64,000 bases of DNA from positions 17,866 through 81,865 of the forward strand of contig JAFWSI010000063.1 of assembly GCA_017519415.1 (NCBI GenBank). Reading direction: 5' to 3'. This document shows positions 1 to 64,000 of this stretch, piece by piece (within the stretch, counting starts at the first letter, position 1; each line of letters opens with the position of its first letter). This stretch comes from Ruminococcus sp. (lineage in GTDB: Bacteria; Bacillota; Clostridia; Oscillospirales; Ruminococcaceae). A program made the position numbers and the translations under genes. The notes beneath the pieces were generated by a model. The model was not told where the DNA came from. It saw nothing but the letters and a program-made list of their open reading frames with translations, and did not search any database.

Positions 1-2272
1 TGCGCTTGCCTGCCGCCTGTAACATCTTGTTGGACGATGAAAGCTCGGGGATACGGCGCTTTCTGCCGAACATTGTGGTGACATAGCCCTCCTTGAAGGC
101 GTTGTCCACGGTGGTCTCCATGAACTCGTTTACCTTGGGGTATTTCGCAAGGTAGTCTGCGATGTACTTCTTTGCCTTGGCAACGGAGGTGCCGATGTCC
201 TTGGCAAGGGAGAATGCTCCGATACCGTAGATTATACCGAAGTTCACCGCCTTTGCGGCGCTTCTCATCTCGGGAGTCACCATAAATATGGGCATATCGA
301 ATACCTGTGCCGCAGTTGAGGTGTGGATATCCTCCCCCGATGTGAAGGCCTCGGTCATATTCTCGTCGCCGCAGAGGTGAGCCATAACTCTCAGCTCTAT
401 CTGGCTGTAGTCGGCGTCGATAAGAGTTTTTCCCTCGTCGGCGGTGAAGAACTTCCTCATCTGGGCGCCAAGCTCGGTGCGGACGGGTATATTCTGCATA
501 TTGGGCTCTGTGGAGCTTATACGTCCCGTTCTGGTCTCGGTCTGCCTGAACCATGTGTGGATACGTCCGTCGGGAGCTATCTTGTCAAGAAGTCCCGCAA
601 CATAGGTGGAATTGAGCTTTGTGTATTGGCGGTATTTCAGTATATTGTCCACGATTGGAGCGTAATTGCGGAGCTCCTCAAGCACCTCTGCGTTGGTGGA
701 GTAGCCGCTCTTTGTCTTCTTTTTTGCGGGCAGTCCCATTTCCTCGAAAAGGACGGTGCCCAGCTGCTTCGGCGAGGAGATATTGAACTCGTGGCCTGCC
801 TCGTCGTATATCATCTGCTGAGTTTCCTCTATCATTTCCGACAGGTACACGCCGAAGTCCTCAACGCCCTTTTTGTCGATGAGAACGCCTGTATCCTCCA
901 TTGAAGCAAGGACTTCCGTCAGCGGCATTTCCACTGTTTCAAGGAGCTCTGTCATGCCCTCTTTTTCTATCTCGTCGCGGAGCTTTGCAATGAGCCCTTT
1001 AAGGGAAAGGAGCTCCGCCAAGTCGCCGTTTTCACTGTAGAAATGTACGCCGTACTCGGCGCAGAGCTTGTCCACGGCGTAGTCCGAAGCGGAGGTATTA
1101 AGCAGATAGCCGCATATCGCCGCGTCGCTTTTCAGATTTTTCAACTCGCCGCCGTGAGCCATAGCCCAGCGGTAGTGCGCCTTGCCGTCATCGGTGGACT
1201 TGGCGCATTCCGAGCCGAAAAACGTCTTTATAATATCTTCGCTGTCAGTTGTGTAAACATTGTCCCCGTCCCGTACAGAGAGCTTATCCTCGCGGAAAAG
1301 GTACTCGCACTCGCTGAGCTTTCCGATAATATCCCCGGTGAGCCCGCCGACCTTTGCCTCGATAACAGGGACTTCCTCAGCCTTGACCTCGGGGGCGGAA
1401 TTTGTGCTTTCAGCCGCGCTGATACCCAGCTTGTCAAGGAGCTTGAACATCTCCAGCTCACTGAGCATACGTCCGATAGCGCCGTTGTCTGGAGCTTTCG
1501 GCTTGTAGCTGTCAAGGTCCGTATCTATGGGAGCGTTGCGGACGATAGTCGCCAGCCATTTGCTCTCCTTTGCGGCTTCAGCGCCTGCGGCGAGCTTTGC
1601 CTTAACGCCCTTGGTGAGGGTGGAATCCTCGTAATTTTCGTAAAGTTTTTCGATGCTTCCGTACTCCTTGATAAGAGCAGAAGCGGTCTTTTCACCGATA
1701 CCCGCAACTCCGCTGATATTATCGGAGCTGTCGCCCATGAGGGCCTTCAGGTCGATGAGCTTTATTGGCTCGAAGCCGTAATCCTCGGTAAAACGCGCGG
1801 GAGTATAGTATATATTCTCCTTGTTGGTGGCAAGGACTACCGTTACCTTGTCGTCGATGAGCTGCAAGCTGTCGCGGTCTCCCGTGAGCACGTAGCATTC
1901 ATTGCCGCTGTCTGAGCAGAGCTTTGAAAGAGTGCCCAGCACGTCGTCAGCCTCATAGCCCTCGCACTCCACGACTTTAACGCCCATATAGCCGAGGAGC
2001 TCCTTTACTCTCGGAAGCTGCTCCGCCAGCTCGGGTGGCATACCCTTGCGGTTTGCCTTATAAGTTGCCACAGCCTTGTGACGGAAGGTAGGCGAACGCA
2101 GGTCGAAGGCCACAGCCACGGCGTCGGGCTTTACGTCGCTGATATTGCGGAGATAGATATTCATAAAGCCGAATATGGCGTTGGTGAACTGTCCTTTTTT
2201 GTTGGAAAGCAGCTTTATACCGTAGAATGCGCGGTTGAGTATGCTGTTTCCGTCTATGGCGAGAAGTTTCAT
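1..2272 (-). CDS. polA: DNA polymerase I, 3' part missing (cut by window edge)
   Basis: Family A DNA polymerase that fills gaps and removes RNA primers. Reading leftward from the ATG at 2270-2272, the protein opens with MKLLAIDGNSILNRAFYG, the start of the 5'-3' exonuclease domain. The polymerase domain later shows DYSQIELRVMAHL (motif A), KAVNFGIIYG (O-helix, motif B) and GYVTTMFGRKRRIPE. The frame stays open to base 1, so about 757 codons are present and motif C with the C-terminus lies outside. The middle third (roughly 1000-1550) is shortened and I see no 3'-5' exonuclease acidic motifs, as in many Firmicutes, so proofreading is probably absent. An AAAGGAG site precedes the start after a leader of about 105 nt from a good promoter at 2383-2411. 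Function is secure; loss of proofreading is inference. Confidence 0.95.
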   Translation of the reverse strand, partial: MKLLAIDGNSILNRAFYGIKLLSNKKGQFTNAIFGFMNIYLRNISDVKPDAVAVAFDLRSPTFRHKAVATYKANRKGMPPELAEQLPRVKELLGYMGVKVVECEGYEADDVLGTLSKLCSDSGNECYVLTGDRDSLQLIDDKVTVVLATNKENIYYTPARFTEDYGFEPIKLIDLKALMGDSSDNISGVAGIGEKTASALIKEYGSIEKLYENYEDSTLTKGVKAKLAAGAEAAKESKWLATIVRNAPIDTDLDSYKPKAPDNGAIGRMLSELEMFKLLDKLGISAAESTNSAPEVKAEEVPVIEAKVGGLTGDIIGKLSECEYLFREDKLSVRDGDNVYTTDSEDIIKTFFGSECAKSTDDGKAHYRWAMAHGGELKNLKSDAAICGYLLNTSASDYAVDKLCAEYGVHFYSENGDLAELLSLKGLIAKLRDEIEKEGMTELLETVEMPLTEVLASMEDTGVLIDKKGVEDFGVYLSEMIEETQQMIYDEAGHEFNISSPKQLGTVLFEEMGLPAKKKTKSGYSTNAEVLEELRNYAPIVDNILKYRQYTKLNSTYVAGLLDKIAPDGRIHTWFRQTETRTGRISSTEPNMQNIPVRTELGAQMRKFFTADEGKTLIDADYSQIELRVMAHLCGDENMTEAFTSGEDIHTSTAAQVFDMPIFMVTPEMRSAAKAVNFGIIYGIGAFSLAKDIGTSVAKAKKYIADYLAKYPKVNEFMETTVDNAFKEGYVTTMFGRKRRIPELSSSNKMLQAAGKR

Positions 2273-2382
2273 GGCAGGCTCCTTTTCGGTTTGATTGTCA
2301 GTGTATGTCGGCCGCCGGGGAATTCGGAACGCCCCCTGCGGTTCAGCTGCTTGTTATACAGGCGTCAAGGCCGTTAAACTAT

Positions 2383-2411
2383 ATTATACCACATTATTGA
2401 GAAAATAGCAA
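2383..2411 (-). promoter_or_regulatory. Sigma-A-type promoter for polA
   Basis: On the minus strand TTGCTA (2406-2411) and TATAAT (2383-2388) are 17 bp apart. Transcription would start about 105 nt upstream of the polA start codon. Confidence 0.6.
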
Positions 2412-2583
2412 ATATCAGCCCGGAACAACGGCAAATGATTGATAAATATATAACGAAGTTCCTTTTTTTATATACCGCGCCCACGTATTATTGCCGTACA
2501 GGCCGGCGGACGATGAAAAAACAGCAATAAATATGATGATTTTCAGTAATATTGCTATTCCTAAAAAATACCGTCTGCTGCTA

Positions 2584-2612
2584 TTGACACATTGACAAAA
2601 AACAGATATAAT
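2584..2612 (+). promoter_or_regulatory. Consensus sigma-A promoter for pckA
   Basis: TTGACA at 2584-2589 and TATAAT at 2607-2612 with a 17-bp spacer, a perfect consensus. The leader of about 90 nt holds a GC-rich imperfect inverted repeat (2629-2665) and ends with the strong site TAGGAGG before the pckA ATG. A second TTGACA at 2592-2597 is too close to the -10 to be used. The rest of 2273-2706 shows nothing else. Confidence 0.75.
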
Positions 2613-2706
2613 AGTATCAGAGGAACGTTCGGCTTTTGCCGGCCGCTCTGTGCTGCGGTGCTTTTTTCCGCACATTTCATGATAAATTTTTAGGAGGTAT
2701 TATACA

Positions 2707-4524
2707 ATGTCATTGACAAAAAACCCCAACGTATTGAAGTGGGTTGACGAGATGATCGCTCTCTGCCAGCCTGATAAGGTCGTTTGGATCGACGGCTCGA
2801 AGGAGCAGCTCGACTCGCTTATCGAGGAAGTTACTTCTCTTCCCGATGACAGCTGGGACAAAATGTACAAGCTCAATCCCGAGAAGTATCCTAACTGCCT
2901 CTACCACAGAACACGTCCTAACGACGTTGCCCGTGTTGAGGACAGAACATTCATTTGCTCAAAGGAAAAGAAGGGTGCAGGTCCTACAAACAACTGGATG
3001 GCTCCCGATGAGATGAAGGCTCTCCTTACACCTATGTACAACGGCGTTATGAAGGGCAGAACGATGTATGTTATCCCTTATTCAATGGGACCCATCGGTT
3101 CTCCTCTTGCAAAGGTAGGCGTTGAGGTAACAGATTCCATATACGTTGTTCTCAATATGAACATCATGACCCGTATGGGCAGGCAGGCGTTCGAGAACCT
3201 TGGCGATACCTCCGATGATTTTGTAAGAGGTCTCCACTCGAAGGCTGACGTTGATCCCGAGAAGAGATACATCGTTCAGTTCCCCGAGGACAATGCGATC
3301 TGGTCCATCAACTCTGCATACGGCGGAAACGTTCTCCTTGGCAAGAAGTGCTTCGCACTCCGTATCGCTTCCTTCCAGGGCAAGAACGAGGCATGGATGG
3401 CCGAGCATATGCTCATCCTCGGCGTAAAGAAGCCCAACGGTGAAGTAAAGTATATCACAGCTGCATTCCCGTCAGCCTGCGGCAAGACCAACCTTGCAAT
3501 GCTTATCCCGCCCGAGGGATACAAGAAGGACGGCTATGAGGTATTCACAGTCGGCGATGATATTGCATGGATGAAGCCCGGCAAGGACGGCAGACTCTAC
3601 GCTATCAACCCCGAGAACGGCTTCTTCGGCGTTGCTCCCGGAACAAACGCAAAGTCCAACTACAATGCTCTTGCTTGTACAAAGAACGGCGCTATCTTCA
3701 CAAACGTTGCTCTCGACAACAGCGACAACACTGTATGGTGGGAGAAGCTCAACGATAATCCGCCCAAGGATGCAACAGAGTGGACAGGTATCAAGTGCGA
3801 CGGCGAGGCCTGGGTTGCAGAGGGCAAGAAGCTTGCTCACCCCAACTCAAGATTTACAGCACCCGCTCAGAACTGCCCCTGCATCTCTCCCGAGTTCAAC
3901 AATCCCGAGGGCGTGCCCGTTTCCGCTATCATCTTCGGCGGCAGACGTGCTACAACAGCTCCTCTCGTATATCAGTCATTTGACTGGACACACGGTACAT
4001 ACATCGGATCGGCTGTTTCTTCCGAGACAACTGCTGCTGCAACAGGCGCAGTAGGCGTGCTCCGTCACGATCCTATGGCTATGAAGCCCTTCATCGGCTA
4101 CAATGTAGGCGACTACTGGGCACACTGGCTCGAAATGGGCGCAAGACTTGGCAGCAAGGCTCCCAAGATCTTCAATGTTAACTGGTTCAGAACTGACGAT
4201 CAGGGCAACTTCCTCTGGCCCGGCTTCGGCGACAACATGAGAGTCCTTGACTGGATCATCAAGAGAGTTGACGGTGAGGTCGATGCTGTTGAGACACCTA
4301 TCGGATACCTTCCCAAGCCCGAGGACATCAACCTCAAGGGTATCGAGGACGAGGTTCCTGCTTCCGCACTCGAGATGCTTCTCACTGTTGACAAGGAAGA
4401 GTGGAAGAAGGAGATCGCCGAGATGAGAAGATACTATGACGAGGACATCAAGGCTAAGGGCGGTAATATCCCACAGGCACTCTATGATGAGCTCGACATG
4501 ATTGAGGCAAATCTCAATAAGTAA
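2707..4524 (+). CDS. pckA: Phosphoenolpyruvate carboxykinase (GTP)
   Basis: Interconverts oxaloacetate + GTP and phosphoenolpyruvate + CO2 + GDP. In rumen ruminococci the carboxylating direction feeds succinate formation. The 605-residue protein has the length and motifs of the GTP-dependent family rather than the ATP family: the P-loop FPSACGKTNLAM near residue 258, the metal motif VGDDIAWMKP, the substrate loop GGNVLLGKKCFALRIAS, NPENGFFGVAPGTN, and FGGRR. It is a monocistronic unit with its own consensus promoter, a strong AGGAGG site and an intrinsic terminator directly after the stop. Codon use is strongly biased to a small preferred set, as expected for a highly expressed gene. Confidence 0.96.
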   Translation: MSLTKNPNVLKWVDEMIALCQPDKVVWIDGSKEQLDSLIEEVTSLPDDSWDKMYKLNPEKYPNCLYHRTRPNDVARVEDRTFICSKEKKGAGPTNNWMAPDEMKALLTPMYNGVMKGRTMYVIPYSMGPIGSPLAKVGVEVTDSIYVVLNMNIMTRMGRQAFENLGDTSDDFVRGLHSKADVDPEKRYIVQFPEDNAIWSINSAYGGNVLLGKKCFALRIASFQGKNEAWMAEHMLILGVKKPNGEVKYITAAFPSACGKTNLAMLIPPEGYKKDGYEVFTVGDDIAWMKPGKDGRLYAINPENGFFGVAPGTNAKSNYNALACTKNGAIFTNVALDNSDNTVWWEKLNDNPPKDATEWTGIKCDGEAWVAEGKKLAHPNSRFTAPAQNCPCISPEFNNPEGVPVSAIIFGGRRATTAPLVYQSFDWTHGTYIGSAVSSETTAAATGAVGVLRHDPMAMKPFIGYNVGDYWAHWLEMGARLGSKAPKIFNVNWFRTDDQGNFLWPGFGDNMRVLDWIIKRVDGEVDAVETPIGYLPKPEDINLKGIEDEVPASALEMLLTVDKEEWKKEIAEMRRYYDEDIKAKGGNIPQALYDELDMIEANLNK

Positions 4525-4528
4525 TATC

Positions 4529-4558
4529 AAAAGGCGTGACTTGTGTCACGCCTTTTTT
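4529..4558 (+). terminator. Intrinsic terminator of pckA
   Basis: AAGGCGTGAC-ttgt-GTCACGCCTT hairpin followed by a T run, starting five bases after the pckA stop codon. Confidence 0.85.
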
Positions 4559-4561
4559 AGT

Positions 4562-4608
4562 TATTAGTGATTAGTGCTTAGTAGGGGACGGCGTCCTCGA
4601 CGTCCCGT
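4562..4608 (+). repeat. Dispersed intergenic repeat unit (TAGGGG type)
   Basis: The tail TAGTGATTAGTGCTTA followed by GTAGGGGACGGCGTCCTC and GACGTCCCGT recurs near 49108 and 53312. The unit contains the inverted pair GGGACG/CGTCCC. It looks like a small non-coding dispersed palindromic element. Confidence 0.6.
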
Positions 4609-4626
4609 AATAGTTTTTATAAGTTC

Positions 4627-4652
4627 AAAGCTCCCCGTTAGGGGAGCTTTTT
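4627..4652. terminator. Bidirectional terminator after the XRE gene
   Basis: Perfect AAAGCTCCCC-gtta-GGGGAGCTTT stem of 10 bp with a short T run on each strand, immediately after the XRE gene stop. Confidence 0.7.
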
Positions 4653-4858
4653 CATTCCTTGGTATATTCAAAAAGATCACCGGGCTGACAGTCGAGAGCC
4701 TCGCATATAGCGTTCATGGTCTCGAAGCGTATGCCCTTCATCTTGCCGGTTTTCAGGTTGGAAAGGTTGACGTTGGTCATGCCTATCTTTTCAGCGAGCT
4801 CGTTCAGGGACATTTTTCGGTCAGCCATTATCCTGTCAAGTCTGATTATTATAGCCAT
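4652..4858 (-). CDS. Small XRE-family (Cro/CI-type) transcriptional regulator
   Basis: A 68-residue protein that is essentially one helix-turn-helix domain. Helix 2 and helix 3 lie in SLNELAEKIGMTNVNLSNLK, followed by the typical tail ALDCQPGDLFEY. It follows the DUF2975 membrane protein by 12 bp in the same transcript. That pairing of a small YozG-like regulator with a DUF2975 membrane protein is widespread in Firmicutes. The shared promoter is bracketed by two identical palindromes (5348-5364 and 5431-5451), so autoregulation is the simplest guess. The signal it senses is unknown. Confidence 0.9.
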   Translation of the reverse strand: MAIIIRLDRIMADRKMSLNELAEKIGMTNVNLSNLKTGKMKGIRFETMNAICEALDCQPGDLFEYTKE

Positions 4859-4870
4859 GCCGCACCGCCT

Positions 4871-5332
4871 TTACGCTATAAGGTCGTTGTCTTCCTGAAG
4901 ACTTAGACCGTAGACGAAAACCTCGGATAATATGCCGATTATTACTCCTATACCGATTATAAGAAAGTTTCGCATATCAAAACATACGATCACTCCGAAT
5001 TCCCTGTCTGAGATCGGTGTTGTCGTAGTGGAGGGGATAAGTCCGCCTGCAAACAGGATAACTGCCATAATGCGCAGCTTTGCTATTATCTTCTTTGAAA
5101 AAGGCTTGCCTGTTTTGCGTATTTCAAGGAGTATCAGCGCAAGAAGTCCCAGCTCTGTGAAGATCACAAAGGAGCAAAGACTGTTGGTAAGGTACGCTTT
5201 TATATGCGTGTTGCCGATAAATACTATAAGCTGCCATACAGCAAACACAAGTGCGGCAAAGCAGAAGAAACAGCTCAGAATCGTGTCGATAAAGGTTCGC
5301 TTTTTAAGCTTTTCGGAAATCATTTTGTTCAT
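4871..5332 (-). CDS. DUF2975-type four-helix membrane protein
   Basis: A 153-residue protein with four predicted membrane segments at about residues 14-36, 45-68, 84-104 and 120-145. It has short polar loops and a charged N-terminus. The arrangement and its pairing with an adjacent XRE gene match the DUF2975 (YoaS-like) family, which has no known biochemical role. It is the first gene of a two-gene unit; a ribosome-binding site (AAGGAG) lies before the ATG. The promoter is at 5397-5425. A role in sensing membrane state for the regulator is only a guess. Confidence 0.8.
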   Translation of the reverse strand: MNKMISEKLKKRTFIDTILSCFFCFAALVFAVWQLIVFIGNTHIKAYLTNSLCSFVIFTELGLLALILLEIRKTGKPFSKKIIAKLRIMAVILFAGGLIPSTTTTPISDREFGVIVCFDMRNFLIIGIGVIIGILSEVFVYGLSLQEDNDLIA

Positions 5333-5347
5333 AACAGCATCTCCTTT

Positions 5348-5364
5348 TTAAAGTTTTACTTTAA
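5348..5364. promoter_or_regulatory. Palindromic operator candidate, proximal copy
   Basis: TTAAAGT-TTT-ACTTTAA, a perfect 7+7 palindrome between the promoter and the DUF2975 start codon. It matches the copy at 5431-5451. Confidence 0.6.
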
Positions 5365-5396
5365 GTTTTTAAAGTTTTTTATCAGCTGACACCTGT

Positions 5397-5425
5397 ATTA
5401 TAGCACGGAGATTAAAGCCTGTCAA
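5397..5425 (-). promoter_or_regulatory. Consensus promoter of the DUF2975-XRE unit
   Basis: On the minus strand TTGACA (5420-5425), 17 bp, TATAAT (5397-5402). A palindrome lies on each side. Confidence 0.75.
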
Positions 5426-5430
5426 TAACT

Positions 5431-5451
5431 ATTTAAAGTTTCACTTTAAAT
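5431..5451. promoter_or_regulatory. Palindromic operator candidate, distal copy
   Basis: ATTTAAAGT-TTC-ACTTTAAAT, a perfect 9+9 palindrome just upstream of the -35 box. Its centre is about 85 bp (about eight helical turns) from the centre of the proximal copy. Confidence 0.6.
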
Positions 5452-5507
5452 ATCGGCAGAATGAACAATTGAACAGTCTCTGCCACGCCTCAAAACAGCA
5501 TATCCGA

Positions 5508-5537
5508 CAAAAAAGCTCCCCGCAGGGAGCCTTTTTT
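5508..5537 (-). terminator. Intrinsic terminator of the DUF4230 gene
   Basis: On the minus strand GGCTCCC-tgc-GGGGAGC is followed by TTTTTTG, directly after the stop codon at 5536-5538. Confidence 0.7.
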
Positions 5538-6237
5538 ACTTGTATATGATCTGATAATCCTTGGTGGCGTCTGCGATACTGAGCAGCTCGTCCAGGACCT
5601 TCCGGGCGTTTTCTGTGACGGAGGGCAGGAACTCCTTTTCGCTTCTGAGCTGAGCTTCCTTTTCCTTCTTGAGCTTGCCCATGAGGGTTGTGTAGTCCTC
5701 CAGCTTTGTCTGAGTGAAAATGGAATTCTTGGCGTCGTAGAATTTGAAGCTGGATTCGTCCATTTCATGGGACATGAATTTGGGCTCGGGGAGGGTTATC
5801 TCGATGGTCTTGGCCTCGTTGTCGATGTTGTACTGTATCTGCGAAAGGTCGATACCGCCGCTGACGATACCGCTGTAGGAGAAGATGACCTTATCGGTGG
5901 TAAGGGGTATCTTTACGCCGAAGGCCTTTTTGCTGTTTTCGTAAACGCTTACGTCGGTATAGGTGTACTTCATGGTGACAAGATCGCTTGCGGGAGTTAT
6001 TATTTCCTCCAGGGTTATGGAGTCCACCGTAGCCTCCTCAGTCACGGGAGAAAACGGATTTTCGGGCTTGTAGAAGTACCTTGCGGCGATGAAGCCCACT
6101 GCCAGTGCGGCGATCACAAGGATAAGAATGAGTACGGGATTGCTTTTGAGGAGCTTCTGCGGATCGATGTTTATCTCAACTGTGCTGTTGCTGCTGCCTT
6201 TTTTCTTTTTTCTTGGCTTTTTGGTTTCCTTGTTCAT
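5536..6237 (-). CDS. DUF4230-type single-pass membrane protein
   Basis: A 233-residue protein. Residues 1-33 form a basic Lys/Arg-rich cytoplasmic tail, about 34-53 are one membrane helix (LILILVIAALAVGFIAARYF), and the rest is an exported domain. The exported part (LVTMKYTYTDVSVYENSKK, then IQYNIDNEAKTIEITLPEPK, then a charged helical end) matches the DUF4230 pattern of unknown function. It is a single-gene unit with its own promoter and terminator. The family call rests on remembered sequence pattern, so moderate confidence. Confidence 0.75.
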   Translation of the reverse strand: MNKETKKPRKKKKGSSNSTVEINIDPQKLLKSNPVLILILVIAALAVGFIAARYFYKPENPFSPVTEEATVDSITLEEIITPASDLVTMKYTYTDVSVYENSKKAFGVKIPLTTDKVIFSYSGIVSGGIDLSQIQYNIDNEAKTIEITLPEPKFMSHEMDESSFKFYDAKNSIFTQTKLEDYTTLMGKLKKEKEAQLRSEKEFLPSVTENARKVLDELLSIADATKDYQIIYK

Positions 6238-6278
6238 AAAAATACCTCCGTTCGGCGGGTCTGTATTGATTTATGCCT

Positions 6279-6308
6279 ATTATACCATAAAGACATATAT
6301 TTTTTCAA
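6279..6308 (-). promoter_or_regulatory. Promoter of the DUF4230 gene
   Basis: On the minus strand TTGAAA (6303-6308), 18 bp, TATAAT (6279-6284), about 40 bp before the start codon. Confidence 0.65.
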
Positions 6309-6383
6309 TAACAATAGGGTATGAAATTCCCGCATCGCACTTGTATAAAATAACGAAAGGCAACCTGAAAGCTTCTGTGAAAT

Positions 6384-6502
6384 TGAAAAAGCTCCCCGAA
6401 AGGGGAGCCTTTTAATCTTCCGCAGCGGTTACTGCGAAATGAAAACAGAGCTTTGATTATTTATCGGAAAGTTCTTCGTGGAACTTTGTGGAACTTTCTC
6501 TA
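6384..6502 (-). ncRNA. Candidate small RNA with own promoter and terminator
   Basis: A roughly 118-nt unit on the minus strand with no usable start codon. It begins after a good extended -10 promoter (6509-6537). It holds the pairing GAAAGTTC (6467-6474) with GAACTTTC (6491-6498; a second GAACTTT copy at 6481 could compete), a CGCAG-CTGCG hairpin (6421-6436), and ends in the terminator hairpin GCTCCCC/GGGGAGC with a T run (6386-6408). I do not recognise the family. Confidence 0.45.
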
Positions 6503-6508
6503 AAATGT

Positions 6509-6537
6509 ATTATAGCACACTTTTTCTGATTTTACAA
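6509..6537 (-). promoter_or_regulatory. Promoter of the candidate small RNA
   Basis: On the minus strand TTGTAA (6532-6537), 17 bp, TATAAT (6509-6514) with a TGN extension in front of the -10. No coding frame with a ribosome-binding site follows before the terminator. Confidence 0.55.
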
Positions 6538-6792
6538 TAGTGTGATATTACAAAATCGCACTGTTTAATTAGTGCGATGTGCACAAAGAGATATACGCGC
6601 CGTAATAAGCGCCGCATAGGTATTCTCGGGGTATATAAAATTACTATCGTCCGACCGGACTTCCGCCGCCGCTGTACGGAAAAAATCATATTCCTGTAAA
6701 AATCACATGAAATAGCTTGCATTTTCCCTCGTAAACTGCTATTATAATAAATGTGTGCCAAATAACAGAGCACTATGAAAGGATACCGTAAA

Positions 6793-7296
6793 ATGGAAAA
6801 ATTTATCAAGTGGTGCGTTTCGATACTTCCGAAGCCGCTTCAGAAAATATATTACAAATACGAAGAAAAATGGCTCTATCTCGTTTTCGGAGTCCTGACC
6901 ACCGTCGTGAGCTTTGCCGCTGCGGGACTTGCCAAGTTCGTCCTCGAGAACGCCGGCGGATACGGGGATAAGGCCGTAAGCGACATAAGCACTGTATTTT
7001 CGTGGGTGTGCGCGGTGACCTTTGCGTATATCACCAATAAGCTCTGGGTATTCGAGTCCAACGCAAAGGGACTTAAAAACATCGTGGTCGAGGGCGGAAG
7101 GTTCTACGGCGGAAGAGTTTTCACCCTTGCCGTGGAATGGATCATGATGCACGTCGGCTTCGGCATGATAGGCGTAAACTACTGGGTGATGAAGATACTT
7201 GCAAACGTGGTGGTGCTCATACTGAACTATGTCATCAGCAAGCTGTTTGTTTTCCGCAAGGAAAAGGAGCCTGCTGCGGAGAGCGCGGATGAGTGA
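6793..7296 (+). CDS. GtrA-family membrane protein
   Basis: About 167 residues with four hydrophobic segments (about 28-50, 68-84, 105-125 and 130-150 of the chosen frame). It carries the GtrA signatures VFGVLTTVVSFAAA near the first helix and FAYITNKLWVFES in the second loop, ending FVFRKEKE. GtrA-like proteins are linked to flipping of polyprenyl-linked sugars for cell-surface glycans. The start at 6793 is preferred because AAAGGA sits nine bases upstream; the in-frame ATG at 6775 has no such site. Its end overlaps the next gene by 8 bp, so the two are likely co-translated even though their functions look unrelated. Confidence 0.88.
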   Translation: MEKFIKWCVSILPKPLQKIYYKYEEKWLYLVFGVLTTVVSFAAAGLAKFVLENAGGYGDKAVSDISTVFSWVCAVTFAYITNKLWVFESNAKGLKNIVVEGGRFYGGRVFTLAVEWIMMHVGFGMIGVNYWVMKILANVVVLILNYVISKLFVFRKEKEPAAESADE

Positions 7297-8293
7297 TACA
7301 ATTAATATAGGTAATACGGCGATACTGCGTACAGCCGCTCTTGCTCCCATGGCGGGAGTGGCCGACAGAGCCTACAGGCTCATGTGCAAGAGGTACGGTG
7401 CGGCATACGTGGTCAGCGAAATGGTGTCCGCAAAGGGCATATGCTACAGCGACCGCAAGACCGCGGAGCTGTGCACGGTCACAGACGAGGAGCGCCCCAT
7501 GGCGGTGCAGCTTTTCGGCAGCGAGCCCGACTTCATGGCGGAGGCTGTTAAGATAGTTCTTGATTACCGTCCCGACATAATCGACATAAATATGGGCTGT
7601 CCCGTGCCGAAGGTAGTCGGAACCGGCGCGGGCTCGGCGCTGATGAAGGACATAAAGCTGGCGGCGGACATCACGGAATCCGCAGTCAGGGCGGCGGGGA
7701 AGACTCCCGTCACCGTGAAGATACGCAGCGGCTGGAGCCATGACAGCACCAATGCTCCGGAACTGGCAAGGGCTCTTGAAGCAGCCGGAGCTGCGGCCAT
7801 CACAGTTCATGGGCGGACGCGGGATATGTTCTACAGCGGCGAATCCGACAGCAGTATAATAAAGGCCGTTAAAGAAGCGGTATCGGTGCCCGTCATCGGC
7901 AACGGCGACGTGTGCAGCGCTGCGGATTGCGTGAAGATGTACGAGGAGACGGGCTGCGACCTTGTGATGATAGGGCGTGGAAGCTACGGAAATCCTTTTA
8001 TTTTCCGCGAGACAGAGGCGAAGCTCCGCGGCGGGGATTACGAGCCGCCTTCTCTTGAAACGAAAATGCAGGTCATGCTGGAGCATATCCGCCTGATACT
8101 GGAGCTCAGCGAAAAATGCGAGGAGCTCGCCATGCATGAGGCGCGGAAGCACGCCGCATGGTACATGAACGGTTATTACGGCTCGGCGAAGTTCAGAGGG
8201 CGCTGCTATCAGCTCTCCTCCTATGCCGAGGCGGAGGCTTTGGCGGAGGAGTTCATCGCTCTCCAGCGAAGCCGTGAAATTAACCCGCAGTAA
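7289..8293 (+). CDS. dusB: tRNA dihydrouridine synthase
   Basis: FMN enzyme that reduces specific uridines of tRNA to dihydrouridine using NADPH. The TIM-barrel family motifs are plain: APMAGVADRAYR at the start, INMGCPVPKVVG with the catalytic cysteine, PVTVKIRSGW, ITVHGRTR, and IGRGSYGNPFIF. About 334 residues, as usual. The ATG at 7289 lies inside the end of the gtrA-like gene, with GGAG bases just before it. A longer frame is open upstream but has no homology to the family. The downstream 300 bp (8294-8597) contain no gene, only the promoter of the next unit. Confidence 0.93.
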   Translation: MSDTINIGNTAILRTAALAPMAGVADRAYRLMCKRYGAAYVVSEMVSAKGICYSDRKTAELCTVTDEERPMAVQLFGSEPDFMAEAVKIVLDYRPDIIDINMGCPVPKVVGTGAGSALMKDIKLAADITESAVRAAGKTPVTVKIRSGWSHDSTNAPELARALEAAGAAAITVHGRTRDMFYSGESDSSIIKAVKEAVSVPVIGNGDVCSAADCVKMYEETGCDLVMIGRGSYGNPFIFRETEAKLRGGDYEPPSLETKMQVMLEHIRLILELSEKCEELAMHEARKHAAWYMNGYYGSAKFRGRCYQLSSYAEAEALAEEFIALQRSREINPQ

Positions 8294-8510
8294 TTACAAT
8301 GTATGCAAGGTATACAAGGCGGACAAGAAAGCAGGTTTTTCGTCGCTGTGCACAATAAAATCCATAAAACTTTGTATGAATGAACAAAAAATGGACAAAA
8401 ATAAAGTTGATGTGCGAAAATTGCCTTAAAACCGCGGTTTGCGGTCAAAAATTAATTTGACAAGGATTAAAACACATTGTAAATTATTTTAAGTTTGATA
8501 CAATTAGTAA

Positions 8511-8539
8511 TTGCCAAACGAAAAATAATGTGATATAAT
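8511..8539 (+). promoter_or_regulatory. Promoter of the CapA-like gene
   Basis: TTGCCA (8511-8516), 17 bp, TATAAT (8534-8539). The start codon at 8598 is preceded by AAAGGAG. Confidence 0.65.
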
Positions 8540-8597
8540 GTAAACGAGGGAAGAGCATATTCAGGGGAACTATGCCCTTTCACAAAGGAGAAGTGCA

Positions 8598-9863
8598 ATG
8601 AAGTTAAGAAAAGGACGCGCTTTCGGCGCTTTCGCGGTAATGACAGCCATGCTCGCCTTCGGCGCCTGTGCGCATTCCGACACGGATCATACCGTCGGAA
8701 AGGCAAGCTTCGGATCGTCGGCGGGAGAAGTGGAAAGCACTGTGCCCGAGGAGACTACAGAGGAGCTCACGGAGCCTCAGCCCGACAGGACAGTTCATGT
8801 GGTCGCCGCGGGAGATAATCTTATCCACTATTCCGTATACAAGAACGCAGAAATGCTTGCAGGGGGCTCGGGCTACGATTTCAAGCCCATGTACTCCGAG
8901 GTGAAATACCTCATCGAGAGCGCAGACCTTGCAATATTGAATCAGGAAACCATAATCTCCGAAAGCAACCCCATAAGGGGAGCCGACGGAGGACAGCTTA
9001 TATTCAATTCGCCTCCGGAGGTGGCCGACGCAGTTATAGACTGCGGTTTCGACGTCTTCACCATGGCCAACAACCACCTGCTCGATATGGGTACTCAGGG
9101 CCTTGAGGAGTCAATAAACTTCTGGAACAAAAAAGCGGCGGAAAACGACCTGACGGTCCTCGGAGCCTATCTAAACGACGAGGACGCCAACCGTATACGC
9201 ACCCGTGAGGTTAACGGCGTAAAGATCGCATTCCTTGCGTATGCGCATCATATCAACGGCAACGAATGCCTGCTTGATGATTCGCCTCTCCGCGTGGTAA
9301 TGAACGAGGAGGAGGACATTATCGAGCGTCAGATAAAGGAAGCAAGGCAGTTGGCGGACGCCGTCATCGTGTCCGTTCACTGGGGCGAGGACGACACCAC
9401 CGTCGTTACAGAGGACAGGATCGAGCTCGCCAACAAGATGGTCAACTGGGGAGCGGATGTGATACTCGGCTGTCACACCCATACCGCAGAGACTATGGAA
9501 TGGATAGAGCGGGACGACGGTACAAAGGGCTTTGTGTACTACTGCATGGGCAATTTCATATGCGCCCAGACAGATAATTTCAACGTTGTGGGAGAGCTCC
9601 CCGATTTCGACATAGTCATCGACGGAAGCACCGGTCAGCTCCGCCTCGAGAACGTGGGCTGCATACCGACCATCGTGCACTATGAGTACGATTTTTCCAA
9701 TATGAAGGTCTATCCCTACAGCAAGTATAGCCCCGAGCTTGCGGCTGCTCACGGGCTCCCGTATGCGATACCGCAGGGCACTTATACGAGCTTCGGATGG
9801 GACGTTATAAACAACATAATAGACGAGCAGATACCGCAGGAATTCCGGAAACTCGACAAATGA
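8598..9863 (+). CDS. CapA-family lipoprotein (metallophosphatase-like)
   Basis: A 421-residue exported protein. The signal peptide ends in the lipobox FGAC (Cys near residue 25), followed by an acidic linker. The catalytic-like domain shows the CapA/PgsA series: VVAAGDNLIH, ILNQETIIS, FTMANNHLLDMG, VSVHWGEDD, and ILGCHTHTAETMEW, which carry the Asp/Asn/His metal ligands of calcineurin-like phosphoesterases. CapA is known from poly-gamma-glutamate synthesis, but no capB/capC partners are here, so the substrate is unknown and a general surface-polymer role is inferred. Single-gene unit with its own promoter. Confidence 0.88.
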   Translation: MKLRKGRAFGAFAVMTAMLAFGACAHSDTDHTVGKASFGSSAGEVESTVPEETTEELTEPQPDRTVHVVAAGDNLIHYSVYKNAEMLAGGSGYDFKPMYSEVKYLIESADLAILNQETIISESNPIRGADGGQLIFNSPPEVADAVIDCGFDVFTMANNHLLDMGTQGLEESINFWNKKAAENDLTVLGAYLNDEDANRIRTREVNGVKIAFLAYAHHINGNECLLDDSPLRVVMNEEEDIIERQIKEARQLADAVIVSVHWGEDDTTVVTEDRIELANKMVNWGADVILGCHTHTAETMEWIERDDGTKGFVYYCMGNFICAQTDNFNVVGELPDFDIVIDGSTGQLRLENVGCIPTIVHYEYDFSNMKVYPYSKYSPELAAAHGLPYAIPQGTYTSFGWDVINNIIDEQIPQEFRKLDK

Positions 9864-9889
9864 TCTAATTTATTAATTTTTGGTTCAAA

Positions 9890-9940
9890 AACGCTTTTTA
9901 AGAGAGGATTTTGAGAAAAATCCTCATTGTGCAAAGCGTT
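9890..9940. other. Nested inverted repeat downstream of the CapA-like gene
   Basis: Outer arms AACGCTTT (9890-9897) and AAAGCGTT (9933-9940) enclose an inner hairpin GAGGATTTT (9904-9912) with AAAATCCTC (9917-9925). No long T run follows, so this is a weak terminator or an mRNA 3' structure. Confidence 0.5.
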
Positions 9941-9991
9941 CAAAAATCACTTTTGCTGTTTATGTAAAATACCAAAAACAATATGAACCTA

Positions 9992-10020
9992 TTTACTTTT
10001 TTTTAGACCTGATATATAAT
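9992..10020 (+). promoter_or_regulatory. Promoter of the scaC leader RNA
   Basis: TTTACT (9992-9997), 17 bp, TATAAT (10015-10020). Predicted transcription start near 10027, some 375 nt before scaC. Confidence 0.55.
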
Positions 10021-10026
10021 GAAATC

Positions 10027-10367
10027 ATGAATAAATATAGATTTGGGATTAAGTATCTCATCACGGCAGTGTGATGCGTCTGACGTCAAAAACCACTGCG
10101 TGCAGAGCGAGTTTTCAGTCGCAGGCTGACGGCATGAGGGGAAGCTTCAGGGCGGCGTGGACAAACGCCGGATTATCAGAAGAAATCCGCCGAAAACCGC
10201 AGCTCGGACAGCTTAAGCCTCGTCTGTATGACTGAGCAGCGGCAGTTTTGCCCACCGCTTACGCACGCTTCCGACCGTAAAGGCCGATGTGGCTTTGCAG
10301 TTAAGGCGGAGAGGTAGATCCGCTGCGTTAAGACAAGATATAATCAAAGGGGCAGCCCGTTCCTTTG
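10027..10367 (+). ncRNA. Highly structured untranslated RNA / leader ahead of scaC
   Basis: No reading frame with a ribosome-binding site is present. The stretch folds by eye into many perfect stems: GCAGTG 10066-10071 with CACTGC 10094-10099; a compact three-way junction of GGC/GCC (10151-10153 with 10189-10191) holding GGCGT/ACGCC (10154-10169) and GGATT/AATCC (10170-10188); GCTC/GAGC with ACAG/CTGT (10202-10237); GGCA/TGCC (10241-10252); GCGGA/TCCGC (10306-10323); and CAAAGG/CCTTTG (10345-10367). The G+C content is above that of normal spacers here. It could be an independent ncRNA or a regulatory leader of the scaffoldin operon. I cannot assign an Rfam family. Confidence 0.55.
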
Positions 10368-10401
10368 TTATATAACATTATTGAAGAAGGAGGAAAAAAT
10401 A

Positions 10402-11289
10402 ATGAAGACAAAAAAGGTAGTCGTCGGAGCTATCGCTGCTACGATGCTTTCACTTTCAGTCTGCTCACTTGCACCCGTTTTTGCAGCCGGCGAAACAGTG
10501 CAGATATCCGTTGGCAAAGCAAATGTAAAGGCAGGTGAGGCATTCTCAGTGGACGTATCTCTGGCTGATATTCCATCTTCCGGCATCCAGGCACTCGATT
10601 TTGCTGTAACTTATGACAGCAGCCTCATCACAATCGATTCTGTTGACGCAGGAGCTCTCATAACAGGCATTTCACAGTCTGGTGACGCATCAGCATCACT
10701 CAGCAAGCCTTTTGAAAGCTATATCAACAGCAAAGAGGGCTATGTAAGCTTGATTTGGACAACAGCAGCAGATGACGCTTCATACTGGCTCAAGGGCGAC
10801 GGTGTGTTCTGTACTATCTCTGGTAAAGCTGCAAGCGGCGCTAAGGATGGTTCAGTAGCAGACCTCAAGATCGTTCCTATCAACCGTGAGACATATTCCG
10901 GTTCGGGCACTTCAAACAGTGGCATCGGATGCGGATATGAAAAAGACGGTAAGCCCGTACAGTATTCCGTAACAAAGAATGACGGAAGCGTTACAATCGG
11001 CGCTGTTGCAACCACAACAACTACAAAGCAGACTCCCGTTGTTACAATGCGCGGCGACGCAAACTGTGATGACTCAGTCGATATGGCGGATGCTGTTCTT
11101 ATCATGCAGAGCATCTCCAACCCGAACAAGTATGGCATTAAGGGTTCTGACTCACATCACATCACTTCACAGGGTCAGGCTAATGGCGATGTAGTTAGCG
11201 ATAACGGCGGAAAAGGCGGCAACGGTATTACTTCAGCCGATGCAAGCCAGATCCAGAAATATCTGCTTGGTAGCATTTCCGAGCTTTAA
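10402..11289 (+). CDS. scaC: Adaptor scaffoldin ScaC (cohesin plus dockerin)
   Basis: Secreted 295-residue adaptor of the R. flavefaciens cellulosome. A signal peptide (about 1-28) precedes one cohesin (about 30-205; VSLADIPSSGIQALDFAVTYD is the family-typical second and third strand), a short Thr linker (TTTTTKQ), and a C-terminal dockerin (about 218-295) opening RGDANCDDSVDMADAV and ending GNGITSADASQIQKYLLG. In characterised strains the ScaC dockerin binds ScaA cohesins and its own cohesin recruits a different set of enzymes. The ATG at 10402 has AAGGAGG eight bases upstream; an in-frame TTG at 10381 is rejected. First gene of scaC-scaA-scaB. Confidence 0.93.
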   Translation: MKTKKVVVGAIAATMLSLSVCSLAPVFAAGETVQISVGKANVKAGEAFSVDVSLADIPSSGIQALDFAVTYDSSLITIDSVDAGALITGISQSGDASASLSKPFESYINSKEGYVSLIWTTAADDASYWLKGDGVFCTISGKAASGAKDGSVADLKIVPINRETYSGSGTSNSGIGCGYEKDGKPVQYSVTKNDGSVTIGAVATTTTTKQTPVVTMRGDANCDDSVDMADAVLIMQSISNPNKYGIKGSDSHHITSQGQANGDVVSDNGGKGGNGITSADASQIQKYLLGSISEL

Positions 11290-11386
11290 TCCGTGATTAT
11301 CTGATTTGTCCCCCTTACAAAGGAATACAAACCCAATTTATGTTTTATCAATGGGCGTAAAAACCTAAAGAAAGGAATTATTACAA

Positions 11387-14008
11387 ATGAAAAAGTTTAT
11401 TTCTGCAGTCACTTCCTTGTGTATGGCTGCATCGATGTTAAGCGTAGTAGCTCCTGCTGCTGTAGGTGCTGCCGACGCTAAGAAGTCTTTTGCTGTCAAG
11501 ACTTATGATGGCGCAGGCTCTGAATTTGATAGTATGGGCGATAAGGTAACCATCACAAAGGATATGCTTGCTAAGGGCGACGTTAAGATCCCCTGCGCAG
11601 TATACTATGATGAAGGTACTAACGATTCAGAGGCTATCTCTGTTCAGCTCACTGTTGATTCCAAGGACATTTCTTTCAAGCTTTATCAGCCCAAGGAGGC
11701 TTTCTTCTCTGAGAACAAGACCTTCACACTCGGCGGCGATTCGGTAAAGACAAAGTATGCTCCCAACTTCGCAAGCTTCTATGATGATATGATGGAGACA
11801 TATTCTACATACGGTTCATTCCAGGGCGCTTGCGATTCTTCACAGACAGCTGCAGGCACAGATAACTACTATATCGGCGTTTCATGGACAAACGGCGGTA
11901 AGGAATACAAGTGGGCAGGTAACAAGTCCACAGACTTCCCGTTCTTCGTATTCGACGTAACTGTTCCTTCTTCTATTGCTCCCGGTACTTACAATATCAA
12001 GTACTGTGACTACAATACCGACTCCACAGGTCAGTACGACAATCCTTCCTGCATGGTTGAGACAGGAAGCAGATACGTTTCCAAGGACGGCACTCTCGAG
12101 CTCAAGACAATGCAGATCGTTGTTGAGGGCGGCGAAGGCACAACAACCACAAAGGATGTTACAACAACTACTACAACAAAGCAGGATGTTATAACAACCA
12201 CAACAAAGTCCAATACAGGCAATGCTGACGTAAGCTTCGACTTCGGCGGCACATATGAAGCTGCAAAGGGTGATACAGTCAAGGTTAAGGTTGCTATAGA
12301 CGCACATAACAACCCGATCACAGCTCTTGACGTTGTATTCGATATTCCTTCAGCACTCACACTGAAGCAGATCGGTACATCTTCACCTGCATTCAGCGAT
12401 CACGACGTACAGACAAACGAGCCCACAAAGGCTGCTAACTTCTACACCATCGACGGCCAGGGTGAGGGCGTAGTTCCCGAGGCTGGCGCAACAGTATTCG
12501 TAATCGCAATCACAGTTCCCGAGAATTGTCCCGACGGCAACTACACGATCGGTTTCACCGACAAGTGCAAGATCTTCAAGGACAACACAAGCTGGAACTA
12601 CAAAACAGAGTTCACAGCTGCAACCATCAAGGTTGGCAACGGCGGTAACGATACCACAACAACCACAAAGAACGACGTTGTAGGTACAACAACAACTGTT
12701 AAGCAGGGTGACGGCCAGATCAGCTTCAACTTCGGCGAGGATGTAAAGGCTGCAAAGGGCGACACAGTTAAGGTTAAGGTTGCAATCGATGCACACAACA
12801 ACCCGATCACAGCTCTTGACGTTGTATTCGATATTCCTTCAGCTCTTACACTGAAGCAGATCGGTACTTCTTCACCTGCATTCAACGATCACGACGTACA
12901 GACAAACGAGCCTACAAAGGCTGCTAACTTCTATACAATCGACGGTCAGGGCGAGGGCGTAGTTCCCGAGGCTGGCGCAACAGTATTCGTAATCGCAATC
13001 ACAGTTCCCGAGAATTGTCCTGACGGCACTTACACAATCGGCTTCGGCGACAAGTGCAAGATCTTCAAGGACAACACAAACTTCAACTACACAACTGACT
13101 TTGATGCAATGAACATCATCGTTGGCGACAGCGGTAACGTTACAACAACCACAACCAAGAACGATCCTCAGCCCACAACAACTACAACTGTTAAGCAGGA
13201 GCAGGGCCAGATCAGCTTCGACTTCGGCGACGACGTAACAGCTGAAAAGGGCTCAACAGTTAAGGTTAAGGTTGCAATCGATGCACACAACAACCCGATC
13301 ACAGCTCTTGACGTTGTATTCGATATTCCTTCAGCACTCACACTGAAGCAGATCGGTACTTCTTCACCTGCATTCAACGATCACGACGTACAGACAAACG
13401 AGCCCACAAAGGCTGCTAACTTCTATACGATCGACGGTCAGGGCGAGGGCGTAGTTCCCGAGGCTGGCGCAACAGTATTCGTAATCGCAATCACAGTTCC
13501 CGAGAATTGTCCTGACGGCACTTACACAATCGGCTTCGGCGACAAGGTTAAGATCTTCAAGGACAACACAAACTTCAACTACACAACTGACTTTGATGCA
13601 ATGAACATCATCGTTGGTGATGTAGAGACAACAACTACAACTGTAACTGAGGCAACAACAACAACCACTAAGGAAGTTACAACAACAACTACAGTTACAG
13701 ATGTTCAGCCTACAACAACTACAACAACAGGCACAACTCCCGTTGGCGACAAGTACACTCCTGTATGGGGCGATGCTAACTGCGACGGCAAGGTTAACGT
13801 TGCTGACGTTGTAGTACTCAACAGATTCCTCAACGATCCTTCAAACTTCAAGCTCACAGATCAGGGCAAGGTAAATGCAGACGTATATGCTCCTCAGAGC
13901 ACAAAGGCAGAGGCAGTAGCAGTTTCAGGCGTTAAGCTCACTGCTGAGGATTCTGAAGCAATCATCAAGTCTATCGTCGACCTTGTAACTCTTCCCATAG
14001 AGAAATAA
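11387..14008 (+). CDS. scaA: Primary enzyme-binding scaffoldin ScaA
   Basis: An 873-residue secreted scaffoldin. Order: signal peptide (1-28), a unique N-terminal module (about 30-245) whose C-terminal half resembles a divergent cohesin (FPFFVFDVTVPSSIAPGTYNI), Thr linker, three cohesins at about 280-417, 440-577 and 598-743, Thr-rich linker, and a C-terminal dockerin (about 785-873, WGDANCDGKVNVADVVVL). The cohesins are almost identical over the block from HNNPITALDVVFDIP to VFVIAITVPENCPDG, at DNA level too, which points to recent duplication or gene conversion. In the known system these cohesins bind enzyme and ScaC dockerins, and the ScaA dockerin binds ScaB. Three cohesins is, as I recall, the strain-17-like number. 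Ribosome-binding site AAAGAAAGGA. Confidence 0.94.
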   Translation: MKKFISAVTSLCMAASMLSVVAPAAVGAADAKKSFAVKTYDGAGSEFDSMGDKVTITKDMLAKGDVKIPCAVYYDEGTNDSEAISVQLTVDSKDISFKLYQPKEAFFSENKTFTLGGDSVKTKYAPNFASFYDDMMETYSTYGSFQGACDSSQTAAGTDNYYIGVSWTNGGKEYKWAGNKSTDFPFFVFDVTVPSSIAPGTYNIKYCDYNTDSTGQYDNPSCMVETGSRYVSKDGTLELKTMQIVVEGGEGTTTTKDVTTTTTTKQDVITTTTKSNTGNADVSFDFGGTYEAAKGDTVKVKVAIDAHNNPITALDVVFDIPSALTLKQIGTSSPAFSDHDVQTNEPTKAANFYTIDGQGEGVVPEAGATVFVIAITVPENCPDGNYTIGFTDKCKIFKDNTSWNYKTEFTAATIKVGNGGNDTTTTTKNDVVGTTTTVKQGDGQISFNFGEDVKAAKGDTVKVKVAIDAHNNPITALDVVFDIPSALTLKQIGTSSPAFNDHDVQTNEPTKAANFYTIDGQGEGVVPEAGATVFVIAITVPENCPDGTYTIGFGDKCKIFKDNTNFNYTTDFDAMNIIVGDSGNVTTTTTKNDPQPTTTTTVKQEQGQISFDFGDDVTAEKGSTVKVKVAIDAHNNPITALDVVFDIPSALTLKQIGTSSPAFNDHDVQTNEPTKAANFYTIDGQGEGVVPEAGATVFVIAITVPENCPDGTYTIGFGDKVKIFKDNTNFNYTTDFDAMNIIVGDVETTTTTVTEATTTTTKEVTTTTTVTDVQPTTTTTTGTTPVGDKYTPVWGDANCDGKVNVADVVVLNRFLNDPSNFKLTDQGKVNADVYAPQSTKAEAVAVSGVKLTAEDSEAIIKSIVDLVTLPIEK

Positions 14009-14055
14009 GGACTTACTAACAAAATAGAGCGTATGCTCGGAAAGGAAATGCACTG

Positions 14056-17000
14056 ATGAAGAAACTGCTTTCTGCAGTTACATCCGTTGTCATGAGCTTA
14101 TCGCTCATGACAGGTGCATTTGCTTCGTCAGTTAGTGCTGCGGGCAGTCTATCTGCTTCGCAGCCTAACGTTAGTATGGGCGAAGTACTGGATGTTTCTG
14201 CTAACAAAACCGCTGCTAACGGAACAGTTGAATGGCTGATTCCCACAGTAACTGCAGCTCCCGGCCAGACGGTATCATTACCGGTGGTAGTCAAGGGTTC
14301 AAAACTTGCGGTTGCAGGCGCCCAGTTCAATATTAAAGCGGCATCACCTATTGCTTATTCTTCAGCAACAGGCGGTAACGCTTATGGTTCTGAAATCGTA
14401 ATAAATGATAAAACTCAGAAGTTCGCTTTCGGTGACGAAAAGGGTATCGAAAGAGTAGCCAAGGACGATTCAGTCGTTCTGACTCTCAATTATACAGTAC
14501 CCGCCGACTGTGCAGACGGCACATACGCCGTAACATGGGACGGCACCTTCGCAAGCGATACTGACGGCGGCGAGATAACAGACGGTATCACATTCACTCC
14601 CGGTGCTATTGTTGTAAACAGCAAGGCATCAGCGGGTCAGATCGAATGGGTGCTCGACAACGTTACAGCTGCTCCCGGCGAAACAGTTACTGTTAACGCT
14701 AAGGTAAACAATTCCAACAATTCAGCGCTTGCTGTTGCAGGTGCGCAGTTCCTTATAAAGGCTGATTCACCTGTAAAATACAAAACGGTCAAGGAGGGCG
14801 GCGCGTACGCTTCCGAGATCATTGCTAACGATAATATCCAGGCGTTTGCTTTTGCAAGCAAAACAGGCGCAGGGATCGTTGCCGCTGATCAGGCAACAGT
14901 CGTTTCTGTAACTTACACAGTTCCTTCAGACTGCAAGGAGGGCAAGTATGCCGTTAAGTGGTCAGAGGGCTTCGTAAGCGACACAGACGGTAAAGAGATC
15001 ACTTCAAACGTTAAATTCACAGACGGATCCATCACCGTTAAGAAGGATAATCCTGTTAGCGGTAAGATCAGCTGGGTGCTCGACAACGTAAAAGCTGAGC
15101 CCGGTGAAACGGTAGCACTCAACGCAGTAGTTGAGGACTCCGCCAACGTCGGCGTTAAGGTTGCAGGCGCACAGTTCCTCGTAAAGGTGGATTCACCTAT
15201 AACCTACAAGAGCATATCCGAAAAGTCAGGCTACGGTCCCGAGATCATCGCAAACGACAACAAGCAGTCATTTGCTTTCGGTCACGAGAAGGGCACAGGC
15301 GTTTCGGCAGCGGACGGCGTTAAGGTATTCACACTTACTTACACTGTACCCGCTGACTGTCCTGCAGGAAAGTATCCTGTAAGATGGTCCAATGTATTTG
15401 TAAGCGATACAGAGGGCGTTGACATTTCTGAAAACGTTCTCGTAATCGACGGCTCGATCACAGTCGGCAATCCCGATCCCGTTCAGGGTGAGGCAGAGTG
15501 GGTTATCCCCGAAGTAGAGGGCAAGCCCGGCGAGACTGTTACACTTGCTGTTAAGGTAAAGGGCGATTCAGCTCTTCCCGTAGCAGGTGCTCAGTTCGTG
15601 ATCAAGAACCCCAATGATGTAATCTATAAGTCCGCAACAGGTTCACCTTACGGTGCAGACCTTATTGACAACGGTCAGAAATTCGCATTTGCTCAGGAAT
15701 CCGGCGCAGGCAAGACTGCAAAGGACGGCTCAGAGATTATGGTACTCACATATCAGATCCCCGAGAACTGTGCAGAGGGCGTATATGCCGTTGAGTGGGC
15801 TAATCAGTTTGTAAGCGATACTGCCGGCGATGACATCACCGCTAAGGTTACATTCGTAAACGGCAGCATCAAGGTCGGCAAGGTTGATCCCGTAAACGGC
15901 GAGGCTAAGTGGGTTATTCCCGACGTAGCAGGCGAGCGCGGCAAGACTGTAACACTTACTGTAAAGGTTGAAGGCGATTCAGCTCTTCCCGTTGCAGGTG
16001 CACAGTTTGAGATCACAAATCCCGACGCTGTAACATATCAGTCAGCAACAGGTTCACCTTATGGCGCAGAGCTTATCGACAACGGTAAGAAGTTTGCATT
16101 CGCTCAGGATTCCGGCGCAGGCAAGACTGCAAAGGATGGCGCGGAGATCATAACACTCACATTTATGGTTCCCGAGAATTGTCCTGACGGAATTTATCCC
16201 ATAGAGTGGTCCAAGCAGTTCGTAAGCGATGCTACAGGTAAGGACATCACCGACAAGGTAGTATTCGTAAACGGAAGCATCAATGTTGGCAATGTTACAA
16301 CAACAAGCACAACTATCACAGGAACAACAACCACAACAAGCGGTGACGATTCCACAACTACAACAACAAGCGGCGACGGAACAACAACCACAACAAGCGG
16401 TGACGGTTCCACAACCACAACAACAAGCGGCGACGGAACAACAACCACAACAAGCGGTGACGGTTCCACAACCACTACAACAAGCGGCGATGGAACAACA
16501 ACCACAACAAGCGGTGACGGTTCCACAACCACTACAACAAGCGGCGACGGAACAATAACCACAACAAGCGGGGACGGTTCCACAACCACAACCACAAGCG
16601 GTGACGGTTCTACAACCACAACCACAAGCGGTGACGGTTCTACAACCACAACCACAAGCGGTAACGGCGAAACAGGTACAACTACAACTGTAACAGCTCC
16701 TGCCGGTGCTATCATCTGGCAGATCGATACAGTAACAGTCAATCCCGGCGACAAGGTTGCTCTCAAGATCTATGTAAATGACGCAAGAGGCTCCAAGCTT
16801 CCTGTTGCAGGCGGTCAGTTCAACATTATCAATGCCAACGGCATTACCTTTGTTGACGCTACAAGCGGCGACGCTTACGGCGATGAACTCATAGCCAACA
16901 ACACAGTCAAGAAGTTTGCATTTGCAGACGCAAAGGGCGAGGGAACAGTTGCTGCCAACGGCTCGGTAGTTGCATACCTCAACTTCACAATACCTGAAGA

Positions 17001-18354
17001 TTGTCCTGCTGGAGTATATCCTGTAGAATTCATTCAGGAAGCTCTTATGGCCTTCTCAACAGACGGTCTTGATATCAGCGATCAGATAATCGGTCTTGAC
17101 GGTGCTATCATAGTAAGGCACGTTCCCGGTCCGTTTATTACAACGACAACCATTTCAGGTATTACCACCACAACCACAAGCGGTGACGGTTCCACAACCA
17201 CAACAACAAGCGGCGACGGAACAACAACCACAACAAGCGGTGACGGTTCCACAACCACTACAACAAGCGGTGACGGAACAACAACTACTACAAGCGGTGA
17301 CGGTTCCACAACCACAACAACAAGCGGTGACGGAACAACAACTACTACAAGCGGTGACGGTTCCACAACCACTACAACAAGCGGTGACGGAACAACAACC
17401 ACTACAAGCGGTGACGGTTCCACAACCACTACAACAAGCGGTGACGGAACAACTACCACAACAAGCGGCGGCGGTTCCACAACCACTACAACAAGCGGTG
17501 ACGGAACAACTACCACAACAAGCGGCGACGGTTCCACAACCACAACAACAAGCGGTGACGGAACAACAACCACTACAACAAATACAGGCACAACTACAAC
17601 AACCGAGCCCAATCCTTACACAACAACAACACTCGTAGGCTATGTAAAGACATACGCTGAGATCCAGACGCAGCCGGGTTACTACTTCAGCCATGATAAC
17701 GGTACCCGCGAGCCCGGTCAGAAGGGTGGCTTCGAAAAGAATCAGATCGTATCGCTCCGCCTCTTCGATGTTTATGAGGACGGCAAGGTAGTTGAGAGAC
17801 AGGATATCACAATGGATCCTGTTAACTTCAAGGGTGAGACACCCGAATCTGCTTACAACTCACGCACACACGTTGCTGAGAATGTAACAGTAGCCGACTT
17901 CAAGTACGATATACCCGTATACTACGGAGATCTCCAGCTTGCGGACAAGGACGGCAATCCTCTTACAGTACCTGCATATATCGGTGTAAAGGGTGATATA
18001 ACACTCAGCAACATCGTAGACGCAGTTGACGCTTCGACAGTACTGCATTATTATGCACTGCTCTCGACAGACGGCACACCTGATACAGTTAAGTGTCAGG
18101 ATACAGGAACCGGCTTACAGGTAGCATCGCCTACTTCAGAGCTGGATCAGCTTGCTGCATTCCTCGGTGATGTAACCGAGAACGAGTGGAGCGCTGATAA
18201 CTGGAAGAAGAAGAAGTCAGACAGAGTTCTTGACGCTGTTGACGCATCAAATATCCTTGCATTCTACGCAAGAGTATCTTCCGAGGACTATAAGGGCGTA
18301 TCCACACATGACATTTGGGACGAGGTACTCGGCTCAAAGAGATACGGCAAATAA
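14056..18354 (+). CDS. scaB: Scaffoldin ScaB: six cohesins, Thr-rich minisatellite linkers, X-dockerin
   Basis: A 1432-residue secreted scaffoldin. After the signal peptide come five cohesins in close tandem (about 58-190, 196-328, 339-472, 480-608, 617-744), a linker of SGDGTTTTT/SGDGSTTTT repeats (745-880), a sixth cohesin (886-1024), a second and longer linker of the same repeat (1030-1190) and a C-terminal X module plus dockerin (1195-1432; AYIGVKGDITLSNIVDAVDAS and VLDAVDASNILAFYARVSSED). Cohesins are recognised by openings such as VEWLIPTVTAAPGQTVSLPV and by VAGAQF. The X-dockerin is the ScaE-binding type. Published strains carry seven or nine cohesins here as I recall, so six is a distinct version. 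ATG at 14056 follows AAAGGA. Confidence 0.94.
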   Translation: MKKLLSAVTSVVMSLSLMTGAFASSVSAAGSLSASQPNVSMGEVLDVSANKTAANGTVEWLIPTVTAAPGQTVSLPVVVKGSKLAVAGAQFNIKAASPIAYSSATGGNAYGSEIVINDKTQKFAFGDEKGIERVAKDDSVVLTLNYTVPADCADGTYAVTWDGTFASDTDGGEITDGITFTPGAIVVNSKASAGQIEWVLDNVTAAPGETVTVNAKVNNSNNSALAVAGAQFLIKADSPVKYKTVKEGGAYASEIIANDNIQAFAFASKTGAGIVAADQATVVSVTYTVPSDCKEGKYAVKWSEGFVSDTDGKEITSNVKFTDGSITVKKDNPVSGKISWVLDNVKAEPGETVALNAVVEDSANVGVKVAGAQFLVKVDSPITYKSISEKSGYGPEIIANDNKQSFAFGHEKGTGVSAADGVKVFTLTYTVPADCPAGKYPVRWSNVFVSDTEGVDISENVLVIDGSITVGNPDPVQGEAEWVIPEVEGKPGETVTLAVKVKGDSALPVAGAQFVIKNPNDVIYKSATGSPYGADLIDNGQKFAFAQESGAGKTAKDGSEIMVLTYQIPENCAEGVYAVEWANQFVSDTAGDDITAKVTFVNGSIKVGKVDPVNGEAKWVIPDVAGERGKTVTLTVKVEGDSALPVAGAQFEITNPDAVTYQSATGSPYGAELIDNGKKFAFAQDSGAGKTAKDGAEIITLTFMVPENCPDGIYPIEWSKQFVSDATGKDITDKVVFVNGSINVGNVTTTSTTITGTTTTTSGDDSTTTTTSGDGTTTTTSGDGSTTTTTSGDGTTTTTSGDGSTTTTTSGDGTTTTTSGDGSTTTTTSGDGTITTTSGDGSTTTTTSGDGSTTTTTSGDGSTTTTTSGNGETGTTTTVTAPAGAIIWQIDTVTVNPGDKVALKIYVNDARGSKLPVAGGQFNIINANGITFVDATSGDAYGDELIANNTVKKFAFADAKGEGTVAANGSVVAYLNFTIPEDCPAGVYPVEFIQEALMAFSTDGLDISDQIIGLDGAIIVRHVPGPFITTTTISGITTTTTSGDGSTTTTTSGDGTTTTTSGDGSTTTTTSGDGTTTTTSGDGSTTTTTSGDGTTTTTSGDGSTTTTTSGDGTTTTTSGDGSTTTTTSGDGTTTTTSGGGSTTTTTSGDGTTTTTSGDGSTTTTTSGDGTTTTTTNTGTTTTTEPNPYTTTTLVGYVKTYAEIQTQPGYYFSHDNGTREPGQKGGFEKNQIVSLRLFDVYEDGKVVERQDITMDPVNFKGETPESAYNSRTHVAENVTVADFKYDIPVYYGDLQLADKDGNPLTVPAYIGVKGDITLSNIVDAVDASTVLHYYALLSTDGTPDTVKCQDTGTGLQVASPTSELDQLAAFLGDVTENEWSADNWKKKKSDRVLDAVDASNILAFYARVSSEDYKGVSTHDIWDEVLGSKRYGK
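16310..16672 (+). repeat. Thr-Ser-Gly-Asp coding minisatellite, linker 1 of scaB
   Basis: Tandem copies of a degenerate 27-30 bp unit (ACAACCACAACAAGCGGTGACGG core) encode TTTTTSGDG. Such repeats change copy number easily by slippage. The opposite strand reads as long Val-rich frames, which are artefacts. Confidence 0.85.
17160..17590 (+). repeat. Thr-Ser-Gly-Asp coding minisatellite, linker 2 of scaB
   Basis: Same unit as linker 1, about 15 copies, with one SGGG variant. It separates cohesin 6 from the X-dockerin and so sets the distance of the complex from the cell wall. Confidence 0.85.
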
Positions 18355-18362
18355 TCACAAAT

Positions 18363-18396
18363 CAAAAGGCAGACCTTCGGGTCTGCCTTTTTTTCA
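18363..18396 (+). terminator. Intrinsic terminator of the scaC-scaA-scaB unit
   Basis: AAAGGCAGACC-ttcg-GGTCTGCCTTT followed by a long T run, 8 bp after the scaB stop. It separates cttA transcriptionally from scaB. Confidence 0.88.
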
Positions 18397-18408
18397 TAAA
18401 ATTACCGG

Positions 18409-18437
18409 TTGACATATTAAAAAAGGCGTGGTATAAT
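18409..18437 (+). promoter_or_regulatory. Distal consensus promoter of cttA (P1)
   Basis: TTGACA (18409-18414), 17 bp, TATAAT (18432-18437), a perfect consensus located right behind the scaB terminator. Its transcript would carry a leader of about 320 nt. Confidence 0.7.
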
Positions 18438-18598
18438 GTCTCGGAAGGGTAATAAAAAAGCCCTAAAACGTCAAAAATAATACTAAAAGTTCAATTGCGC
18501 AAAAATATTACGAAGTAGTAATCGTCATATTGTGAAATAAGCACAAAAAAGCGGAAAATTAATCGTCAATTATTTTTGAAAAAAATCCGCTGTTCTGC

Positions 18599-18627
18599 TT
18601 GACTTATTGGTGTTTGTGTGATAAAAT
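18599..18627 (+). promoter_or_regulatory. Proximal promoter of cttA (P2)
   Basis: TTGACT (18599-18604), 17 bp, TAAAAT (18622-18627). The following leader has GGGCG (18699-18703) that can pair with CGCCC (18720-18724). Confidence 0.55.
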
Positions 18628-18765
18628 GTAGTTATGAATTTCTGGGTGAAGTGTATGCTGACGCAGACAGACATCCCGAAATTACGCCTAATGCAAGGGC
18701 GACTTGTTTATTGGGGCAACGCCCTCAGCAAAAGGGGAATAAACATGTTAGAGAGGTATAGAACA

Positions 18766-20856
18766 ATGAAGAATTCATTATTCAAAAGAGCTGTTGCAGT
18801 AGCAGCGTCATTACCGCTGGCTCTCACACAGTGTCTCACCTATGCAAATGCTGTAACAAGTGATGCTGTTCAGGGGACCGCTAAGATTGTACAGGCAGAA
18901 GGCGCAGAGGACATCACGATCGAATCAATTCTTAAGATCGAAAAGGACAAGACAGTTTCAGAGTGGAATTCCACAGTATCGGCTGCTCTTACAGAGGCAG
19001 GCGCTAAGTCAGGCTCTATCGATCTTACACCTTATGTAAACAAGCTTGTTGAGAAGGCTAAGTCATACGGCCCCGCATTAAAGGCTGCACTTGATAAATA
19101 TGTTGTTCCCAACGGCGCTACATATGAGATCAAGGATAATCATGATATAATCCTCAAGGCTAAGCTTTCACAGCCTGATTTCAACGGTAACTATAAGAAC
19201 ACATTCGGAGGTCTCCTTGCTGACATCGGCAAGAAGTACGGCGCTCCTTCTCTTGACTATGTTGACTTCTCAGCTGTAAAGGTTGCAGGAGATCTTACGA
19301 TCACCATCAAGGCTTCACAGCTCGACGCTGGTACAGAGGTTCCCGTAACCTTCGAGTACAAGACCGAGAGTGGAAAGACCTACGGTCTCGCTGAGATCCC
19401 CGCTATCGTTGAGGCTAAGGCAAAGCAGCTCAAGGCTATCGGCGATGCAGCGATCGACAAGCAGGTTCCTGCTGACAAGGCTGCCGAGGCTAAGGCAGAG
19501 TTCGATGAGAATGCTGACAAGATAATCAACAAGATTATTGAGGCTGAAAAGTACTTCCAGGACGTTCTCAACAGATTCAAGAAGGGCGAAGTTAATACTG
19601 CTGACAATGCAGCAGAGGTTATTGCAAGAGCAAACAGCAAGCTCGCTAAGAAGGGCTATGACAAGTATATCAAGCTCGCTGATACAGCTACAAAGATAGC
19701 TACATCAGATTTCGTATCAAATGCATATGCCAAGGCACTTGCAGATATCGATACAAAGGGCAGAGTAAAGATCACTGCTGAGCAGATCGGCGCAGCTGTT
19801 GATTCTGTAACAGATATCATGTATCAGCTCAGCCCCGGACAGGGTATCTTCTCAGGTCACCTTCCAGATGCAGAGCAGGCTGAGGTTAAGGCATGGGTTG
19901 AAGAGCAGGGCAACGTATTCGTTGACTCCTTCAAGAAGATCACAGCTAAGGTAACCTTTGACGACAAGCTCGCAAACGGCGCTGTAGATCTCCAGATCGA
20001 GAGAGTTCTCGTAACAGAGACAACTTCAACAACTACATCTACCACAACATCCACAACTACATCCACCGATACAACAACAACTACTACATCAACAGATACA
20101 ACTACATCAACAACAACTGATACGACCACAACCTCCACATCAACATCTACATCTACATCCACAACTACACTTCCCACACTTACAACTTCAGTTGTAAAGT
20201 CTTATGTTGAGGTAAAGTCTGTTTCAGCATTCTACCTTAACACAGAGGATGAGTTCGATAAGGATCAAATCACTGAGGTTATCGAACATACAGTTTACGT
20301 TGAGGACGTTGTAAAGAACGACAAGCTCGATATTATCGAGGGCGAGACTGTAAAGGACATCACTGCTGACGTTAACTTTGGTTCTGCTACACCTTCCAAC
20401 ACCTACAAGAAGGGCACAGAGAAGTTCGAGTATCAGATCCCTGTTTACGCTAACGGCACAGCTCTTAAGGACGCAGACGGCGAGCCTGTAGTAGTTACAG
20501 CTTACATCGGCGTTAAGGGCGACGTAAGCCTCGACAGCGAGGCAAACGCAGTTGACGCTTCACAGGCGCTCCACTACTATGCAGAGCTTTCGTCCAACGG
20601 TCAGACACCTAAGGATGTACAGCTTTCAAGCAGCTCACTGGTAGCTTCACCTGAGGATATGTACGATGCATTCGCAGCATTCCTTGGCGATGTTTGTCAG
20701 CTCAGCGGCGAGAAGGTTTCAAGATTCGCTACAAAGAGCGAGAGAGTAATCAACGCAGTTGATGCTTCCGATATCCTTGCATACTATGCAAGAAGATCCT
20801 CTGAGGACTACGCTTCCAAGAGCGACAAGGAGATCTGGGAAGAGGTTCGCCCCTAA
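18766..20856 (+). CDS. cttA: CttA, cellulose-binding anchoring protein with X-dockerin
   Basis: A 696-residue secreted protein: signal peptide (about 1-25), a substrate-binding region (about 30-415), a Thr/Ser linker (about 420-470) and a C-terminal X module plus dockerin (about 475-696; TAYIGVKGDVSLDSEANAVDAS and VINAVDASDILAYYARRSSED) closely like that of ScaB. In R. flavefaciens CttA sits between scaB and scaE, binds cellulose, and docks on ScaE. The N-terminal region reads as Lys/Ala-rich and largely helical, unlike classic beta-sandwich CBMs. Start 18766 follows GAGAGG at proper distance; an alternative ATG at 18745 (seven residues longer, behind AAGGGG) is possible, and the frame stays open back to 18634. 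Confidence 0.9.
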   Translation: MKNSLFKRAVAVAASLPLALTQCLTYANAVTSDAVQGTAKIVQAEGAEDITIESILKIEKDKTVSEWNSTVSAALTEAGAKSGSIDLTPYVNKLVEKAKSYGPALKAALDKYVVPNGATYEIKDNHDIILKAKLSQPDFNGNYKNTFGGLLADIGKKYGAPSLDYVDFSAVKVAGDLTITIKASQLDAGTEVPVTFEYKTESGKTYGLAEIPAIVEAKAKQLKAIGDAAIDKQVPADKAAEAKAEFDENADKIINKIIEAEKYFQDVLNRFKKGEVNTADNAAEVIARANSKLAKKGYDKYIKLADTATKIATSDFVSNAYAKALADIDTKGRVKITAEQIGAAVDSVTDIMYQLSPGQGIFSGHLPDAEQAEVKAWVEEQGNVFVDSFKKITAKVTFDDKLANGAVDLQIERVLVTETTSTTTSTTTSTTTSTDTTTTTTSTDTTTSTTTDTTTTSTSTSTSTSTTTLPTLTTSVVKSYVEVKSVSAFYLNTEDEFDKDQITEVIEHTVYVEDVVKNDKLDIIEGETVKDITADVNFGSATPSNTYKKGTEKFEYQIPVYANGTALKDADGEPVVVTAYIGVKGDVSLDSEANAVDASQALHYYAELSSNGQTPKDVQLSSSSLVASPEDMYDAFAAFLGDVCQLSGEKVSRFATKSERVINAVDASDILAYYARRSSEDYASKSDKEIWEEVRP

Positions 20857-20879
20857 AAGAACCTGAAACACAGAATGTT

Positions 20880-20910
20880 TTATCTGCCGCCATTCCGCGG
20901 CGGCAGATAA
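20880..20910 (+). other. Strong hairpin between cttA and scaE
   Basis: Perfect 12-bp stem TTATCTGCCGCC/GGCGGCAGATAA with a 7-base loop but no T run. Likely an mRNA stability or partial-termination element that sets the ratio of scaE to cttA message. Confidence 0.65.
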
Positions 20911-20946
20911 CATATATATAAAACTATCTGAAAGGAAATAATAACA

Positions 20947-21882
20947 ATGAAGAAGAATGCTTTAAAGAGTGCTTTTTGCGCACTCGCAGTTTCAGCTGTA
21001 GCTCTTTCAGCAACTGCTGTATCAGCACTTGCTGCAGGTCCTGCAAAGAACGCTGATGCTTACGATTTAAAGGGCCTTGATCCTTCAAAGGCAGCAACAA
21101 AGCCCACTATCTCACTGAGCCAGATCACTCTTACAGAGGCTGAGGCTAAGGCTAACCCCACACAGAAGATCGAGCTCAAGGTTAGCGGCGCTGAGGGCAA
21201 GTATGCTCCTACAGGTTTCCACATCACATATGATGAGAGACTCACAATCAAGAAGACTTCCACAGGCAGATTCGCAAAGAAGGGCGACGCAGGTGAGGAG
21301 CTCGGACAGGATCAGACAGCTAACGGAACACACGGTTTCTTCCTTACAACCGACGGTTCTGATAACTACGGTCTTGACGGTGTTCTCTGGTCATTTGAGC
21401 TTACACTTCCTTCTGACGCTAAGGCTGGTGACAAGTATCCTGTAGAGATCGAGTACAGATCTACAGAGAACGCTAAGGACCTTTTCACAAACCGTCAGCA
21501 GGATAACGAGGGTCAGCTCATGCAGGCCTGGGTATTCACACAGGGTATCGAGCAGGGCTACATCGAGATCGAGGGCGGCACAACAACTACTACAACAGCT
21601 ACTACAACATCTACATCTACTTCAACTTCTACATCTACATCTACAAGCACATCCACATCTACAAGCACCTCCACATCTACTTCTACAACTACAAGCGGTT
21701 CCGGTACAACAACTACAACTACCAAGAAGCCTGTAACAACAACTTCTACAACTAAGAAGGCAACAACAACAACCAAGAAGGGTGATTCACCCAAGACTGG
21801 TGACGTTGGCGCAGGCGTAGCAGTTGCTGGTCTCGCTGTCGCAGTAGGTACAGCATTTGCTCTCAGAAAGAAGGAAGACTAA
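20947..21882 (+). CDS. scaE: ScaE, sortase-anchored cohesin that holds the cellulosome on the cell wall
   Basis: A 311-residue surface protein: signal peptide (1-30), one cohesin (about 45-205; KIELKVSGAEGKYAPTGFHITY), a Thr/Ser linker with long TST repeats (about 215-275), then a cell-wall sorting signal with SPKTG (LPXTG-like), a hydrophobic stretch and the tail RKKED. In the known system this cohesin binds the X-dockerins of ScaB and CttA, so ScaE links the whole complex and the cellulose-binding protein to peptidoglycan. SPKTG instead of LPKTG is a variant that the local sortase must accept; no sortase gene is in this window. Ribosome-binding site GAAAGGA. Confidence 0.93.
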   Translation: MKKNALKSAFCALAVSAVALSATAVSALAAGPAKNADAYDLKGLDPSKAATKPTISLSQITLTEAEAKANPTQKIELKVSGAEGKYAPTGFHITYDERLTIKKTSTGRFAKKGDAGEELGQDQTANGTHGFFLTTDGSDNYGLDGVLWSFELTLPSDAKAGDKYPVEIEYRSTENAKDLFTNRQQDNEGQLMQAWVFTQGIEQGYIEIEGGTTTTTTATTTSTSTSTSTSTSTSTSTSTSTSTSTSTTTSGSGTTTTTTKKPVTTTSTTKKATTTTKKGDSPKTGDVGAGVAVAGLAVAVGTAFALRKKED

Positions 21883-21912
21883 TTAATTAGTCGTAATTCA
21901 TACTGAATAATC

Positions 21913-21942
21913 AAAGGCTCTCCTAAAGGAGAGCCTTTTTTT
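21913..21942. terminator. Terminator shared by scaE and the convergent ttcA-like gene
   Basis: AAAGGCTCTCCT-aa-AGGAGAGCCTTT with a T run on the plus strand. It overlaps the end of the minus-strand gene. Confidence 0.85.
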
Positions 21943-22687
21943 AGTCCTTATTTGCGGGCGGAGTCCGGTTTATCCCGCCCCAGCCGTCTATACCGGCGCG
22001 TTTCATAGCTCCGAAGAGCCTGTCCTTGAAGCCGTGATCCTTTCGCTCCATGTCCGCAAGGAAGTCCTTGGTCTTCTGCCTGTTGGTATGGCCGTCGGCA
22101 GGGCAGACAGACTTCACAATGGGGAGCTCGTTTTTCCTTGCAGCCCTGCGTATTTCCTTCTCGGGAGCAAATACCAAAGGACGTATAACCGTGACCTTTT
22201 TATTGGTCAGGTAGGTGCTGGGTGAAAAGCAGCCTATACGCCCCTCGGTAAAGAGATTCATCACAAAGGTCTCCACCGCGTCGTCGTAGTTGTGCCCGAG
22301 AGCCACCTTGTTGCAGCCAAGGTCGTTGGCGGCGTTATGGAGAGCGCCCCTCCTCATGCGTGCGCAGAGACTGCACGGGCTGGGCTCCTTTCTCACGTCG
22401 AAAACTATCTCGCCTATCTGAGTAGGTATAACGTGGTACTCCACGCCCTGCCCTTCGCAGAGCTCCGCCACCGCCGAGAAGTCGGGTCTGCTGTCCCTGA
22501 AGCCCATATCGAGGGTGACACCCACCACCTCGTAATCTATACCGATAAAGCGCCTGAGAAGTATGAGCCCCTGGAGGAGCACAAGACTGTCCTTGCCTCC
22601 CGATACTCCCACGAGTATCCTGTCTCCGTCGTTTATTAGCCCGTACTCCTGAATGGCCTTGCGCATATAACCGAGAATTTTCTGCAT
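21941..22687 (-). CDS. TtcA-family tRNA thiolation protein (PP-loop ATPase)
   Basis: About 248 residues of an adenylating PP-loop enzyme. The ATP-binding motif VGVSGGKDSLVLL lies near residue 28. The CxxC pair in PSPCSLCARMRRGAL and a further Cys in VKSVCPADGH match the iron-sulfur cysteines of the TtcA (tRNA 2-thiocytidine) family, and ALGHNYDDAVETFVMN is the usual second motif. Exact tRNA target cannot be told from sequence alone. The ATG at 22687 has GGAGAG six bases upstream; the ATG two codons earlier (22693) would touch that site. Promoter at 22717-22745. Confidence 0.87.
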   Translation of the reverse strand: MQKILGYMRKAIQEYGLINDGDRILVGVSGGKDSLVLLQGLILLRRFIGIDYEVVGVTLDMGFRDSRPDFSAVAELCEGQGVEYHVIPTQIGEIVFDVRKEPSPCSLCARMRRGALHNAANDLGCNKVALGHNYDDAVETFVMNLFTEGRIGCFSPSTYLTNKKVTVIRPLVFAPEKEIRRAARKNELPIVKSVCPADGHTNRQKTKDFLADMERKDHGFKDRLFGAMKRAGIDGWGGINRTPPANKD

Positions 22688-22716
22688 TTTCATCTCTCCG
22701 TAGTTCTTTTTTTCAG

Positions 22717-22745
22717 ATTATAGCATAAATAATGCTGAATTGCAA
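22717..22745 (-). promoter_or_regulatory. Promoter of the ttcA-like gene
   Basis: On the minus strand TTGCAA (22740-22745), 17 bp, TATAAT (22717-22722). Confidence 0.65.
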
Positions 22746-22817
22746 GTGAAAACGTCTGTTTTTGGCGCTTTTTAACGTCCTGATTTTAACATATTTGTGA
22801 ATTTTTGCAAATAAAAC

Positions 22818-22846
22818 TTGCAAAGTACGAAAAAATATATTATAAT
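22818..22846 (+). promoter_or_regulatory. Promoter of galE
   Basis: TTGCAA (22818-22823), 17 bp, TATAAT (22841-22846). The leader of about 110 nt holds consecutive hairpins CCTGAAC/GTTCAGG and GCGGAA/TTCCGC before the AGGAGG site. Confidence 0.65.
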
Positions 22847-22961
22847 ATAAAGTGACCCCCTATAACCGCTGTCAGGCAGCTATAGGCCTGAACTCCGTTC
22901 AGGGCGCGGAAAACCCCGGAATACAGGGCTTCCGCATACATATTTTCAGGAGGAAACAATA

Positions 22962-23975
22962 ATGGGAAAAATACTCGTTACGGGCGGTACCGGATTCATC
23001 GGCAGCCACACCTGCGTTGAGCTCCTTGCCAACGGTTATGATATTATAATAATGGACAACCTCAGCAACTCCAAGGAGGCTGCTGTGGACAGGATAGAGA
23101 AGATAAGCGGCAAAAAGGTGAAGTTCTACAATGCGGATATGTGCGACTACGCCGCAGTAGCAGCCATATTCAAAGAGAACGACATCGACGCCGTCGTACA
23201 CTTCGCAGGCTTCAAGGCAGTGGGCGAGTCCGTAAAGAAGCCCATAGAGTACTACACCAACAACCTTTACGGCACACTGATACTTCTCCGCGTTATGGAG
23301 GAATTTGGCTGCAAGAGGATAGTGTTCTCCTCCTCTGCAACTGTATACGGAGTTGACAACAAGGCTCCCTATGTGGAGGATATGCCCACCTCGGCAACCA
23401 ACCCCTACGGCTACACAAAGGTAATGATAGAGCAGATGCTCCGCGACGTATGCGTAGCCGACAGTGAGTTCACAGCCGTTGCACTTAGGTACTTCAATCC
23501 CATAGGAGCCCACAAGAGCGGACTCCTCGGCGAAGATCCCAACGGCATACCCAACAACCTTGTGCCCTACATTGCACAGGTGGCGATCGGCAAGCTGGAG
23601 CAGCTCAGCGTATTCGGAAACGATTATGATACACCCGACGGAACGGGCGTAAGAGATTATATCCACGTTGTGGACCTTGCAGAGGGACACGTCTGCGCAA
23701 TAGACTACGCCATGAAGCATAAGGGCTTCGAGGCGGTAAATCTCGGTACGGGAAGGGGCTCCAGCGTTCTCGAGGTAGTAGCGGCCTACGAAAAGGCCTG
23801 CGGCAAGCCCATACCCAAGCGCATGGCACCTCGCCGCGCAGGAGATATAGACTCCACCTACGCCGATGCCTCAAAGGCAAAGGAGATATTCGGCTGGGTC
23901 GCAAAGTCGGATATAGACGAGATGTGCGCGGACAGCTGGAATTTTACAAAGCTGAATCCTCAGGGAATAAACTGA
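22962..23975 (+). CDS. galE: UDP-glucose 4-epimerase
   Basis: Interconverts UDP-glucose and UDP-galactose with tightly bound NAD. The 337-residue extended SDR protein has the Rossmann motif GGTGFIGSHTCVELL at the N-terminus, FAGFKAVGES, SSSATVYG, and the catalytic Tyr-Lys in NPYGYTKVMIEQ. The C-terminal part carries NLVPYIAQVAIG and VRDYIHVVDLAEGH, both typical of GalE. AGGAGG lies nine bases ahead of the ATG. The following small membrane protein, 34 bp away, may be in the same transcript. Confidence 0.95.
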   Translation: MGKILVTGGTGFIGSHTCVELLANGYDIIIMDNLSNSKEAAVDRIEKISGKKVKFYNADMCDYAAVAAIFKENDIDAVVHFAGFKAVGESVKKPIEYYTNNLYGTLILLRVMEEFGCKRIVFSSSATVYGVDNKAPYVEDMPTSATNPYGYTKVMIEQMLRDVCVADSEFTAVALRYFNPIGAHKSGLLGEDPNGIPNNLVPYIAQVAIGKLEQLSVFGNDYDTPDGTGVRDYIHVVDLAEGHVCAIDYAMKHKGFEAVNLGTGRGSSVLEVVAAYEKACGKPIPKRMAPRRAGDIDSTYADASKAKEIFGWVAKSDIDEMCADSWNFTKLNPQGIN

Positions 23976-24009
23976 TAGAAAGGAGAGGCGCTGAGGCGCC
24001 TGTAAGACC

Positions 24010-24504
24010 ATGACAGAACAGCTCAGAAATCTGCTGATTTTATTGGCGGCGATAGTTGTAATCCTCATACTCATAATGCTGCTCTTCAGCGGCAGAAGTC
24101 CGTTCAGACGGCTCCTCTCGCTGTTCCTTGAAGAGAGGCACGACGACGGAGGGGAATACGAGGCACGGGCAAGCGCCGCGCCTGCAAGGATGACCCCCTC
24201 TGACCGCAGGGCGAACGTTCAGGAGGAGCCCGTTCAGAAGCGAACCTCAGAGCCTATCGTGGAAATGGCAACTCTCATAAGGAAGAGCGACGATCGTCTG
24301 AGAGTCATAGAGAGTACGGGGCAGATAAGGCTTGTGGACGAGTATTACGAGCTTGTATTCGTTACGAGAAAGGGACATAAGCTAAAGATAGAGTGCTCGG
24401 CGGAGGCGTACGAAAAGGTGCCCTTCAATCAGCAGGGCTCCCTTACATACAGGCGTAATACCCTTGTGAAGTTCAAGTATTACGAGGATACGGTTTTCAA
24501 CTAA
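24010..24504 (+). CDS. Single-pass membrane protein with DUF2500-like C-terminal domain
   Basis: 164 residues. One N-terminal membrane helix (about 8-27, LILLAAIVVILILIMLL), a charged linker, and a small beta-rich domain (about 95-164; LVFVTRKGHKLKIECSAEAYEKV, GSLTYRRNTLVKF) resembling DUF2500-type domains of unknown role. The ribosome-binding site is odd: AAAGGAG lies about 25 bases from the ATG, but a GGCGC-tgag-GCGCC hairpin between them (23987-24000) would bring it close. Family assignment is tentative. Confidence 0.75.
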   Translation: MTEQLRNLLILLAAIVVILILIMLLFSGRSPFRRLLSLFLEERHDDGGEYEARASAAPARMTPSDRRANVQEEPVQKRTSEPIVEMATLIRKSDDRLRVIESTGQIRLVDEYYELVFVTRKGHKLKIECSAEAYEKVPFNQQGSLTYRRNTLVKFKYYEDTVFN

Positions 24505-24557
24505 TAAAATAGAGGGGCGGCTGAGGTCGTCCCTGTTTTGTATACACGGGAGGAAAT

Positions 24558-25229
24558 ATGGTAAGCTTCAACAACGACTGGGATCAGCTGCTGAAGGGAG
24601 AATTTGAAAAGGATTACTACCTAAAGCTTCGGCAGGATCTTATAAACGAATACAGGACACAGCGGATATATCCCGGAATGTACGACATATTCAACGCGCT
24701 CAAATACACCTCCTACGAGGACGTGAAGTGCGTCATCATCGGACAGGATCCCTATCACGGTGCAGGGCAGGCACACGGCCTGAGCTTTTCCGTGCGTAAG
24801 GGAGTAGCACCGCCGCCGTCGCTGATAAATATATTCAAGGAGATAAAGAACGATCTCGGTATCGACAATCTCGGAAAGCACGGTGAGCTGACAAAATGGG
24901 CGCAGGAGGGAGTCCTGCTGCTCAACTCGGTGCTTACGGTCCGTGCGGATCAGGCAAGGAGCCACCGCGGACTCGGCTGGGAGTACTTTACCACCGACGT
25001 TATAGAGCTCCTGAACAAGCGTGAAAAGCCAATGGTATTCATGCTCTGGGGAGGCGACGCAAAGGCAAAGCAGCAGTTTATAACCAATCCCGCGCACCTT
25101 GTACTCAAGGCGGCTCATCCAAGCCCACTTTCGGCGTACAACGGATTTTTCGGGTGCAGGCATTTTTCAAAGGCCAACGCCTTCCTGCGTGAAAAGGGAC
25201 TGGGCGAGATAGACTGGTCCATAGACTGA
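24558..25229 (+). CDS. ung: Uracil-DNA glycosylase (family 1)
   Basis: Removes uracil from DNA as the first step of base excision repair. The 223-residue protein shows the water-activating motif GQDPYHGAGQAHGLSFSV, the LLLNSVLTVRADQARSHRGLGW segment with the uracil-binding residues, VFMLWGGDAKAK, and the DNA-intercalating loop AAHPSPLSAYNGFFGC. GGGAGG precedes the ATG. A weak hairpin with a short T run (24513-24540) lies upstream, and metF follows after 12 bp. Confidence 0.95.
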   Translation: MVSFNNDWDQLLKGEFEKDYYLKLRQDLINEYRTQRIYPGMYDIFNALKYTSYEDVKCVIIGQDPYHGAGQAHGLSFSVRKGVAPPPSLINIFKEIKNDLGIDNLGKHGELTKWAQEGVLLLNSVLTVRADQARSHRGLGWEYFTTDVIELLNKREKPMVFMLWGGDAKAKQQFITNPAHLVLKAAHPSPLSAYNGFFGCRHFSKANAFLREKGLGEIDWSID

Positions 25230-25241
25230 AGGGAGTAAGAA

Positions 25242-26102
25242 ATGCATATAAAAGAGCTTTTCGGCAAAAAGACGGTATTCTCCTTCGAGGTGTTTCCTCC
25301 GAAGAAGACCAGCCCGGTGGAGGTAGTATACAGCACCCTTGACGAGCTCAGGGATCTCCGCCCCGATTTCATAAGCGTCACCTTCGGCGCAGGCGGCAGC
25401 GGCAACAGCCGATATGCGCTGGATATAGCCTCAAGGATAAAGGAGAGCGGCATAACGCCCATGCTTCACCTGCCCTGCATAAACTTCACAAGGGCGGAGA
25501 TAGACGCAGCCCTCAGCGAGGCGCAGGAGCGCGGCATAGAGAACATACTGGCGCTCAGGGGCGACATAAACCCGGATATACCGCCGGTGGAGGAGTTTCG
25601 CTACGCCAGCGACCTCGTAGCCTACATAAAGTCAAAGGGCAGCTTTGATATTGCGGGAGCCTGCTATCCCGAGTGTCATCCCGACGCAGAGAGCCTTGTG
25701 GAGGATATAAGGAACCTGCGCAAAAAGGTGGACGCAGGTGCGGATCATCTCATAACCCAGCTTTTCTTCGACAACGAATATTTCTACGATTTCCGTGAAA
25801 AGGCTGCTTTGGCGGGAATTAACGTGCCCATAGAAGCGGGAATAATGCCCGTTGTGAACACAAATCAGATACAGCGCATGGTGACCACCTGCGGCGCCAG
25901 TCTGCCGCCTAAATTCGTGCGCATAATGACGAGATACGGCAGCAGTCCCGAGGCTCTCCGCGACGCGGGAATAGCCTATGCCATAGACCAGATAGTGGAT
26001 CTTGTGGCCAGCGGAGTTGACGGCATACACCTTTACACGATGAACAATCCTTACGTTGCGCGGAAGATAAGCGAGGCTGTCTCCGGCATAATCAGTGTGT
26101 GA
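25242..26102 (+). CDS. metF: 5,10-Methylenetetrahydrofolate reductase
   Basis: Reduces methylene-THF to methyl-THF, the methyl donor for methionine synthesis. The TIM-barrel protein of 286 residues has the N-terminal VFSFEVFPPKK (catalytic Glu), DFISVTFGAGGSG, ENILALRGD, and AGADHLITQLFFDN. It overlaps the next gene by TGATG, so the two are translationally coupled. That gene encodes a MetH-reactivation-type domain, which supports a methionine/one-carbon role for the pair. Confidence 0.95.
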   Translation: MHIKELFGKKTVFSFEVFPPKKTSPVEVVYSTLDELRDLRPDFISVTFGAGGSGNSRYALDIASRIKESGITPMLHLPCINFTRAEIDAALSEAQERGIENILALRGDINPDIPPVEEFRYASDLVAYIKSKGSFDIAGACYPECHPDAESLVEDIRNLRKKVDAGADHLITQLFFDNEYFYDFREKAALAGINVPIEAGIMPVVNTNQIQRMVTTCGASLPPKFVRIMTRYGSSPEALRDAGIAYAIDQIVDLVASGVDGIHLYTMNNPYVARKISEAVSGIISV

Positions 26103-26788
26103 TGGAGCTGCTTCCGGTTTCCAAAGCGGAGGCGGCGCGGTATATGGGAGTAAAGGGAGAGCCGGATCCCTCTGTAAAGGAGCTCCTTGACCGTGCGGAG
26201 GAGCTGGTCCGCGGAAAAGTAAGACCGAAGTATGTATACCTTGAGACCGGCGTTGAGATAAGGGAGGAGGGCGTACTTCTCGGAGCCATGTCAGAGCCAC
26301 TGACCGGAGAGGACATAAAGCGCCACCTCAAGGGCTGCGGGAAAGCAGTTCTGCTGGCGGCTACGCTCTCGCAGGAGGCGGACAAGCTCATAAGGCAGGC
26401 GGCGGTCACCAATGTAGCGGAGTCCCTTGCCATAGACTGCATATGCAGCGCAGCTGTAGAGCAGGTCTGCAACAGGGCGGAGGAGGAGATCTTCTCGCGG
26501 ATAAGTGCCCCCTACAGGACCTGGCGCTTCAGTCCCGGCTACGGAGATCTTCCCATAACTCATCAGCGCGGATTTATCCTCGCATTGAACGCTCAGAGGC
26601 GCATAGGGCTCACCGTAACGGACAGCTGTCTCCTTATACCTTCAAAGTCTGTAACGGCCATAATAGGCATTTCTGACGCTCCTGTGGCCAAGGGAGCAAA
26701 GGGCTGCGGAGCCTGTACCATGAGAGAGAGCTGCGCCTACCGTGCAGGAGGGAGAACCTGCAATATCAATACTGTGCATTTAGCCTGA
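26102..26788 (+). CDS. Stand-alone cobalamin-dependent methionine synthase activation-type protein
   Basis: About 228 residues. The centre and C-terminus (VAESLAIDCICSAAVEQVCN, then RFSPGYGDLPI, then LTVTDSCLLIPSKSVTAIIGIS) match the activation domain of MetH, which binds S-adenosylmethionine and re-methylates cob(II)alamin. Here it is a separate gene, as in several anaerobes with split methionine synthase. The C-terminus adds a Cys cluster (GCGACTMRESCAYR, then CN) that could bind a metal or iron-sulfur cluster. Start at 26102 overlaps the metF stop; a GTG one codon earlier is also in frame. The partner MetH catalytic modules are not in this window. Confidence 0.85.
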   Translation: MELLPVSKAEAARYMGVKGEPDPSVKELLDRAEELVRGKVRPKYVYLETGVEIREEGVLLGAMSEPLTGEDIKRHLKGCGKAVLLAATLSQEADKLIRQAAVTNVAESLAIDCICSAAVEQVCNRAEEEIFSRISAPYRTWRFSPGYGDLPITHQRGFILALNAQRRIGLTVTDSCLLIPSKSVTAIIGISDAPVAKGAKGCGACTMRESCAYRAGGRTCNINTVHLA

Positions 26789-26863
26789 AATATATCACAG
26801 TATAAACACGTTATATGTTATAAACTCACTATAAACGCCCGTAAAATCTATGAAATATTTATA

Positions 26864-26893
26864 TTGACATAAATAACTATAAAGTGATATAAT
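26864..26893 (+). promoter_or_regulatory. Promoter of the solute-binding lipoprotein gene
   Basis: TTGACA (26864-26869), 18 bp, TATAAT (26888-26893). Confidence 0.7.
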
Positions 26894-26959
26894 TAAGAAA
26901 AGCATAGTTATAAGGTATAATAATAGAGGGAAAGGGCAATATTAAAAGGAGTTAATACA

Positions 26960-28366
26960 ATGAGAAAAGCAAGATATTTCGTTTCCGCAGTACTCATAGC
27001 GACAATGTCGATGTCTTTTCTTTCATGCAGCAGCAGGAAGAACTCCTCTTCGGAGTACAGCAGGGATCTCGACGCGTCGGTAAGGGAAAAGATCAACCGT
27101 AATGCCGCAGAATCCGAGCTTCTCAAGGGAGACAAGCTTGAGAACGGAGTGATAAAGTGGCTTTCTGACTGGGACATCAATCCTGACGGTACGGGAAAGA
27201 ACGTGCCTATCGACCTTGCGGTATTCCAGGAGAGATACGGCGGCTCGGTAAAGTACTATAAATGTACCTACGGCGACCGTTACGACAAGCTTGCGGAGTA
27301 TATAAGCTCCGACGAGGGCATAGACTTCTTCTACGGAGGAAATCTTGACGCCTTCCCAAAGGGAGCAATAAAGGACATTTTCGTTCCCGCAGACGATCAT
27401 ATAGACTTTGATTCGCCTCTGTGGGAGGATGTAAAGGATATAAACGACAGCTTCCTGTGGAACGGAAAGCATTATATGGTCGGCGTTCAGCCGACAGGCG
27501 ACAAGGTCGCCGTAGTATACAACAGAAAGACTGTTGCCGAGGCAGGTCTCGACGATCCCGCAGACCTTTTTGCAAAGGGCGAGTGGACATGGGACGCTTT
27601 CCAGGATATGCTGGAGAAGTACGTTGACAACAGCAGTCAGAAATACGGCATAGACGGCTGGTGGTTCGAGTTCGGACTTATGAACACCATAGGTATACCG
27701 CCTGTAAGCCTCGAGAATGGAAAGCTTGTGAGCAATCTCAGCGATCCGGCTATGGAGCGCGTACAGAACTGGATATACAGCCTCTATCAGAAGGGATATA
27801 TCGCCATAGGCGGAGAGGATCTCGGCTGGGAGACTCAGCCGTCATATATAGGCGAGGGCAAGACCCTTTTCTATCCCGTGGGACTTTACGAGTTCTACAA
27901 GGAGAAATCACAGTGGTCGGCGACCTACGGCGAGGACGTTTTCTTCGTTCCCATGCCGAGGGACCCGAAGGCGGACGAATACTATATCCCTACGGGCTTT
28001 GAGGCCTATATGTTCGTAAGAGGCGGCTCAAATCCCGAGGGCGTTGCGAGGTATCTCGACTGCAAACGGTTCACTCATCTTGACGAGGATACAAAGTCCG
28101 TGGCGGACAAACAGTTCCTTGACGACTACGGCTGGACTCAGGAAATGCTGGACATGAAGGACAGTATGCAGGAGCTTGCCGAGGACAATCCTGTTATAGA
28201 CATATCCAACGGCGTATCTGAGGACTGCGGCGTGCTTCTCAATGACAGTCTGAGACTTACCGCAAGGGGCACTCCGTGGAACGAGACCTACGATACTATA
28301 TACGCCACCGTGGATAAGTACCTTGAAAACATCAATTCCGCACCTGCATCCGGGACTGCGGATTAA
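26960..28366 (+). CDS. Extracellular solute-binding lipoprotein (family 1, probably sugar ABC transporter)
   Basis: 468 residues. Signal peptide with lipobox FLSC (Cys near residue 23). The rest has the family 1 binding-protein pattern: VIKWLSDWDINPDG, KVAVVYNRKTVAEAGLDDPADLFAKGEWTWDAF spread over the hinge-adjacent segment, and a closing helix with YDTIYATVDKYLENI. No permease or ATPase gene is nearby, so it is an orphan receptor that must pair with a transporter elsewhere. The ligand is not predictable; an oligosaccharide would fit the organism. Own promoter upstream, AAAGGAG before the ATG. Confidence 0.85.
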   Translation: MRKARYFVSAVLIATMSMSFLSCSSRKNSSSEYSRDLDASVREKINRNAAESELLKGDKLENGVIKWLSDWDINPDGTGKNVPIDLAVFQERYGGSVKYYKCTYGDRYDKLAEYISSDEGIDFFYGGNLDAFPKGAIKDIFVPADDHIDFDSPLWEDVKDINDSFLWNGKHYMVGVQPTGDKVAVVYNRKTVAEAGLDDPADLFAKGEWTWDAFQDMLEKYVDNSSQKYGIDGWWFEFGLMNTIGIPPVSLENGKLVSNLSDPAMERVQNWIYSLYQKGYIAIGGEDLGWETQPSYIGEGKTLFYPVGLYEFYKEKSQWSATYGEDVFFVPMPRDPKADEYYIPTGFEAYMFVRGGSNPEGVARYLDCKRFTHLDEDTKSVADKQFLDDYGWTQEMLDMKDSMQELAEDNPVIDISNGVSEDCGVLLNDSLRLTARGTPWNETYDTIYATVDKYLENINSAPASGTAD

Positions 28367-28486
28367 AGAACGGCTGCTCACGGCAGCTGTATAACGGATC
28401 GAAACACCTTTATCATACGCAATAGATATATTTGAAGAGTTATTTATTCTGGATACTATTTTTGTCAGAGAAAGGAGGCTGTGATT

Positions 28487-29434
28487 ATGGAGAAAGTTCT
28501 TGTTACAGGAGGCTGTGGTCTTATCGGTAAACATATCTGCTCAGGCCTTTTAAAGAAGGGCTATGAGGTCATAGCTGTAGATTTGGAAGAGTCGGGATAT
28601 AACGAGGGTAAGCTCAATTATTCTTCTGTTCAGTGCGCTCCGACGGATAAAAACACCATTGCCGAGTTGTTTGAGAACAACGAGATAGATGTCCTTATTC
28701 ACGCAGCCTGCACAGTCGATAATGACCTCGGACCTGTCATAACCGAAAAGCAGATGAAGGATTCCGAGCAGGTGGATAAATTCATATTCCGCTACGCTAT
28801 GACGGAAAACGTCAAAAAGATAATCCTGCTGAGCACGGATCAGGTATACCAGTTCCCGAAGACCCGTGAACCCATAAGGGAGGACAGCGACCTTAAACCC
28901 GTCACCAATTATGCTCAGATGAAGTACAATTCCGAAAAGGCGCTTGTCAAGGAGCTTCAGCATCACAAGGAGACCCTGTGCTGCGTAGTTCGGTATTCTC
29001 CTGTGTACACGCTGAATTTCACGGATAATCTGGTCGCAAAGCTCACAGACCCCAAGGACGGAACGCTTTTCGTATACGGAAAGGGTCAGTACGGCTTCCA
29101 GCTGTGCTGCGTCCACAATCTTGTTGATTTCATGCTCTGTTTTCTCAAGAACGCCACCGAAGCCAACAGCTCGGGCGTATACAACGTAGGCGACAAGCTC
29201 CTTACGTCGGCCTCCGATATAATAGCGTTCATGAGAGAGAAGCACCGCCTCGGCGCGGTAGTGCAGAAGTCACCCGGAGCGCTTACAAAGATCAAGGGTA
29301 TCTTTATAAGCAAGGAGGAGAAGACCAATTACCGTTATCTTGATCTTGCGAAGCTGGAGAACAACAATATGCTTGACAAGACAAGGGCGGCAAAGTATGT
29401 AAACTTCCGCTGGGACATTCATAATACCAAATAA
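28487..29434 (+). CDS. NAD(P)-dependent epimerase/dehydratase (extended SDR)
   Basis: 315 residues. N-terminal dinucleotide motif VLVTGGCGLIGKHICSGL, then LIHAACTVDND, the catalytic triad region LLSTDQVYQF, and the Tyr-Lys pair in TNYAQMKYNSEK. Later AGAVVQKSP-like and FISKEEKTNYRYLD segments are not diagnostic of one substrate, so the sugar nucleotide acted on is unknown. The start at 28487 has AAAGGAGG eight bases upstream; the GTG at 28481 is too close to it. A strong terminator follows. Confidence 0.85.
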   Translation: MEKVLVTGGCGLIGKHICSGLLKKGYEVIAVDLEESGYNEGKLNYSSVQCAPTDKNTIAELFENNEIDVLIHAACTVDNDLGPVITEKQMKDSEQVDKFIFRYAMTENVKKIILLSTDQVYQFPKTREPIREDSDLKPVTNYAQMKYNSEKALVKELQHHKETLCCVVRYSPVYTLNFTDNLVAKLTDPKDGTLFVYGKGQYGFQLCCVHNLVDFMLCFLKNATEANSSGVYNVGDKLLTSASDIIAFMREKHRLGAVVQKSPGALTKIKGIFISKEEKTNYRYLDLAKLENNNMLDKTRAAKYVNFRWDIHNTK

Positions 29435-29467
29435 AAAATGCTGTACCGAAAGGTACAGCATTTTTTT
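29433..29467 (+). terminator. Intrinsic terminator of the SDR gene
   Basis: AAAAAATGCTGTACC-gaaa-GGTACAGCATTTTTTT, right after the stop codon. Confidence 0.88.
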
Positions 29468-29469
29468 AC

Positions 29470-29545
29470 AGTGATTAGTGCTTAGTTAGGAATGCTGTTT
29501 TAAATGTACAATGCAAACTAATCACTATTCACTAATAACTAATAA
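29470..29545. repeat. Remnant of the TAGTGATTAGTGCTTAG dispersed element
   Basis: Contains AGTGATTAGTGCTTAG and, in reverse, ACTAATCACTATTCACTAA. The same tails border the TAGGGG repeats at 4562 and 48991. Confidence 0.45.
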
Positions 29546-29546
29546 C

Positions 29547-29789
29547 TTATTCAATAACGGTGTAGTTTTCCGCAGCATTTTCCTTTGTTGCGTGCTCCGC
29601 AACGCTGAGCACCTTCACCTTGAGAGGGCGGGCACCCATATTGATCTCGATGACATCTCCCACCTTAACGTCGTAGGAGGCGCGTGCGACCCTGCCGTTA
29701 ACGACTATCTTCTCCGCGTCACAGGCCTCGTTGGCGACGGTCCTGCGCTTGATGAGGCGGGTCACCTTGAGGTATTTATCCAGTCTCAT
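29547..29789 (-). CDS. rqcP: RqcP-type S4 RNA-binding protein (YabO)
   Basis: An 80-residue protein that is a single S4 domain: MRLDKYLKVTRLIKRRTVANEAC, then IVVNGRVARASYDVKVGDVIEI. In Bacillus this protein (RqcP, formerly YabO) works with RqcH to add Ala tails to stalled nascent chains on 50S subunits. The neighbour order mazG-hup-yabO is conserved in Firmicutes and supports the call. A terminator (29810-29838) stands between hup and this gene, so it is probably expressed by read-through at a lower level. Confidence 0.9.
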   Translation of the reverse strand: MRLDKYLKVTRLIKRRTVANEACDAEKIVVNGRVARASYDVKVGDVIEINMGARPLKVKVLSVAEHATKENAAENYTVIE

Positions 29790-29809
29790 GAGACTATCCT
29801 TTCATGATA

Positions 29810-29838
29810 TAAAAAGGGGACAGCAAGCTGTCCCCTTT
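29810..29838 (-). terminator. Terminator between hup and rqcP
   Basis: On the minus strand AAAGGGGACAG-cttg-CTGTCCCCTTT followed by TTA. It likely gives high hup and low rqcP expression. Confidence 0.75.
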
Positions 29839-29843
29839 GATAA

Positions 29844-30143
29844 TTACTTTTTCTTGCTCTTCTTCTTGGGAGCGTTAACAGCTTCCTTCAGACCTCTGCC
29901 AGCCTTGAAAGCGGGAGCCTTGCAGGGAGGGCAAACCATCTTAGCCTTTGTCTTGGGGTTGATGCAGGTCTTTTCGCTTCTCTCACGAACCTCGAATGTA
30001 CCGAAGCCTGTGATAGAAACCTTCTCACCCTTCTCGAGGGATTCCTGAATAGCAGCGAGTGTAGACTCGAGTGCAGAAGCGGCGTCCTTCTTGGTGCAGT
30101 TAGCCTTTTCTGCGATGGAATTGATAAGTTCGGTCTTAGTCAT
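29844..30143 (-). CDS. hup: HU-family DNA-binding protein
   Basis: A 99-residue nucleoid protein. Helical half MTKTELINSIAEKANCTKKDAASAL, then KVSITGFGTFEVRERSEKT at the turn into the DNA-binding arm, then AFKAGRGLKEAVN and a basic Lys-rich tail (PKKKSKKK). Two oddities: the arm return has MVCPPCKAPAF, a CPPC pair where most HU proteins have I-P-A-S-like residues, and the C-terminus is extended by Lys. Its start overlaps the end of mazG by 8 bp with GGAGG inside mazG, so translation is coupled. Confidence 0.94.
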   Translation of the reverse strand: MTKTELINSIAEKANCTKKDAASALESTLAAIQESLEKGEKVSITGFGTFEVRERSEKTCINPKTKAKMVCPPCKAPAFKAGRGLKEAVNAPKKKSKKK

Positions 30144-30960
30144 TTTTTTGTTCCTCCGTTTTATTAATTATTGATTTTGCTTTGTCCCAGTAAATGTCCA
30201 GCTCTTCAATAGGAAGATTTTTCATGTCGATGTTGTCGGCTGAGGTAAGATCCTCTGTTACGGAAAAACGCTTGATGAATTTTTCCGTAGCGGTCTTTAA
30301 TGCGAGTTCAGCGTCAACACCGAGGTGTCTTGCCGCATTAACGCATGAAAACAGCAGATCGCCGATCTCTTCTTCGATATTTGCCTGATCGCTTGCTGCG
30401 ATAGCAGCGTCAAGCTCTGCCTTTTCTTTTCCGATACAAGCTACAGCGTCCTCAGCGCAGCGGAAATCCATACCTGCGCGCATTGCACGTTTGCCGACCT
30501 TTTGCGCTCTCATGAGAGCAGGCAGCGATTTAGCAACGCTTGTGAGGGTATCCGTATATCTCTCCTGACCCTTGGTCTCCATTTTGATGGCGTCCCAGTT
30601 TTTCAGCACCTGATCGGTGGTATTTGCCGGGACATCGCCAAAGACATGAGGATGACGGATGATAAGCTTTTTGCAGATTTCGTCGCACACATCATCGAAG
30701 GTGAAAGAATTGGTCTCCTCTTCGATCCTGCAATGGAAAACGACCTGAAGCAGAACGTCGCCCAGCTCTTCTCTGAGAAGCGCGGTATCTTCAAGGTCAA
30801 TGGCCTCGATGACCTCGCAGGTCTCCTCTATGAAGTCGCTTTTTATTGATTTGTGGGTCTGTTCTCTGTCCCACGGGCAGCCGCCCTCGCCTCTCAGCAG
30901 TTTTACTATCTCGAGTAGATCGCTGATAGAATAATGCTCTTTCTGCTGATATTCAACCAT
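30136..30960 (-). CDS. mazG: MazG nucleoside triphosphate pyrophosphohydrolase
   Basis: Hydrolyses NTPs and dNTPs to the monophosphate plus PPi, a house-cleaning activity. The 274-residue protein has two MazG domains. The first carries LRGEGGCPWDREQTH, IEETCEVIEAI and EELGDVLLQVVFH with the acidic metal ligands; the second carries EKAELDAAI and EEIGDLLFSCVNAARHLG. First gene of mazG-hup-rqcP with the promoter at 30995-31023. The gene's start has GGGAG about ten bases upstream. Confidence 0.94.
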   Translation of the reverse strand: MVEYQQKEHYSISDLLEIVKLLRGEGGCPWDREQTHKSIKSDFIEETCEVIEAIDLEDTALLREELGDVLLQVVFHCRIEEETNSFTFDDVCDEICKKLIIRHPHVFGDVPANTTDQVLKNWDAIKMETKGQERYTDTLTSVAKSLPALMRAQKVGKRAMRAGMDFRCAEDAVACIGKEKAELDAAIAASDQANIEEEIGDLLFSCVNAARHLGVDAELALKTATEKFIKRFSVTEDLTSADNIDMKNLPIEELDIYWDKAKSIINKTEEQKND

Positions 30961-30994
30961 AGGAAAACACTCCCTTAAAGACGGGCTATGTTAT

Positions 30995-31023
30995 ATAATA
31001 CCCTAAATTTCGGTAAATTGCAA
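30995..31023 (-). promoter_or_regulatory. Promoter of mazG-hup-rqcP
   Basis: On the minus strand TTGCAA (31018-31023), 17 bp, TATTAT (30995-31000), about 35 bp from the start codon. Confidence 0.65.
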
Positions 31024-31149
31024 CCTGTTTTTAGCATTTTTGTGAATAATGTAGAATAAAATGCCGGAGAAACTCACACTTTGTATATTATTGCCATATA
31101 ATTACCACTTGTAATAATCAAAAACAGGGTTTTATACAGCGATTTGGTA

Positions 31150-32145
31150 CTACCTATCCACAAAGCCGACCTTATGGAATACCTTAGAAACTATTCGCTG
31201 CGAGTATCTGAGAGCCTTTTCGGCACCCTCGGTATAGCACTGCTTCAGGTAGGCCTTATCGGTGCTGAGCCTTGCGAATTCAGTGCGGACAGGTTCGAGG
31301 TGGTCAGCCACCGCCTCGCCCACAGCAATCTTGAAGTCGCCGTAGCCCTTTCCCGCGAACTCCGACTCGATAGCCTTGAAGTCCTTGCCTGTTACGCAGG
31401 AATAGATAGTCATAAGGTTGTTGATGCCGTCCTTGCCCTCGCGGAAGCATACCTCCGCCTCGCTGTCGGTAACGGCTCTCTTGAATTTGCGCACTATGGT
31501 ATCCTTATCGTCGAGGATAAGGATGCACGCGTTGGGGTTCTCGTCTGATTTCGACATCTTCTTCGTGGGATCCTGTAGGGACATTACCTTTGCGCCCACA
31601 TCGATGATATAGGGCTCGGGCAGATTGAAGAAGTCTCCGTAACGCTGGTTGAAGCGCTGAGCTATATTTCTTGCCAGCTCCAGGTGCTGCTTCTGATCGA
31701 CGCCGACAGGGACAAGGTCGGCATTGTAAGCAAGAATATCCGCAGCCATGAGGGAGGGATATGTGAACAGACCTGCATTTACGTCGTCGGGGTGGCGCTG
31801 GCTTTTGTCCTTGAACTGAGTCATGCGTGAGAGCTCGCCGAACTGGGTATTGCAGCAGAGCACCCAGTTGAGCTCCGCATGAGTCCTTGCGTGGCTCTGA
31901 ATGAAGAGAATGGATCTCTGCGGGTCTATGCCGCAGGCCATGAGCAGAGCGTAGGAATTGAGCGTATTCTGTCTGAGCTTTGCGGGCTCCTGCTTGACTG
32001 TTATAGCGTGCATATCGGCAACGCAGTAGATACAATCGAATTTATCCTGGAGGGGAGCCCAGTTGCGGACTGCTCCGATGTAGTTTCCGAGAGTGAAGGT
32101 GCCCGTAGGCTGAATAGCGCTGAAGATCAGCTTTTTATCGTCCAT
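31150..32145 (-). CDS. trpS: Tryptophanyl-tRNA synthetase
   Basis: Class I aminoacyl-tRNA synthetase charging tRNA-Trp; 331 residues. The ATP-binding HIGH equivalent is in IQPTGTFTLGNYIGAVRNW (TLGN) and the second motif is KKMSKSDENPNACI. DMHAITVKQEP and ADILAYNADLVPVGVDQKQHLE are also family-typical. It follows an unknown gene by 12 bp and is probably co-transcribed with it; I see no T-box leader in front of either gene. AAGGAG precedes the ATG. Confidence 0.96.
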   Translation of the reverse strand: MDDKKLIFSAIQPTGTFTLGNYIGAVRNWAPLQDKFDCIYCVADMHAITVKQEPAKLRQNTLNSYALLMACGIDPQRSILFIQSHARTHAELNWVLCCNTQFGELSRMTQFKDKSQRHPDDVNAGLFTYPSLMAADILAYNADLVPVGVDQKQHLELARNIAQRFNQRYGDFFNLPEPYIIDVGAKVMSLQDPTKKMSKSDENPNACILILDDKDTIVRKFKRAVTDSEAEVCFREGKDGINNLMTIYSCVTGKDFKAIESEFAGKGYGDFKIAVGEAVADHLEPVRTEFARLSTDKAYLKQCYTEGAEKALRYSQRIVSKVFHKVGFVDR

Positions 32146-32157
32146 TTTGGTATCTCC

Positions 32158-32682
32158 TTACTGAGCAGCCTTATTTCTTTCTGCCTCGTCCTTGAGCTGG
32201 CAGTTTCTTATCTCGCTGAGCACTCTCTGATAGAGCACGTAGAATGTGCGGAGCTCGGGCTCGTCCTCGGGGATAACGCCTGCCTTGATCTCGGTCTTGT
32301 AAACGCCGCCCTTGGTGAGAACGAAGATATTGTTCGTTCTGCCCTTGGGGAGATCGTAGCTCTTTGTCTTCTCGCACTTGGGGATTATCTGTGAGGCGTT
32401 GGTAACGAGAGTATGAGCAGCCTGAACGAGGTTCCTGTACTTCTGTGAAGCGCCTGTGTATTCGCCGCCGTTGTTGAAGTAAACGTTGGCAGCTCCGTTT
32501 ATGAAGCATACCATAGAGGTGAGGACTTCCGACGACATGGGAATATCGATGACCACGCCGAAAACGTCGTCCTTCTTCTTGATGAAGTCGCTGAAGTAGC
32601 TTGCGGGGAAGTTGATGGCCTGACCTCTGGTCATAAGGTATTTCTGAGTGACATTATATCTGTCGGTCATTCTGTTTGGCAT
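32158..32682 (-). CDS. Conserved unknown protein upstream of trpS
   Basis: 174 residues, soluble, no signal peptide or membrane helix. Mixed alpha/beta composition with GVVIDIPMSSEVLTSMVCFINGAANVYF in the middle, then a helical part and NIFVLTKGGVYKTE near the end. I do not recognise the family. It is the first gene before trpS (12 bp apart) and starts behind AAAGGA. No cysteine motif or known active-site pattern stands out. Confidence 0.75.
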   Translation of the reverse strand: MPNRMTDRYNVTQKYLMTRGQAINFPASYFSDFIKKKDDVFGVVIDIPMSSEVLTSMVCFINGAANVYFNNGGEYTGASQKYRNLVQAAHTLVTNASQIIPKCEKTKSYDLPKGRTNNIFVLTKGGVYKTEIKAGVIPEDEPELRTFYVLYQRVLSEIRNCQLKDEAERNKAAQ

Positions 32683-32709
32683 AATGGATTATCCTTTCAG
32701 TTTTTATTC

Positions 32710-33903
32710 TCAATCGAGCATTTCTCTTGTCATACGGGCAAGAATTTCCATGCCCTTCTTTATCTGCTCGTTTGTGGGCGTTGAGTAATTGAGACGGAAG
32801 GAGTGGCTCACCTCGTCCTGCTGTATGCTGAACGAGTTGCCGGGCACTACCGCTATCTTGTATTCCTGGACTGCCTTTCTGCAAAAGGCGTTCATATCGC
32901 AGCTCTCGGGGAGATCGCACCATACGAAGAGACCGCCCTGAGGCTTTATGTAATTTATCTGCTTTGAGAAGCCGTCGTCGATGTAGCCGCACATGAGATC
33001 GCACTTCTCCTTGTATATAGCACGAAGCTTTCTGAAATGCGCCTCTCTGTCAACGGTGGACATGAACCTGTGTGAGACAACCTGCGCCCACATATTCGAG
33101 TGAACGTCCGATACCTGCTTGCAGACCACCATTTTCTGTATGATAGGAGCGGGAGCGGAGCAGTAGCCCGTTCTGAAGCCCGAGGAAATGATCTTGGAGA
33201 AGGTGCTGGAATAGATAACTCTGCCCTCTGTGTCGAAGCTCTTGATACAGGGCACGTTCTCGCCCTCGAAGCGGAGCTCGCCGTAGGGGTCGTCCTCGAG
33301 TATTATGAAGTCGTACCTGCAAGCCAGCTCGTATACGGCCTTGCGCTTTGCAAGTGACATGGTCTTGCCCGTGGGGTTCTGGAAGTTGGGTATAACGTAG
33401 AGGAGCTTAACGTTCTTCTCTGTTCTGAGAGCGTTCTCCAGCTTTTCAAGGTCAATGCCGTCGTCCTCCATCTCAATGCCCCTGAGGTGCACGTTGTAGG
33501 AGCGGAAGGCGTTGAGGGAACCGATGAAGCTCGGGGACTCAACAAGGAGAGTATCTCCCTCGTTGAGGAGCACCTTGCAGGAGAGCTCGTTGGCCTGCTG
33601 GCCGCCGGAAGTGATGATGAGGTCGTCGAACTCCTTGTGGAAGCAGTTCTTTTCCGTCATCCAGCCCTTCAGATAGTCGCGGAGGGGAGTATAGCCCTCG
33701 GTAACGCTGTACTGGAGAGCGAGGATAGGATCGTCGCGGAGGAGCTCAGCCGAGATCTCGGCGATACGCTCCTTGGGGAAAGCCTCGGGAGCGGGATTGC
33801 CTGCCGCAAAGGAGATGACCTCGGGATCCGCAGTGAATTTAAGTATTTCTCTGATGGCAGAAGCCTGGAGCTTGCTGACCTTGTCCGAGAATTTATAATC
33901 CAT
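32710..33903 (-). CDS. PLP-dependent aminotransferase (class I, LysN/aromatic type)
   Basis: 397 residues of a fold-type I transaminase without the MocR DNA-binding domain. Motifs: ISFAAGNPAPEAFP near the N-terminus, LQYSVTEGYTPLRDYL, TSGGQQANELSCKVLL, EDDPYGELRFEG, and the PLP lysine in YSSTFSKIISSGFRTGYC. This subfamily includes 2-aminoadipate and aromatic or branched-chain aminotransferases. It could supply the transamination step of aromatic amino acid synthesis from arylpyruvates made by the ior genes further right, but that link is inference. Its leader contains GCAGACG/CGTCTGC (33971-33990). Confidence 0.87.
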   Translation of the reverse strand: MDYKFSDKVSKLQASAIREILKFTADPEVISFAAGNPAPEAFPKERIAEISAELLRDDPILALQYSVTEGYTPLRDYLKGWMTEKNCFHKEFDDLIITSGGQQANELSCKVLLNEGDTLLVESPSFIGSLNAFRSYNVHLRGIEMEDDGIDLEKLENALRTEKNVKLLYVIPNFQNPTGKTMSLAKRKAVYELACRYDFIILEDDPYGELRFEGENVPCIKSFDTEGRVIYSSTFSKIISSGFRTGYCSAPAPIIQKMVVCKQVSDVHSNMWAQVVSHRFMSTVDREAHFRKLRAIYKEKCDLMCGYIDDGFSKQINYIKPQGGLFVWCDLPESCDMNAFCRKAVQEYKIAVVPGNSFSIQQDEVSHSFRLNYSTPTNEQIKKGMEILARMTREMLD

Positions 33904-34013
33904 GATAAAAACCAGCCTTTCTGAATGTCATGATAGCGGCAGCTGCAATACTGCCGCCCTTGATAAAGCCGGCAGACGGCGGAACGTCTGCGGGTATAAT
34001 CAGTCTATCCTAT

Positions 34014-34042
34014 ATTATAACACATAATTACTGATTCTGCAA
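34014..34042 (-). promoter_or_regulatory. Promoter of the aminotransferase gene
   Basis: On the minus strand TTGCAG (34037-34042), 17 bp, TATAAT (34014-34019). Confidence 0.65.
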
Positions 34043-34091
34043 CATATATTTTTGTGAAAGAGCGGCTGCTCTTATTTACTGCGGGAGGCGT

Positions 34092-35696
34092 TTGGCACTG
34101 AAAAAGCAGAATTTCATAAAGGGCTCCATAATACTCATGCTCTCGGCGGTTCTTGCGAAGCTGCTGGGAGCTCTTTTCCGCATACCCCTTACGAATATGC
34201 TGGGGGGAGTGGGCATGAGTTATTTCAGCTGCGCCTACAGTATTTTCATGCCTGTGTACGCCCTGACGGCTGCGGGTCTCACCTCGGCCTGCGCAAGGCT
34301 CACAGCACAGAGCGCCGCCCTGGGGATGTATGACAATGCACGGAAGATAAGGCGTACAGCCGCGCTGATATTTTCTGCTGCGGGAACTGTGGGCAGCCTG
34401 CTCATATGGCTGCTGGCAAAGCCATTCAGCGTACATATACTCGGCAGTTCCGAGGCAGCTGCAGCAGTTGCCATGATAGCGCCGGCAGTCCTTTTAGGCT
34501 GCATAACGGCTGTGGAGAGGGGCTACTACGAGGGCATGAGCAATATGTACCCCACAGCTTTTTCGCAGCTGGCAGAGGGCATAGTCAGGGCCGGGGCGGG
34601 ACTGTATCTCTGCGCCCTTGTCATGGAGCGCCCCGGCATAGTGACGAAATTCTTTCCCTCCGTCACCGATACCCGCGGAGCTGCCGCTGCTGCGGGCATA
34701 GGGGGGGTTACCCTGTCCATGGCGGGAGCAGTGCTGTTCTTCCTTGTAATGAGGCTCTTTGCGAGACCTGTCCGCGGGGGAGAGTCTCATGTAATGAGCC
34801 GCAGGGCAATAGCCCGGGAGCTCGCTGCCACAGCTCTCCCCGTGGGAGCGGGCTCCCTTGTCACCAACCTCACCGCCTTTATCGATATGTGGACCATAAT
34901 GGGCTGTATATCCCGTTTCGGCTGTAATGCAGCTGTCCCGGGGGTATCCGCGGAGGAGCTCCCGGAGTTCGTATACGGCTCCTTTTCGGGGATAGCTCTT
35001 ACGGTGTTCAACCTTGTGCCCTCGGTGACGAATATGCTGGGCAAGGGAGCTCTCACCTGCATTACCTCCGCCCGTGAGAGCGGCGACCGCTCCGCACTGG
35101 AGCACGGCACTGTGCAGGCTCTCCTCACCTCGGCGGTGATAGCCGTCCCCGCAGCCGTGGGGCTGGGGATATTTGCTCCCGAGGTGCTGAAATTGCTTTT
35201 TCCCCGCCAGTCTGATGAAGCGGCCGTATGCGTCAGTGCTCTGCGGTATCTTATGGCGGGAATGGTATGCCTCTGCATTTCGGCTCCGCTTTTCAGTATG
35301 CTTCAGGCAGTGGGGAGAGCCTCTGCTCCCCTGAGGATAATGCTCCTCGGCACAGCGGTGAAGCTTGGACTGAACCTGCTGCTGATACCCTTTATGGGAG
35401 CGGACGGAGCGGCAGCTTCCACGTCCGTAAGCTATATGCTGATACTTGGGGTGTCCCTGCGTGTATACATAAAGGAAACAGGAGCCGCTGTGCCTGCGGC
35501 TCCCTTCGGAAAGGTGATATATTCGGGAGCTGTATGCGGCGCCGCAGCTCTTTTCGTTCACGGAGCCGTCAGCCGCAGCGGAGCTCCGCCCGTCATAGTC
35601 CTCGCAGCGGCAGCCGCCGCAGGGGGCGTGATATACGGGGTGCTGATATACGCCCTTATCGGAAGAAGGGCGGCAGGGAACGTTCTCAGCCGTTAG
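34092..35696 (+). CDS. SpoVB/MurJ-like polysaccharide flippase (MOP superfamily)
   Basis: About 534 residues with some 14 predicted membrane helices. The N-terminus FIKGSIILMLSAVLAKLLGALFRIPLTNMLGG is the classic start of Firmicutes SpoVB-like flippases, which move lipid II or other lipid-linked sugars across the membrane; SpoVB itself acts in spore cortex synthesis. No ATG fits: the frame can start at TTG 34092, only three bases from GGAGG, or at CTG 34098, nine bases from it. The latter has better spacing but is a rare start. Which member (SpoVB, MurJ or capsule flippase) is open. Confidence 0.87.
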   Translation: MALKKQNFIKGSIILMLSAVLAKLLGALFRIPLTNMLGGVGMSYFSCAYSIFMPVYALTAAGLTSACARLTAQSAALGMYDNARKIRRTAALIFSAAGTVGSLLIWLLAKPFSVHILGSSEAAAAVAMIAPAVLLGCITAVERGYYEGMSNMYPTAFSQLAEGIVRAGAGLYLCALVMERPGIVTKFFPSVTDTRGAAAAAGIGGVTLSMAGAVLFFLVMRLFARPVRGGESHVMSRRAIARELAATALPVGAGSLVTNLTAFIDMWTIMGCISRFGCNAAVPGVSAEELPEFVYGSFSGIALTVFNLVPSVTNMLGKGALTCITSARESGDRSALEHGTVQALLTSAVIAVPAAVGLGIFAPEVLKLLFPRQSDEAAVCVSALRYLMAGMVCLCISAPLFSMLQAVGRASAPLRIMLLGTAVKLGLNLLLIPFMGADGAAASTSVSYMLILGVSLRVYIKETGAAVPAAPFGKVIYSGAVCGAAALFVHGAVSRSGAPPVIVLAAAAAAGGVIYGVLIYALIGRRAAGNVLSR

Positions 35697-35725
35697 TACT
35701 TGGCTCATGGATGGCTGATGCCCGT

Positions 35726-35757
35726 CAAAAAAGGGGCGATGTTTTACATCGCCCCTT
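35726..35757 (-). terminator. Terminator of the DUF4352-like lipoprotein gene
   Basis: AAGGGGCGATG/CATCGCCCCTT hairpin; the T run (TTTTTTGAC) is on the minus strand, so it mainly stops the leftward gene and may also act on the flippase transcript. Confidence 0.8.
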
Positions 35758-35779
35758 ACTATCAATGGCCTGATACTTA

Positions 35780-36421
35780 TTATGATTTCCTGTCGAGGAG
35801 ATCTGCGGAGGGCTTCTGAATATCGCTCTCAGCAACATCGATCCTGATGACCTTTTCCTTATTCCGCGGATCGTCTCCGGTGGGGAAGAAGCATACAGTG
35901 AAATCGTTTATATCCTTGTTGATTATGAAGCCGCCGATAACTCCGCTGAACTGTCCGTTGGACGGTATGTCGAAGGGATCGGGGAAGTATTTCTTATCGG
36001 AGAAGGTGCTCCTTGCATAGAGGAGAGTGCGTATGCTTGAATACTCCTCAGAGCCGTCGGGGAGCACGAGGTAGAAGTTATTGAGGGTGCTGAGGGTGTA
36101 GGCCTTGCTCGTATTGTTCTTGATGGTAATATCAAAGAAGATGAATTTGTTTCCGTCCTCGATGTAATCTGCGTCGATAACTGAATTGAGCTTGAACACC
36201 ATGTCGTTCTCATTGAATTCATCGCCTATATTTCCCTTGAGCTGTATGGTGCCTATGGGAGTAGTCGAGATCTCTCCCTCCACAAGGCCTGCGTCGTTAC
36301 CGCTTGAAACGGCGGGTGACGGAGCCTTTGAGCTTGTATCCGTATTATCAAGACAGCCTGTGGCTGTGCCTGCGAAAAGCGCTGATGCGAGCAGGAGCGC
36401 AGTAAGTTTTGTTGTTTTCAT
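35780..36421 (-). CDS. Lipoprotein with DUF4352-like immunoglobulin-type domain
   Basis: 213 residues. Signal peptide with lipobox TATGC (Cys near residue 23), a Ser/Thr/Asn-rich linker, then one beta-sandwich domain (about 60-200): NDMVFKLNSVIDADY, FIFFDITIKNNTSKAYTL, and GVIGGFIINKDINDFTVCF are typical of DUF4352-like extracellular domains. Function unknown; such domains often sit on surface lipoproteins of Gram-positive bacteria. Own promoter (36473-36502) and terminator, GGAGG before the ATG. Confidence 0.8.
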   Translation of the reverse strand: MKTTKLTALLLASALFAGTATGCLDNTDTSSKAPSPAVSSGNDAGLVEGEISTTPIGTIQLKGNIGDEFNENDMVFKLNSVIDADYIEDGNKFIFFDITIKNNTSKAYTLSTLNNFYLVLPDGSEEYSSIRTLLYARSTFSDKKYFPDPFDIPSNGQFSGVIGGFIINKDINDFTVCFFPTGDDPRNKEKVIRIDVAESDIQKPSADLLDRKS

Positions 36422-36472
36422 TTTTCTATCCTCCGGGTCTTATGCCTTGCGGCATATATTTACAGCAATAAT

Positions 36473-36502
36473 AGTATATCACAACCGGGTACGGCTTGTC
36501 AA
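36473..36502 (-). promoter_or_regulatory. Promoter of the DUF4352-like lipoprotein gene
   Basis: On the minus strand TTGACA (36497-36502), 18 bp, TATACT (36473-36478). The remaining 36503-36798 holds no supported gene. Confidence 0.65.
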
Positions 36503-36798
36503 GGAAAATCGGTATACCGTCCGGGGAAAGATACTGCGGGAGCGCTGCTTTCTTCCCGTTATTTACTTTGTACAAACAGGAGCAGCTTCTCTTGTGCATT
36601 CATACGAAGATAACGGGATATTCGTCTTTTTTGCCTCTGAGATTCACTATATAATAAAACTTGGCGGAGGTGATAAAGCAGATATTGGCTTCAGGATCTG
36701 ACATCAGCGGCATATGACATTCCGGCAGATACCCGCATGAATTTTAATCCTCTCATAAGGCTGTCAGCCTTAAATATTATGTAAAGAAGGTAAAATCA

Positions 36799-37179
36799 AT
36801 GAAAAATGTATTCAGAAAGGCCGTAGCAGCGGTCGTGGCATTCACCCTCCTCGGCGCAGGAACAGCATTCACAAATACGGTTTCTTCAAAGCAAAGCTCT
36901 GTTACGGCAACTGCCGCAAGTATTTCCCCAAGTCAGTGTACTTCTCATGGACAGTTTGTTAAACATGATAAAGCAATATATAGAAGGTATGAATGGCGTG
37001 ATAAAGATTATGATTATGAGTGTAACAAAGTAACGCAGGAAGAATACTATGTTGTTAATGTATATGATGTATCATATTGCAAAGCTTGTGGATATATAGT
37101 AAAAAGTCAAAAAAATGTTTCTGAATCTTCTGTAAGGCGTACTGGAAAAACAAGAAAACTTAAGATAATTTGGCGATAA
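36799..37179 (+). CDS. Small secreted ribbon-like protein, paralog 1 of 5
   Basis: 126 residues. Lys/Arg start and hydrophobic core (VAAVVAFTLLGAGTAF) form a signal peptide; the segment up to TATAAS is shared by the paralogs. The mature part has CTSHGQFVKH and YCKACGYIV, that is C/H-x-x-H followed about 60 residues later by CxxCG, a zinc-ribbon-like ligand set, with Tyr-rich sequence between. I do not recognise the family. It is the first and most divergent long-tailed member of a five-gene tandem array in one orientation; AAAGAAGG precedes the ATG. Confidence 0.8.
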   Translation: MKNVFRKAVAAVVAFTLLGAGTAFTNTVSSKQSSVTATAASISPSQCTSHGQFVKHDKAIYRRYEWRDKDYDYECNKVTQEEYYVVNVYDVSYCKACGYIVKSQKNVSESSVRRTGKTRKLKIIWR

Positions 37180-37201
37180 GTAGATAAAGGAAGTGGAAAA
37201 A

Positions 37202-37579
37202 ATGAAAAATGTATTCAGAAAACTCACAGCGACCGCTATGGCATTCACCCTCCTCGGCGCGGGAACAACATTCGCAAATACGGTCTCTCCCAAGACAGAT
37301 GCATTAACAGCGTCCGCTGCAACAGTTGAGCCCAATTCTCCTCACAATCACGGACAGTTTGTTTATCACACAAAAGAAGTAAGTGAATACTCAGTGCCTG
37401 TTAAAGGTCAGTATTGGTTCACGACAGTGACTTATGGCCGCAGATATTATCACAATGAATATGATGTGGTACGCTGTCAGGCCTGCGGCGGTGTGGTGAA
37501 GAAGACGCTTACATCTTCTTCTACCCGGTATGAGGATTATTCATATCTATTCAGAAGCCAAAAACCATACATAGTTTAA
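37202..37579 (+). CDS. Small secreted ribbon-like protein, paralog 2 of 5
   Basis: 125 residues. Same signal peptide as its neighbours (AFTLLGAGTTFANTVSPK, then LTASAAT). Here the first ligand pair is histidine (SPHNHGQFVYH) and the second is CQACGGVVKKT. It is highly similar to paralog 3 along the whole length (KEVSEYSVPVKG, then YEDYS), so the two arose by recent duplication. Start 37202 follows AAAGGAAG; an in-frame GTG at 37193 is rejected. Confidence 0.8.
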   Translation: MKNVFRKLTATAMAFTLLGAGTTFANTVSPKTDALTASAATVEPNSPHNHGQFVYHTKEVSEYSVPVKGQYWFTTVTYGRRYYHNEYDVVRCQACGGVVKKTLTSSSTRYEDYSYLFRSQKPYIV

Positions 37580-37591
37580 GGAAGTGGAAAA

Positions 37592-37960
37592 ATGAAAAAT
37601 GTATTCAGAAAGCTCACAGCGGCGGTCATGGCATTCACCCTCCTCGGCGCAGGAACGACATTCACAAATACGGTTTCTCCTAAGACAAACGCATTAACAG
37701 CGTCAGCTGCAACAGTTGATCCCAATACTCCTCACAATCACGGACAGTGTGTTTATCACACAAGAGAAGTAAGTGAATACTCAGTGCCTGTTAAAGGAAC
37801 GTTTATGTTCAGGACAGTGGTTTATGGCCGCACATATTATTTCAATGTATATGATGTGGTCCGCTGTCAGGCCTGCGGCGGTGTGGTGAAGAGGACGCTT
37901 ACATATACTGATTCCTGGTATGAGGATTATTCAGCTTTCTATACATATAGAAGATATTAA
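37592..37960 (+). CDS. Small secreted ribbon-like protein, paralog 3 of 5
   Basis: 122 residues, the sister of paralog 2, with TPHNHGQCVYH and YDVVRCQACGGVVKRT. An extra Cys replaces Phe after HGQ. It starts 12 bp after paralog 2 with the same AAGGAAG site. Conserved Tyr residues around the CxxCG (YYFNVYDVV, WYEDYS) may be structural. Confidence 0.8.
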   Translation: MKNVFRKLTAAVMAFTLLGAGTTFTNTVSPKTNALTASAATVDPNTPHNHGQCVYHTREVSEYSVPVKGTFMFRTVVYGRTYYFNVYDVVRCQACGGVVKRTLTYTDSWYEDYSAFYTYRRY

Positions 37961-37981
37961 TGATCTAAAGAGAGGTGTAAA

Positions 37982-38326
37982 ATGAAAAACTTATTCAAAA
38001 AGGCCGCTGCGGCGGTCATGGCATTCACCCTCCTCGGCGCGGTAACGACATTCACAAATAAGGTTTCTTCAAAGCCGGGCGTACTTACAGCAGCGGCCGC
38101 TGACACCGCCAAAGTCAAATGTACCTGTCATGGACAGTACGTCTGGCATAAACCATTGCCGTTCAGTTATGATAAAAAAGTAAAAGAAGTAGTCATTGGC
38201 GCCCATTATCGCTATGAGACGTACTACACGGTGCACGTTGAATCCAAATACGATGTGACATACTGTCGGGCTTGCGGAGAAATAGTAAATAAAACGGAAA
38301 TCTATTATCGTGAATACAGAATATGA
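37982..38326 (+). CDS. Small secreted ribbon-like protein, paralog 4 of 5
   Basis: 114 residues. Signal peptide as in the others (AVMAFTLLGAVTTFTNKVSSK), then CTCHGQYVWH and KYDVTYCRACGEIVNKT. This copy has the clearest four-cysteine set (CxC plus CxxC). Ribosome-binding site AGAGAGG; 21 bp after paralog 3. Confidence 0.8.
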   Translation: MKNLFKKAAAAVMAFTLLGAVTTFTNKVSSKPGVLTAAAADTAKVKCTCHGQYVWHKPLPFSYDKKVKEVVIGAHYRYETYYTVHVESKYDVTYCRACGEIVNKTEIYYREYRI

Positions 38327-38349
38327 ATTAATGTAACGGAGGAATAAAA

Positions 38350-38823
38350 ATGAAAAACGTAATTAAAAAGATCGCAAGCATTGCTATGGCATTTATTCTT
38401 CTCGGCACAGGAACAGCTCTGACAAAAAAGATCTCGCCCGGCATACAGACTATACTGACCGCAAGCGCTGCAACATGTACGAAATGCCACGGCGGCAGTT
38501 ATTGGGTGACCTCTACATCCCAGCAGGTAGGATCGCATGTGACGGTGTATCATTACACCTGCGGACTTTGCGGCAATGAATGGACATCAGCCTGCTGCAA
38601 TCACGGAAAAGAAAGAAGATATACATCTGACTGGGAGTACGTCGGTGCGCCGGAATGCAAAAGCTGGTATCTGTGGTCGTATAATTATTCAAAGAGTTAC
38701 GAGAATTACTGTCCTTACTGCAATAAGGTATTAGCGTACGGCAAACGTTACAAGCATGTCAAATGGAACACATTCCTCGGAGTAAGCACTCAATATGAAG
38801 ATGATAAGCCAAGTGCTTACTGA
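38350..38823 (+). CDS. Small secreted protein with three CxxC pairs, paralog 5 of 5
   Basis: 157 residues. The N-terminus (MAFILLGTGTALTKKISPG, then LTASAA) clearly belongs to the family, but the mature part is longer and has more cysteines: TCTKCHGGSYW, YTCGLCGNEW, CCNHGKERRY and NYCPYCNKVLAYG. This looks like two ribbon modules. It ends the array and is followed by a terminator. The function is unknown. Confidence 0.8.
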   Translation: MKNVIKKIASIAMAFILLGTGTALTKKISPGIQTILTASAATCTKCHGGSYWVTSTSQQVGSHVTVYHYTCGLCGNEWTSACCNHGKERRYTSDWEYVGAPECKSWYLWSYNYSKSYENYCPYCNKVLAYGKRYKHVKWNTFLGVSTQYEDDKPSAY

Positions 38824-38841
38824 TCTTTCACAGAATTGATC

Positions 38842-38876
38842 AAAATCTCCCCTCAACGCGAGGGGAGATTTTATTT
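38842..38876 (+). terminator. Terminator of the five-gene secreted cluster
   Basis: AAAATCTCCCCTC-aacgc-GAGGGGAGATTTT followed by ATTTT. Confidence 0.82.
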
Positions 38877-38901
38877 TCAGAGCACAGTTTTGAAAAAGCA
38901 C

Positions 38902-38930
38902 TTGCAAACCTACTAAACCTATGGTATAAT
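38902..38930 (+). promoter_or_regulatory. Promoter of the Rrf2 gene with possible operator
   Basis: TTGCAA (38902-38907), 17 bp, TATAAT (38925-38930). The spacer contains ACCTACTAAACCTATGGTAT, similar in its ends (ACCTA and TGGTAT) to a stretch at the start of the cysK transcript, so it may be the regulator's own site. Confidence 0.6.
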
Positions 38931-38964
38931 AAGATAAACAAGCTGCGTGAAAGGACGTGCGGAA

Positions 38965-39399
38965 ATGAAGATCTCAACAAAAGGAAGATATGCTCTGAGG
39001 ATGCTGTATGACCTTGCACTTCATCAGGAGGAGGGTTATGTGTCCCTTAAGGATATAGCCGAGAGGCAGAGTATTTCCAAGAAATATCTCGAACAGATAG
39101 TCCCCCTGCTGAACAAGACGGGGCTTCTCAGGACAAACCGCGGAAACAAGGGCGGATATATGCTGGCGGGCAAAGCAGACGAGATAAGCGTGGCCGATGT
39201 GCTCATGGCTACCGAGGGCAGCCTTGCACCTGTTTCCTGTCTCGAATACGAGCCCAACGAATGTCCCCGTGCAGGGGAATGCTCCACCCTGTACATATGG
39301 GAGGGACTTTACGATGTGATAAAGGAATACCTCGGCGGCGTGACCATTCAGGACATCATTGACAGGAACGTGGGAAACGGCGGCGATTACTGCATATAA
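38965..39399 (+). CDS. Rrf2-family transcriptional regulator
   Basis: 144 residues. Winged-helix start MKISTKGRYALRMLYDLALHQ, recognition region ISKKYLEQIVPLLNKTGLLRTNRGNKGGYML, then a Cys triad CLEYEPNECPRAGEC of the kind that binds an iron-sulfur cluster in IscR. The close convergent cysK gene makes a CymR- or IscR-like role in cysteine or Fe-S control likely, but the choice between them is open. The ATG at 38965 has GAAAGGA nine bases upstream. Confidence 0.92.
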   Translation: MKISTKGRYALRMLYDLALHQEEGYVSLKDIAERQSISKKYLEQIVPLLNKTGLLRTNRGNKGGYMLAGKADEISVADVLMATEGSLAPVSCLEYEPNECPRAGECSTLYIWEGLYDVIKEYLGGVTIQDIIDRNVGNGGDYCI

Positions 39400-39403
39400 A
39401 AAC

Positions 39404-39438
39404 AAATACAGCCTCTGCTTTGAGCGGAGGCTGTATTT
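39404..39438. terminator. Bidirectional terminator between the Rrf2 gene and cysK
   Basis: Perfect 12-bp stem AAATACAGCCTC/GAGGCTGTATTT located between the two convergent stop codons. Confidence 0.8.
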
Positions 39439-39464
39439 GCTGTAAATGGCATATTTTAATATAA

Positions 39465-40391
39465 TTATTCAAACATGGGAGTTGAGAGGTAACGCTCGCC
39501 CGTATCGGGAAGAAGAGCAACAATGGTCTTGCCCTTGTTCTCGGGACGCTTTGCCAGCTGGATAGCAGCCCATACAGCCGCACCCGAGGAAATACCCACG
39601 AGTACGCCCTCGTTCCTTACGATAGCCTTGCCTGTTTCAAAGGCGTCTTCGTTGGCTACGGTGATTATCTCGTCGTAAATGCCGGTATCGAGAGTCTCGG
39701 GCACAAAACCTGCGCCGATACCCTGTATCTTGTGGGGACCTGCCTTGCCCTCGGAGAGGACAGGCGAGCTCTGAGGCTCAACAGCAACTATCTTTACATT
39801 CGGGTTCTTTGACTTCAGGTATCTGCCCGTACCGCTGAGTGTACCGCCGGTGCCGACGCCTGCAACGAATATATCCACCTTGCCGTCGGTATCGTTCCAT
39901 ATCTCAACGCCTGTGGTCTTTTCATGTATAGCGGGATTTGCGGGGTTTGTGAACTGAGAGGGGATAAAGCTGCCCTTGATCTCGTGAGCGAGCTCCTCAG
40001 CCTTCTCGATAGCGCCCTTCATTCCCTTTGTGCCCTCTGTGAGCACCAGCTCTGCACCGTAGGCCTTCATAAGGTTGCGGCGCTCGATGCTCATGGTCTC
40101 GGGCATGGTGATTATAAGGCGGTAGCCTCTTGCAGCAGCCACGGAAGCGAGACCGATACCGGTATTGCCGCTGGTGGGCTCGATAATAACGCTGCCCTCC
40201 TTGAGGATGCCCTTTGCCTCGGCGTCGTCGATCATTGCCTTGGCTATCCTGTCCTTAACGCTGCCTGCGGGATTGAAGTATTCCAGCTTTGCGAGAACGG
40301 TAGCGTTCAGCTCGTTGCTCTTTTCGAGGCCTGTGAGCTCCAGCAGGGGGGTATTTCCGATGAGGTCCGTGATCTTTTTGTAAACGTTCAT
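39465..40391 (-). CDS. cysK: Cysteine synthase A (O-acetylserine sulfhydrylase)
   Basis: PLP enzyme that joins O-acetylserine and sulfide to cysteine. The 308-residue protein has the PLP lysine in [12 protein letters not shown], the substrate loop [27 protein letters not shown] for the phosphate, and [11 protein letters not shown]. Preceded by a consensus promoter and a leader of about 145 nt; AGGAGAG precedes the ATG. Confidence 0.96.
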
Positions 40392-40545
40392 AAATAATCT
40401 CTCCTTTATAGTTATTAACGGTAAGCTTTGGTATTGTATGACGTGGACGCTGTTATGCAGCCGTCAACATCGTTTGTGCGTGATAAGTAACATTATCATC
40501 ATCTCCATGATTAAACTATATCACCTATATGTTTGGTATGATTAT

Positions 40546-40574
40546 ATTATAACAGCAGGATTTACATTTGTCAA
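40546..40574 (-). promoter_or_regulatory. Consensus promoter of cysK
   Basis: On the minus strand TTGACA (40569-40574), 17 bp, TATAAT (40546-40551). ACCTATATGTTTGGTAT (plus strand, 40523-40539) lies at the transcription start and may be an operator. Confidence 0.7.
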
Positions 40575-40603
40575 CCCTTTTTTGAAAATTTTTTCGTATA
40601 AGC

Positions 40604-40632
40604 AAAAAAAGGCTCCCGTCAAGGGAGCCTTC
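40604..40632 (-). terminator. Terminator of the cohesin-like lipoprotein gene
   Basis: On the minus strand GGCTCCC-ttgac-GGGAGCC followed by TTTTTTT. Confidence 0.82.
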
Positions 40633-40639
40633 AGTTATT

Positions 40640-41509
40640 TTAGTTGGGTTTCTTGCCGATGTCGGCAGAGCCGTTTGAAGCCTCTGCGAATTCGCCTGCG
40701 GGCATGAGCTTTACGACCTCCATAGCGTTTGCGTCGTAGTATACCCAGACGAGGATAGCTGCGAGACCGGGGTTGTTCTTGAGGTTGATGTAGTAATCAA
40801 CTGTATCGCCGGCCTTGGCGGAAACGTTGTCGCCGTAAGCCACGAAGCCTGTCTCCGAGGAAACGTTCTGAGCCTCGATTGAGCCGCCTACTCTGATGTT
40901 ACCCTGGATAACCTTGTCGGGAGGAGTGGAAACGCCTGTCACGCTGGAGAAATCAGGAGTAAATCTTACGGGATAATCCTTGTCGGGGATATTGTCCTTG
41001 AGCTTGAAGGTGATCTTGATGAACTTGTCATTGAAGATGTAGTCGGAATCCTTTGATATATCCACCCAGAGGCAGTATCTGCTCTCCATCTTGCTCTTGT
41101 AGCCGGAAGCGTCGGAAGCCTGAGTGGGCTTGGTAACGATCTGTGTTACCACCTTGCCGTTGGCGTCGGTAGCCTTTTCGCCGTTTGCCTCGGTCACCTC
41201 AACGATCTCTGTAGCGGGCTCCTTTGAAACGGGATCCGCAGAATTGAGATCCACGTCCGGATCGGGAGGAGTCAGACCGCTGTTGGCGAGATCCTCGGGA
41301 GAGCCTGTCTGGAATGGGGTGCCGACGATATTTCCGTCCTCGTTGACGATATGATCGAGGTTATCGTCCATATTATTACCCGCAGATGCGGATGACTGAC
41401 CGCCCTTGCCGCTGTTGCCGCTGTTCGAGCCCGAGCATGAAGCAACGGAGGAAACAGCCACACAGGCAACTGCTGTCAGAGCTATAATTCTTTTCCTTAT
41501 ATTACTCAT
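40640..41509 (-). CDS. Lipoprotein with apparently circularly permuted cohesin-like domain
   Basis: 289 residues. Signal peptide with lipobox VASC (Cys near residue 25), a long Ser/Gly/Asn/Asp linker (to about 140), then a beta domain. The domain reads in swapped order: first the sequence that normally ends a cohesin (DKFIKITFKLKDNIPDKDYP, then VRFTPDFSSVTG and QGNIRV), then the sequence that normally begins one (VSAKAGDTVDYYINLKNNPG, then LAAILVWVYYDANAMEVV). So the protein looks like a cohesin cut and rejoined at its termini. No dockerin. Start 41509 has GAAAGGA eight to nine bases upstream; a longer frame from 41539 lacks a site. Binding activity is not predictable. Confidence 0.78.
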   Translation of the reverse strand: MSNIRKRIIALTAVACVAVSSVASCSGSNSGNSGKGGQSSASAGNNMDDNLDHIVNEDGNIVGTPFQTGSPEDLANSGLTPPDPDVDLNSADPVSKEPATEIVEVTEANGEKATDANGKVVTQIVTKPTQASDASGYKSKMESRYCLWVDISKDSDYIFNDKFIKITFKLKDNIPDKDYPVRFTPDFSSVTGVSTPPDKVIQGNIRVGGSIEAQNVSSETGFVAYGDNVSAKAGDTVDYYINLKNNPGLAAILVWVYYDANAMEVVKLMPAGEFAEASNGSADIGKKPN

Positions 41510-41577
41510 AGTTTTGCATCCTTTCATTTTTTTGTACATACAAATGCGAAGCAGTGCTCTTCGCTCAGCTTATACTC

Positions 41578-41606
41578 ATTATACACAAGCCGCAAGGATT
41601 TGTCAA
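41578..41606 (-). promoter_or_regulatory. Consensus promoter of the cohesin-like lipoprotein gene
   Basis: On the minus strand TTGACA (41601-41606), 17 bp, TATAAT (41578-41583). Confidence 0.72.
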
Positions 41607-41765
41607 GACGCGGGGCGAAATGTAATAAATTCTCGGAAAAGAGACACCTTTTTACCACTTTTATTTCACCGTTTTGTCATTTTTGAGTTTGTGCACCTCT
41701 CTCATATATGGGAAGATTATTAAATATAAATAAGATTTGGAGTTGATATTAGTCAAAATCATGTA

Positions 41766-41794
41766 TTGAAAAGAAAGCCGCGGCGTGTTATAAT
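41766..41794 (+). promoter_or_regulatory. Promoter of the GH5 lipoprotein gene
   Basis: TTGAAA (41766-41771), 17 bp, TATAAT (41789-41794). Confidence 0.6.
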
Positions 41795-41860
41795 TATATA
41801 GTGTGTTTTGAAAATGTTTTTGATCTCAGGATCAACACTGATGAGGGAAGGACATTAAAA

Positions 41861-43909
41861 ATGAATAAAAAGGCGATAGCGCTGATAACATCTGCGGTCA
41901 TGCTGCTGACGGGTGTATCATGCGCCAAGAAAGGCGGGACTTCTGCGCGGTCGGAAAGAAAAAAAGACAGTGCCACGCAGACAAGTACGACCGCTGTGAC
42001 CGAGGAGGAAACTACACAGATGGCGACCGAGCACATCAGCCCAGTTGAGACCGTTTCGGCGTCCCTCGGCTCTCAGATAACCGCAGACAGGACTATCGGA
42101 AGAGCCCAGGGAAGCAATACTATCAAATTTCCCCTTGCCGACCTTATCGAGGACGGCGACAGGGTAAATTCGTTCACCTTTACGATCTATTCGGGCAATG
42201 GCGGCGATATAGGCGAATATAAGGGGGGCTGCGGCATATCCGTTGACGCGGACTGCGCAGCAGCGACCAACGAGGGCTGGTATCAGTCCCCGGATTTCAC
42301 AGCACCCACTCAGGGCTCCTACGGGGAGATAACATGGAACGTTCCCGAGGAGCTGAAGGATCATATCCATGCGGCAGGCGAGGTGCTTTTCGGGTACTGG
42401 TGGGGCAACTGTGACAGTATAAGGATAGAGAACGTGATATGCTCATTCGAGAGGAAGCGGGAAGTGCCCGTTGACGGAATGGGCATAGCAAAGGCGGAAA
42501 AGAGCGTAGAGTATTCCGCAGCCGACAATAAGATAAAGGTACCTCTCGACTTCATACCCGCAGGCACGGTGCCCGAGGTAGTGACCTTCAGCGTCAGGTC
42601 GTCGGGTCCCTTCGGAAAGTATACGGGAGCCTTCGGCATAAGCTCCTCGGCGGGAGAGTATATGTCGGGGGATACGGCAGTATTCACCGAAAGCTCCGAG
42701 CTTGAGCTCACATGGTTCGTGCCGGACGCAGCCAAGGGCTACATGGCCGAGAACAATGAGCTGGTGCTGGGCTACTGGTGGAGCAGACAGCCCTCCGTCG
42801 AGCTGGATACGGTCTCCGTAAAGTACAGCCTCGGCACAGGGGACTATCCGAAGCCCAGACCCGTTCAGGACACAACTGTTGCCACAGAGCCCGCCACAAA
42901 GGACGGCGGCTTCCGCAGCGCAAAAGAGATAGTGTCACAGATAAAAATAGGCTGGAATCTGGGTAATACCCTTGAGAGCTACGATACGGGCAGCACAGGG
43001 CTCCAGACCGAGACGGGCTGGGGCAACCCGAAGACTACGGGAGACATTGTAAAGTCCGTAAAGGCAGCCGGCTTCAACGCGATAAGGATACCCGTAACGT
43101 GGAGCGAGCATACCACCGGCGACAGCATCAGCAAGGCATGGCTCGACCGCGTTCAGGAGGTCGTTGACTATGCATACCGCGAGGGACTTTTCGTAGTGCT
43201 GAATATGCACCACGACGATTATATATGGTTCAGGCCTCAGCAGAGCGAGTATGAAAGCATAAGCTCGAGGTATACTAAGATATGGTCGCAGATATGCGAA
43301 CGCTTTGCGGACTATGACGACAGGCTCATATTCGAGGGAATGAACGAGCCGAGGACAGTGGGCTCCGCAATGGAATGGATGGGCGGCACTCACGAGGAGC
43401 GCGAGGTGCTCAACAAATACATCAGGGACTTTGTTGATACAGTCCGCGGAACAGGCGGAAAGAACGCCGAAAGAACGCTGATAGTCACATCCTATGCGGC
43501 GTCGGCCGACAGCATAGCTCTCAACGAGGTATCCGTACCAGGCGGCGGAAACATCGTATTCTCGGTGCATTATTACGCTCCTTGGAGCTTTGCCGAGGGC
43601 AAGCAGACAGTATTCGACAACAACAGCAGAACGGAGCTCGACGGCAAATTCGACGAGCTCAAGCGAAAGTTCATAGACAAGGGAATACCCGTTCTCATAG
43701 ACGAATTCGGCTGCGTTCACGGAGCCGACGAGGAGACCCGCTGCGCATACTACACCTACTATATAAGCTCTGCCAAGGCCCGGGGCATCAAGTGCTTCGT
43801 ATGGGACAACAGCAAGATGAGCGGCGATTCCAGCTTCGGTATCTTCAACAGGAACGGAATGACATGGGACGGGAACATACTGGCCGCCATAATGGAGGGT
43901 GCAAGGTAA
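41861..43909 (+). CDS. Membrane-anchored GH5 endo-beta-glucanase with two carbohydrate-binding-like modules
   Basis: 682 residues. Lipobox TGVSC (Cys21), Ser/Thr linker, two related beta modules (about 65-190 and 200-310), each with GYWW near the end (LFGYWWGNCDSIRIENV; LGYWWSRQPSVELDTV), then a GH5 catalytic domain (about 330-682). The latter shows IGWNLGNTLE, GFNAIRIPVTWSEH, VLNMHHDDY, the acid/base Glu in EGMNEPRT, HYYAPWSF and the nucleophile Glu in LIDEFGCVH; GWNLGNTLE suggests subfamily 4 (endoglucanase/xyloglucanase-like). There is no dockerin, so this cellulase is held on the membrane rather than in the cellulosome. Ribosome-binding site GGGAAGGA. Confidence 0.9.
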   Translation: MNKKAIALITSAVMLLTGVSCAKKGGTSARSERKKDSATQTSTTAVTEEETTQMATEHISPVETVSASLGSQITADRTIGRAQGSNTIKFPLADLIEDGDRVNSFTFTIYSGNGGDIGEYKGGCGISVDADCAAATNEGWYQSPDFTAPTQGSYGEITWNVPEELKDHIHAAGEVLFGYWWGNCDSIRIENVICSFERKREVPVDGMGIAKAEKSVEYSAADNKIKVPLDFIPAGTVPEVVTFSVRSSGPFGKYTGAFGISSSAGEYMSGDTAVFTESSELELTWFVPDAAKGYMAENNELVLGYWWSRQPSVELDTVSVKYSLGTGDYPKPRPVQDTTVATEPATKDGGFRSAKEIVSQIKIGWNLGNTLESYDTGSTGLQTETGWGNPKTTGDIVKSVKAAGFNAIRIPVTWSEHTTGDSISKAWLDRVQEVVDYAYREGLFVVLNMHHDDYIWFRPQQSEYESISSRYTKIWSQICERFADYDDRLIFEGMNEPRTVGSAMEWMGGTHEEREVLNKYIRDFVDTVRGTGGKNAERTLIVTSYAASADSIALNEVSVPGGGNIVFSVHYYAPWSFAEGKQTVFDNNSRTELDGKFDELKRKFIDKGIPVLIDEFGCVHGADEETRCAYYTYYISSAKARGIKCFVWDNSKMSGDSSFGIFNRNGMTWDGNILAAIMEGAR

Positions 43910-43984
43910 ACACGCCCGGAACCGTTAAAACGGAACATTATACACTACACTCGGCTGCATGAGCGGCCGAAAAGGAGGAACTTT

Positions 43985-45532
43985 ATGAAAAAACTGGTAT
44001 CTGTGCTGCTTTCAGCAGCTGTCGGCATCTCCGCGCTTTCATATATGTCGTGCGGAGCAGCTTCCGAGAAGAAGACTGCCGACGGAAACAAAACGGGCAT
44101 GGTGCTGCTTGGCGACAGTATCGCCGCAGGCTATGTGAGAAACGGCAGCATCGAACACAATTACGGTGAGATATGCGGCGATTATCTTGGCTGCAAGGTA
44201 GCCAACTACGCAGTTGTGGGCGACACCACCGACGATATGCTCAGGCTCATCGACAGCTTCAGCGCCGAGCAGAGACAGAGCACCGCAGATGCGGACTACA
44301 TCGTGATCTCTGCGGGCGGAAACGACATAATGGGCTATATCTCGAAGAAGGTGCTTGATTTCGCTGCGGAGAAGGGCTTCCTCAAGGAAGGCTACACCAA
44401 GGACAATCTTCCAGCCGATCCTTCCATAACGGATCTTACCGGACTTATAAACATGAACGGCGAGGGCGGAATGATGGAGTACGCAAAGAAGGATCCCATC
44501 AACTTCCTCAAGCTTCTTTCCAACATATCGGGAAATCTCCGCTTCAAGAACTCCACCTACGAGGGCTACATCGAGACTCACATCAAGCCCAATCTCCAGT
44601 CGGCTGCGGACAAGCTCCACGCGATAAATCCCGACGCGGAGATCATAGTGCAGACCATTTACCAGCCGCTCCAGTTCCAGCCGGAATACATCGCAAAGAC
44701 CTACGGCTCGGGCTCCGATTACGAGGACGTTATAAGGCAGCTGAGATACAATCTCGAGCAGGTAATGTCCGTATATTCCGATCAGGTAAACGAGCTCAGC
44801 GGCGTTGAGGTAGCAGATGTAAGGACTCAGTTCACCGCTATGGAGGGCTCTGTATCCGCGGATAATCCGGGATATGGCTACTACTTCGTAGATATACAGA
44901 CAGGCGACCTCAAGTCTGCCGACATACACCCCAATCAGAAGGGACACCTTGCCATCGCAGCGACCATACTCGAGAAGATAGGCAAGCTCCATGTAGATAA
45001 CGGACTTCTCACGAAGGTATTCGACGGCCTGAAGGACAAGGCGGATTACCCCGCTGTGGCACTGAAGACCTACGAGAAGGTAGCTGGCAAGCCGGCCGTT
45101 CTCACAACGACCGCCACCACTACAAAGGCGACCACGACTACCACAAAGGCCACCACTACTACCACCAAGGCCACCACGACTACCACCAAGGCGACTACAA
45201 CAACTACCGCAAAGAAGACCACGACCACTGTTACCACTACCAAGGCGGTAACGACCACCACCCAGCCCGCAAAGCTCGTATCTCTCGGAGATATAAACGA
45301 GGACGGCTACGTTGACGCAGTAGACGCCTCCGGCGTTCTTGCCGAGTACGCAAGGCTTTCCAGCAACGAGGGCAAGGGCGGCTTCACCGACGCACAGAAA
45401 AAGCTTGCCGACGTGGACAAGAACGGCTATATAGACGCAGTTGACGCATCGTCGATACTTGCGTACTATGCATACCTTTCAAATTCCGAAAATCAGAAGA
45501 AGTCCATAGAGAGCTTCCTCAAATCGGCATAA
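43985..45532 (+). CDS. SGNH/GDSL esterase with C-terminal dockerin
   Basis: 515 residues. Signal peptide; SGNH hydrolase domain (about 38-355) with block I VLLGDSIAAGY (Ser), SAGGNDIMGY (Asn) and the Asp-His pair in SADIHPNQKGHLA; Thr/Lys linker of ATTTTTK repeats (about 375-430); dockerin (about 433-515) with two calcium-loop repeats DINEDGYVDAVDASGVL and DVDKNGYIDAVDASSIL. Likely removes acetyl or other ester groups from plant polysaccharide as a cellulosome component. The signal peptide ends YMSCGAA, close to but not a standard lipobox. 75 bp after the GH5 gene, with AAAGGAGG before the ATG; probably the same transcript. Confidence 0.9.
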   Translation: MKKLVSVLLSAAVGISALSYMSCGAASEKKTADGNKTGMVLLGDSIAAGYVRNGSIEHNYGEICGDYLGCKVANYAVVGDTTDDMLRLIDSFSAEQRQSTADADYIVISAGGNDIMGYISKKVLDFAAEKGFLKEGYTKDNLPADPSITDLTGLINMNGEGGMMEYAKKDPINFLKLLSNISGNLRFKNSTYEGYIETHIKPNLQSAADKLHAINPDAEIIVQTIYQPLQFQPEYIAKTYGSGSDYEDVIRQLRYNLEQVMSVYSDQVNELSGVEVADVRTQFTAMEGSVSADNPGYGYYFVDIQTGDLKSADIHPNQKGHLAIAATILEKIGKLHVDNGLLTKVFDGLKDKADYPAVALKTYEKVAGKPAVLTTTATTTKATTTTTKATTTTTKATTTTTKATTTTTAKKTTTTVTTTKAVTTTTQPAKLVSLGDINEDGYVDAVDASGVLAEYARLSSNEGKGGFTDAQKKLADVDKNGYIDAVDASSILAYYAYLSNSENQKKSIESFLKSA

Positions 45533-45543
45533 ACCGAAAACAG

Positions 45544-45569
45544 AGCGGACAGCCTCAGCGCTGTCCGCT
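45544..45569 (+). other. Strong hairpin between the esterase gene and dagK
   Basis: AGCGGACAGC-ctcag-GCGCTGTCCGCT region with a 9-bp perfect stem, followed by GACTTG rather than a T run. Possibly a partial terminator or mRNA end. Confidence 0.5.
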
Positions 45570-45592
45570 GACTTGTATAGGGGGACATTGTT

Positions 45593-46513
45593 ATGGAAAG
45601 AATGTATTTCATCGCCAATCTCATATCGGGAAAGGCTACCATAAGCAAGAAGCTGGGAGCCATTGTGAACGAGTTCGTAAAGGCGGGCTACGAGGTGACG
45701 GTCCATACCACCCAGAGCGCCGGCGACGCTGTTGAAAAGGCTGAGTACGCCTGCAACAGCGGCTATGATCTGCTGGTTGTAGCAGGGGGCGACGGCACTC
45801 TCAGCCAGTGTCTTCAGGGAGTAATGAGCTGTAAAAAGCGTATCCCCATAGGCTATATCCCCGCAGGCTCCACCAACGACTTTGCCAAGAGCCTCGGAAT
45901 ACCCTCGGATCAGATGAAGGCAGCGCTCTTCATTGCCCGCGGCGAGCCCGCACTCTGCGACGTGGGCTGCTTCAACGACGGCTATTTTTCCTATGTTGCA
46001 GCCTTCGGAGCCTTTACCAATATCACCTACGAGACTCCCCAGAACCTGAAGAATATTTTCGGCCATGCAGCCTATATCGCCGACGGAGCCACACAGCTCA
46101 GCAGCATAAAGGCCAGGCCGCTCCGCATAGAGTACGAGGATATGATAATAGAGGGCGAATTCGTATACGGCATGATAACGAATGCAGCCTCTATCGGAGG
46201 CATTATAAACGTGAGGAATTTCAGACTGGATGACGGCGTGTTCGAGGTAACGCTGATAAGGAAGCCGAGGAACCCCGCCGAGCTGGGAAAGACCGCCATT
46301 GCCCTCCTGAAAATGGATACCACCGACAAAAACATTGTTTTCTTCCGCACGGACGAGCTGACGATCACGAACCTTTCCGACGAGCCCTTCTCATGGACGA
46401 GGGACGGCGAATACGGCGGCGAGGAAAAGGTCAATCACCTGCGCTGCTGCAAAAGGGCGGTGCCCTTCATGGTGTGCGGAAAGGAAAGACTTCCTCTTGA
46501 AAAGGACTTGTAA
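45593..46513 (+). CDS. Diacylglycerol kinase family lipid kinase
   Basis: 306 residues of a DagK/YegS-type lipid kinase that phosphorylates diacylglycerol or a related lipid at the inner membrane. Motifs: YFIANLISGK at the start, LLVVAGGDGTLSQCLQGV (nucleotide loop GGDGT), and IGYIPAGSTNDFAKSLGI. The C-terminal half is a beta-sandwich. Its stop codon overlaps the holB start (TAATG). Exact lipid substrate is not given by sequence. Confidence 0.92.
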   Translation: MERMYFIANLISGKATISKKLGAIVNEFVKAGYEVTVHTTQSAGDAVEKAEYACNSGYDLLVVAGGDGTLSQCLQGVMSCKKRIPIGYIPAGSTNDFAKSLGIPSDQMKAALFIARGEPALCDVGCFNDGYFSYVAAFGAFTNITYETPQNLKNIFGHAAYIADGATQLSSIKARPLRIEYEDMIIEGEFVYGMITNAASIGGIINVRNFRLDDGVFEVTLIRKPRNPAELGKTAIALLKMDTTDKNIVFFRTDELTITNLSDEPFSWTRDGEYGGEEKVNHLRCCKRAVPFMVCGKERLPLEKDL

Positions 46514-47496
46514 TGAAAAAGATATACGGTAACAGACAGCTCCTTGACACTCTCTCGGGAATGGTCTCGGGAGGCAGGACAGCCCATTCCCTGCTGATAT
46601 GCGGAGAAAAGGGCAGCGGCAGGAAGCTGATCGCAAAATACTACACACAGGCGCTCATGTGCGAACACCCGGAGAACGGAAGGCCCTGCGGCGGGTGTAC
46701 TGCCTGCATGAACGTGGAAAAGGACATACACCCCGATGTGATTTATCCCGAAAAGTCGGGAAAGCTGGGCAATTACAGCGTCGGAACGGCAAGGGACGTC
46801 ATAGCCGACGCCTATGTGAGACCCAACAACAGCAGCGGCTGCAAGGTCTATATATTTGCGGACTGTCACAATGTTGACGCAAGAACTCAGAACACTCTCC
46901 TGAAGCTCATCGAGGAGCCCCCCGACTACGCATATTTCATATTCACCTGCCTTTCAAAGGAGGAGTTCCTCCCCACAATAATCTCCCGCTGCGTCTGCTT
47001 CAGCACCACGCTCTGTACGGAGGACGAGGCGGCGGAGGCACTGAGTGAGAACGGATACGGACCGCAGGAAACAGCGGAGGCAGTGAGCCGCTTCCACGGC
47101 AATATCGGTATGTGCGAGAGCTATATAAACGATGAGTCGCTGAGGAAACAGGTGGATTTGACAAAAGCCGCTGCCGATAGTATAATAAGGAAAGACGAGT
47201 ACGCACTGAGCGCAGCTCTGTGCTCCGCAGGAAAGGAGCGCAGCGAGGTGAGGGCGGTGCTGTCCATGCTTGACAGTCTTGCCCGCGACGCGGCAGTGCT
47301 GGGAAAGGACGGGAACGCCCGTATCACAGGCTGTCTGCCCGATGAAGCACGGGAGCTCTCGCAGAACGTCACCGCATTTCAGGCGGCGCGTATACACTCA
47401 TGCATAGAAAAGGCATGGAGCGCCGTCGAGAGCAATGTGAATCTTACCCTTGCGCTTACGGCACTGGGCGCGGAGATAATGGAGATAGTCGGATAG
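46513..47496 (+). CDS. holB: DNA polymerase III delta-prime subunit
   Basis: Clamp-loader subunit, 327 residues, AAA+ type. N-terminal AHSLLICGEKGSGRKLIAKYY has a degenerate P-loop. The Cys cluster CGGCTACMNVEKDIHPDV is the zinc module, and LLKLIEEPPDYAYFIFTC is the sensor 1 region. Coupled by TAATG to the lipid kinase gene and followed by ricT and queH, the usual holB-ricT neighbourhood of Firmicutes. Confidence 0.93.
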   Translation: MKKIYGNRQLLDTLSGMVSGGRTAHSLLICGEKGSGRKLIAKYYTQALMCEHPENGRPCGGCTACMNVEKDIHPDVIYPEKSGKLGNYSVGTARDVIADAYVRPNNSSGCKVYIFADCHNVDARTQNTLLKLIEEPPDYAYFIFTCLSKEEFLPTIISRCVCFSTTLCTEDEAAEALSENGYGPQETAEAVSRFHGNIGMCESYINDESLRKQVDLTKAAADSIIRKDEYALSAALCSAGKERSEVRAVLSMLDSLARDAAVLGKDGNARITGCLPDEARELSQNVTAFQAARIHSCIEKAWSAVESNVNLTLALTALGAEIMEIVG

Positions 47497-47516
47497 ATCT
47501 CAGATAGGAGCATTTA

Positions 47517-48383
47517 ATGAAGGAAATAGTCGGAGTACGCTTCAAGAGCGTAGGAAAAATATATTATTTCTCACCGGGAGAGATCAAGGCCCGGGTGGGC
47601 GATCACGCCATAGTTGAAACGGTAAGGGGCGTAGAGTGCGGAGAGGTAGTCATCGCCAACCGCGAGATAGAGGACGACCAGCTCACATCACCCCTCAAGC
47701 CCATAATAAGGCTTGCCACCGAGCACGACATGAAGACCGTGGAGAAGAACAAGCAGCGCGAGAAGGACGCATTCAGGATATGCGAGGAGAAAATAGCCTT
47801 CCGCAAGCTCAGCATGAAGCTGGTGGACGTGGAGTGCACCTTTGACAACAACAAGCTGCTCTTTTACTTCACAGCCGAGAACCGCGTGGATTTCCGCGAG
47901 CTGGTAAAGGATCTCGCAGCGGTTTTCAGAACAAGGATAGAGCTGCGTCAGATAGGCGTCCGCGACGAAGCCAAGATACTTGGCGGACTGGGCATATGCG
48001 GCAGGGAGTTCTGCTGCAAGGGCTACATGGGCGACTTCCAGCCCGTGTCCATAAAAATGGCCAAGGAGCAGGGACTTTCCCTGAATCCCACTAAGATCTC
48101 GGGTACCTGCGGCAGACTCATGTGCTGCCTGAAGAACGAGCAGAACGCCTATGAGGCGCTGCTGAAGATAACACCGAAGATTGGCGCTATCGTGGTAACT
48201 CCCGACGGCGACAGGGGCAAGGTGGAGGACGTCAATCTCATCACGGGCAAGCTCCGCGTAAAGACCGACAAGTCCGAGGTGCCCGTAACTCTCGACAGGA
48301 GCGAGGTAAAGCTGCTCAAGGACGTTGAGATAAAGGTCAACCGCGAGGAGCTCAAGGCTCTCAGGGAGCTTGAGGATCAGTAA
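47517..48383 (+). CDS. ricT: RicT/PSP1-domain protein (YaaT)
   Basis: 288 residues. The PSP1 domain shows VGVRFKSVGKIYYFSPG, IRLATEHDMKTVEKN, and a Cys series CGREFCCKGYMG with ISGTCGRLMCCLKNEQ. In Bacillus RicT forms a complex with RicA and RicF that holds [4Fe-4S] clusters through such cysteines, affects RNase Y processing and sporulation phosphorelay. holB-ricT order is conserved. Its stop overlaps the next start (TAATG). Confidence 0.93.
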   Translation: MKEIVGVRFKSVGKIYYFSPGEIKARVGDHAIVETVRGVECGEVVIANREIEDDQLTSPLKPIIRLATEHDMKTVEKNKQREKDAFRICEEKIAFRKLSMKLVDVECTFDNNKLLFYFTAENRVDFRELVKDLAAVFRTRIELRQIGVRDEAKILGGLGICGREFCCKGYMGDFQPVSIKMAKEQGLSLNPTKISGTCGRLMCCLKNEQNAYEALLKITPKIGAIVVTPDGDRGKVEDVNLITGKLRVKTDKSEVPVTLDRSEVKLLKDVEIKVNREELKALRELEDQ

Positions 48384-48994
48384 TGGAGGCAAGGCCGAAG
48401 ACCAATTACGGTCTGCTTCTTGACAAGAAGCTCGGGGAGCTTGAACAGAGCGGCGAAAGGCCGTCGCTGCTGCTCCATGCCTGCTGTGCTCCGTGCAGCA
48501 GCCATACCCTTACGGTGCTGGAGAGATACTTCCGCATCACGCTGTATTTCTGCAATCCCAACATAGCTCCCGAGGAGGAGTTTGATTTCCGTTTTGCGGA
48601 GCTGAAAAGGCTGGTAAAGGAAATGGGAATGGACATACCGGTTATAGAGGAGCCCTACGATCCCGCGCCCTTTTACGAGCTGTCAAAGGGACTTGAAGAC
48701 CTGCCCGAGCGGGGAGAGCGCTGCCGCAGGTGTATAGAATACCGCCTGAGAAAGGCTGGAGCAAAGGCAAAGGAGCTGGGCTGCGACTTCTTTACGACTA
48801 CGCTGACCATAAGTCCCCATAAGGACTGTACATTCATCAACGAGTGCGGAGCGCGTTTGCAGGACGAGGTGGGCGTTGCCTATCTTTTCTCCGATTTCAA
48901 GAAGCACGACGGCTACAAGCATTCCATAGAGCTGTCAAGGCAGTACAATCTGTACAGACAGAACTACTGCGGCTGCGTTTTTAGTAAAAAGTGA
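48383..48994 (+). CDS. queH: Epoxyqueuosine reductase QueH
   Basis: 203 residues. Completes queuosine synthesis in tRNA by reducing epoxyqueuosine. The paired cysteines LLHACCAPCSSH at the N-terminus, ERCRRCIEYRL in the middle and NYCGCVFSKK at the C-terminus match the Fe-S and metal ligands of QueH (formerly DUF208). FTTTLTISPHKD is also typical. Last gene of the coupled block dagK-holB-ricT-queH. Confidence 0.93.
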   Translation: MEARPKTNYGLLLDKKLGELEQSGERPSLLLHACCAPCSSHTLTVLERYFRITLYFCNPNIAPEEEFDFRFAELKRLVKEMGMDIPVIEEPYDPAPFYELSKGLEDLPERGERCRRCIEYRLRKAGAKAKELGCDFFTTTLTISPHKDCTFINECGARLQDEVGVAYLFSDFKKHDGYKHSIELSRQYNLYRQNYCGCVFSKK

Positions 48995-49190
48995 TTAGTG
49001 AATAGTGCTTAGTAGGGGAACCCGCCCTCGGGCTCCCGCGAGCAATTAGTCTGTAGGGGCGCCCTTTGGGCGCCTGCAAATTACGATGAAATAAAAATCA
49101 ACGAATTGTAGGGGCTGCCGTCCTCGACGTCCCGTGCTGTACATATAATGTAACACGATTTCAAACTGTAGGGGCGGATATTATCCGCTT
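48991..49190. repeat. Cluster of four TAGGGG-type intergenic repeats
   Basis: Four units start with GTAGGGG at 49012, 49053, 49108 and 49168. Each carries a short palindrome: CCCGCCCTCGGGCTCCCG, GGGCGCCCTTTGGGCGCC, CTGCCGTCCTCGACGTCCC, and GGCGGATATTATCCGC. The group is preceded by AGTGATTAGTGAATAGTGCTTA. An open frame across 49168-49269 lacks a start and is not called. No other feature is seen in 48995-49291. Confidence 0.7.
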
Positions 49191-49291
49191 TATATTATCA
49201 TGGCTGGTGCTGCATTTACTGTTTGTGTGGGGCGGCATTGAACTTGTAAAATGGGGCGGACCGGATTAATATAGTTTTAGGAGTGGTGCTA

Positions 49292-49768
49292 ATGGGCAAA
49301 GAACTGAAAACCAACGCAATGCGTTTTCTTGATAAAAGCAAGATAGAGTACACCGTGCAGACCTACGAATGCGAGGAGTTCATCGACGGCATACACACCG
49401 CCGAGCAGTTGGGACAGCCCCTTGACGAGACCTTCAAGACCCTCGTGGCAAAGGGAAAGAGCGGCAGCTATTACTGCTTCCTTATCCCCGTTGCGCTGGA
49501 GCTCGACCTGAAAAAGGCTGCAAGGAGCGTTGACGAGAAGTCCGTGGAGCTTCTTCACGTAAAGGATATAACGGCAGTCACGGGCTATGTACGCGGCGGC
49601 TGTACGCCCATAGGCATGAAGAAGCAGTTCATGACGGTCGTACACAACAGTGCCGAAGCTATGCCGCAGTTCTACATAAGCGGCGGCCGCATAGGCACGC
49701 AGATACATCTTTCCCCGCAGGAGCTTGTCAGAGCGATACGCGGAAAATTTGAGGACATCATACTCTGA
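49292..49768 (+). CDS. ybaK: Cys-tRNA(Pro)/Cys-tRNA(Cys) deacylase YbaK
   Basis: 158 residues. Editing enzyme that hydrolyses misacylated tRNA-Pro carrying Cys. Family motifs: GIHTAEQLGQPLDETFKTLVAKG, VALELDLKKAARSV with the key Lys, GYVRGGCTPIGMKKQF, and FYISGGRIGTQIHL. ATG at 49292 has AGGAG eight bases upstream. A terminator follows at once. Confidence 0.93.
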   Translation: MGKELKTNAMRFLDKSKIEYTVQTYECEEFIDGIHTAEQLGQPLDETFKTLVAKGKSGSYYCFLIPVALELDLKKAARSVDEKSVELLHVKDITAVTGYVRGGCTPIGMKKQFMTVVHNSAEAMPQFYISGGRIGTQIHLSPQELVRAIRGKFEDIIL

Positions 49769-49816
49769 AAAAGCGGAGCGGTTGTGCAATACGCACTAAA
49801 AACCGTCTCCGCTTTT
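49769..49816 (+). terminator. Terminator of ybaK
   Basis: AAAAGCGGAG/CTCCGCTTTT stem of 10 bp with inner CGGTT/AACCG, T run at the end. Confidence 0.75.
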
Positions 49817-49908
49817 GTGCTGCCATACGAAACTGCTCCGGAAGTGCAGCAAAACTGCCTCCCCGTCACACTTATATATACAGAAACTGTTTTTTACGGG
49901 GTGATCAT

Positions 49909-50430
49909 ATGGAAAAGACATTGGCAGCATTATCTGCTGTTGTATTGCTGCTGGGGTGCTTTGCGGGCTGCGGCAGCAGCGAGAAGAAGCACAGGGCCAT
50001 GCCACAGATAATATTTATGTATTCGGGGAGCTTTGAGGGCACGCGCAGGGCGCAGTTCTGCGACTGCGAGGGAAGGTACTACGAGGTGCTGTCCGACGAC
50101 GTGAAGAAGATGAGCCTCAACGAGCTCATGGACAGCTATTCCGCAGGGCGGCTGGATAAGGACATAAGGCTCGACCGCACCTTTGACAGGGACGCCATAG
50201 AAAACGAGTATATCAAGCTTTGCAGGGCCTCGGACAGCGGCGAGACAAAGCTTGATTATCCTGAGGAGCTGCCTGCCGTGGAGGCTCCCGAGCACAACTG
50301 GTCGGGGATATGTTATAACGACAGGGGCGAGCTTGTGATAGTCCCCCTGCACAGGAACACCCGCATGACCAACATATATTCCGAAAGCGAGGACATAAAC
50401 AGTATCTACAAATGGTTCGCAATGAAATGA
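49909..50430 (+). CDS. Small lipoprotein of unknown function
   Basis: 173 residues. Signal peptide with lipobox CFAGC (Cys near 21). The mature part contains FCDCEGRYYEVLSDDVKKMS and a closing domain with GICYNDRGELVIVPLH. It is acidic with several Cys and no repeats. I do not recognise a family. GGGGTGATC precedes the ATG weakly. The CIRCE element begins four bases after the stop codon. Confidence 0.75.
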   Translation: MEKTLAALSAVVLLLGCFAGCGSSEKKHRAMPQIIFMYSGSFEGTRRAQFCDCEGRYYEVLSDDVKKMSLNELMDSYSAGRLDKDIRLDRTFDRDAIENEYIKLCRASDSGETKLDYPEELPAVEAPEHNWSGICYNDRGELVIVPLHRNTRMTNIYSESEDINSIYKWFAMK

Positions 50431-50433
50431 AAA

Positions 50434-50460
50434 TTAGCACTCTCGATATGAGAGTGCTAA
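50434..50460. promoter_or_regulatory. CIRCE element (HrcA operator) upstream of hsp20
   Basis: TTAGCACTC, nine bases, GAGTGCTAA: an exact match to the known CIRCE consensus bound by the heat-shock repressor HrcA. It is about 180 bp upstream of the hsp20 start and may double as a hairpin ending the preceding lipoprotein message. Confidence 0.92.
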
Positions 50461-50547
50461 TTTTCATTATACTGTCACAGAATCTTGATATTCCTTTCAA
50501 AAACGGGCGTTAATATATAGACAATGAAAGGAAAGGGAGCGATACCG

Positions 50548-50586
50548 ATGGAAAGTACATATTATGAGGAAAACTGCATAGGATAA
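50548..50586 (+). CDS. Possible 12-residue leader peptide before hsp20
   Basis: ATG with GGGAG eight bases upstream encodes MESTYYEENCIG and stops. It may be a translated leader, or chance. An in-frame ATG at 50524 without a site would add eight residues. Confidence 0.2.
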   Translation: MESTYYEENCIG

Positions 50587-50643
50587 ATATGAAAGCCCGC
50601 AGATACGGCGGGCGGAATAAAATATCGTTTGGAGGTATGATTT

Positions 50644-51069
50644 ATGTATGGACTTACACCTTTCGGCGGCACAGGCTTTGATCTGTGGAACGCATTCAAT
50701 GACTTTGACAAGAGCTTTTTCGGCGGAAAGATGCCGCTGAACAACTGCAAGACAGACATCCGCGACGAGGGAGACAAATATGTTCTTGAATCGGAGCTGC
50801 CCGGCTTCGAGAAGGAGGACATAAAGCTCGATATTAACGGAACACAGCTGACTATCGCAGCTGAGCACAGCACAAACAATGACGAGAAGGACGACAAGGG
50901 CAATTATATCCGCCGCGAGCGCACCTTCGGTTCTTACAAAAGAAGCTTCGACATCGGCGATACGGATACGGAAGCTATCAGCGCAGAGTACAGGAACGGT
51001 ATCCTGACAATAGAGCTGCCGAAGAAGGCTCCCGAAGCTCCCGTATCAAAGAGACTTGAGATAAAATAA
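50644..51069 (+). CDS. Small heat-shock protein, Hsp20/alpha-crystallin family
   Basis: 141 residues. Chaperone holding unfolded proteins. The alpha-crystallin domain includes YVLESELPGFEKEDIKLDI, then ERTFGSYKRSFDIG, and the C-terminal GILTIELPKK followed by an I-x-I/V-like tail. GGAGG precedes the ATG. The CIRCE element upstream predicts repression by HrcA and induction on heat or protein stress. Confidence 0.94.
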   Translation: MYGLTPFGGTGFDLWNAFNDFDKSFFGGKMPLNNCKTDIRDEGDKYVLESELPGFEKEDIKLDINGTQLTIAAEHSTNNDEKDDKGNYIRRERTFGSYKRSFDIGDTDTEAISAEYRNGILTIELPKKAPEAPVSKRLEIK

Positions 51070-51099
51070 GGCATCATGCCGTTTGAATATGCTCCCCCT

Positions 51100-51125
51100 A
51101 TCCCCGCTTCGGCGGGGATTTTTGT
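51100..51125 (+). terminator. Terminator of hsp20
   Basis: ATCCCCGC-ttcg-GCGGGGAT followed by TTTTTG; a very stable tetraloop hairpin. Confidence 0.88.
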
Positions 51126-51199
51126 TTATGCAGGATTAACATCCGGTGTGGTTTATTTCTGTAAAAATGCACAAAATCCGGAGCTGTTAAAAATTTGTC

Positions 51200-51228
51200 T
51201 TCACTTTTCCCGTAAAATATGTTATAAT
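51200..51228 (+). promoter_or_regulatory. Promoter of iorA
   Basis: TTCACT (51200-51205), 17 bp, TATAAT (51223-51228). The -10 box lies inside a perfect palindrome (51222-51249). Confidence 0.55.
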
Positions 51229-51249
51229 GTTCGTAACCGAACATTATAA
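51222..51249. promoter_or_regulatory. Palindromic operator candidate overlapping the iorA -10 box
   Basis: TTATAATGTTCG-taac-CGAACATTATAA, a perfect 12+12 inverted repeat. The half CGAACATTATA recurs near 55883 before paaK. Confidence 0.6.
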
Positions 51250-51307
51250 ATGATTTAAATGTCCTTGCGGATACGCAGATCGCGGATCTGCTCCCCGCAA
51301 TCGGACG

Positions 51308-51341
51308 ATTATAACATAACGCTTCGCTTATATGTTATAAT
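51308..51341. promoter_or_regulatory. Second palindrome in the iorA leader
   Basis: ATTATAACATA and TATGTTATAAT (11-bp arms) around ACGCTTCGCTTA. The right arm contains a TATAAT. Between the two palindromes, TTGCGG/CCGCAA with GCAGATC/GATCTGC forms a hairpin (51263-51298). Confidence 0.5.
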
Positions 51342-51448
51342 GCTATTATGAGTACCTGTGCAAATACGGCGGAGATACCTCATACACTGACGATATTGAC
51401 AGGCAGGGAACTGCCTGCTGCATAAATCAAGAAAGGAAAATACATAAA

Positions 51449-53179
51449 ATGAAGAAACTTATGCTTGGAAACGAAGCCTTCGCAAGAGGCTTATACGAGG
51501 CAGGCTGCCGCGTAGTATCGAGCTATCCCGGAACTCCCTCCACGGAGATCACCGAGGAGGTGGCAAAGTACGACGAGGTCTACGCAGAGTGGGCGCCCAA
51601 TGAGAAGGTAGCCATGGAGACAGCTCTCGGAGCTTCTATCGCAGGTGCAAGAAGCTTCTGCGGAATGAAGCACGTTGGTCTCAACGTAGCCGCAGATCCG
51701 CTCTATACGGCAGGATATACAGGCGTAAACGCAGGCATGGTCATTGCAGTTGCCGACGATCAGGGTATGCACTCCTCTCAGAACGAGCAGGACAGCCGTC
51801 ACCACGCTATCGCTTCAAAGGTACCAATGATTGAGCCCTCGGACTCAACGGAATGTAAGGAGTTTGTCAAGCTCGCCTTCGAGCTTTCGGAGCAGTTCGA
51901 CGCTCCATTTATAGTAAGAATGTCCACAAGAGTCGCTCATTCCCAGAGCATAGTTGAAATGGAGGACCGTCAGGAGCTCCCGCTCAGGGACTATGAAAAG
52001 ACTCCCAGCAAGTTCGTTATGATGCCCGCATACGCAAAGGGCAGACACGTATTCGTTGAGGAGCGCACAAGAAAGCTCACTGAGTATGCCGAGACATCTC
52101 CCCTCAACCGTGTGGAGCTTTCCGACAAGGCTGAGTTCGGCGTTATCACCAACGGCGCCGCATATCAGTACGTAAAGGAGGCACTGGGCGACAGGGCTTC
52201 CGTGCTGAAGCTGGGCATGGTAAATCCTCTTCCCGTAAAGCTGATACAGGACTTCGCAAAGAAGTTTGAGCAGGTATACGTTATCGAGGAGCTTGACGGC
52301 ATAATCGAGGCACACTGCCGCAATATCGGCGTAAACAACGTAAAGGGCAAGGAGATATTCGGCTACATAGGAGAGCTTCCCCAGTCCGTCATCGCAGAGA
52401 AGCTTTTCGGCGAGAAGAAGGACTTTGTTGCTCTCGAAGACGAGATACCCGTTCGTCCTCCTGTTATGTGCGCAGGATGTCCCCACAGAGGACTGTTCTA
52501 CTGCCTGAAGAAGCTGGGCGTGACCGTATCGGGCGACATCGGCTGCTACACTCTCGGCGCAGCTGCTCCCCTGAACGCTATCGACACCACTATCTGCATG
52601 GGAGCTTCTATCTCAGGTCTCCACGGCTTCAACAAGGCAAGGGGAACGGAGTCCGAGCACAAGAGCGTTGCGGTTATCGGCGATTCCACCTTCATGCACA
52701 GCGGCATGACAGGACTTGTGAATATCGCCTACAATAATTCAAATTCCACAGTCATCATACTTGACAACTCCATCACGGGCATGACAGGCCACCAGCAGAA
52801 CCCCACCACAGGCAAGAACCTCAAGGGCGATCCTGCTGCGGCAGTCAACCTCGAGGAGCTCTGCAAGGCTATCGGCATCAAGCGCGTAAGAGTTACAGAC
52901 CCATACAAGCTTGCGGAGACAGAGGCAGCTATAAAGGAGGAGCTTGCTGCGGACGAGGCTTCGGTAATTATTTCCCGCCGTCCCTGCGCACTTCTCAAGT
53001 ACGTAAAGCACAATCCGCCTCTCAAGGTAAATACTGACAAGTGCGTAGGCTGCAAGATGTGCATGAAGCTGGGATGTCCCGCTATATCCATGCGCGGCGG
53101 CAAGGCAGTCATCGACCACACTCTCTGCGTAGGCTGCGGCATCTGTCAGGAGCAGTGCAAGGTAGGAGCTATCCAGTAA
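51449..53179 (+). CDS. iorA: Indolepyruvate:ferredoxin oxidoreductase, alpha subunit
   Basis: Thiamine-diphosphate enzyme that interconverts aryl-pyruvates and aryl-acetyl-CoA with ferredoxin. 576 residues: N-terminal pyrimidine domain (LGNEAFARGLYEAGC, SSYPGTPSTEITEEVA), middle domain, TPP-binding region with GDIGCYTLG and GDSTFMHSGMTG, and a C-terminal ferredoxin domain with two [4Fe-4S] motifs (KCVGCKMCMKLGCP; LCVGCGICQEQC). The beta subunit is 2 kb downstream, separated by three genes, instead of directly adjacent as usual. Two palindromes in the leader suggest tight control. Confidence 0.95.
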   Translation: MKKLMLGNEAFARGLYEAGCRVVSSYPGTPSTEITEEVAKYDEVYAEWAPNEKVAMETALGASIAGARSFCGMKHVGLNVAADPLYTAGYTGVNAGMVIAVADDQGMHSSQNEQDSRHHAIASKVPMIEPSDSTECKEFVKLAFELSEQFDAPFIVRMSTRVAHSQSIVEMEDRQELPLRDYEKTPSKFVMMPAYAKGRHVFVEERTRKLTEYAETSPLNRVELSDKAEFGVITNGAAYQYVKEALGDRASVLKLGMVNPLPVKLIQDFAKKFEQVYVIEELDGIIEAHCRNIGVNNVKGKEIFGYIGELPQSVIAEKLFGEKKDFVALEDEIPVRPPVMCAGCPHRGLFYCLKKLGVTVSGDIGCYTLGAAAPLNAIDTTICMGASISGLHGFNKARGTESEHKSVAVIGDSTFMHSGMTGLVNIAYNNSNSTVIILDNSITGMTGHQQNPTTGKNLKGDPAAAVNLEELCKAIGIKRVRVTDPYKLAETEAAIKEELAADEASVIISRRPCALLKYVKHNPPLKVNTDKCVGCKMCMKLGCPAISMRGGKAVIDHTLCVGCGICQEQCKVGAIQ

Positions 53180-53267
53180 GCACATTCAAGGCTTTGAATA
53201 AAAGCTCCTAAGACGGGGGGCGGAGGCTCTCCGCTCAGGAGCTATTCAGTAAGCAATCGAATAATTA

Positions 53268-53390
53268 GTAGGGGAGCCCGCCCTCGGGCTCCCGTGAGTG
53301 ATCAGAGCTAAGTAGGGGACGGCGTCCTCGACGTCCCATATGCGTCGCCCTCGGCGTTCTATATGCGGCGTCCTTGACGTTACATACATA
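53268..53390. repeat. TAGGGG-type intergenic repeats after iorA
   Basis: Units start at 53268 (GTAGGGGAGCCCGCCCTCGG) and 53312 (GTAGGGGACGGCGTCCTCGA), followed by degenerate copies of GTCGCCCTCGGCGTTC and GCGGCGTCCTTGACGTT. Same family as at 4581, 49012 and 55702. Confidence 0.65.
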
Positions 53391-53427
53391 CAAACAATAT
53401 AACGGCGCACTAAAACGGGGTATAACT

Positions 53428-53634
53428 ATGAAAATCAGAACTATATACTGTCCCTACTGCAATATACTCATGGAGTATACGGGGACTTACAGAATACAGC
53501 TTGGCGGAATCAACACTATTTTGCTTCATAGGCTTCCCACAAGTATTTACGAATGTCCGAGGTGCGGAAAGCTTGAATTTTTCAGATTTAAGAAAACAAA
53601 GAGGAAAAAAGATGATACAGTTACCCATATATGA
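53428..53634 (+). CDS. Small zinc-ribbon protein
   Basis: 68 residues with two knuckles, YCPYCNILMEYTG and YECPRCGKLEFF, separated by about 33 residues, plus a basic tail (KTKRKK). Such ribbons bind zinc; the partner is unknown. The end overlaps the next gene by 23 bp, so the two are likely co-translated. The ribosome-binding site is weak (CGGGG). Confidence 0.72.
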   Translation: MKIRTIYCPYCNILMEYTGTYRIQLGGINTILLHRLPTSIYECPRCGKLEFFRFKKTKRKKDDTVTHI

Positions 53635-54004
53635 GGAGTTCGCCCACTGGCTGGACTATCTTCTCGAAAACAACGATATGCCCGAGGAAACAAAGGCATT
53701 CTGCTTCAATCTCTATGAGGAGTCCGACGAGGATCACATCTACGGCATACAGCTCATAGCCGCAGGTGAGTTCGATCCGGAGGATAAAGAAGGCGAATGG
53801 GCCTGCGAAGAGGTATGGAGCAGCGGCGAGAACATCTTCACCGTTGACACCTCCGACGAGGAGGATACAGGCTGGGCACACGCCCGGGATCTGTTCAGGG
53901 AAATGGTCGAGGAGTACCTTGCCAACGGCAGCTATGCCGGTATATTAAAGGGGGTCAGGGGAATCGCTATAGGTTTTGTAGACGGTGACCTTGAAATTAT
54001 ATAA
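53612..54004 (+). CDS. Acidic conserved unknown protein
   Basis: 130 residues, strongly acidic (EESDEDHIYG, DTSDEEDTGW). It contains FAHWLDYLLENNDMPEE and GEFDPEDKEGEWACEEVW. No signal peptide or membrane helix. The start is at 53612 with AGAGGA upstream; the frame is open further up but overlaps the ribbon gene. I do not recognise it. Confidence 0.72.
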   Translation: MIQLPIYEEFAHWLDYLLENNDMPEETKAFCFNLYEESDEDHIYGIQLIAAGEFDPEDKEGEWACEEVWSSGENIFTVDTSDEEDTGWAHARDLFREMVEEYLANGSYAGILKGVRGIAIGFVDGDLEII

Positions 54005-54027
54005 TGGTATCAGGGAGGATATGAAAA

Positions 54028-55080
54028 ATGGACGATCTTATGAATGACCTTTACGGAGCCTCCTCCGCCGGAGGAAATGCTCAGAACGGGAGCGAAGCTC
54101 CCGGGACAGGGCAGGGGACGGCTTCTTCAAACGCCGACGCCATGGGGTACAGCAGCGACGATTATACCTATGATCCGCGGCGTACATACGGCGGCAGTCC
54201 CGACCGCTATGCGGCTTCGCGCAGCAATTACGGACAGCAGTCCGCAAACTACGGCGGCTCGCAGAACGGCTACGGCCAGCAGTCCGCAAACTACGGCAGC
54301 TCGCAGAACGGCTACGGCCAGCAGTCCGCAAACTACGGCAGCTCGCAGAACGGCTACGGCCAGCAGTCCGCAAACTACGGCAGCTCGCAGAACGGCTACG
54401 GCCAGCAGCCCGCAAACTACGGCAATGCACAGAACAGCTACGGTCAGCGCTCCGCAGGCTACGGAGATACGCAGCCTTCAGACAGCGGCTACAGCACCAC
54501 CCCCGATTTCTGGGGCACGGAGAGCACACTTGAAAGCAAGAACTCCGATTTCATGACATCAGTCCTCGGCGTTCTCGGAGCTGCAATAGGTGCTGTTCCG
54601 GGATTTTTCCTGATAATGGGACTTGCAAGGTTCGGAATTATCGCTTCCCTCTGCGGTGCGGCACTGGCAGCGGGTACCTTCTTCGGCTTCTATATAGCCA
54701 CCCGCAACAGCAGACCCACGGATAAGCAGAAAACGGTGATATGTATCGCAGTCATGGCTCTTGCGGTATTCTTTGCGGTGAGAATATCATGGACCTACAA
54801 GCTCAGGGACGTGCTCATCATCTCAAGGAGCTACACCGATTCGATAATTGCGTCCAACGATCAGTATTCAAACGTTACCGCCGAGAGCATAGATCAGGGC
54901 TATAATATACTGTTCGGCTTTTCCGAGCCCACCTATTCCAACTGCTCGGCGAACTTCAGCAAGATACTTACCAACCTGAATCTAAAAGGGAAATTCGCCC
55001 TTTCGCTGCTGGAAAACTACGTCTTCTGCGCACTGGGAGGCTTCTGGCTGCTTTCAAAGTTTGGCAAGAGCAAATTCTGA
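54028..55080 (+). CDS. Membrane protein with prion-like Gly/Tyr/Gln/Asn tandem repeat
   Basis: 350 residues. About 1-65 is a Gly/Ser/Asp-rich tail; about 66-150 holds tandem copies of a 13-residue repeat NYGSSQNGYGQQSA-like; the rest is a membrane domain with helices at about 176-197, 202-226, 231-250 and 330-348. The repeat is disordered and rich in Tyr, Gly, Gln, Ser and Asn, like the low-complexity domains of FUS-type proteins that phase-separate. The repeat is also nearly exact at DNA level (54241-54420), so copy number can vary. AGGGAGG precedes the ATG. It lies between iorA and iorB; no known family. Confidence 0.8.
   Translation: MDDLMNDLYGASSAGGNAQNGSEAPGTGQGTASSNADAMGYSSDDYTYDPRRTYGGSPDRYAASRSNYGQQSANYGGSQNGYGQQSANYGSSQNGYGQQSANYGSSQNGYGQQSANYGSSQNGYGQQPANYGNAQNSYGQRSAGYGDTQPSDSGYSTTPDFWGTESTLESKNSDFMTSVLGVLGAAIGAVPGFFLIMGLARFGIIASLCGAALAAGTFFGFYIATRNSRPTDKQKTVICIAVMALAVFFAVRISWTYKLRDVLIISRSYTDSIIASNDQYSNVTAESIDQGYNILFGFSEPTYSNCSANFSKILTNLNLKGKFALSLLENYVFCALGGFWLLSKFGKSKF
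54235..54450 (+). repeat. 39-bp tandem repeat coding for the prion-like domain
   Basis: Near-exact copies of a 39-bp unit (ending TACGGCCAGCAGTCCGCAAA) at about 54253, 54292, 54331 and 54370, with decayed flanking copies. Confidence 0.85.
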
Positions 55081-55109
55081 GCAAAAACAACATTAAGGAG
55101 TAATATATA

Positions 55110-55685
55110 ATGGAAACTAAATCAATTATGATAGTCGGAGTCGGCGGACAGGGTTCGTTGCTCGCTTCGAGACTTCTGGGTAATGTGCTTCTCGCACAGG
55201 GTTATGACGTAAAGGTCAGCGAGGTACACGGAATGTCACAGAGAGGCGGCTCTGTTGTAACATACGTAAAGTACGGCGAGAAGGTATATTCTCCCGTTAT
55301 CGAGAAGGGAGAGGCTGACGCCGTTATTTCCTTCGAGCTGCTGGAGGCGGCAAGATGTCTCCCTTATCTGAAAAAGGGCGGCAAGCTCATCACCTCAACA
55401 CAGCAGATAGACCCCATGCCTGTTATCACGGGAGCTGCAAAGTATCCCGAGAATCTCGTTGAGAAGCTTCAGGCTGCGGGAGCCGAGCTGGTGGCAGTTG
55501 ATGCGCTTTCACTTGCCGAGCAGGCAGGTACTGCCAAGGCATCAAATGTAGTGCTCATGGGTGTACTTGCTTCACGCATGGACTATCCCGACGAGCTGTG
55601 GCAGAAAGCACTGGAGCAGTGCGTACCGCCCAAGTTCCTCGACCTCAACAGGAAGGCCTTCGAGCTGGGTAAAGCAGCTAAGTAA
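55110..55685 (+). CDS. iorB: Indolepyruvate:ferredoxin oxidoreductase, beta subunit
   Basis: 191 residues, the gamma-like domain of 2-oxoacid:ferredoxin oxidoreductases. IMIVGVGGQGSLLASRLLGN at the N-terminus, KVSEVHGMSQRGGSVVTYVKYG, and ADAVISFELLEAARCLPYL are diagnostic. It pairs with IorA to act on indolepyruvate or phenylpyruvate. AAGGAG precedes the ATG. It lies upstream of paaK, separated by a repeat-rich gap. Confidence 0.94.
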   Translation: METKSIMIVGVGGQGSLLASRLLGNVLLAQGYDVKVSEVHGMSQRGGSVVTYVKYGEKVYSPVIEKGEADAVISFELLEAARCLPYLKKGGKLITSTQQIDPMPVITGAAKYPENLVEKLQAAGAELVAVDALSLAEQAGTAKASNVVLMGVLASRMDYPDELWQKALEQCVPPKFLDLNRKAFELGKAAK

Positions 55686-55701
55686 TAGAGCTAAGAACTA
55701 T

Positions 55702-55882
55702 GTAGGGGACGCCTCCTAACAGGAGCCGCGCCCCTCTGCCCTGCGGGCATCTCCCCACACTGTGGGGAGTCACCCTCGGCGTCCCGTTGGCACGGGTTTA
55801 TTATATCGGACTTATGTGGGCATCAGCCCCTACACAAAGATATCGGACGATTATTCGGGCGGAGAATATCCGCCCCTACACG
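55702..55882. repeat. TAGGGG-type repeats between iorB and paaK
   Basis: One unit reads rightward at 55702 (GTAGGGGACGCCTCC). Two read leftward, ending AGCCCCTACAC near 55836 and ATCCGCCCCTACAC near 55880. Inverted arrangement of the same family as at 49012. Confidence 0.6.
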
Positions 55883-55933
55883 CGAACATTATATCATAAC
55901 ATAACAAATCCATAAATAAGGAGTCGAAGTCCA

Positions 55934-57241
55934 ATGGAAAAGTATTGGAACAAAGAGATCGAATGTATGTCCCGTGAGGACATGAAAAAGCTTCAGGACG
56001 AGCGTCTCGTTGCACAGGTAAAGCACGTTTATGAAAACGTTAAGTACTACCGCGATCTCATGGACGAAAAGGGCGTAAAGCCCGAGGACATCAGGGGCAC
56101 CGACGATCTTCACAAGCTGCCGTTTCTCAGCAAGGCCGATCTCAGAGAGGCTTATCCTTACGGACTTCTTGCAAAGCCGCTGAGCGACTGTGTAAGGATC
56201 CATTCTACCAGCGGCACCACAGGCAAAAGAGTAGTTGCGTTCTACACTCAGAACGACGTTGATATGTGGGAGGACTGCTGCGCAAGAGCGATCACCGCGG
56301 CAGGCGGCACAGAGGACGACATTGTTCAGGTAGCCTACGGCTACGGACTGTTCACGGGCGGTATGGGACTTCACGGCGGCTCCCACAAGGTAGGCTGTCT
56401 TACTCTTCCCATGAGCTCGGGAAATACCGAGAGGCAGATACAGTTCATGCGCGATCTGGGTGCTACCATACTCTGCTGTACTCCGTCATATGCTGCGTAT
56501 ATCGGCGAAACTCTCGGCGAAATGGGACTTACCCCCGACGATATCAAGCTCAAGGCAGGTATCTTCGGAGCAGAGCCCTGGACCGAGGAGATGCGCCGCT
56601 CCATCGAGAAGTCGCTGGGCATAAAGGCCTATGACATCTTCGGACTTACAGAGTCCAGCGGTCCCGGCGTGGCATTTGAATGCTCTGAGCAGAGCGGAAT
56701 GCATATCAACGAGGACAACTTCATACCCGAGATAATCGATCCCGAAACGGGAGAGGTGCTTCCCGAGGGCGAGGTGGGAGAGCTGGTATTCACAAGCATA
56801 ACCAAGGAAGCCTTTCCGCTTCTCCGCTACCGTACCCGCGACCTCTGCAAGCTCAGCAGGAAGAAGTGCTCCTGCGGACGTACTCTCATAAAAATGGCCA
56901 AGCCTATGGGCAGAAGCGACGATATGATGATAATCCGCGGAGTAAACGTATTCCCGTCACAGATAGAGACCGTTCTCATCGAGCAGGGCTATTCTCCCAA
57001 CTATCTCATAGAGGTTGACCGCGTGAACAATTCGGATACTCTCGACATCAGCGTTGAGATGAATCCAGACCAGTTCTCGGATAAGGTAAAGGATATGCAG
57101 AAGCAGGAGAGAGAACTTGCGGGAGCTATGAAGACCATGCTCGGCATAAGCCCCAAGGTGCATCTCGTATCGCCGAAGTCCATAACAAGAAGCGAGGGCA
57201 AGGCGGTAAGAGTCATAGACAGAAGAAAGCTGCATGATTAA
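55934..57241 (+). CDS. paaK: Phenylacetate-CoA ligase (aryl-acetate activating)
   Basis: 435 residues. ATP-dependent formation of phenylacetyl-CoA or a related aryl-acetyl-CoA. Adenylate-forming motifs: IHSTSGTTGKRVVAFYT (P-loop), YDIFGLTESSGPGVAFEC, and the C-terminal lid RSDDMMIIRGVNVFPSQIE. Together with IorA/IorB this gives a route aryl-acetate to aryl-acetyl-CoA to aryl-pyruvate. CGAACATTATATCATAACATAA upstream resembles the palindrome halves of iorA. AAGGAG precedes the ATG. Confidence 0.93.
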   Translation: MEKYWNKEIECMSREDMKKLQDERLVAQVKHVYENVKYYRDLMDEKGVKPEDIRGTDDLHKLPFLSKADLREAYPYGLLAKPLSDCVRIHSTSGTTGKRVVAFYTQNDVDMWEDCCARAITAAGGTEDDIVQVAYGYGLFTGGMGLHGGSHKVGCLTLPMSSGNTERQIQFMRDLGATILCCTPSYAAYIGETLGEMGLTPDDIKLKAGIFGAEPWTEEMRRSIEKSLGIKAYDIFGLTESSGPGVAFECSEQSGMHINEDNFIPEIIDPETGEVLPEGEVGELVFTSITKEAFPLLRYRTRDLCKLSRKKCSCGRTLIKMAKPMGRSDDMMIIRGVNVFPSQIETVLIEQGYSPNYLIEVDRVNNSDTLDISVEMNPDQFSDKVKDMQKQERELAGAMKTMLGISPKVHLVSPKSITRSEGKAVRVIDRRKLHD

Positions 57242-57304
57242 GGAGCTTCCCGGAGGGAAGCAGTTCAGAGGGGATAAACAGATTATTTTTAAGGAGGATC
57301 ATTT

Positions 57305-57547
57305 ATGAAGATCAAATTATTTTCCACAAACTATATGCCCGAGAAGGAGAAGTATCAGAGATTTGACGCCTTCGAGAACGAACTCAATCAGTTTATTTCA
57401 GGCGTTGACGTTATCGACATCAAGTTCAGTACCTCCTCGGGACTCTGTCACGATGCACAGACCCATGTAAACGAATACGTTGACGAGCTTTCTGTCCTTG
57501 TCATGTATGAGGACAAGCCCAAGGCTGCGGCAAAGAAGAAGGCCTGA
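57305..57547 (+). CDS. Cse60-like small protein
   Basis: 80 residues. The start MKIKLFSTNYMPEKEKYQRFDAFENELNQF and VIDIKFSTSSGLCHDAQ resemble the sporulation protein Cse60 family (small, unknown role); the tail is Ala/Lys-rich. It sits between paaK and the ACT gene with AAGGAGG before the ATG, so it belongs to the aryl-acetate unit. Whether it has any spore role here is unknown. Confidence 0.7.
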   Translation: MKIKLFSTNYMPEKEKYQRFDAFENELNQFISGVDVIDIKFSTSSGLCHDAQTHVNEYVDELSVLVMYEDKPKAAAKKKA

Positions 57548-57588
57548 GACCTTGCGGCATATCACAGGCACAGAGGAGGAATACAGTA

Positions 57589-58023
57589 ATGTCAAATGTA
57601 AGACAGATCTCAGTTTTTGTAGATAACAAGCCACACCAGGCAGCAGGAGTAATGCGTATCATCAAGGAGAGCGGAGTTAACCTCAGAGCCCTCAGCCTTG
57701 CGGATACTGCCGATTTCGGCATAATCAGGCTCATCGCCAACGATACCGAAAAGACGGTGGATATACTCAAGGCGGCCTCGTACGCGGTAAACGTGACGGA
57801 GGTGCTGGCAATTTCAATACCCGATACTCCCGGACAGCTCAGCCGCGTTCTTGACGCGCTGGGTCAGGATAATGTAAATGTAGAGTATATGTACTCATTC
57901 CTCGGAACTTCCGACAGAGCTGTATCCTTTGTTATCCGCGTAGACGACAATGCCCAGGCTTCGGAAGCCCTGAACAGGTGCGGTATTATTCAGCTTACCG
58001 AAAATGATATTGCCGAAATGTGA
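57589..58023 (+). CDS. Tandem ACT-domain protein
   Basis: 144 residues of two ACT domains: QISVFVDNKPHQAAGVMRII (first, N-terminal) and VLAISIPDTPGQLSRVLDAL (second). ACT domains bind amino acids. Such genes often follow ior-paaK sets in Clostridia, where they may sense aromatic amino acids; that role is inferred. Last gene of the unit; the DNA after it contains no clear terminator but a new promoter at 58071. Confidence 0.9.
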   Translation: MSNVRQISVFVDNKPHQAAGVMRIIKESGVNLRALSLADTADFGIIRLIANDTEKTVDILKAASYAVNVTEVLAISIPDTPGQLSRVLDALGQDNVNVEYMYSFLGTSDRAVSFVIRVDDNAQASEALNRCGIIQLTENDIAEM

Positions 58024-58070
58024 GTTTTGTACAAATAAGTTCGCAGTTTTTAAATTTATTTTGAAAACGC

Positions 58071-58100
58071 TTGACAGAAATCCTGTTGGTGTTGTATAAT
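58071..58100 (+). promoter_or_regulatory. Promoter of the zinc-ribbon gene
   Basis: TTGACA (58071-58076), 18 bp, TATAAT (58095-58100). Confidence 0.7.
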
Positions 58101-58147
58101 GTGTATGTAATATTTAACGAGAAAATATTCGACGGGAGTGATGTTAA

Positions 58148-58582
58148 ATGAGTATTCTCGATAAATTCAACGATGCGAGCCGCGGAGTTTCCGAGAAGGC
58201 AAAAAACATTTCGGAGGCCAATAACCTCAAGAGAAAGATACTCTATGAGGAAGAGCGTATCGTGGAGATCTTTACAGACATCGGCAAGAGGTACTACAAG
58301 AATCCCACCGAGGATCCGTCAGCTCTGAAGGTCCTGTGCGACGATATTGACACAAGGCGCAGAAGAATCAAGAAGATGAGGTATGAGCTCAACGGCATCA
58401 GGGGCTATAAGATATGTCCCAAGTGCGACGCCGAGGTAAATGAGCGCTTCCAGTTCTGCGGACGCTGCGGTGCGAGACTTCCCGACATCGAGGACGAGGA
58501 TTTCATGTCCCTTGAGCCTAACGATTATTATACAGAAAGCAGCAATAATTTCTTTAATGCGGATTCTAACAAGAACTATTGA
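58148..58582 (+). CDS. Helical protein with zinc-ribbon
   Basis: 144 residues. About 1-85 is coiled helical, charged sequence (LKRKILYEEERIVEIFTDIG; DIDTRRRRIKKMRYELNGI). Then a zinc ribbon (KICPKCDAEVNERFQFCGRCGARLP) and an acidic tail. Function unknown. Its 3' end overlaps the convergent gene by 7 bp, and its terminator lies inside that gene's coding end. GGGAG precedes the ATG. Confidence 0.85.
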   Translation: MSILDKFNDASRGVSEKAKNISEANNLKRKILYEEERIVEIFTDIGKRYYKNPTEDPSALKVLCDDIDTRRRRIKKMRYELNGIRGYKICPKCDAEVNERFQFCGRCGARLPDIEDEDFMSLEPNDYYTESSNNFFNADSNKNY

Positions 58583-58998
58583 TCACAGGGCTGTTCTGAG
58601 ACAATCGGAACAGCCTTTTTATTTCCGAAGCGCCTGCTTATCCGCCTGCACAGGAAGCGTGCGGGTATGCACAGAACGAACCAGAAACAGGAAAAGGGTA
58701 TGCATATCTGACCGAGGAAATTCAGCGGCATATCGGAATAATCCCATACCTGCCAGTCCATGATGAGGTTGTCGAATATGCCTACGGTGAGCTCTATGGC
58801 CGTTATCATAACAGTGCCGAGGAGACAGCTCCTTATGAGGGTCATGGTTCGGCGGCTGTTCAGGGCGTAGAGTACCGACAGGACGGCTCCTCCCGTCAGG
58901 GACATGGTCCAGTGGGTGTAGCCGCGCATGACTATCTCTATGAGACTGTAGCAGAAATAGCCCATGAGAAACGAGAACAAAAGCTGCGAAAGCTTCAT
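58576..58998 (-). CDS. CmpB-type putative ABC transporter permease
   Basis: 140 residues with four membrane helices. MGYFCYSLIEIVMRGYTHWTMSLTGG and IELTVGIFDNLIMDWQVWDYSDMPLNFLGQICIPF match the ABC_trans_CmpB (PF06541) pattern, especially VWDYSxxPxNxxGQICxxxS. The true transport role of the family is unproven. GGAGG lies eight bases before the ATG at 58998. Confidence 0.82.
   Translation of the reverse strand: MKLSQLLFSFLMGYFCYSLIEIVMRGYTHWTMSLTGGAVLSVLYALNSRRTMTLIRSCLLGTVMITAIELTVGIFDNLIMDWQVWDYSDMPLNFLGQICIPFSCFWFVLCIPARFLCRRISRRFGNKKAVPIVSEQPCDQ
58589..58620 (+). terminator. Terminator of the zinc-ribbon gene, inside the convergent gene
   Basis: GGCTGTTC-11 nt-GAACAGCC followed by TTTTTATTT. 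It overlaps the last codons of the minus-strand CmpB-like gene. Confidence 0.8.
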
Positions 58999-59064
58999 AT
59001 GCAGCACCTCCGTGTTAAGTATCGGCGCCTTCGCGGAAATTTATTCATCAGAAAGAGTATGAAC

Positions 59065-59817
59065 ATGATAATAGATTCACATCTGCACCTCCCCTGGGAG
59101 GCGGAAACAATGGAAATTAAAAAGGCTGCCCTCCTTGCGGAGCTTGAACGTAACAGTGTGGAAAAGGGCCTCGTTATAGCCGATTCCGTACCCGAAAGCG
59201 TCATCGGCTCGGTGAGGGAATGTGCGGAGCTTTTCAGAGGGAGCAGTATTATAAAGGTCGCTGCGGGGATAAGCCCGCTGAACGGCCTCGGGGAACAGCT
59301 CGCATATTGCAGGGAGCTCCTTGAAGCAGGGGATATTGCGGCAGTCAAGCTCTATACGGGGCATGAGAAATTCTTCTGCACGGACGCAGGGCTTGCTCCC
59401 GTATTCGATATGGCGGAGGACTTCGATGTGCCTGTGCTTTTCCATACGGGCTGGGACGATAATGAGTATTCCGCTCCCGAAAGAATGAGGGCGCTGGCGC
59501 TTTCACGCCCGCGCAGTAAATTCGTGTACTGCCACTGCTTCTATCCTCTTGCGGAGCGCTGCTTCGGGGTGCTTGGAGACTGCGGGAACGTATTCTTCGA
59601 TACCTCCTCCGTAGCTGACGACGAGAGTCTGATACCCGCGCTGAAGCCCGTATTTGAAAGAGCTGTTTCGCTTATGCCCGAAAGAATGATTTTCGGCTCT
59701 GATTTCGGCAGCTGCTCTCAGGAGGCTCATATCCGCTTTGCGAAGGAACTGAAAATGAGCGGGAGTCAGCGGGAGCTTTTCATGCACGGGAACGCGGAAA
59801 GGCTCTACCGCTTTTAA
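59065..59817 (+). CDS. Amidohydrolase-family metal-dependent hydrolase
   Basis: 250 residues. TIM-barrel hydrolase of the amidohydrolase-2 type: metal motif IIDSHLHLPW at the start, AAVKLYTGHEKF, VPVLFHTGWDD, VYCHCFYPLAERC, and IFGSDFGSCSQEAHI with the catalytic Asp. The substrate is unknown. ATG at 59065 has AAAGAG seven bases upstream; the ATG at 59059 is too close. The frame remains open further upstream but overlaps the divergent CmpB-like gene. Confidence 0.82.
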   Translation: MIIDSHLHLPWEAETMEIKKAALLAELERNSVEKGLVIADSVPESVIGSVRECAELFRGSSIIKVAAGISPLNGLGEQLAYCRELLEAGDIAAVKLYTGHEKFFCTDAGLAPVFDMAEDFDVPVLFHTGWDDNEYSAPERMRALALSRPRSKFVYCHCFYPLAERCFGVLGDCGNVFFDTSSVADDESLIPALKPVFERAVSLMPERMIFGSDFGSCSQEAHIRFAKELKMSGSQRELFMHGNAERLYRF

Positions 59818-59884
59818 GATGCGTACCCGATAAGCGCCGCCGGATACGGAAATAATGATATTATAATGAACGGAGTTGTTTTTT

Positions 59885-61357
59885 ATGCGGAAAAGCTGCA
59901 TACTTATGCATATTTCGAGCCTGCCGTCGGAGTACGGCATTGGCAAGCTGGGACGCCACGCCTTTGAATTCGTGGACTTTCTCAAGTCTGCCGAGGTGAA
60001 ATGCTGGCAGATACTGCCCCTTTCACCTACGAGCTACGGCGATTCGCCCTATCAGTCCTTTTCCGTGAGGGCGGGCAATCCCTACTTCATAGATTTTGAG
60101 ATACTTGAAGGGGACGGCCTTCTCGAACGCAGTGAATTCGAGCTTCCCGACTGGGACAGCGATCCCGGAAAGGTGGACTACAGCAGACTTTACGACAAAT
60201 GCTACGATGTGCTGCGTGTGGCCTTTGACAGGTTCAGACCCGCTAAATTTCCCGATTACAGGAAGTTCTGCACTGATAATAAGGACTGGCTGGAGGAGTA
60301 TGCCCTGTTCATGGCTCTTAAATTCAAGCACAACGGCAGACCGTGGTACGAATGGGAGGGGGATATTTCCGCCCATAAGGCAGCTGCGGTGGCGGAAGCA
60401 AAAAAAGAGCTGAAAAAGGACATCGCCTTCTATAAGTTCGTACAGTTCGAGTTCAGTCGCCAGTGGAGCGAGCTGAAGCGCTACGCCAACAGCAGCGGCA
60501 TTGAGATAATAGGAGATATTCCCATATACTGCGCCCTTGACAGCGTTGAGGCATGGGCTTTGCCGAAGCTTTTCCAGTTCGACAGGAAGCGCCGTCCGAC
60601 GGCTGTTGCTGGCTGTCCTCCCGACGGCTTCTCGCCGCTGGGACAGCTGTGGGGAAATCCCCTGTATAACTGGGAATATCACAAAAAGACGGGCTATGCA
60701 TGGTGGATAGGCCGCATAAAGGCTGCCGCGGAGCTTTACGACATCGTCCGCATTGACCATTTCCGCGGCTTCGAGAGCTATTACTCCATTCCCTACGGCA
60801 ACAAGGACGCAACGGTGGGAGAGTGGAAAAAAGGCCCCGATCATGAGCTCTTCCGGCTTGCGGAAAAGGAGCTGGGCAGACTGAATATCATTGCCGAGGA
60901 CCTTGGCTTTATTACTCCCGAGGTCAGGAAAATGCTGGACAAATGCGGCTATCCCGGCATGAAGGTATTGCAGTTCGCCTTTTCGGGCAGCGACAACGAG
61001 TATCTCCCGCATAACTATAAAAGCACCAATTATTACGCCTATACGGGCACTCACGACAACGAGACCCTCATAGGCTGGGTGGAGACTCTTGACAAGAAAT
61101 CCCTGAAATTCACCATGAAGTACCTTAACGTCAGGAAGAAAAAGGATATACCCGCGGCTGTTGTCCGCGCTGCATGGAGCAGCGTTGCGGAAGTCGCGGC
61201 GGCTCAGATACAGGACTTCCTCGGCAGTCCGAAGGAGGGGAGAATGAATACTCCTTCAACCCTCGGCGGCAACTGGCAGTTCCGCACAAAGGCCTCGGAC
61301 TTCACTCCCGGGCTGGCAAAAAAGATACGCCGCCTTAACAGATTATATAACAGGTGA
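59885..61357 (+). CDS. malQ: 4-alpha-glucanotransferase (amylomaltase, GH77)
   Basis: 490 residues. Transfers alpha-1,4-glucan segments in maltodextrin and glycogen metabolism. Motifs: LPLSPTSYGDSPYQSFS, IIGDIPIYCALDSVEAWALP, the nucleophile Asp in VRIDHFRGFESYYSIP, and the acid Glu in IIAEDLGFITPEV, then TGTHDNETLIGW. GGAG about ten bases upstream supports ATG 59885. A glycogen-storing role is plausible, as ruminococci accumulate glycogen-like polymers. Confidence 0.95.
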   Translation: MRKSCILMHISSLPSEYGIGKLGRHAFEFVDFLKSAEVKCWQILPLSPTSYGDSPYQSFSVRAGNPYFIDFEILEGDGLLERSEFELPDWDSDPGKVDYSRLYDKCYDVLRVAFDRFRPAKFPDYRKFCTDNKDWLEEYALFMALKFKHNGRPWYEWEGDISAHKAAAVAEAKKELKKDIAFYKFVQFEFSRQWSELKRYANSSGIEIIGDIPIYCALDSVEAWALPKLFQFDRKRRPTAVAGCPPDGFSPLGQLWGNPLYNWEYHKKTGYAWWIGRIKAAAELYDIVRIDHFRGFESYYSIPYGNKDATVGEWKKGPDHELFRLAEKELGRLNIIAEDLGFITPEVRKMLDKCGYPGMKVLQFAFSGSDNEYLPHNYKSTNYYAYTGTHDNETLIGWVETLDKKSLKFTMKYLNVRKKKDIPAAVVRAAWSSVAEVAAAQIQDFLGSPKEGRMNTPSTLGGNWQFRTKASDFTPGLAKKIRRLNRLYNR

Positions 61358-61501
61358 GACACCCTTTCCATAAGGGGGCAAAAAACGGGTCGGAATCAAC
61401 CCGGAACGGTTGTATAACCGGAGAATTGTTTTCAACTTTGTATGAATGCACAGAATGAGGCAGTGATTTTTGTGCATATGAAATGATAAAGGTTACAAAA
61501 A

Positions 61502-61554
61502 AGCTCCTTAGGAATATTATCCGTCAGTCAAGGGATAATATGTCCGAAGGAGCT
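61502..61554 (+). promoter_or_regulatory. Long hairpin that hides the spoVAC ribosome-binding site
   Basis: AGCTCCTT (61502-61509) pairs with AAGGAGCT (61547-61554), GGA with TCC, and TATTATCC (61515-61522) with GGATAATA (61533-61540), giving about 19 bp. The AAGGAG of the spoVAC start is inside the stem, so translation should require its opening. Confidence 0.65.
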
Positions 61555-61560
61555 GATCAT

Positions 61561-62001
61561 ATGAATATTTCACCCGAAAAATACGGCATGATGACGAAGA
61601 AGGCTTCGCCGAAGTCCCATTATGTGAAAAATCTTGCCATGGCCTTTGCTGTCGGCGGAGCGATCTGCGCTTTCGGACAGGTCGTACTCTCATTTCTCGA
61701 GGCGTTCGGCCTTGACAGGACGGCTGCGGGTACGTGGACTTCCATAATACTTGTGGGACTAAGCGCTCTGTGTACGGGCTTCGGCTGGTATGAAAGACTT
61801 GCCAAGCACGCGGGAGCTGGTACCCTTGTGCCTGTTACGGGCTTTTCAAACGCCATAAGCTCCGCCGCCATAGAGGCTAAGTCCGAGGGTATGATACTTG
61901 GCGTGGGAGCAAAGATATTCACTATCGCGGGACCCGTACTGCTTTACGGCTGCTCGGCAGCGGCGGTATACGGTATGATATACTATTTTATCAGCCTTTA
62001 G
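61561..62001 (+). CDS. spoVAC: Stage V sporulation protein AC
   Basis: About 146 residues with three to four membrane helices. MNISPEKYGMMTKKASPKS at the start and LPV-like LVPVTGFSNAISSAAIEAKSEGMILGVGAK match SpoVAC, a part of the SpoVA channel moving dipicolinic acid into spores. The family normally begins at MNxxPxxY, so ATG 61561 (10 bases after AAGGAG) is preferred; ATG at 61483 would add 26 residues without a ribosome-binding site. SpoVAD and SpoVAE are not adjacent. Confidence 0.85.
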   Translation: MNISPEKYGMMTKKASPKSHYVKNLAMAFAVGGAICAFGQVVLSFLEAFGLDRTAAGTWTSIILVGLSALCTGFGWYERLAKHAGAGTLVPVTGFSNAISSAAIEAKSEGMILGVGAKIFTIAGPVLLYGCSAAAVYGMIYYFISL

Positions 62002-62036
62002 CTTGTTAAGCCCTTAGGCCCCCTTAGCCCTTAGCC

Positions 62037-62336
62037 GTAAGCGATGTACGGGTATCGGCATTATTATAGAGTGAGCGAGCTTGCGAGCGTCAACGTGGCT
62101 GCGGTCGAGCTGGCTCAGCTAATATTTCTGATATAACAGCTTTATTCAAAGCGCTGTAAGCGATGTACGGGTATCGGCATTATTATAGAGCGAGCGAGCT
62201 TGCGAACGTCAACGTGGCTGCGGTCGAGCTGGCTCAGCTAATATTTCTGATATAACAGCTTTATTCAAAGCGCCGTAAGCGATGTACGGGTATCGGCATT
62301 ATTATAGAGTGAGCGAGCTTGCGAGCGTCAACGTGG
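62037..62336 (+). repeat. 119-bp tandem repeat, about 2.5 copies
   Basis: Copies begin at 62037, 62156 and 62275 with GTAAGCGATGTACGGGTATC and differ at only a few bases. Each includes GAGCGAGCTTGCGA and CTGATATAACAGC. Third copy is cut after CAACGTGG. No reading frame is conserved. Confidence 0.88.
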
Positions 62337-62358
62337 TCAGGGAGCGCAGGCTCTGCGC

Positions 62359-62478
62359 AAAAAATAAGCAGGGCAAAAGCCCTGCTTGTCTTAGATAAAC
62401 AGATGAAAATAAATATGTGTAGAACAAAAGAAAGGAGACAACAAAACGAGTGTTAATAATTCAGAATTATTTAACACT
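62359..62478 (-). ncRNA. Second candidate small RNA with own promoter and terminator
   Basis: On the minus strand, promoter at 62485-62513, then at once a hairpin AGTGTTAA with TTAACACT (62449-62478), an unstructured middle, and a terminator AAGCAGGGC-tttt-GCCCTGCTT with ATTTTTT (62359-62387). No ribosome-binding site or start codon. About 120 nt. Family not recognised. Confidence 0.45.
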
Positions 62479-62484
62479 GTAGTT

Positions 62485-62513
62485 ATTATACCGTATTTCA
62501 CTCTTTACGTCAA
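62485..62513 (-). promoter_or_regulatory. Promoter of the second candidate small RNA
   Basis: On the minus strand TTGACG (62508-62513), 17 bp, TATAAT (62485-62490). Confidence 0.6.
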
Positions 62514-62713
62514 GCAAATCAACGCACTTTTGTTAAATTGCACAAGTTTTATATGACTAATCGCCGCATTTTTCACAACAGCGATATGCAAAAAACTGAC
62601 AGCTGTACAAATTTATGGAAGCTTATCTCGCGTAAATGACTGCCAAGTGCGAAATATGGGCAAATTGCTAAAAAAACGCTTGACAAATTTGTAACAGGAG
62701 AGCAAAAAAAGTG

Positions 62714-62742
62714 TTTACAAAGGGGCTGATTTGTGGTATAAT
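62714..62742 (+). promoter_or_regulatory. Promoter of the pyruvate:ferredoxin oxidoreductase gene
   Basis: TTTACA (62714-62719), 17 bp, TATAAT (62737-62742). Leader of about 80 nt to a strong AGGAGG. A TTGACA at 62682 lacks a matching -10. Confidence 0.65.
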
Positions 62743-62816
62743 TATTCTCAGTAGTTATACATGGTTAACGTATCACCCGCTAACCACTTCTATAACCTAA
62801 TCAATACTATATTTAG

Positions 62817-64000
<1,184 letters not shown>

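What the first reader, a model, noticed from the sequence alone, without database searches (positions are those of the whole stretch)
40640..41509. Lipoprotein with a circularly permuted cohesin-like domain
C-terminal cohesin strands (ITFKLKDNIPDKDYPVRF) come before N-terminal cohesin strands (AKAGDTVDYYINLKNNPG). The order is opposite to that of every scaffoldin cohesin in this window. A permuted, membrane-anchored cohesin in a cellulosome producer could be a new cell-surface receptor for dockerins or polysaccharide, or a decoy.
Basis: partly seen in the sequence, partly recalled or inferred. Interest (0 to 1): 0.72.

Follow-up and report, generated by a model that had tools for sequence, protein, structure and literature searches.

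The report
Membrane-anchored cohesin with swapped halves
A lipid-anchored surface protein of a fibre-degrading gut bacterium carries a cohesin, the socket module that holds cellulose-degrading enzymes together, but with its two halves joined in the opposite order; nearly all relatives in the genus keep this version, so it may be an overlooked docking site on the cell.

Summary
Window 40640-41509 (-) encodes a 289-aa lipoprotein whose C-terminal ~150 residues are a circularly permuted cohesin. Residues ~142-207 match the C-terminal half of cohesins (E 5e-11), residues ~227-275 the N-terminal half; swapping them in silico turns two partial alignments (scores 59, 65) into one over 124 of 131 columns (117). 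The swapped order is seen in 80 of 80 family domains. AlphaFold gives one compact domain (pLDDT 95) whose strands match an ordinary cohesin only after rotation by five elements. The gene is genus-core: 112 of 120 genomes, 65 of 65 good-quality ones; in 19 outside-genus loci opened, the cohesins are in normal order or partial. Most members are lipoproteins; four distinct paralogues carry an N-terminal dockerin (one below Pfam's cut-off), one has PASTA repeats. A Coh-Coh-dockerin protein of the same genome looks like the precursor type. Best reading: a cell-surface docking module derived from tandem cohesins, with a conserved, rebuilt binding face. Its ligand (dockerin, other protein or glycan) is untested. 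My searches found no report of a natural permuted cohesin. New variant of a known kind.

The parts
40640..41509 (-). lipoprotein gene, 289 aa, apparently a single-gene transcription unit
   Evidence: ORF and translation; family found in 112 of 120 genus genomes; promoter-like and terminator-like sites
41435..41509 (-). signal peptide and lipobox (SVAS-C25); C25 is the predicted lipidation site
   Evidence: C25 invariant in 27 aligned rows (26 relatives and this protein); loose lipobox pattern in 78 of 80 loci, the other two carry a dockerin instead
41102..41434 (-). low-complexity Ser/Thr/Asp-rich stalk with TEIVEVTEANGEKATDANG-type repeats
   Evidence: sequence and alignment; replaced by coiled-coil-like or PASTA stretches in some paralogues
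40889..41089 (-). cohesin C-terminal half, strands 5-9 (aa 141-207)
   Evidence: hhalign to cohesin columns 65-128, E 4.9e-11; matches C-halves of 4ums and 5n5p (E 0.006); strands at domain residues 10-18, 30-39, 46-57, 68-70, 72-76
40844..40888 (-). 15-residue connector joining strand 9 to strand 1
   Evidence: length 14-17 residues in 74 of 74 members
40652..40843 (-). cohesin N-terminal half, strands 1-4 (aa 223-286)
   Evidence: Pfam PF00963 at aa 227-279, 29 bits, cut-off 24.1; matches N-halves of 4dh2, 1aoh, 3kcp; strands at domain residues 92-100, 105-113, 120-128, 132-139, 152-155
41066..41068 (-). Trp148 (strand 5), invariant in the family
   Evidence: 74 of 74 members
40739..40747 (-). 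Trp255 to Tyr257 (strand 3), family-specific residues at positions that in 1aoh follow Asn37/Asp39 on the same side of the strand
   Evidence: W 73 of 74, Y 69 of 74; alignment to 1aoh
41578..41606 (-). promoter-like site TTGACA-17-TATAAT
   Evidence: 12 of 12 consensus match
40608..40632 (-). intrinsic-terminator-like hairpin just after the stop codon
   Evidence: 10-pair stem and T tail

Best explanation
It is a natural circular permutation of a cohesin. An ancestral tandem pair (Coh-Coh) lost the first half of the first copy and the second half of the second, leaving strands 5-6-7-8-9 joined by a ~15-residue connector to strands 1-2-3-4, so the chain ends now lie between the old strands 4 and 5. 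SHOWN by computation: homology of both halves to cohesins, swapped order, one confident single-domain model, genus-wide conservation, the module on different anchors. INFERRED: the route of origin; that the domain is lipid-anchored in the membrane and carried into or through the cell wall by the stalk; and that the former dockerin-binding sheet (strands 3 and 5, with W148, W255, Y257) holds a conserved partner there. The most likely partner is a dockerin-bearing or other secreted cellulosomal protein, held at the membrane during export and assembly or as an extra cell-attachment route beside ScaE. Paralogues with an N-terminal dockerin would carry the same socket into the cellulosome as adaptor scaffoldins.
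For: Profile tests with shuffle controls and a cut-site scan that peaks at domain residues 80-92. Swapped order in 80 of 80 family domains and in 21 of 21 family proteins on L206-L223, 18 of them not among the 80. PDB profile search: second part hits N-halves, first part hits C-halves, both in swapped order within 1aoh and 3kcp, there with a weak second stretch (3.7 and 8.9 bits). AlphaFold pLDDT 95, pTM 0.89. Secondary-structure rotation test: 1.2 residues mean discrepancy at the right rotation, 3.5-5.05 at the other ten. Genus-core: 112 of 120, 65 of 65 good genomes; all 120 have dockerin matches, 119 a cohesin match, which may include this gene. Dockerin fusions L070, L076, L208 and, below the cut-off, L206; PASTA and coiled-coil-like stalks L220, L207, L214. 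Coh-Coh-Doc protein in the same genome (L226): the permuted model fits across its junction at 36.5 bits, with 17 residues between the two cohesin hits. On strand 3 the positions on the dockerin-contact side are more conserved (3.92 bits) than the alternate ones (2.52). The family rows are one clade, 100/99 support.
Against: No binding or localisation data exist for it here. The Asn37/Asp39 positions that contact the dockerin Ser/Thr motif in a studied type I cohesin (PMC5772552, passages) are Ala and mostly Leu/Cys/Val here, so classical type I recognition is unlikely. Exposed Trp/Tyr would also suit a glycan ligand, and exposure itself is inferred from strand alternation, not from coordinates. 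The gene lies about 19 kb from the window's sca cluster; cysK and an rrf2-type gene are the commonest shared neighbours (35 of 80 loci each), a GH5 gene is shared in 18 of 80, and the FD-1 locus (L060) shares none of the 16 genes compared; many loci are cut short. The tree does not resolve which cohesin is the parent. Model coordinates could not be superposed; Foldseek and VIA-align listed no cohesin, as expected for order-dependent alignment but not proof. The alignment behind the model is of close relatives (HH-suite Neff 2.7).
Confidence: 0.6

Rival explanations
1. The permuted domain has become a carbohydrate-binding module: exposed aromatic residues on strands 3 and 5 form a platform for cellulose, hemicellulose or a cell-wall glycan, and the lipoprotein tethers the cell to substrate or the stalk to the wall.
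Against: No CBM family is matched by any of 74 members in Pfam at E 0.01; the half-by-half homology is to cohesins. Dockerin fusions occur in scaffoldins and in CBM proteins alike, so they do not decide.
Confidence: 0.22
2. A cohesin-derived envelope protein without a cellulosomal ligand: it binds a membrane or wall protein (for example a secretion or wall-synthesis component) and serves general envelope function, which would explain its genus-core status.
For: Present in 65 of 65 good genus genomes, including genomes where few canonical cohesins were found, such as G282 (99% complete; 1 hit, 2); non-sca neighbours; a PASTA-stalk version.
Against: Dockerin-fused versions would place the module inside cellulosomes in four genomes; low cohesin counts in draft genomes may be assembly gaps at repeats.
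Confidence: 0.22
3. A decaying remnant: the junction piece of a broken tandem scaffoldin, two incomplete cohesins without a working fold.
For: The order is exactly that of a Coh-Coh junction.
Against: One confident domain; 54% mean column identity over 74 rows with 16 invariant columns; of 80 fetched loci only L071 looks frameshifted, by eye, though elsewhere two genome places carry one stop (G018:C97, G227:C5); own promoter-like and terminator-like sites.
Confidence: 0.02
4. A non-permuted family of similar beta-sandwich domains (CBM, BACON or Ig-like) that only resembles cohesin halves.
For: Foldseek and VIA-align list no cohesin.
Against: Both halves score on their own against cohesins, and Pfam names Cohesin in 74 of 74; the control cohesin from this window finds 117 PDB matches at E 0.001 or better with the same pipeline, so the missing match fits a changed strand order; rotation test.
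Confidence: 0.03

Closest known systems
Type III cohesins of R. flavefaciens ScaA/ScaB (e.g. PDB 5n5p, 5m2o)
   Same: Homologous in both halves; similar strand lengths and loops after rotation; same genome.
   Different: Strand order rotated; single copy; lipid anchor instead of scaffoldin context; different residues on the dockerin-binding face.
Coh-Coh-Doc scaffoldins such as the own-genome protein on L226 (ScaJ-like architecture, PMC5301203)
   Same: The permuted model fits across the junction of its two abutting cohesins (36.5 bits).
   Different: Two complete cohesins in normal order plus Thr-rich linker and C-terminal dockerin; low identity (25%).
Cell-surface anchoring scaffoldin ScaE (sortase-attached)
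   Same: Would be a cohesin displayed on the cell (function by analogy, inferred).
   Different: ScaE is attached by a sortase signal (PMC4081043 section 6); this is a predicted lipoprotein with a permuted domain.
Bi-modular adaptor scaffoldins (ScaC, ScaF, ScaH)
   Same: Paralogues L070, L076, L206, L208 combine one dockerin with one cohesin-type module.
   Different: Dockerin is N-terminal and the cohesin is permuted; the window protein has no dockerin.
Putative divergent cohesins of FD-1 and other strains (ScaK, ScaL, ScaM, ScaN, ScaP; dockerin-less single-cohesin scaffoldins)
   Same: The FD-1 orthologue (L060) and the 007c orthologue (L051) are 62.2% identical in the domain, close to the ~60% that PMC4081043 gives for such dockerin-less proteins, so this protein may be among them.
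   Different: The word 'permut' is not in the main text of PMC4081043 or PMC5301203; Table S1 could not be opened, so identity with one of these names is unsettled.

Membership tests
Cohesin domain (PF00963) | Sequence profile match above the curated cut-off | tested here: met
   29 bits against 24.1, but only over profile 6-59 of 139; 74 of 74 domain members match at E 0.01 or better
Cohesin domain (PF00963) | Complete set of the nine cohesin strands | tested here: met
   By prediction only: 11 strand elements pair one to one with those of an AlphaFold model of the window's ScaB cohesin after rotation; no superposition could be run
Cohesin domain (PF00963) | Canonical strand order 1 to 9 | tested here: not met
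   Order is 5-9 then 1-4 in 80 of 80; so it is a permuted cohesin, not a standard member
Cohesin domain (PF00963) | Binds a dockerin with high affinity | not testable with these tools
   No binding data; type I contact residues Asn37/Asp39 are replaced
Circularly permuted protein domain | Both parts independently homologous to one fold family in swapped order, and rejoining gives one alignment | tested here: met
   Scores 59, 65 and 117; shuffled first part at most 14.4 (30 shuffles) alone, at most 73.4 (30 shuffles) when rejoined
Circularly permuted protein domain | Folds as one compact domain | tested here: met
   AlphaFold prediction only: pLDDT 95, pTM 0.89
Bacterial lipoprotein | N-terminal signal peptide with lipobox cysteine | tested here: met
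   SVASC25; C25 invariant in 27 of 27 rows; 78 of 80 loci by a loose pattern; no dedicated predictor was available
Adaptor scaffoldin (cohesin plus dockerin) | Dockerin in the same polypeptide | tested here: not met
   Window protein: only Cohesin found. Met in paralogues L070, L076, L208 over the Pfam cut-off, L206 below it (19.9 against 22.9)
Carbohydrate-binding module (CBM3-like) | Sequence match to a CBM family | tested here: not met
   None among 74 members in Pfam at E 0.01
Carbohydrate-binding module (CBM3-like) | Structural match in strand order | tested here: inconclusive

The most novel reading that the evidence does not exclude
A naturally circularly permuted cohesin is a genus-core, membrane-anchored receptor for a class of R. 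flavefaciens dockerins or cellulosomal proteins whose partner is still unknown (for example LRR-protein dockerins that bound no tested cohesin on microarrays). Moving the chain ends next to the binding sheet changes how the bound partner is presented, giving a second cell-attachment or assembly route beside ScaE, and the dockerin-fused paralogues are a new class of adaptor scaffoldin.
Probability: 0.35. Interest if true: 0.85.

Novelty: new variant of a known kind. Interest (0 to 1): 0.72.

Why it matters
Cohesin-dockerin pairs are the joints of cellulosomes and widely used tools in protein assembly. A natural permuted cohesin shows the fold tolerates new chain ends, gives a ready template for reorienting the joint, and exposes a blind spot: profile searches see only part of it, and in FD-1 Pfam listed no cohesin for the full-length protein at E up to 1, although its isolated domain matches at E 0.01. 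If it binds dockerins, the attachment model of R. flavefaciens, in PMC5301203 the only rumen bacterium shown to have a definitive cellulosome, lacks a genus-wide component; that paper already lists cohesins left untested and dockerins without a partner, so the question can be tested directly.

Tried and rejected

Weak hits of the whole lipoprotein outside the genus (G044, G047, G055, E 0.002-0.008) were not pursued. Search of 291 genomes of the class with the domain profile: 34 genomes match, one of them the own genome. I opened 19 loci from 19 of the other 33: 34 of 37 cohesin hits are full-length in normal order and three are partial (a weak stretch on L192, one near the end of L195, a short second copy on L202); where the permuted model spans, it runs across ordinary neighbouring cohesins. 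The other 14 genomes were not opened.

Origin: the tree keeps the 15 family rows as one clade but leaves its sister unresolved. Low-cohesin genomes as a test of independence from the cellulosome: inconclusive because draft assemblies may break at repeats. L071 was dropped from the family count as frameshifted, judged by eye. Of 75 non-redundant rows, 74 went into A2; L110 was left out because what appears to be the same gene on L024 shows masked residues at the domain start. A1 took 26 of the relatives then in hand.

My first count of swapped order used whole proteins; 15 of 80 first hits ran into the stalk, so it was repeated on domains alone with the same result. Of the 21 family proteins on L206-L223, 3 are copies of proteins already among the 80.

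Papers: circularly permuted plus cohesin plus dockerin, 1 paper, listing only; cohesin module plus circular permutation plus cellulosome, 2 papers, listing only; a wider query listed 20 of 67, listing only; lipoprotein plus cohesin queries listed 12 of 12 and 15 of 25. No title or abstract start shown there reports a natural permuted cohesin. The main texts of PMC4081043 (section 6 read, word search), PMC5301203 (first part of sections 3 and 31, word search) and PMC2930009 (word search) do not contain 'permut'. Supplementary tables could not be opened.

Full report
OBSERVATION. The gene at 40640-41509 (-) encodes 289 residues. It has a 12-of-12 promoter match upstream and a terminator-like hairpin after the stop. 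The protein begins with a signal peptide ending in SVAS-Cys25; Cys25 is invariant in 27 aligned rows. A ~110-residue Ser/Thr/Asp-rich stalk follows, then a C-terminal domain. Pfam sees only residues 227-279, as the first 40% of a cohesin (29 bits, cut-off 24.1).

THE SWAP. I built a set of 59 cohesins from the window's ScaA, ScaB and ScaC and from other genomes of the class and aligned it by hhalign to the domain family (74 sequences, A2). In natural order only 49 columns align (family 96-144 to cohesin 3-51, score 65.8). The upstream part alone aligns to cohesin 65-128 with E 4.9e-11, score 59; 30 column shuffles of it reach at most 14.4. Moving the chain start to domain residue 88 gives one alignment over cohesin 3-128 (124 columns, score 117.5, E 1.2e-20). 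The score has its plateau at cuts 80-92, around the connector. With the upstream part shuffled, the rejoined score is at most 73.4 in 30 trials.

Independent support comes from solved structures: the family profile finds the N-terminal halves of 4dh2, 1aoh and 3kcp with its second part and the C-terminal halves of 4ums and 5n5p with its first (E 0.006); in 1aoh and 3kcp both stretches appear in swapped order, the first-part stretch weakly (3.7 and 8.9 bits). In single proteins, a cohesin HMM finds C-half then N-half in 80 of 80 family members (window plus 79 loci, one frameshifted locus dropped). In 15 of these the first hit ran into the stalk; on the domains alone the result is again 80 of 80, with no first hit starting before HMM column 57. 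In control ORFs 64 of 70 hits are full-length in normal order, 4 lie in frames cut by a locus end and 2 are this protein. On loci L206-L223 the swap is seen in 21 of 21 family proteins, 18 of them not among the 80.

DISTRIBUTION. The family is found in 112 of 120 genomes of the genus and in 65 of 65 that are at least 90% complete and at most 5% contaminated; all 120 have dockerin matches and 119 a cohesin match, which may include this gene. A scan of named genome contigs gave 117 relatives; the 80 kept are nearly all labelled Ruminococcus or R. flavefaciens, with a few generic or odd MAG labels; FD-1, 007c and ATCC 19208 are among them. In 291 genomes of the class, 34 match including the own genome; in 19 loci opened from 19 of the other 33, the matches are parts of ordinary or partial cohesins. 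The tree of 15 family rows and 62 cohesins keeps the family as one clade, 100/99. This fits one origin of the permutation in this genus, on what was sampled.

ARCHITECTURES. Of 80 loci, 78 show a lipobox-like start and 2 (L070 of strain YAD2003, L076 of ATCC 19208) have a signal peptide and an N-terminal dockerin instead (Pfam 32.7 and 34.1 bits, cut-off 22.9). Two further dockerin fusions are L208 (27.3 bits) and L206 (19.9, below the cut-off). L220 is a lipoprotein-like protein with three PASTA domains; L207 and L214 have coiled-coil-like stalks. The constant part is the permuted module; the variable part is how it is anchored.

ORIGIN (inferred). The own genome encodes a Coh-Coh-Thr-rich-dockerin protein (L226). 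The family profile fits across the junction of its two cohesins (residues 91-231, 36.5 bits); the two cohesin hits lie 17 residues apart, and the strand-to-strand connector in the permuted domain is 14-17 residues; the two lengths are not measured in the same way. Spans across junctions also occur in L225 and L228. This fits the duplication-and-truncation route to circular permutation (general knowledge), but the true parent is not resolved.

FUNCTION (inferred). Strands 3, 5 and 9 are the most conserved (mean 3.30, 3.21 and 3.19 bits). On strand 3 the positions that align with Asn37, Asp39, Val41 and Ser43 of 1aoh are A251, L253, W255 and Y257; this side is more conserved (3.92 bits) than the alternate positions (2.52), the reverse of what a purely structural strand would show. 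Asn37 and Asp39 contact the dockerin Ser/Thr motif in a studied type I pair (PMC5772552, passages). That these strands form the dockerin-binding sheet in cohesins generally, and that this side is exposed, is recalled or inferred, not tested. So a ligand site seems kept but rebuilt. A protein ligand of the cellulosome is favoured because of descent, the dockerin fusions and the genomic setting; a glycan is the main rival because of the Trp/Tyr residues. Against a tight functional link, the gene is outside the sca cluster and its neighbours vary: cysK and rrf2-type genes in 35 of 80 loci each, the GH5 gene in 18, none of the 16 compared in FD-1.

KNOWN WORK. [quoted passage not shown] PMC4081043 section 6 mentions dockerin-less single-cohesin proteins, ~60% similar between FD-1 and 007c; the orthologues here are 62.2% identical in the domain. 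This protein may therefore have been counted as a putative cohesin without its permutation being noted; the supplementary table was not available. My searches found no report of a natural permuted cohesin in this open-access library; subscription papers are not covered.

VERDICT. Permuted cohesin: about 0.95. Surface display by lipid anchor: about 0.85. Docking function for a cellulosomal protein: about 0.5. Interest 0.72.

Noticed in passing
window 41801-43909 (+): Divergently transcribed GH5 enzyme with its own lipobox-like N-terminus (GVSC) and two DUF5620 stretches, next to the permuted-cohesin gene in 18 of 80 loci: two predicted surface lipoproteins back to back.
   Followed up: partly
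window 36799-38823 (+): Five tandem small secreted proteins with CxxC-type motifs, apparent paralogues; three of the five were scanned and none passes a Pfam cut-off. Homologues of four of them were found in only 1 of 80 related loci (L047).
   Followed up: partly
L220:747-1937: Lipoprotein-like protein with three PASTA domains followed by a permuted cohesin, a possible peptidoglycan-binding stalk.
   Followed up: partly
L226:3-2123 (own genome, contig C2): Coh-Coh-Thr-rich-dockerin protein of ScaJ-like architecture; PMC4081043 described two-cohesin dockerin proteins as exclusive to FD-1 among its strains.
   Followed up: partly
L225:463-1836 and L227 (other genus genomes): Further tandem or multi-cohesin proteins in the genus; L225 has two cohesins and a dockerin, L227 carries three cohesin-bearing frames close together.
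   Followed up: no
window 20947-21882 (+): ScaE-like protein with sortase-type tail was not recognised by Pfam Cohesin at E 1 nor by my cohesin HMM, a reminder that divergent cohesins are missed by profiles.
   Followed up: no
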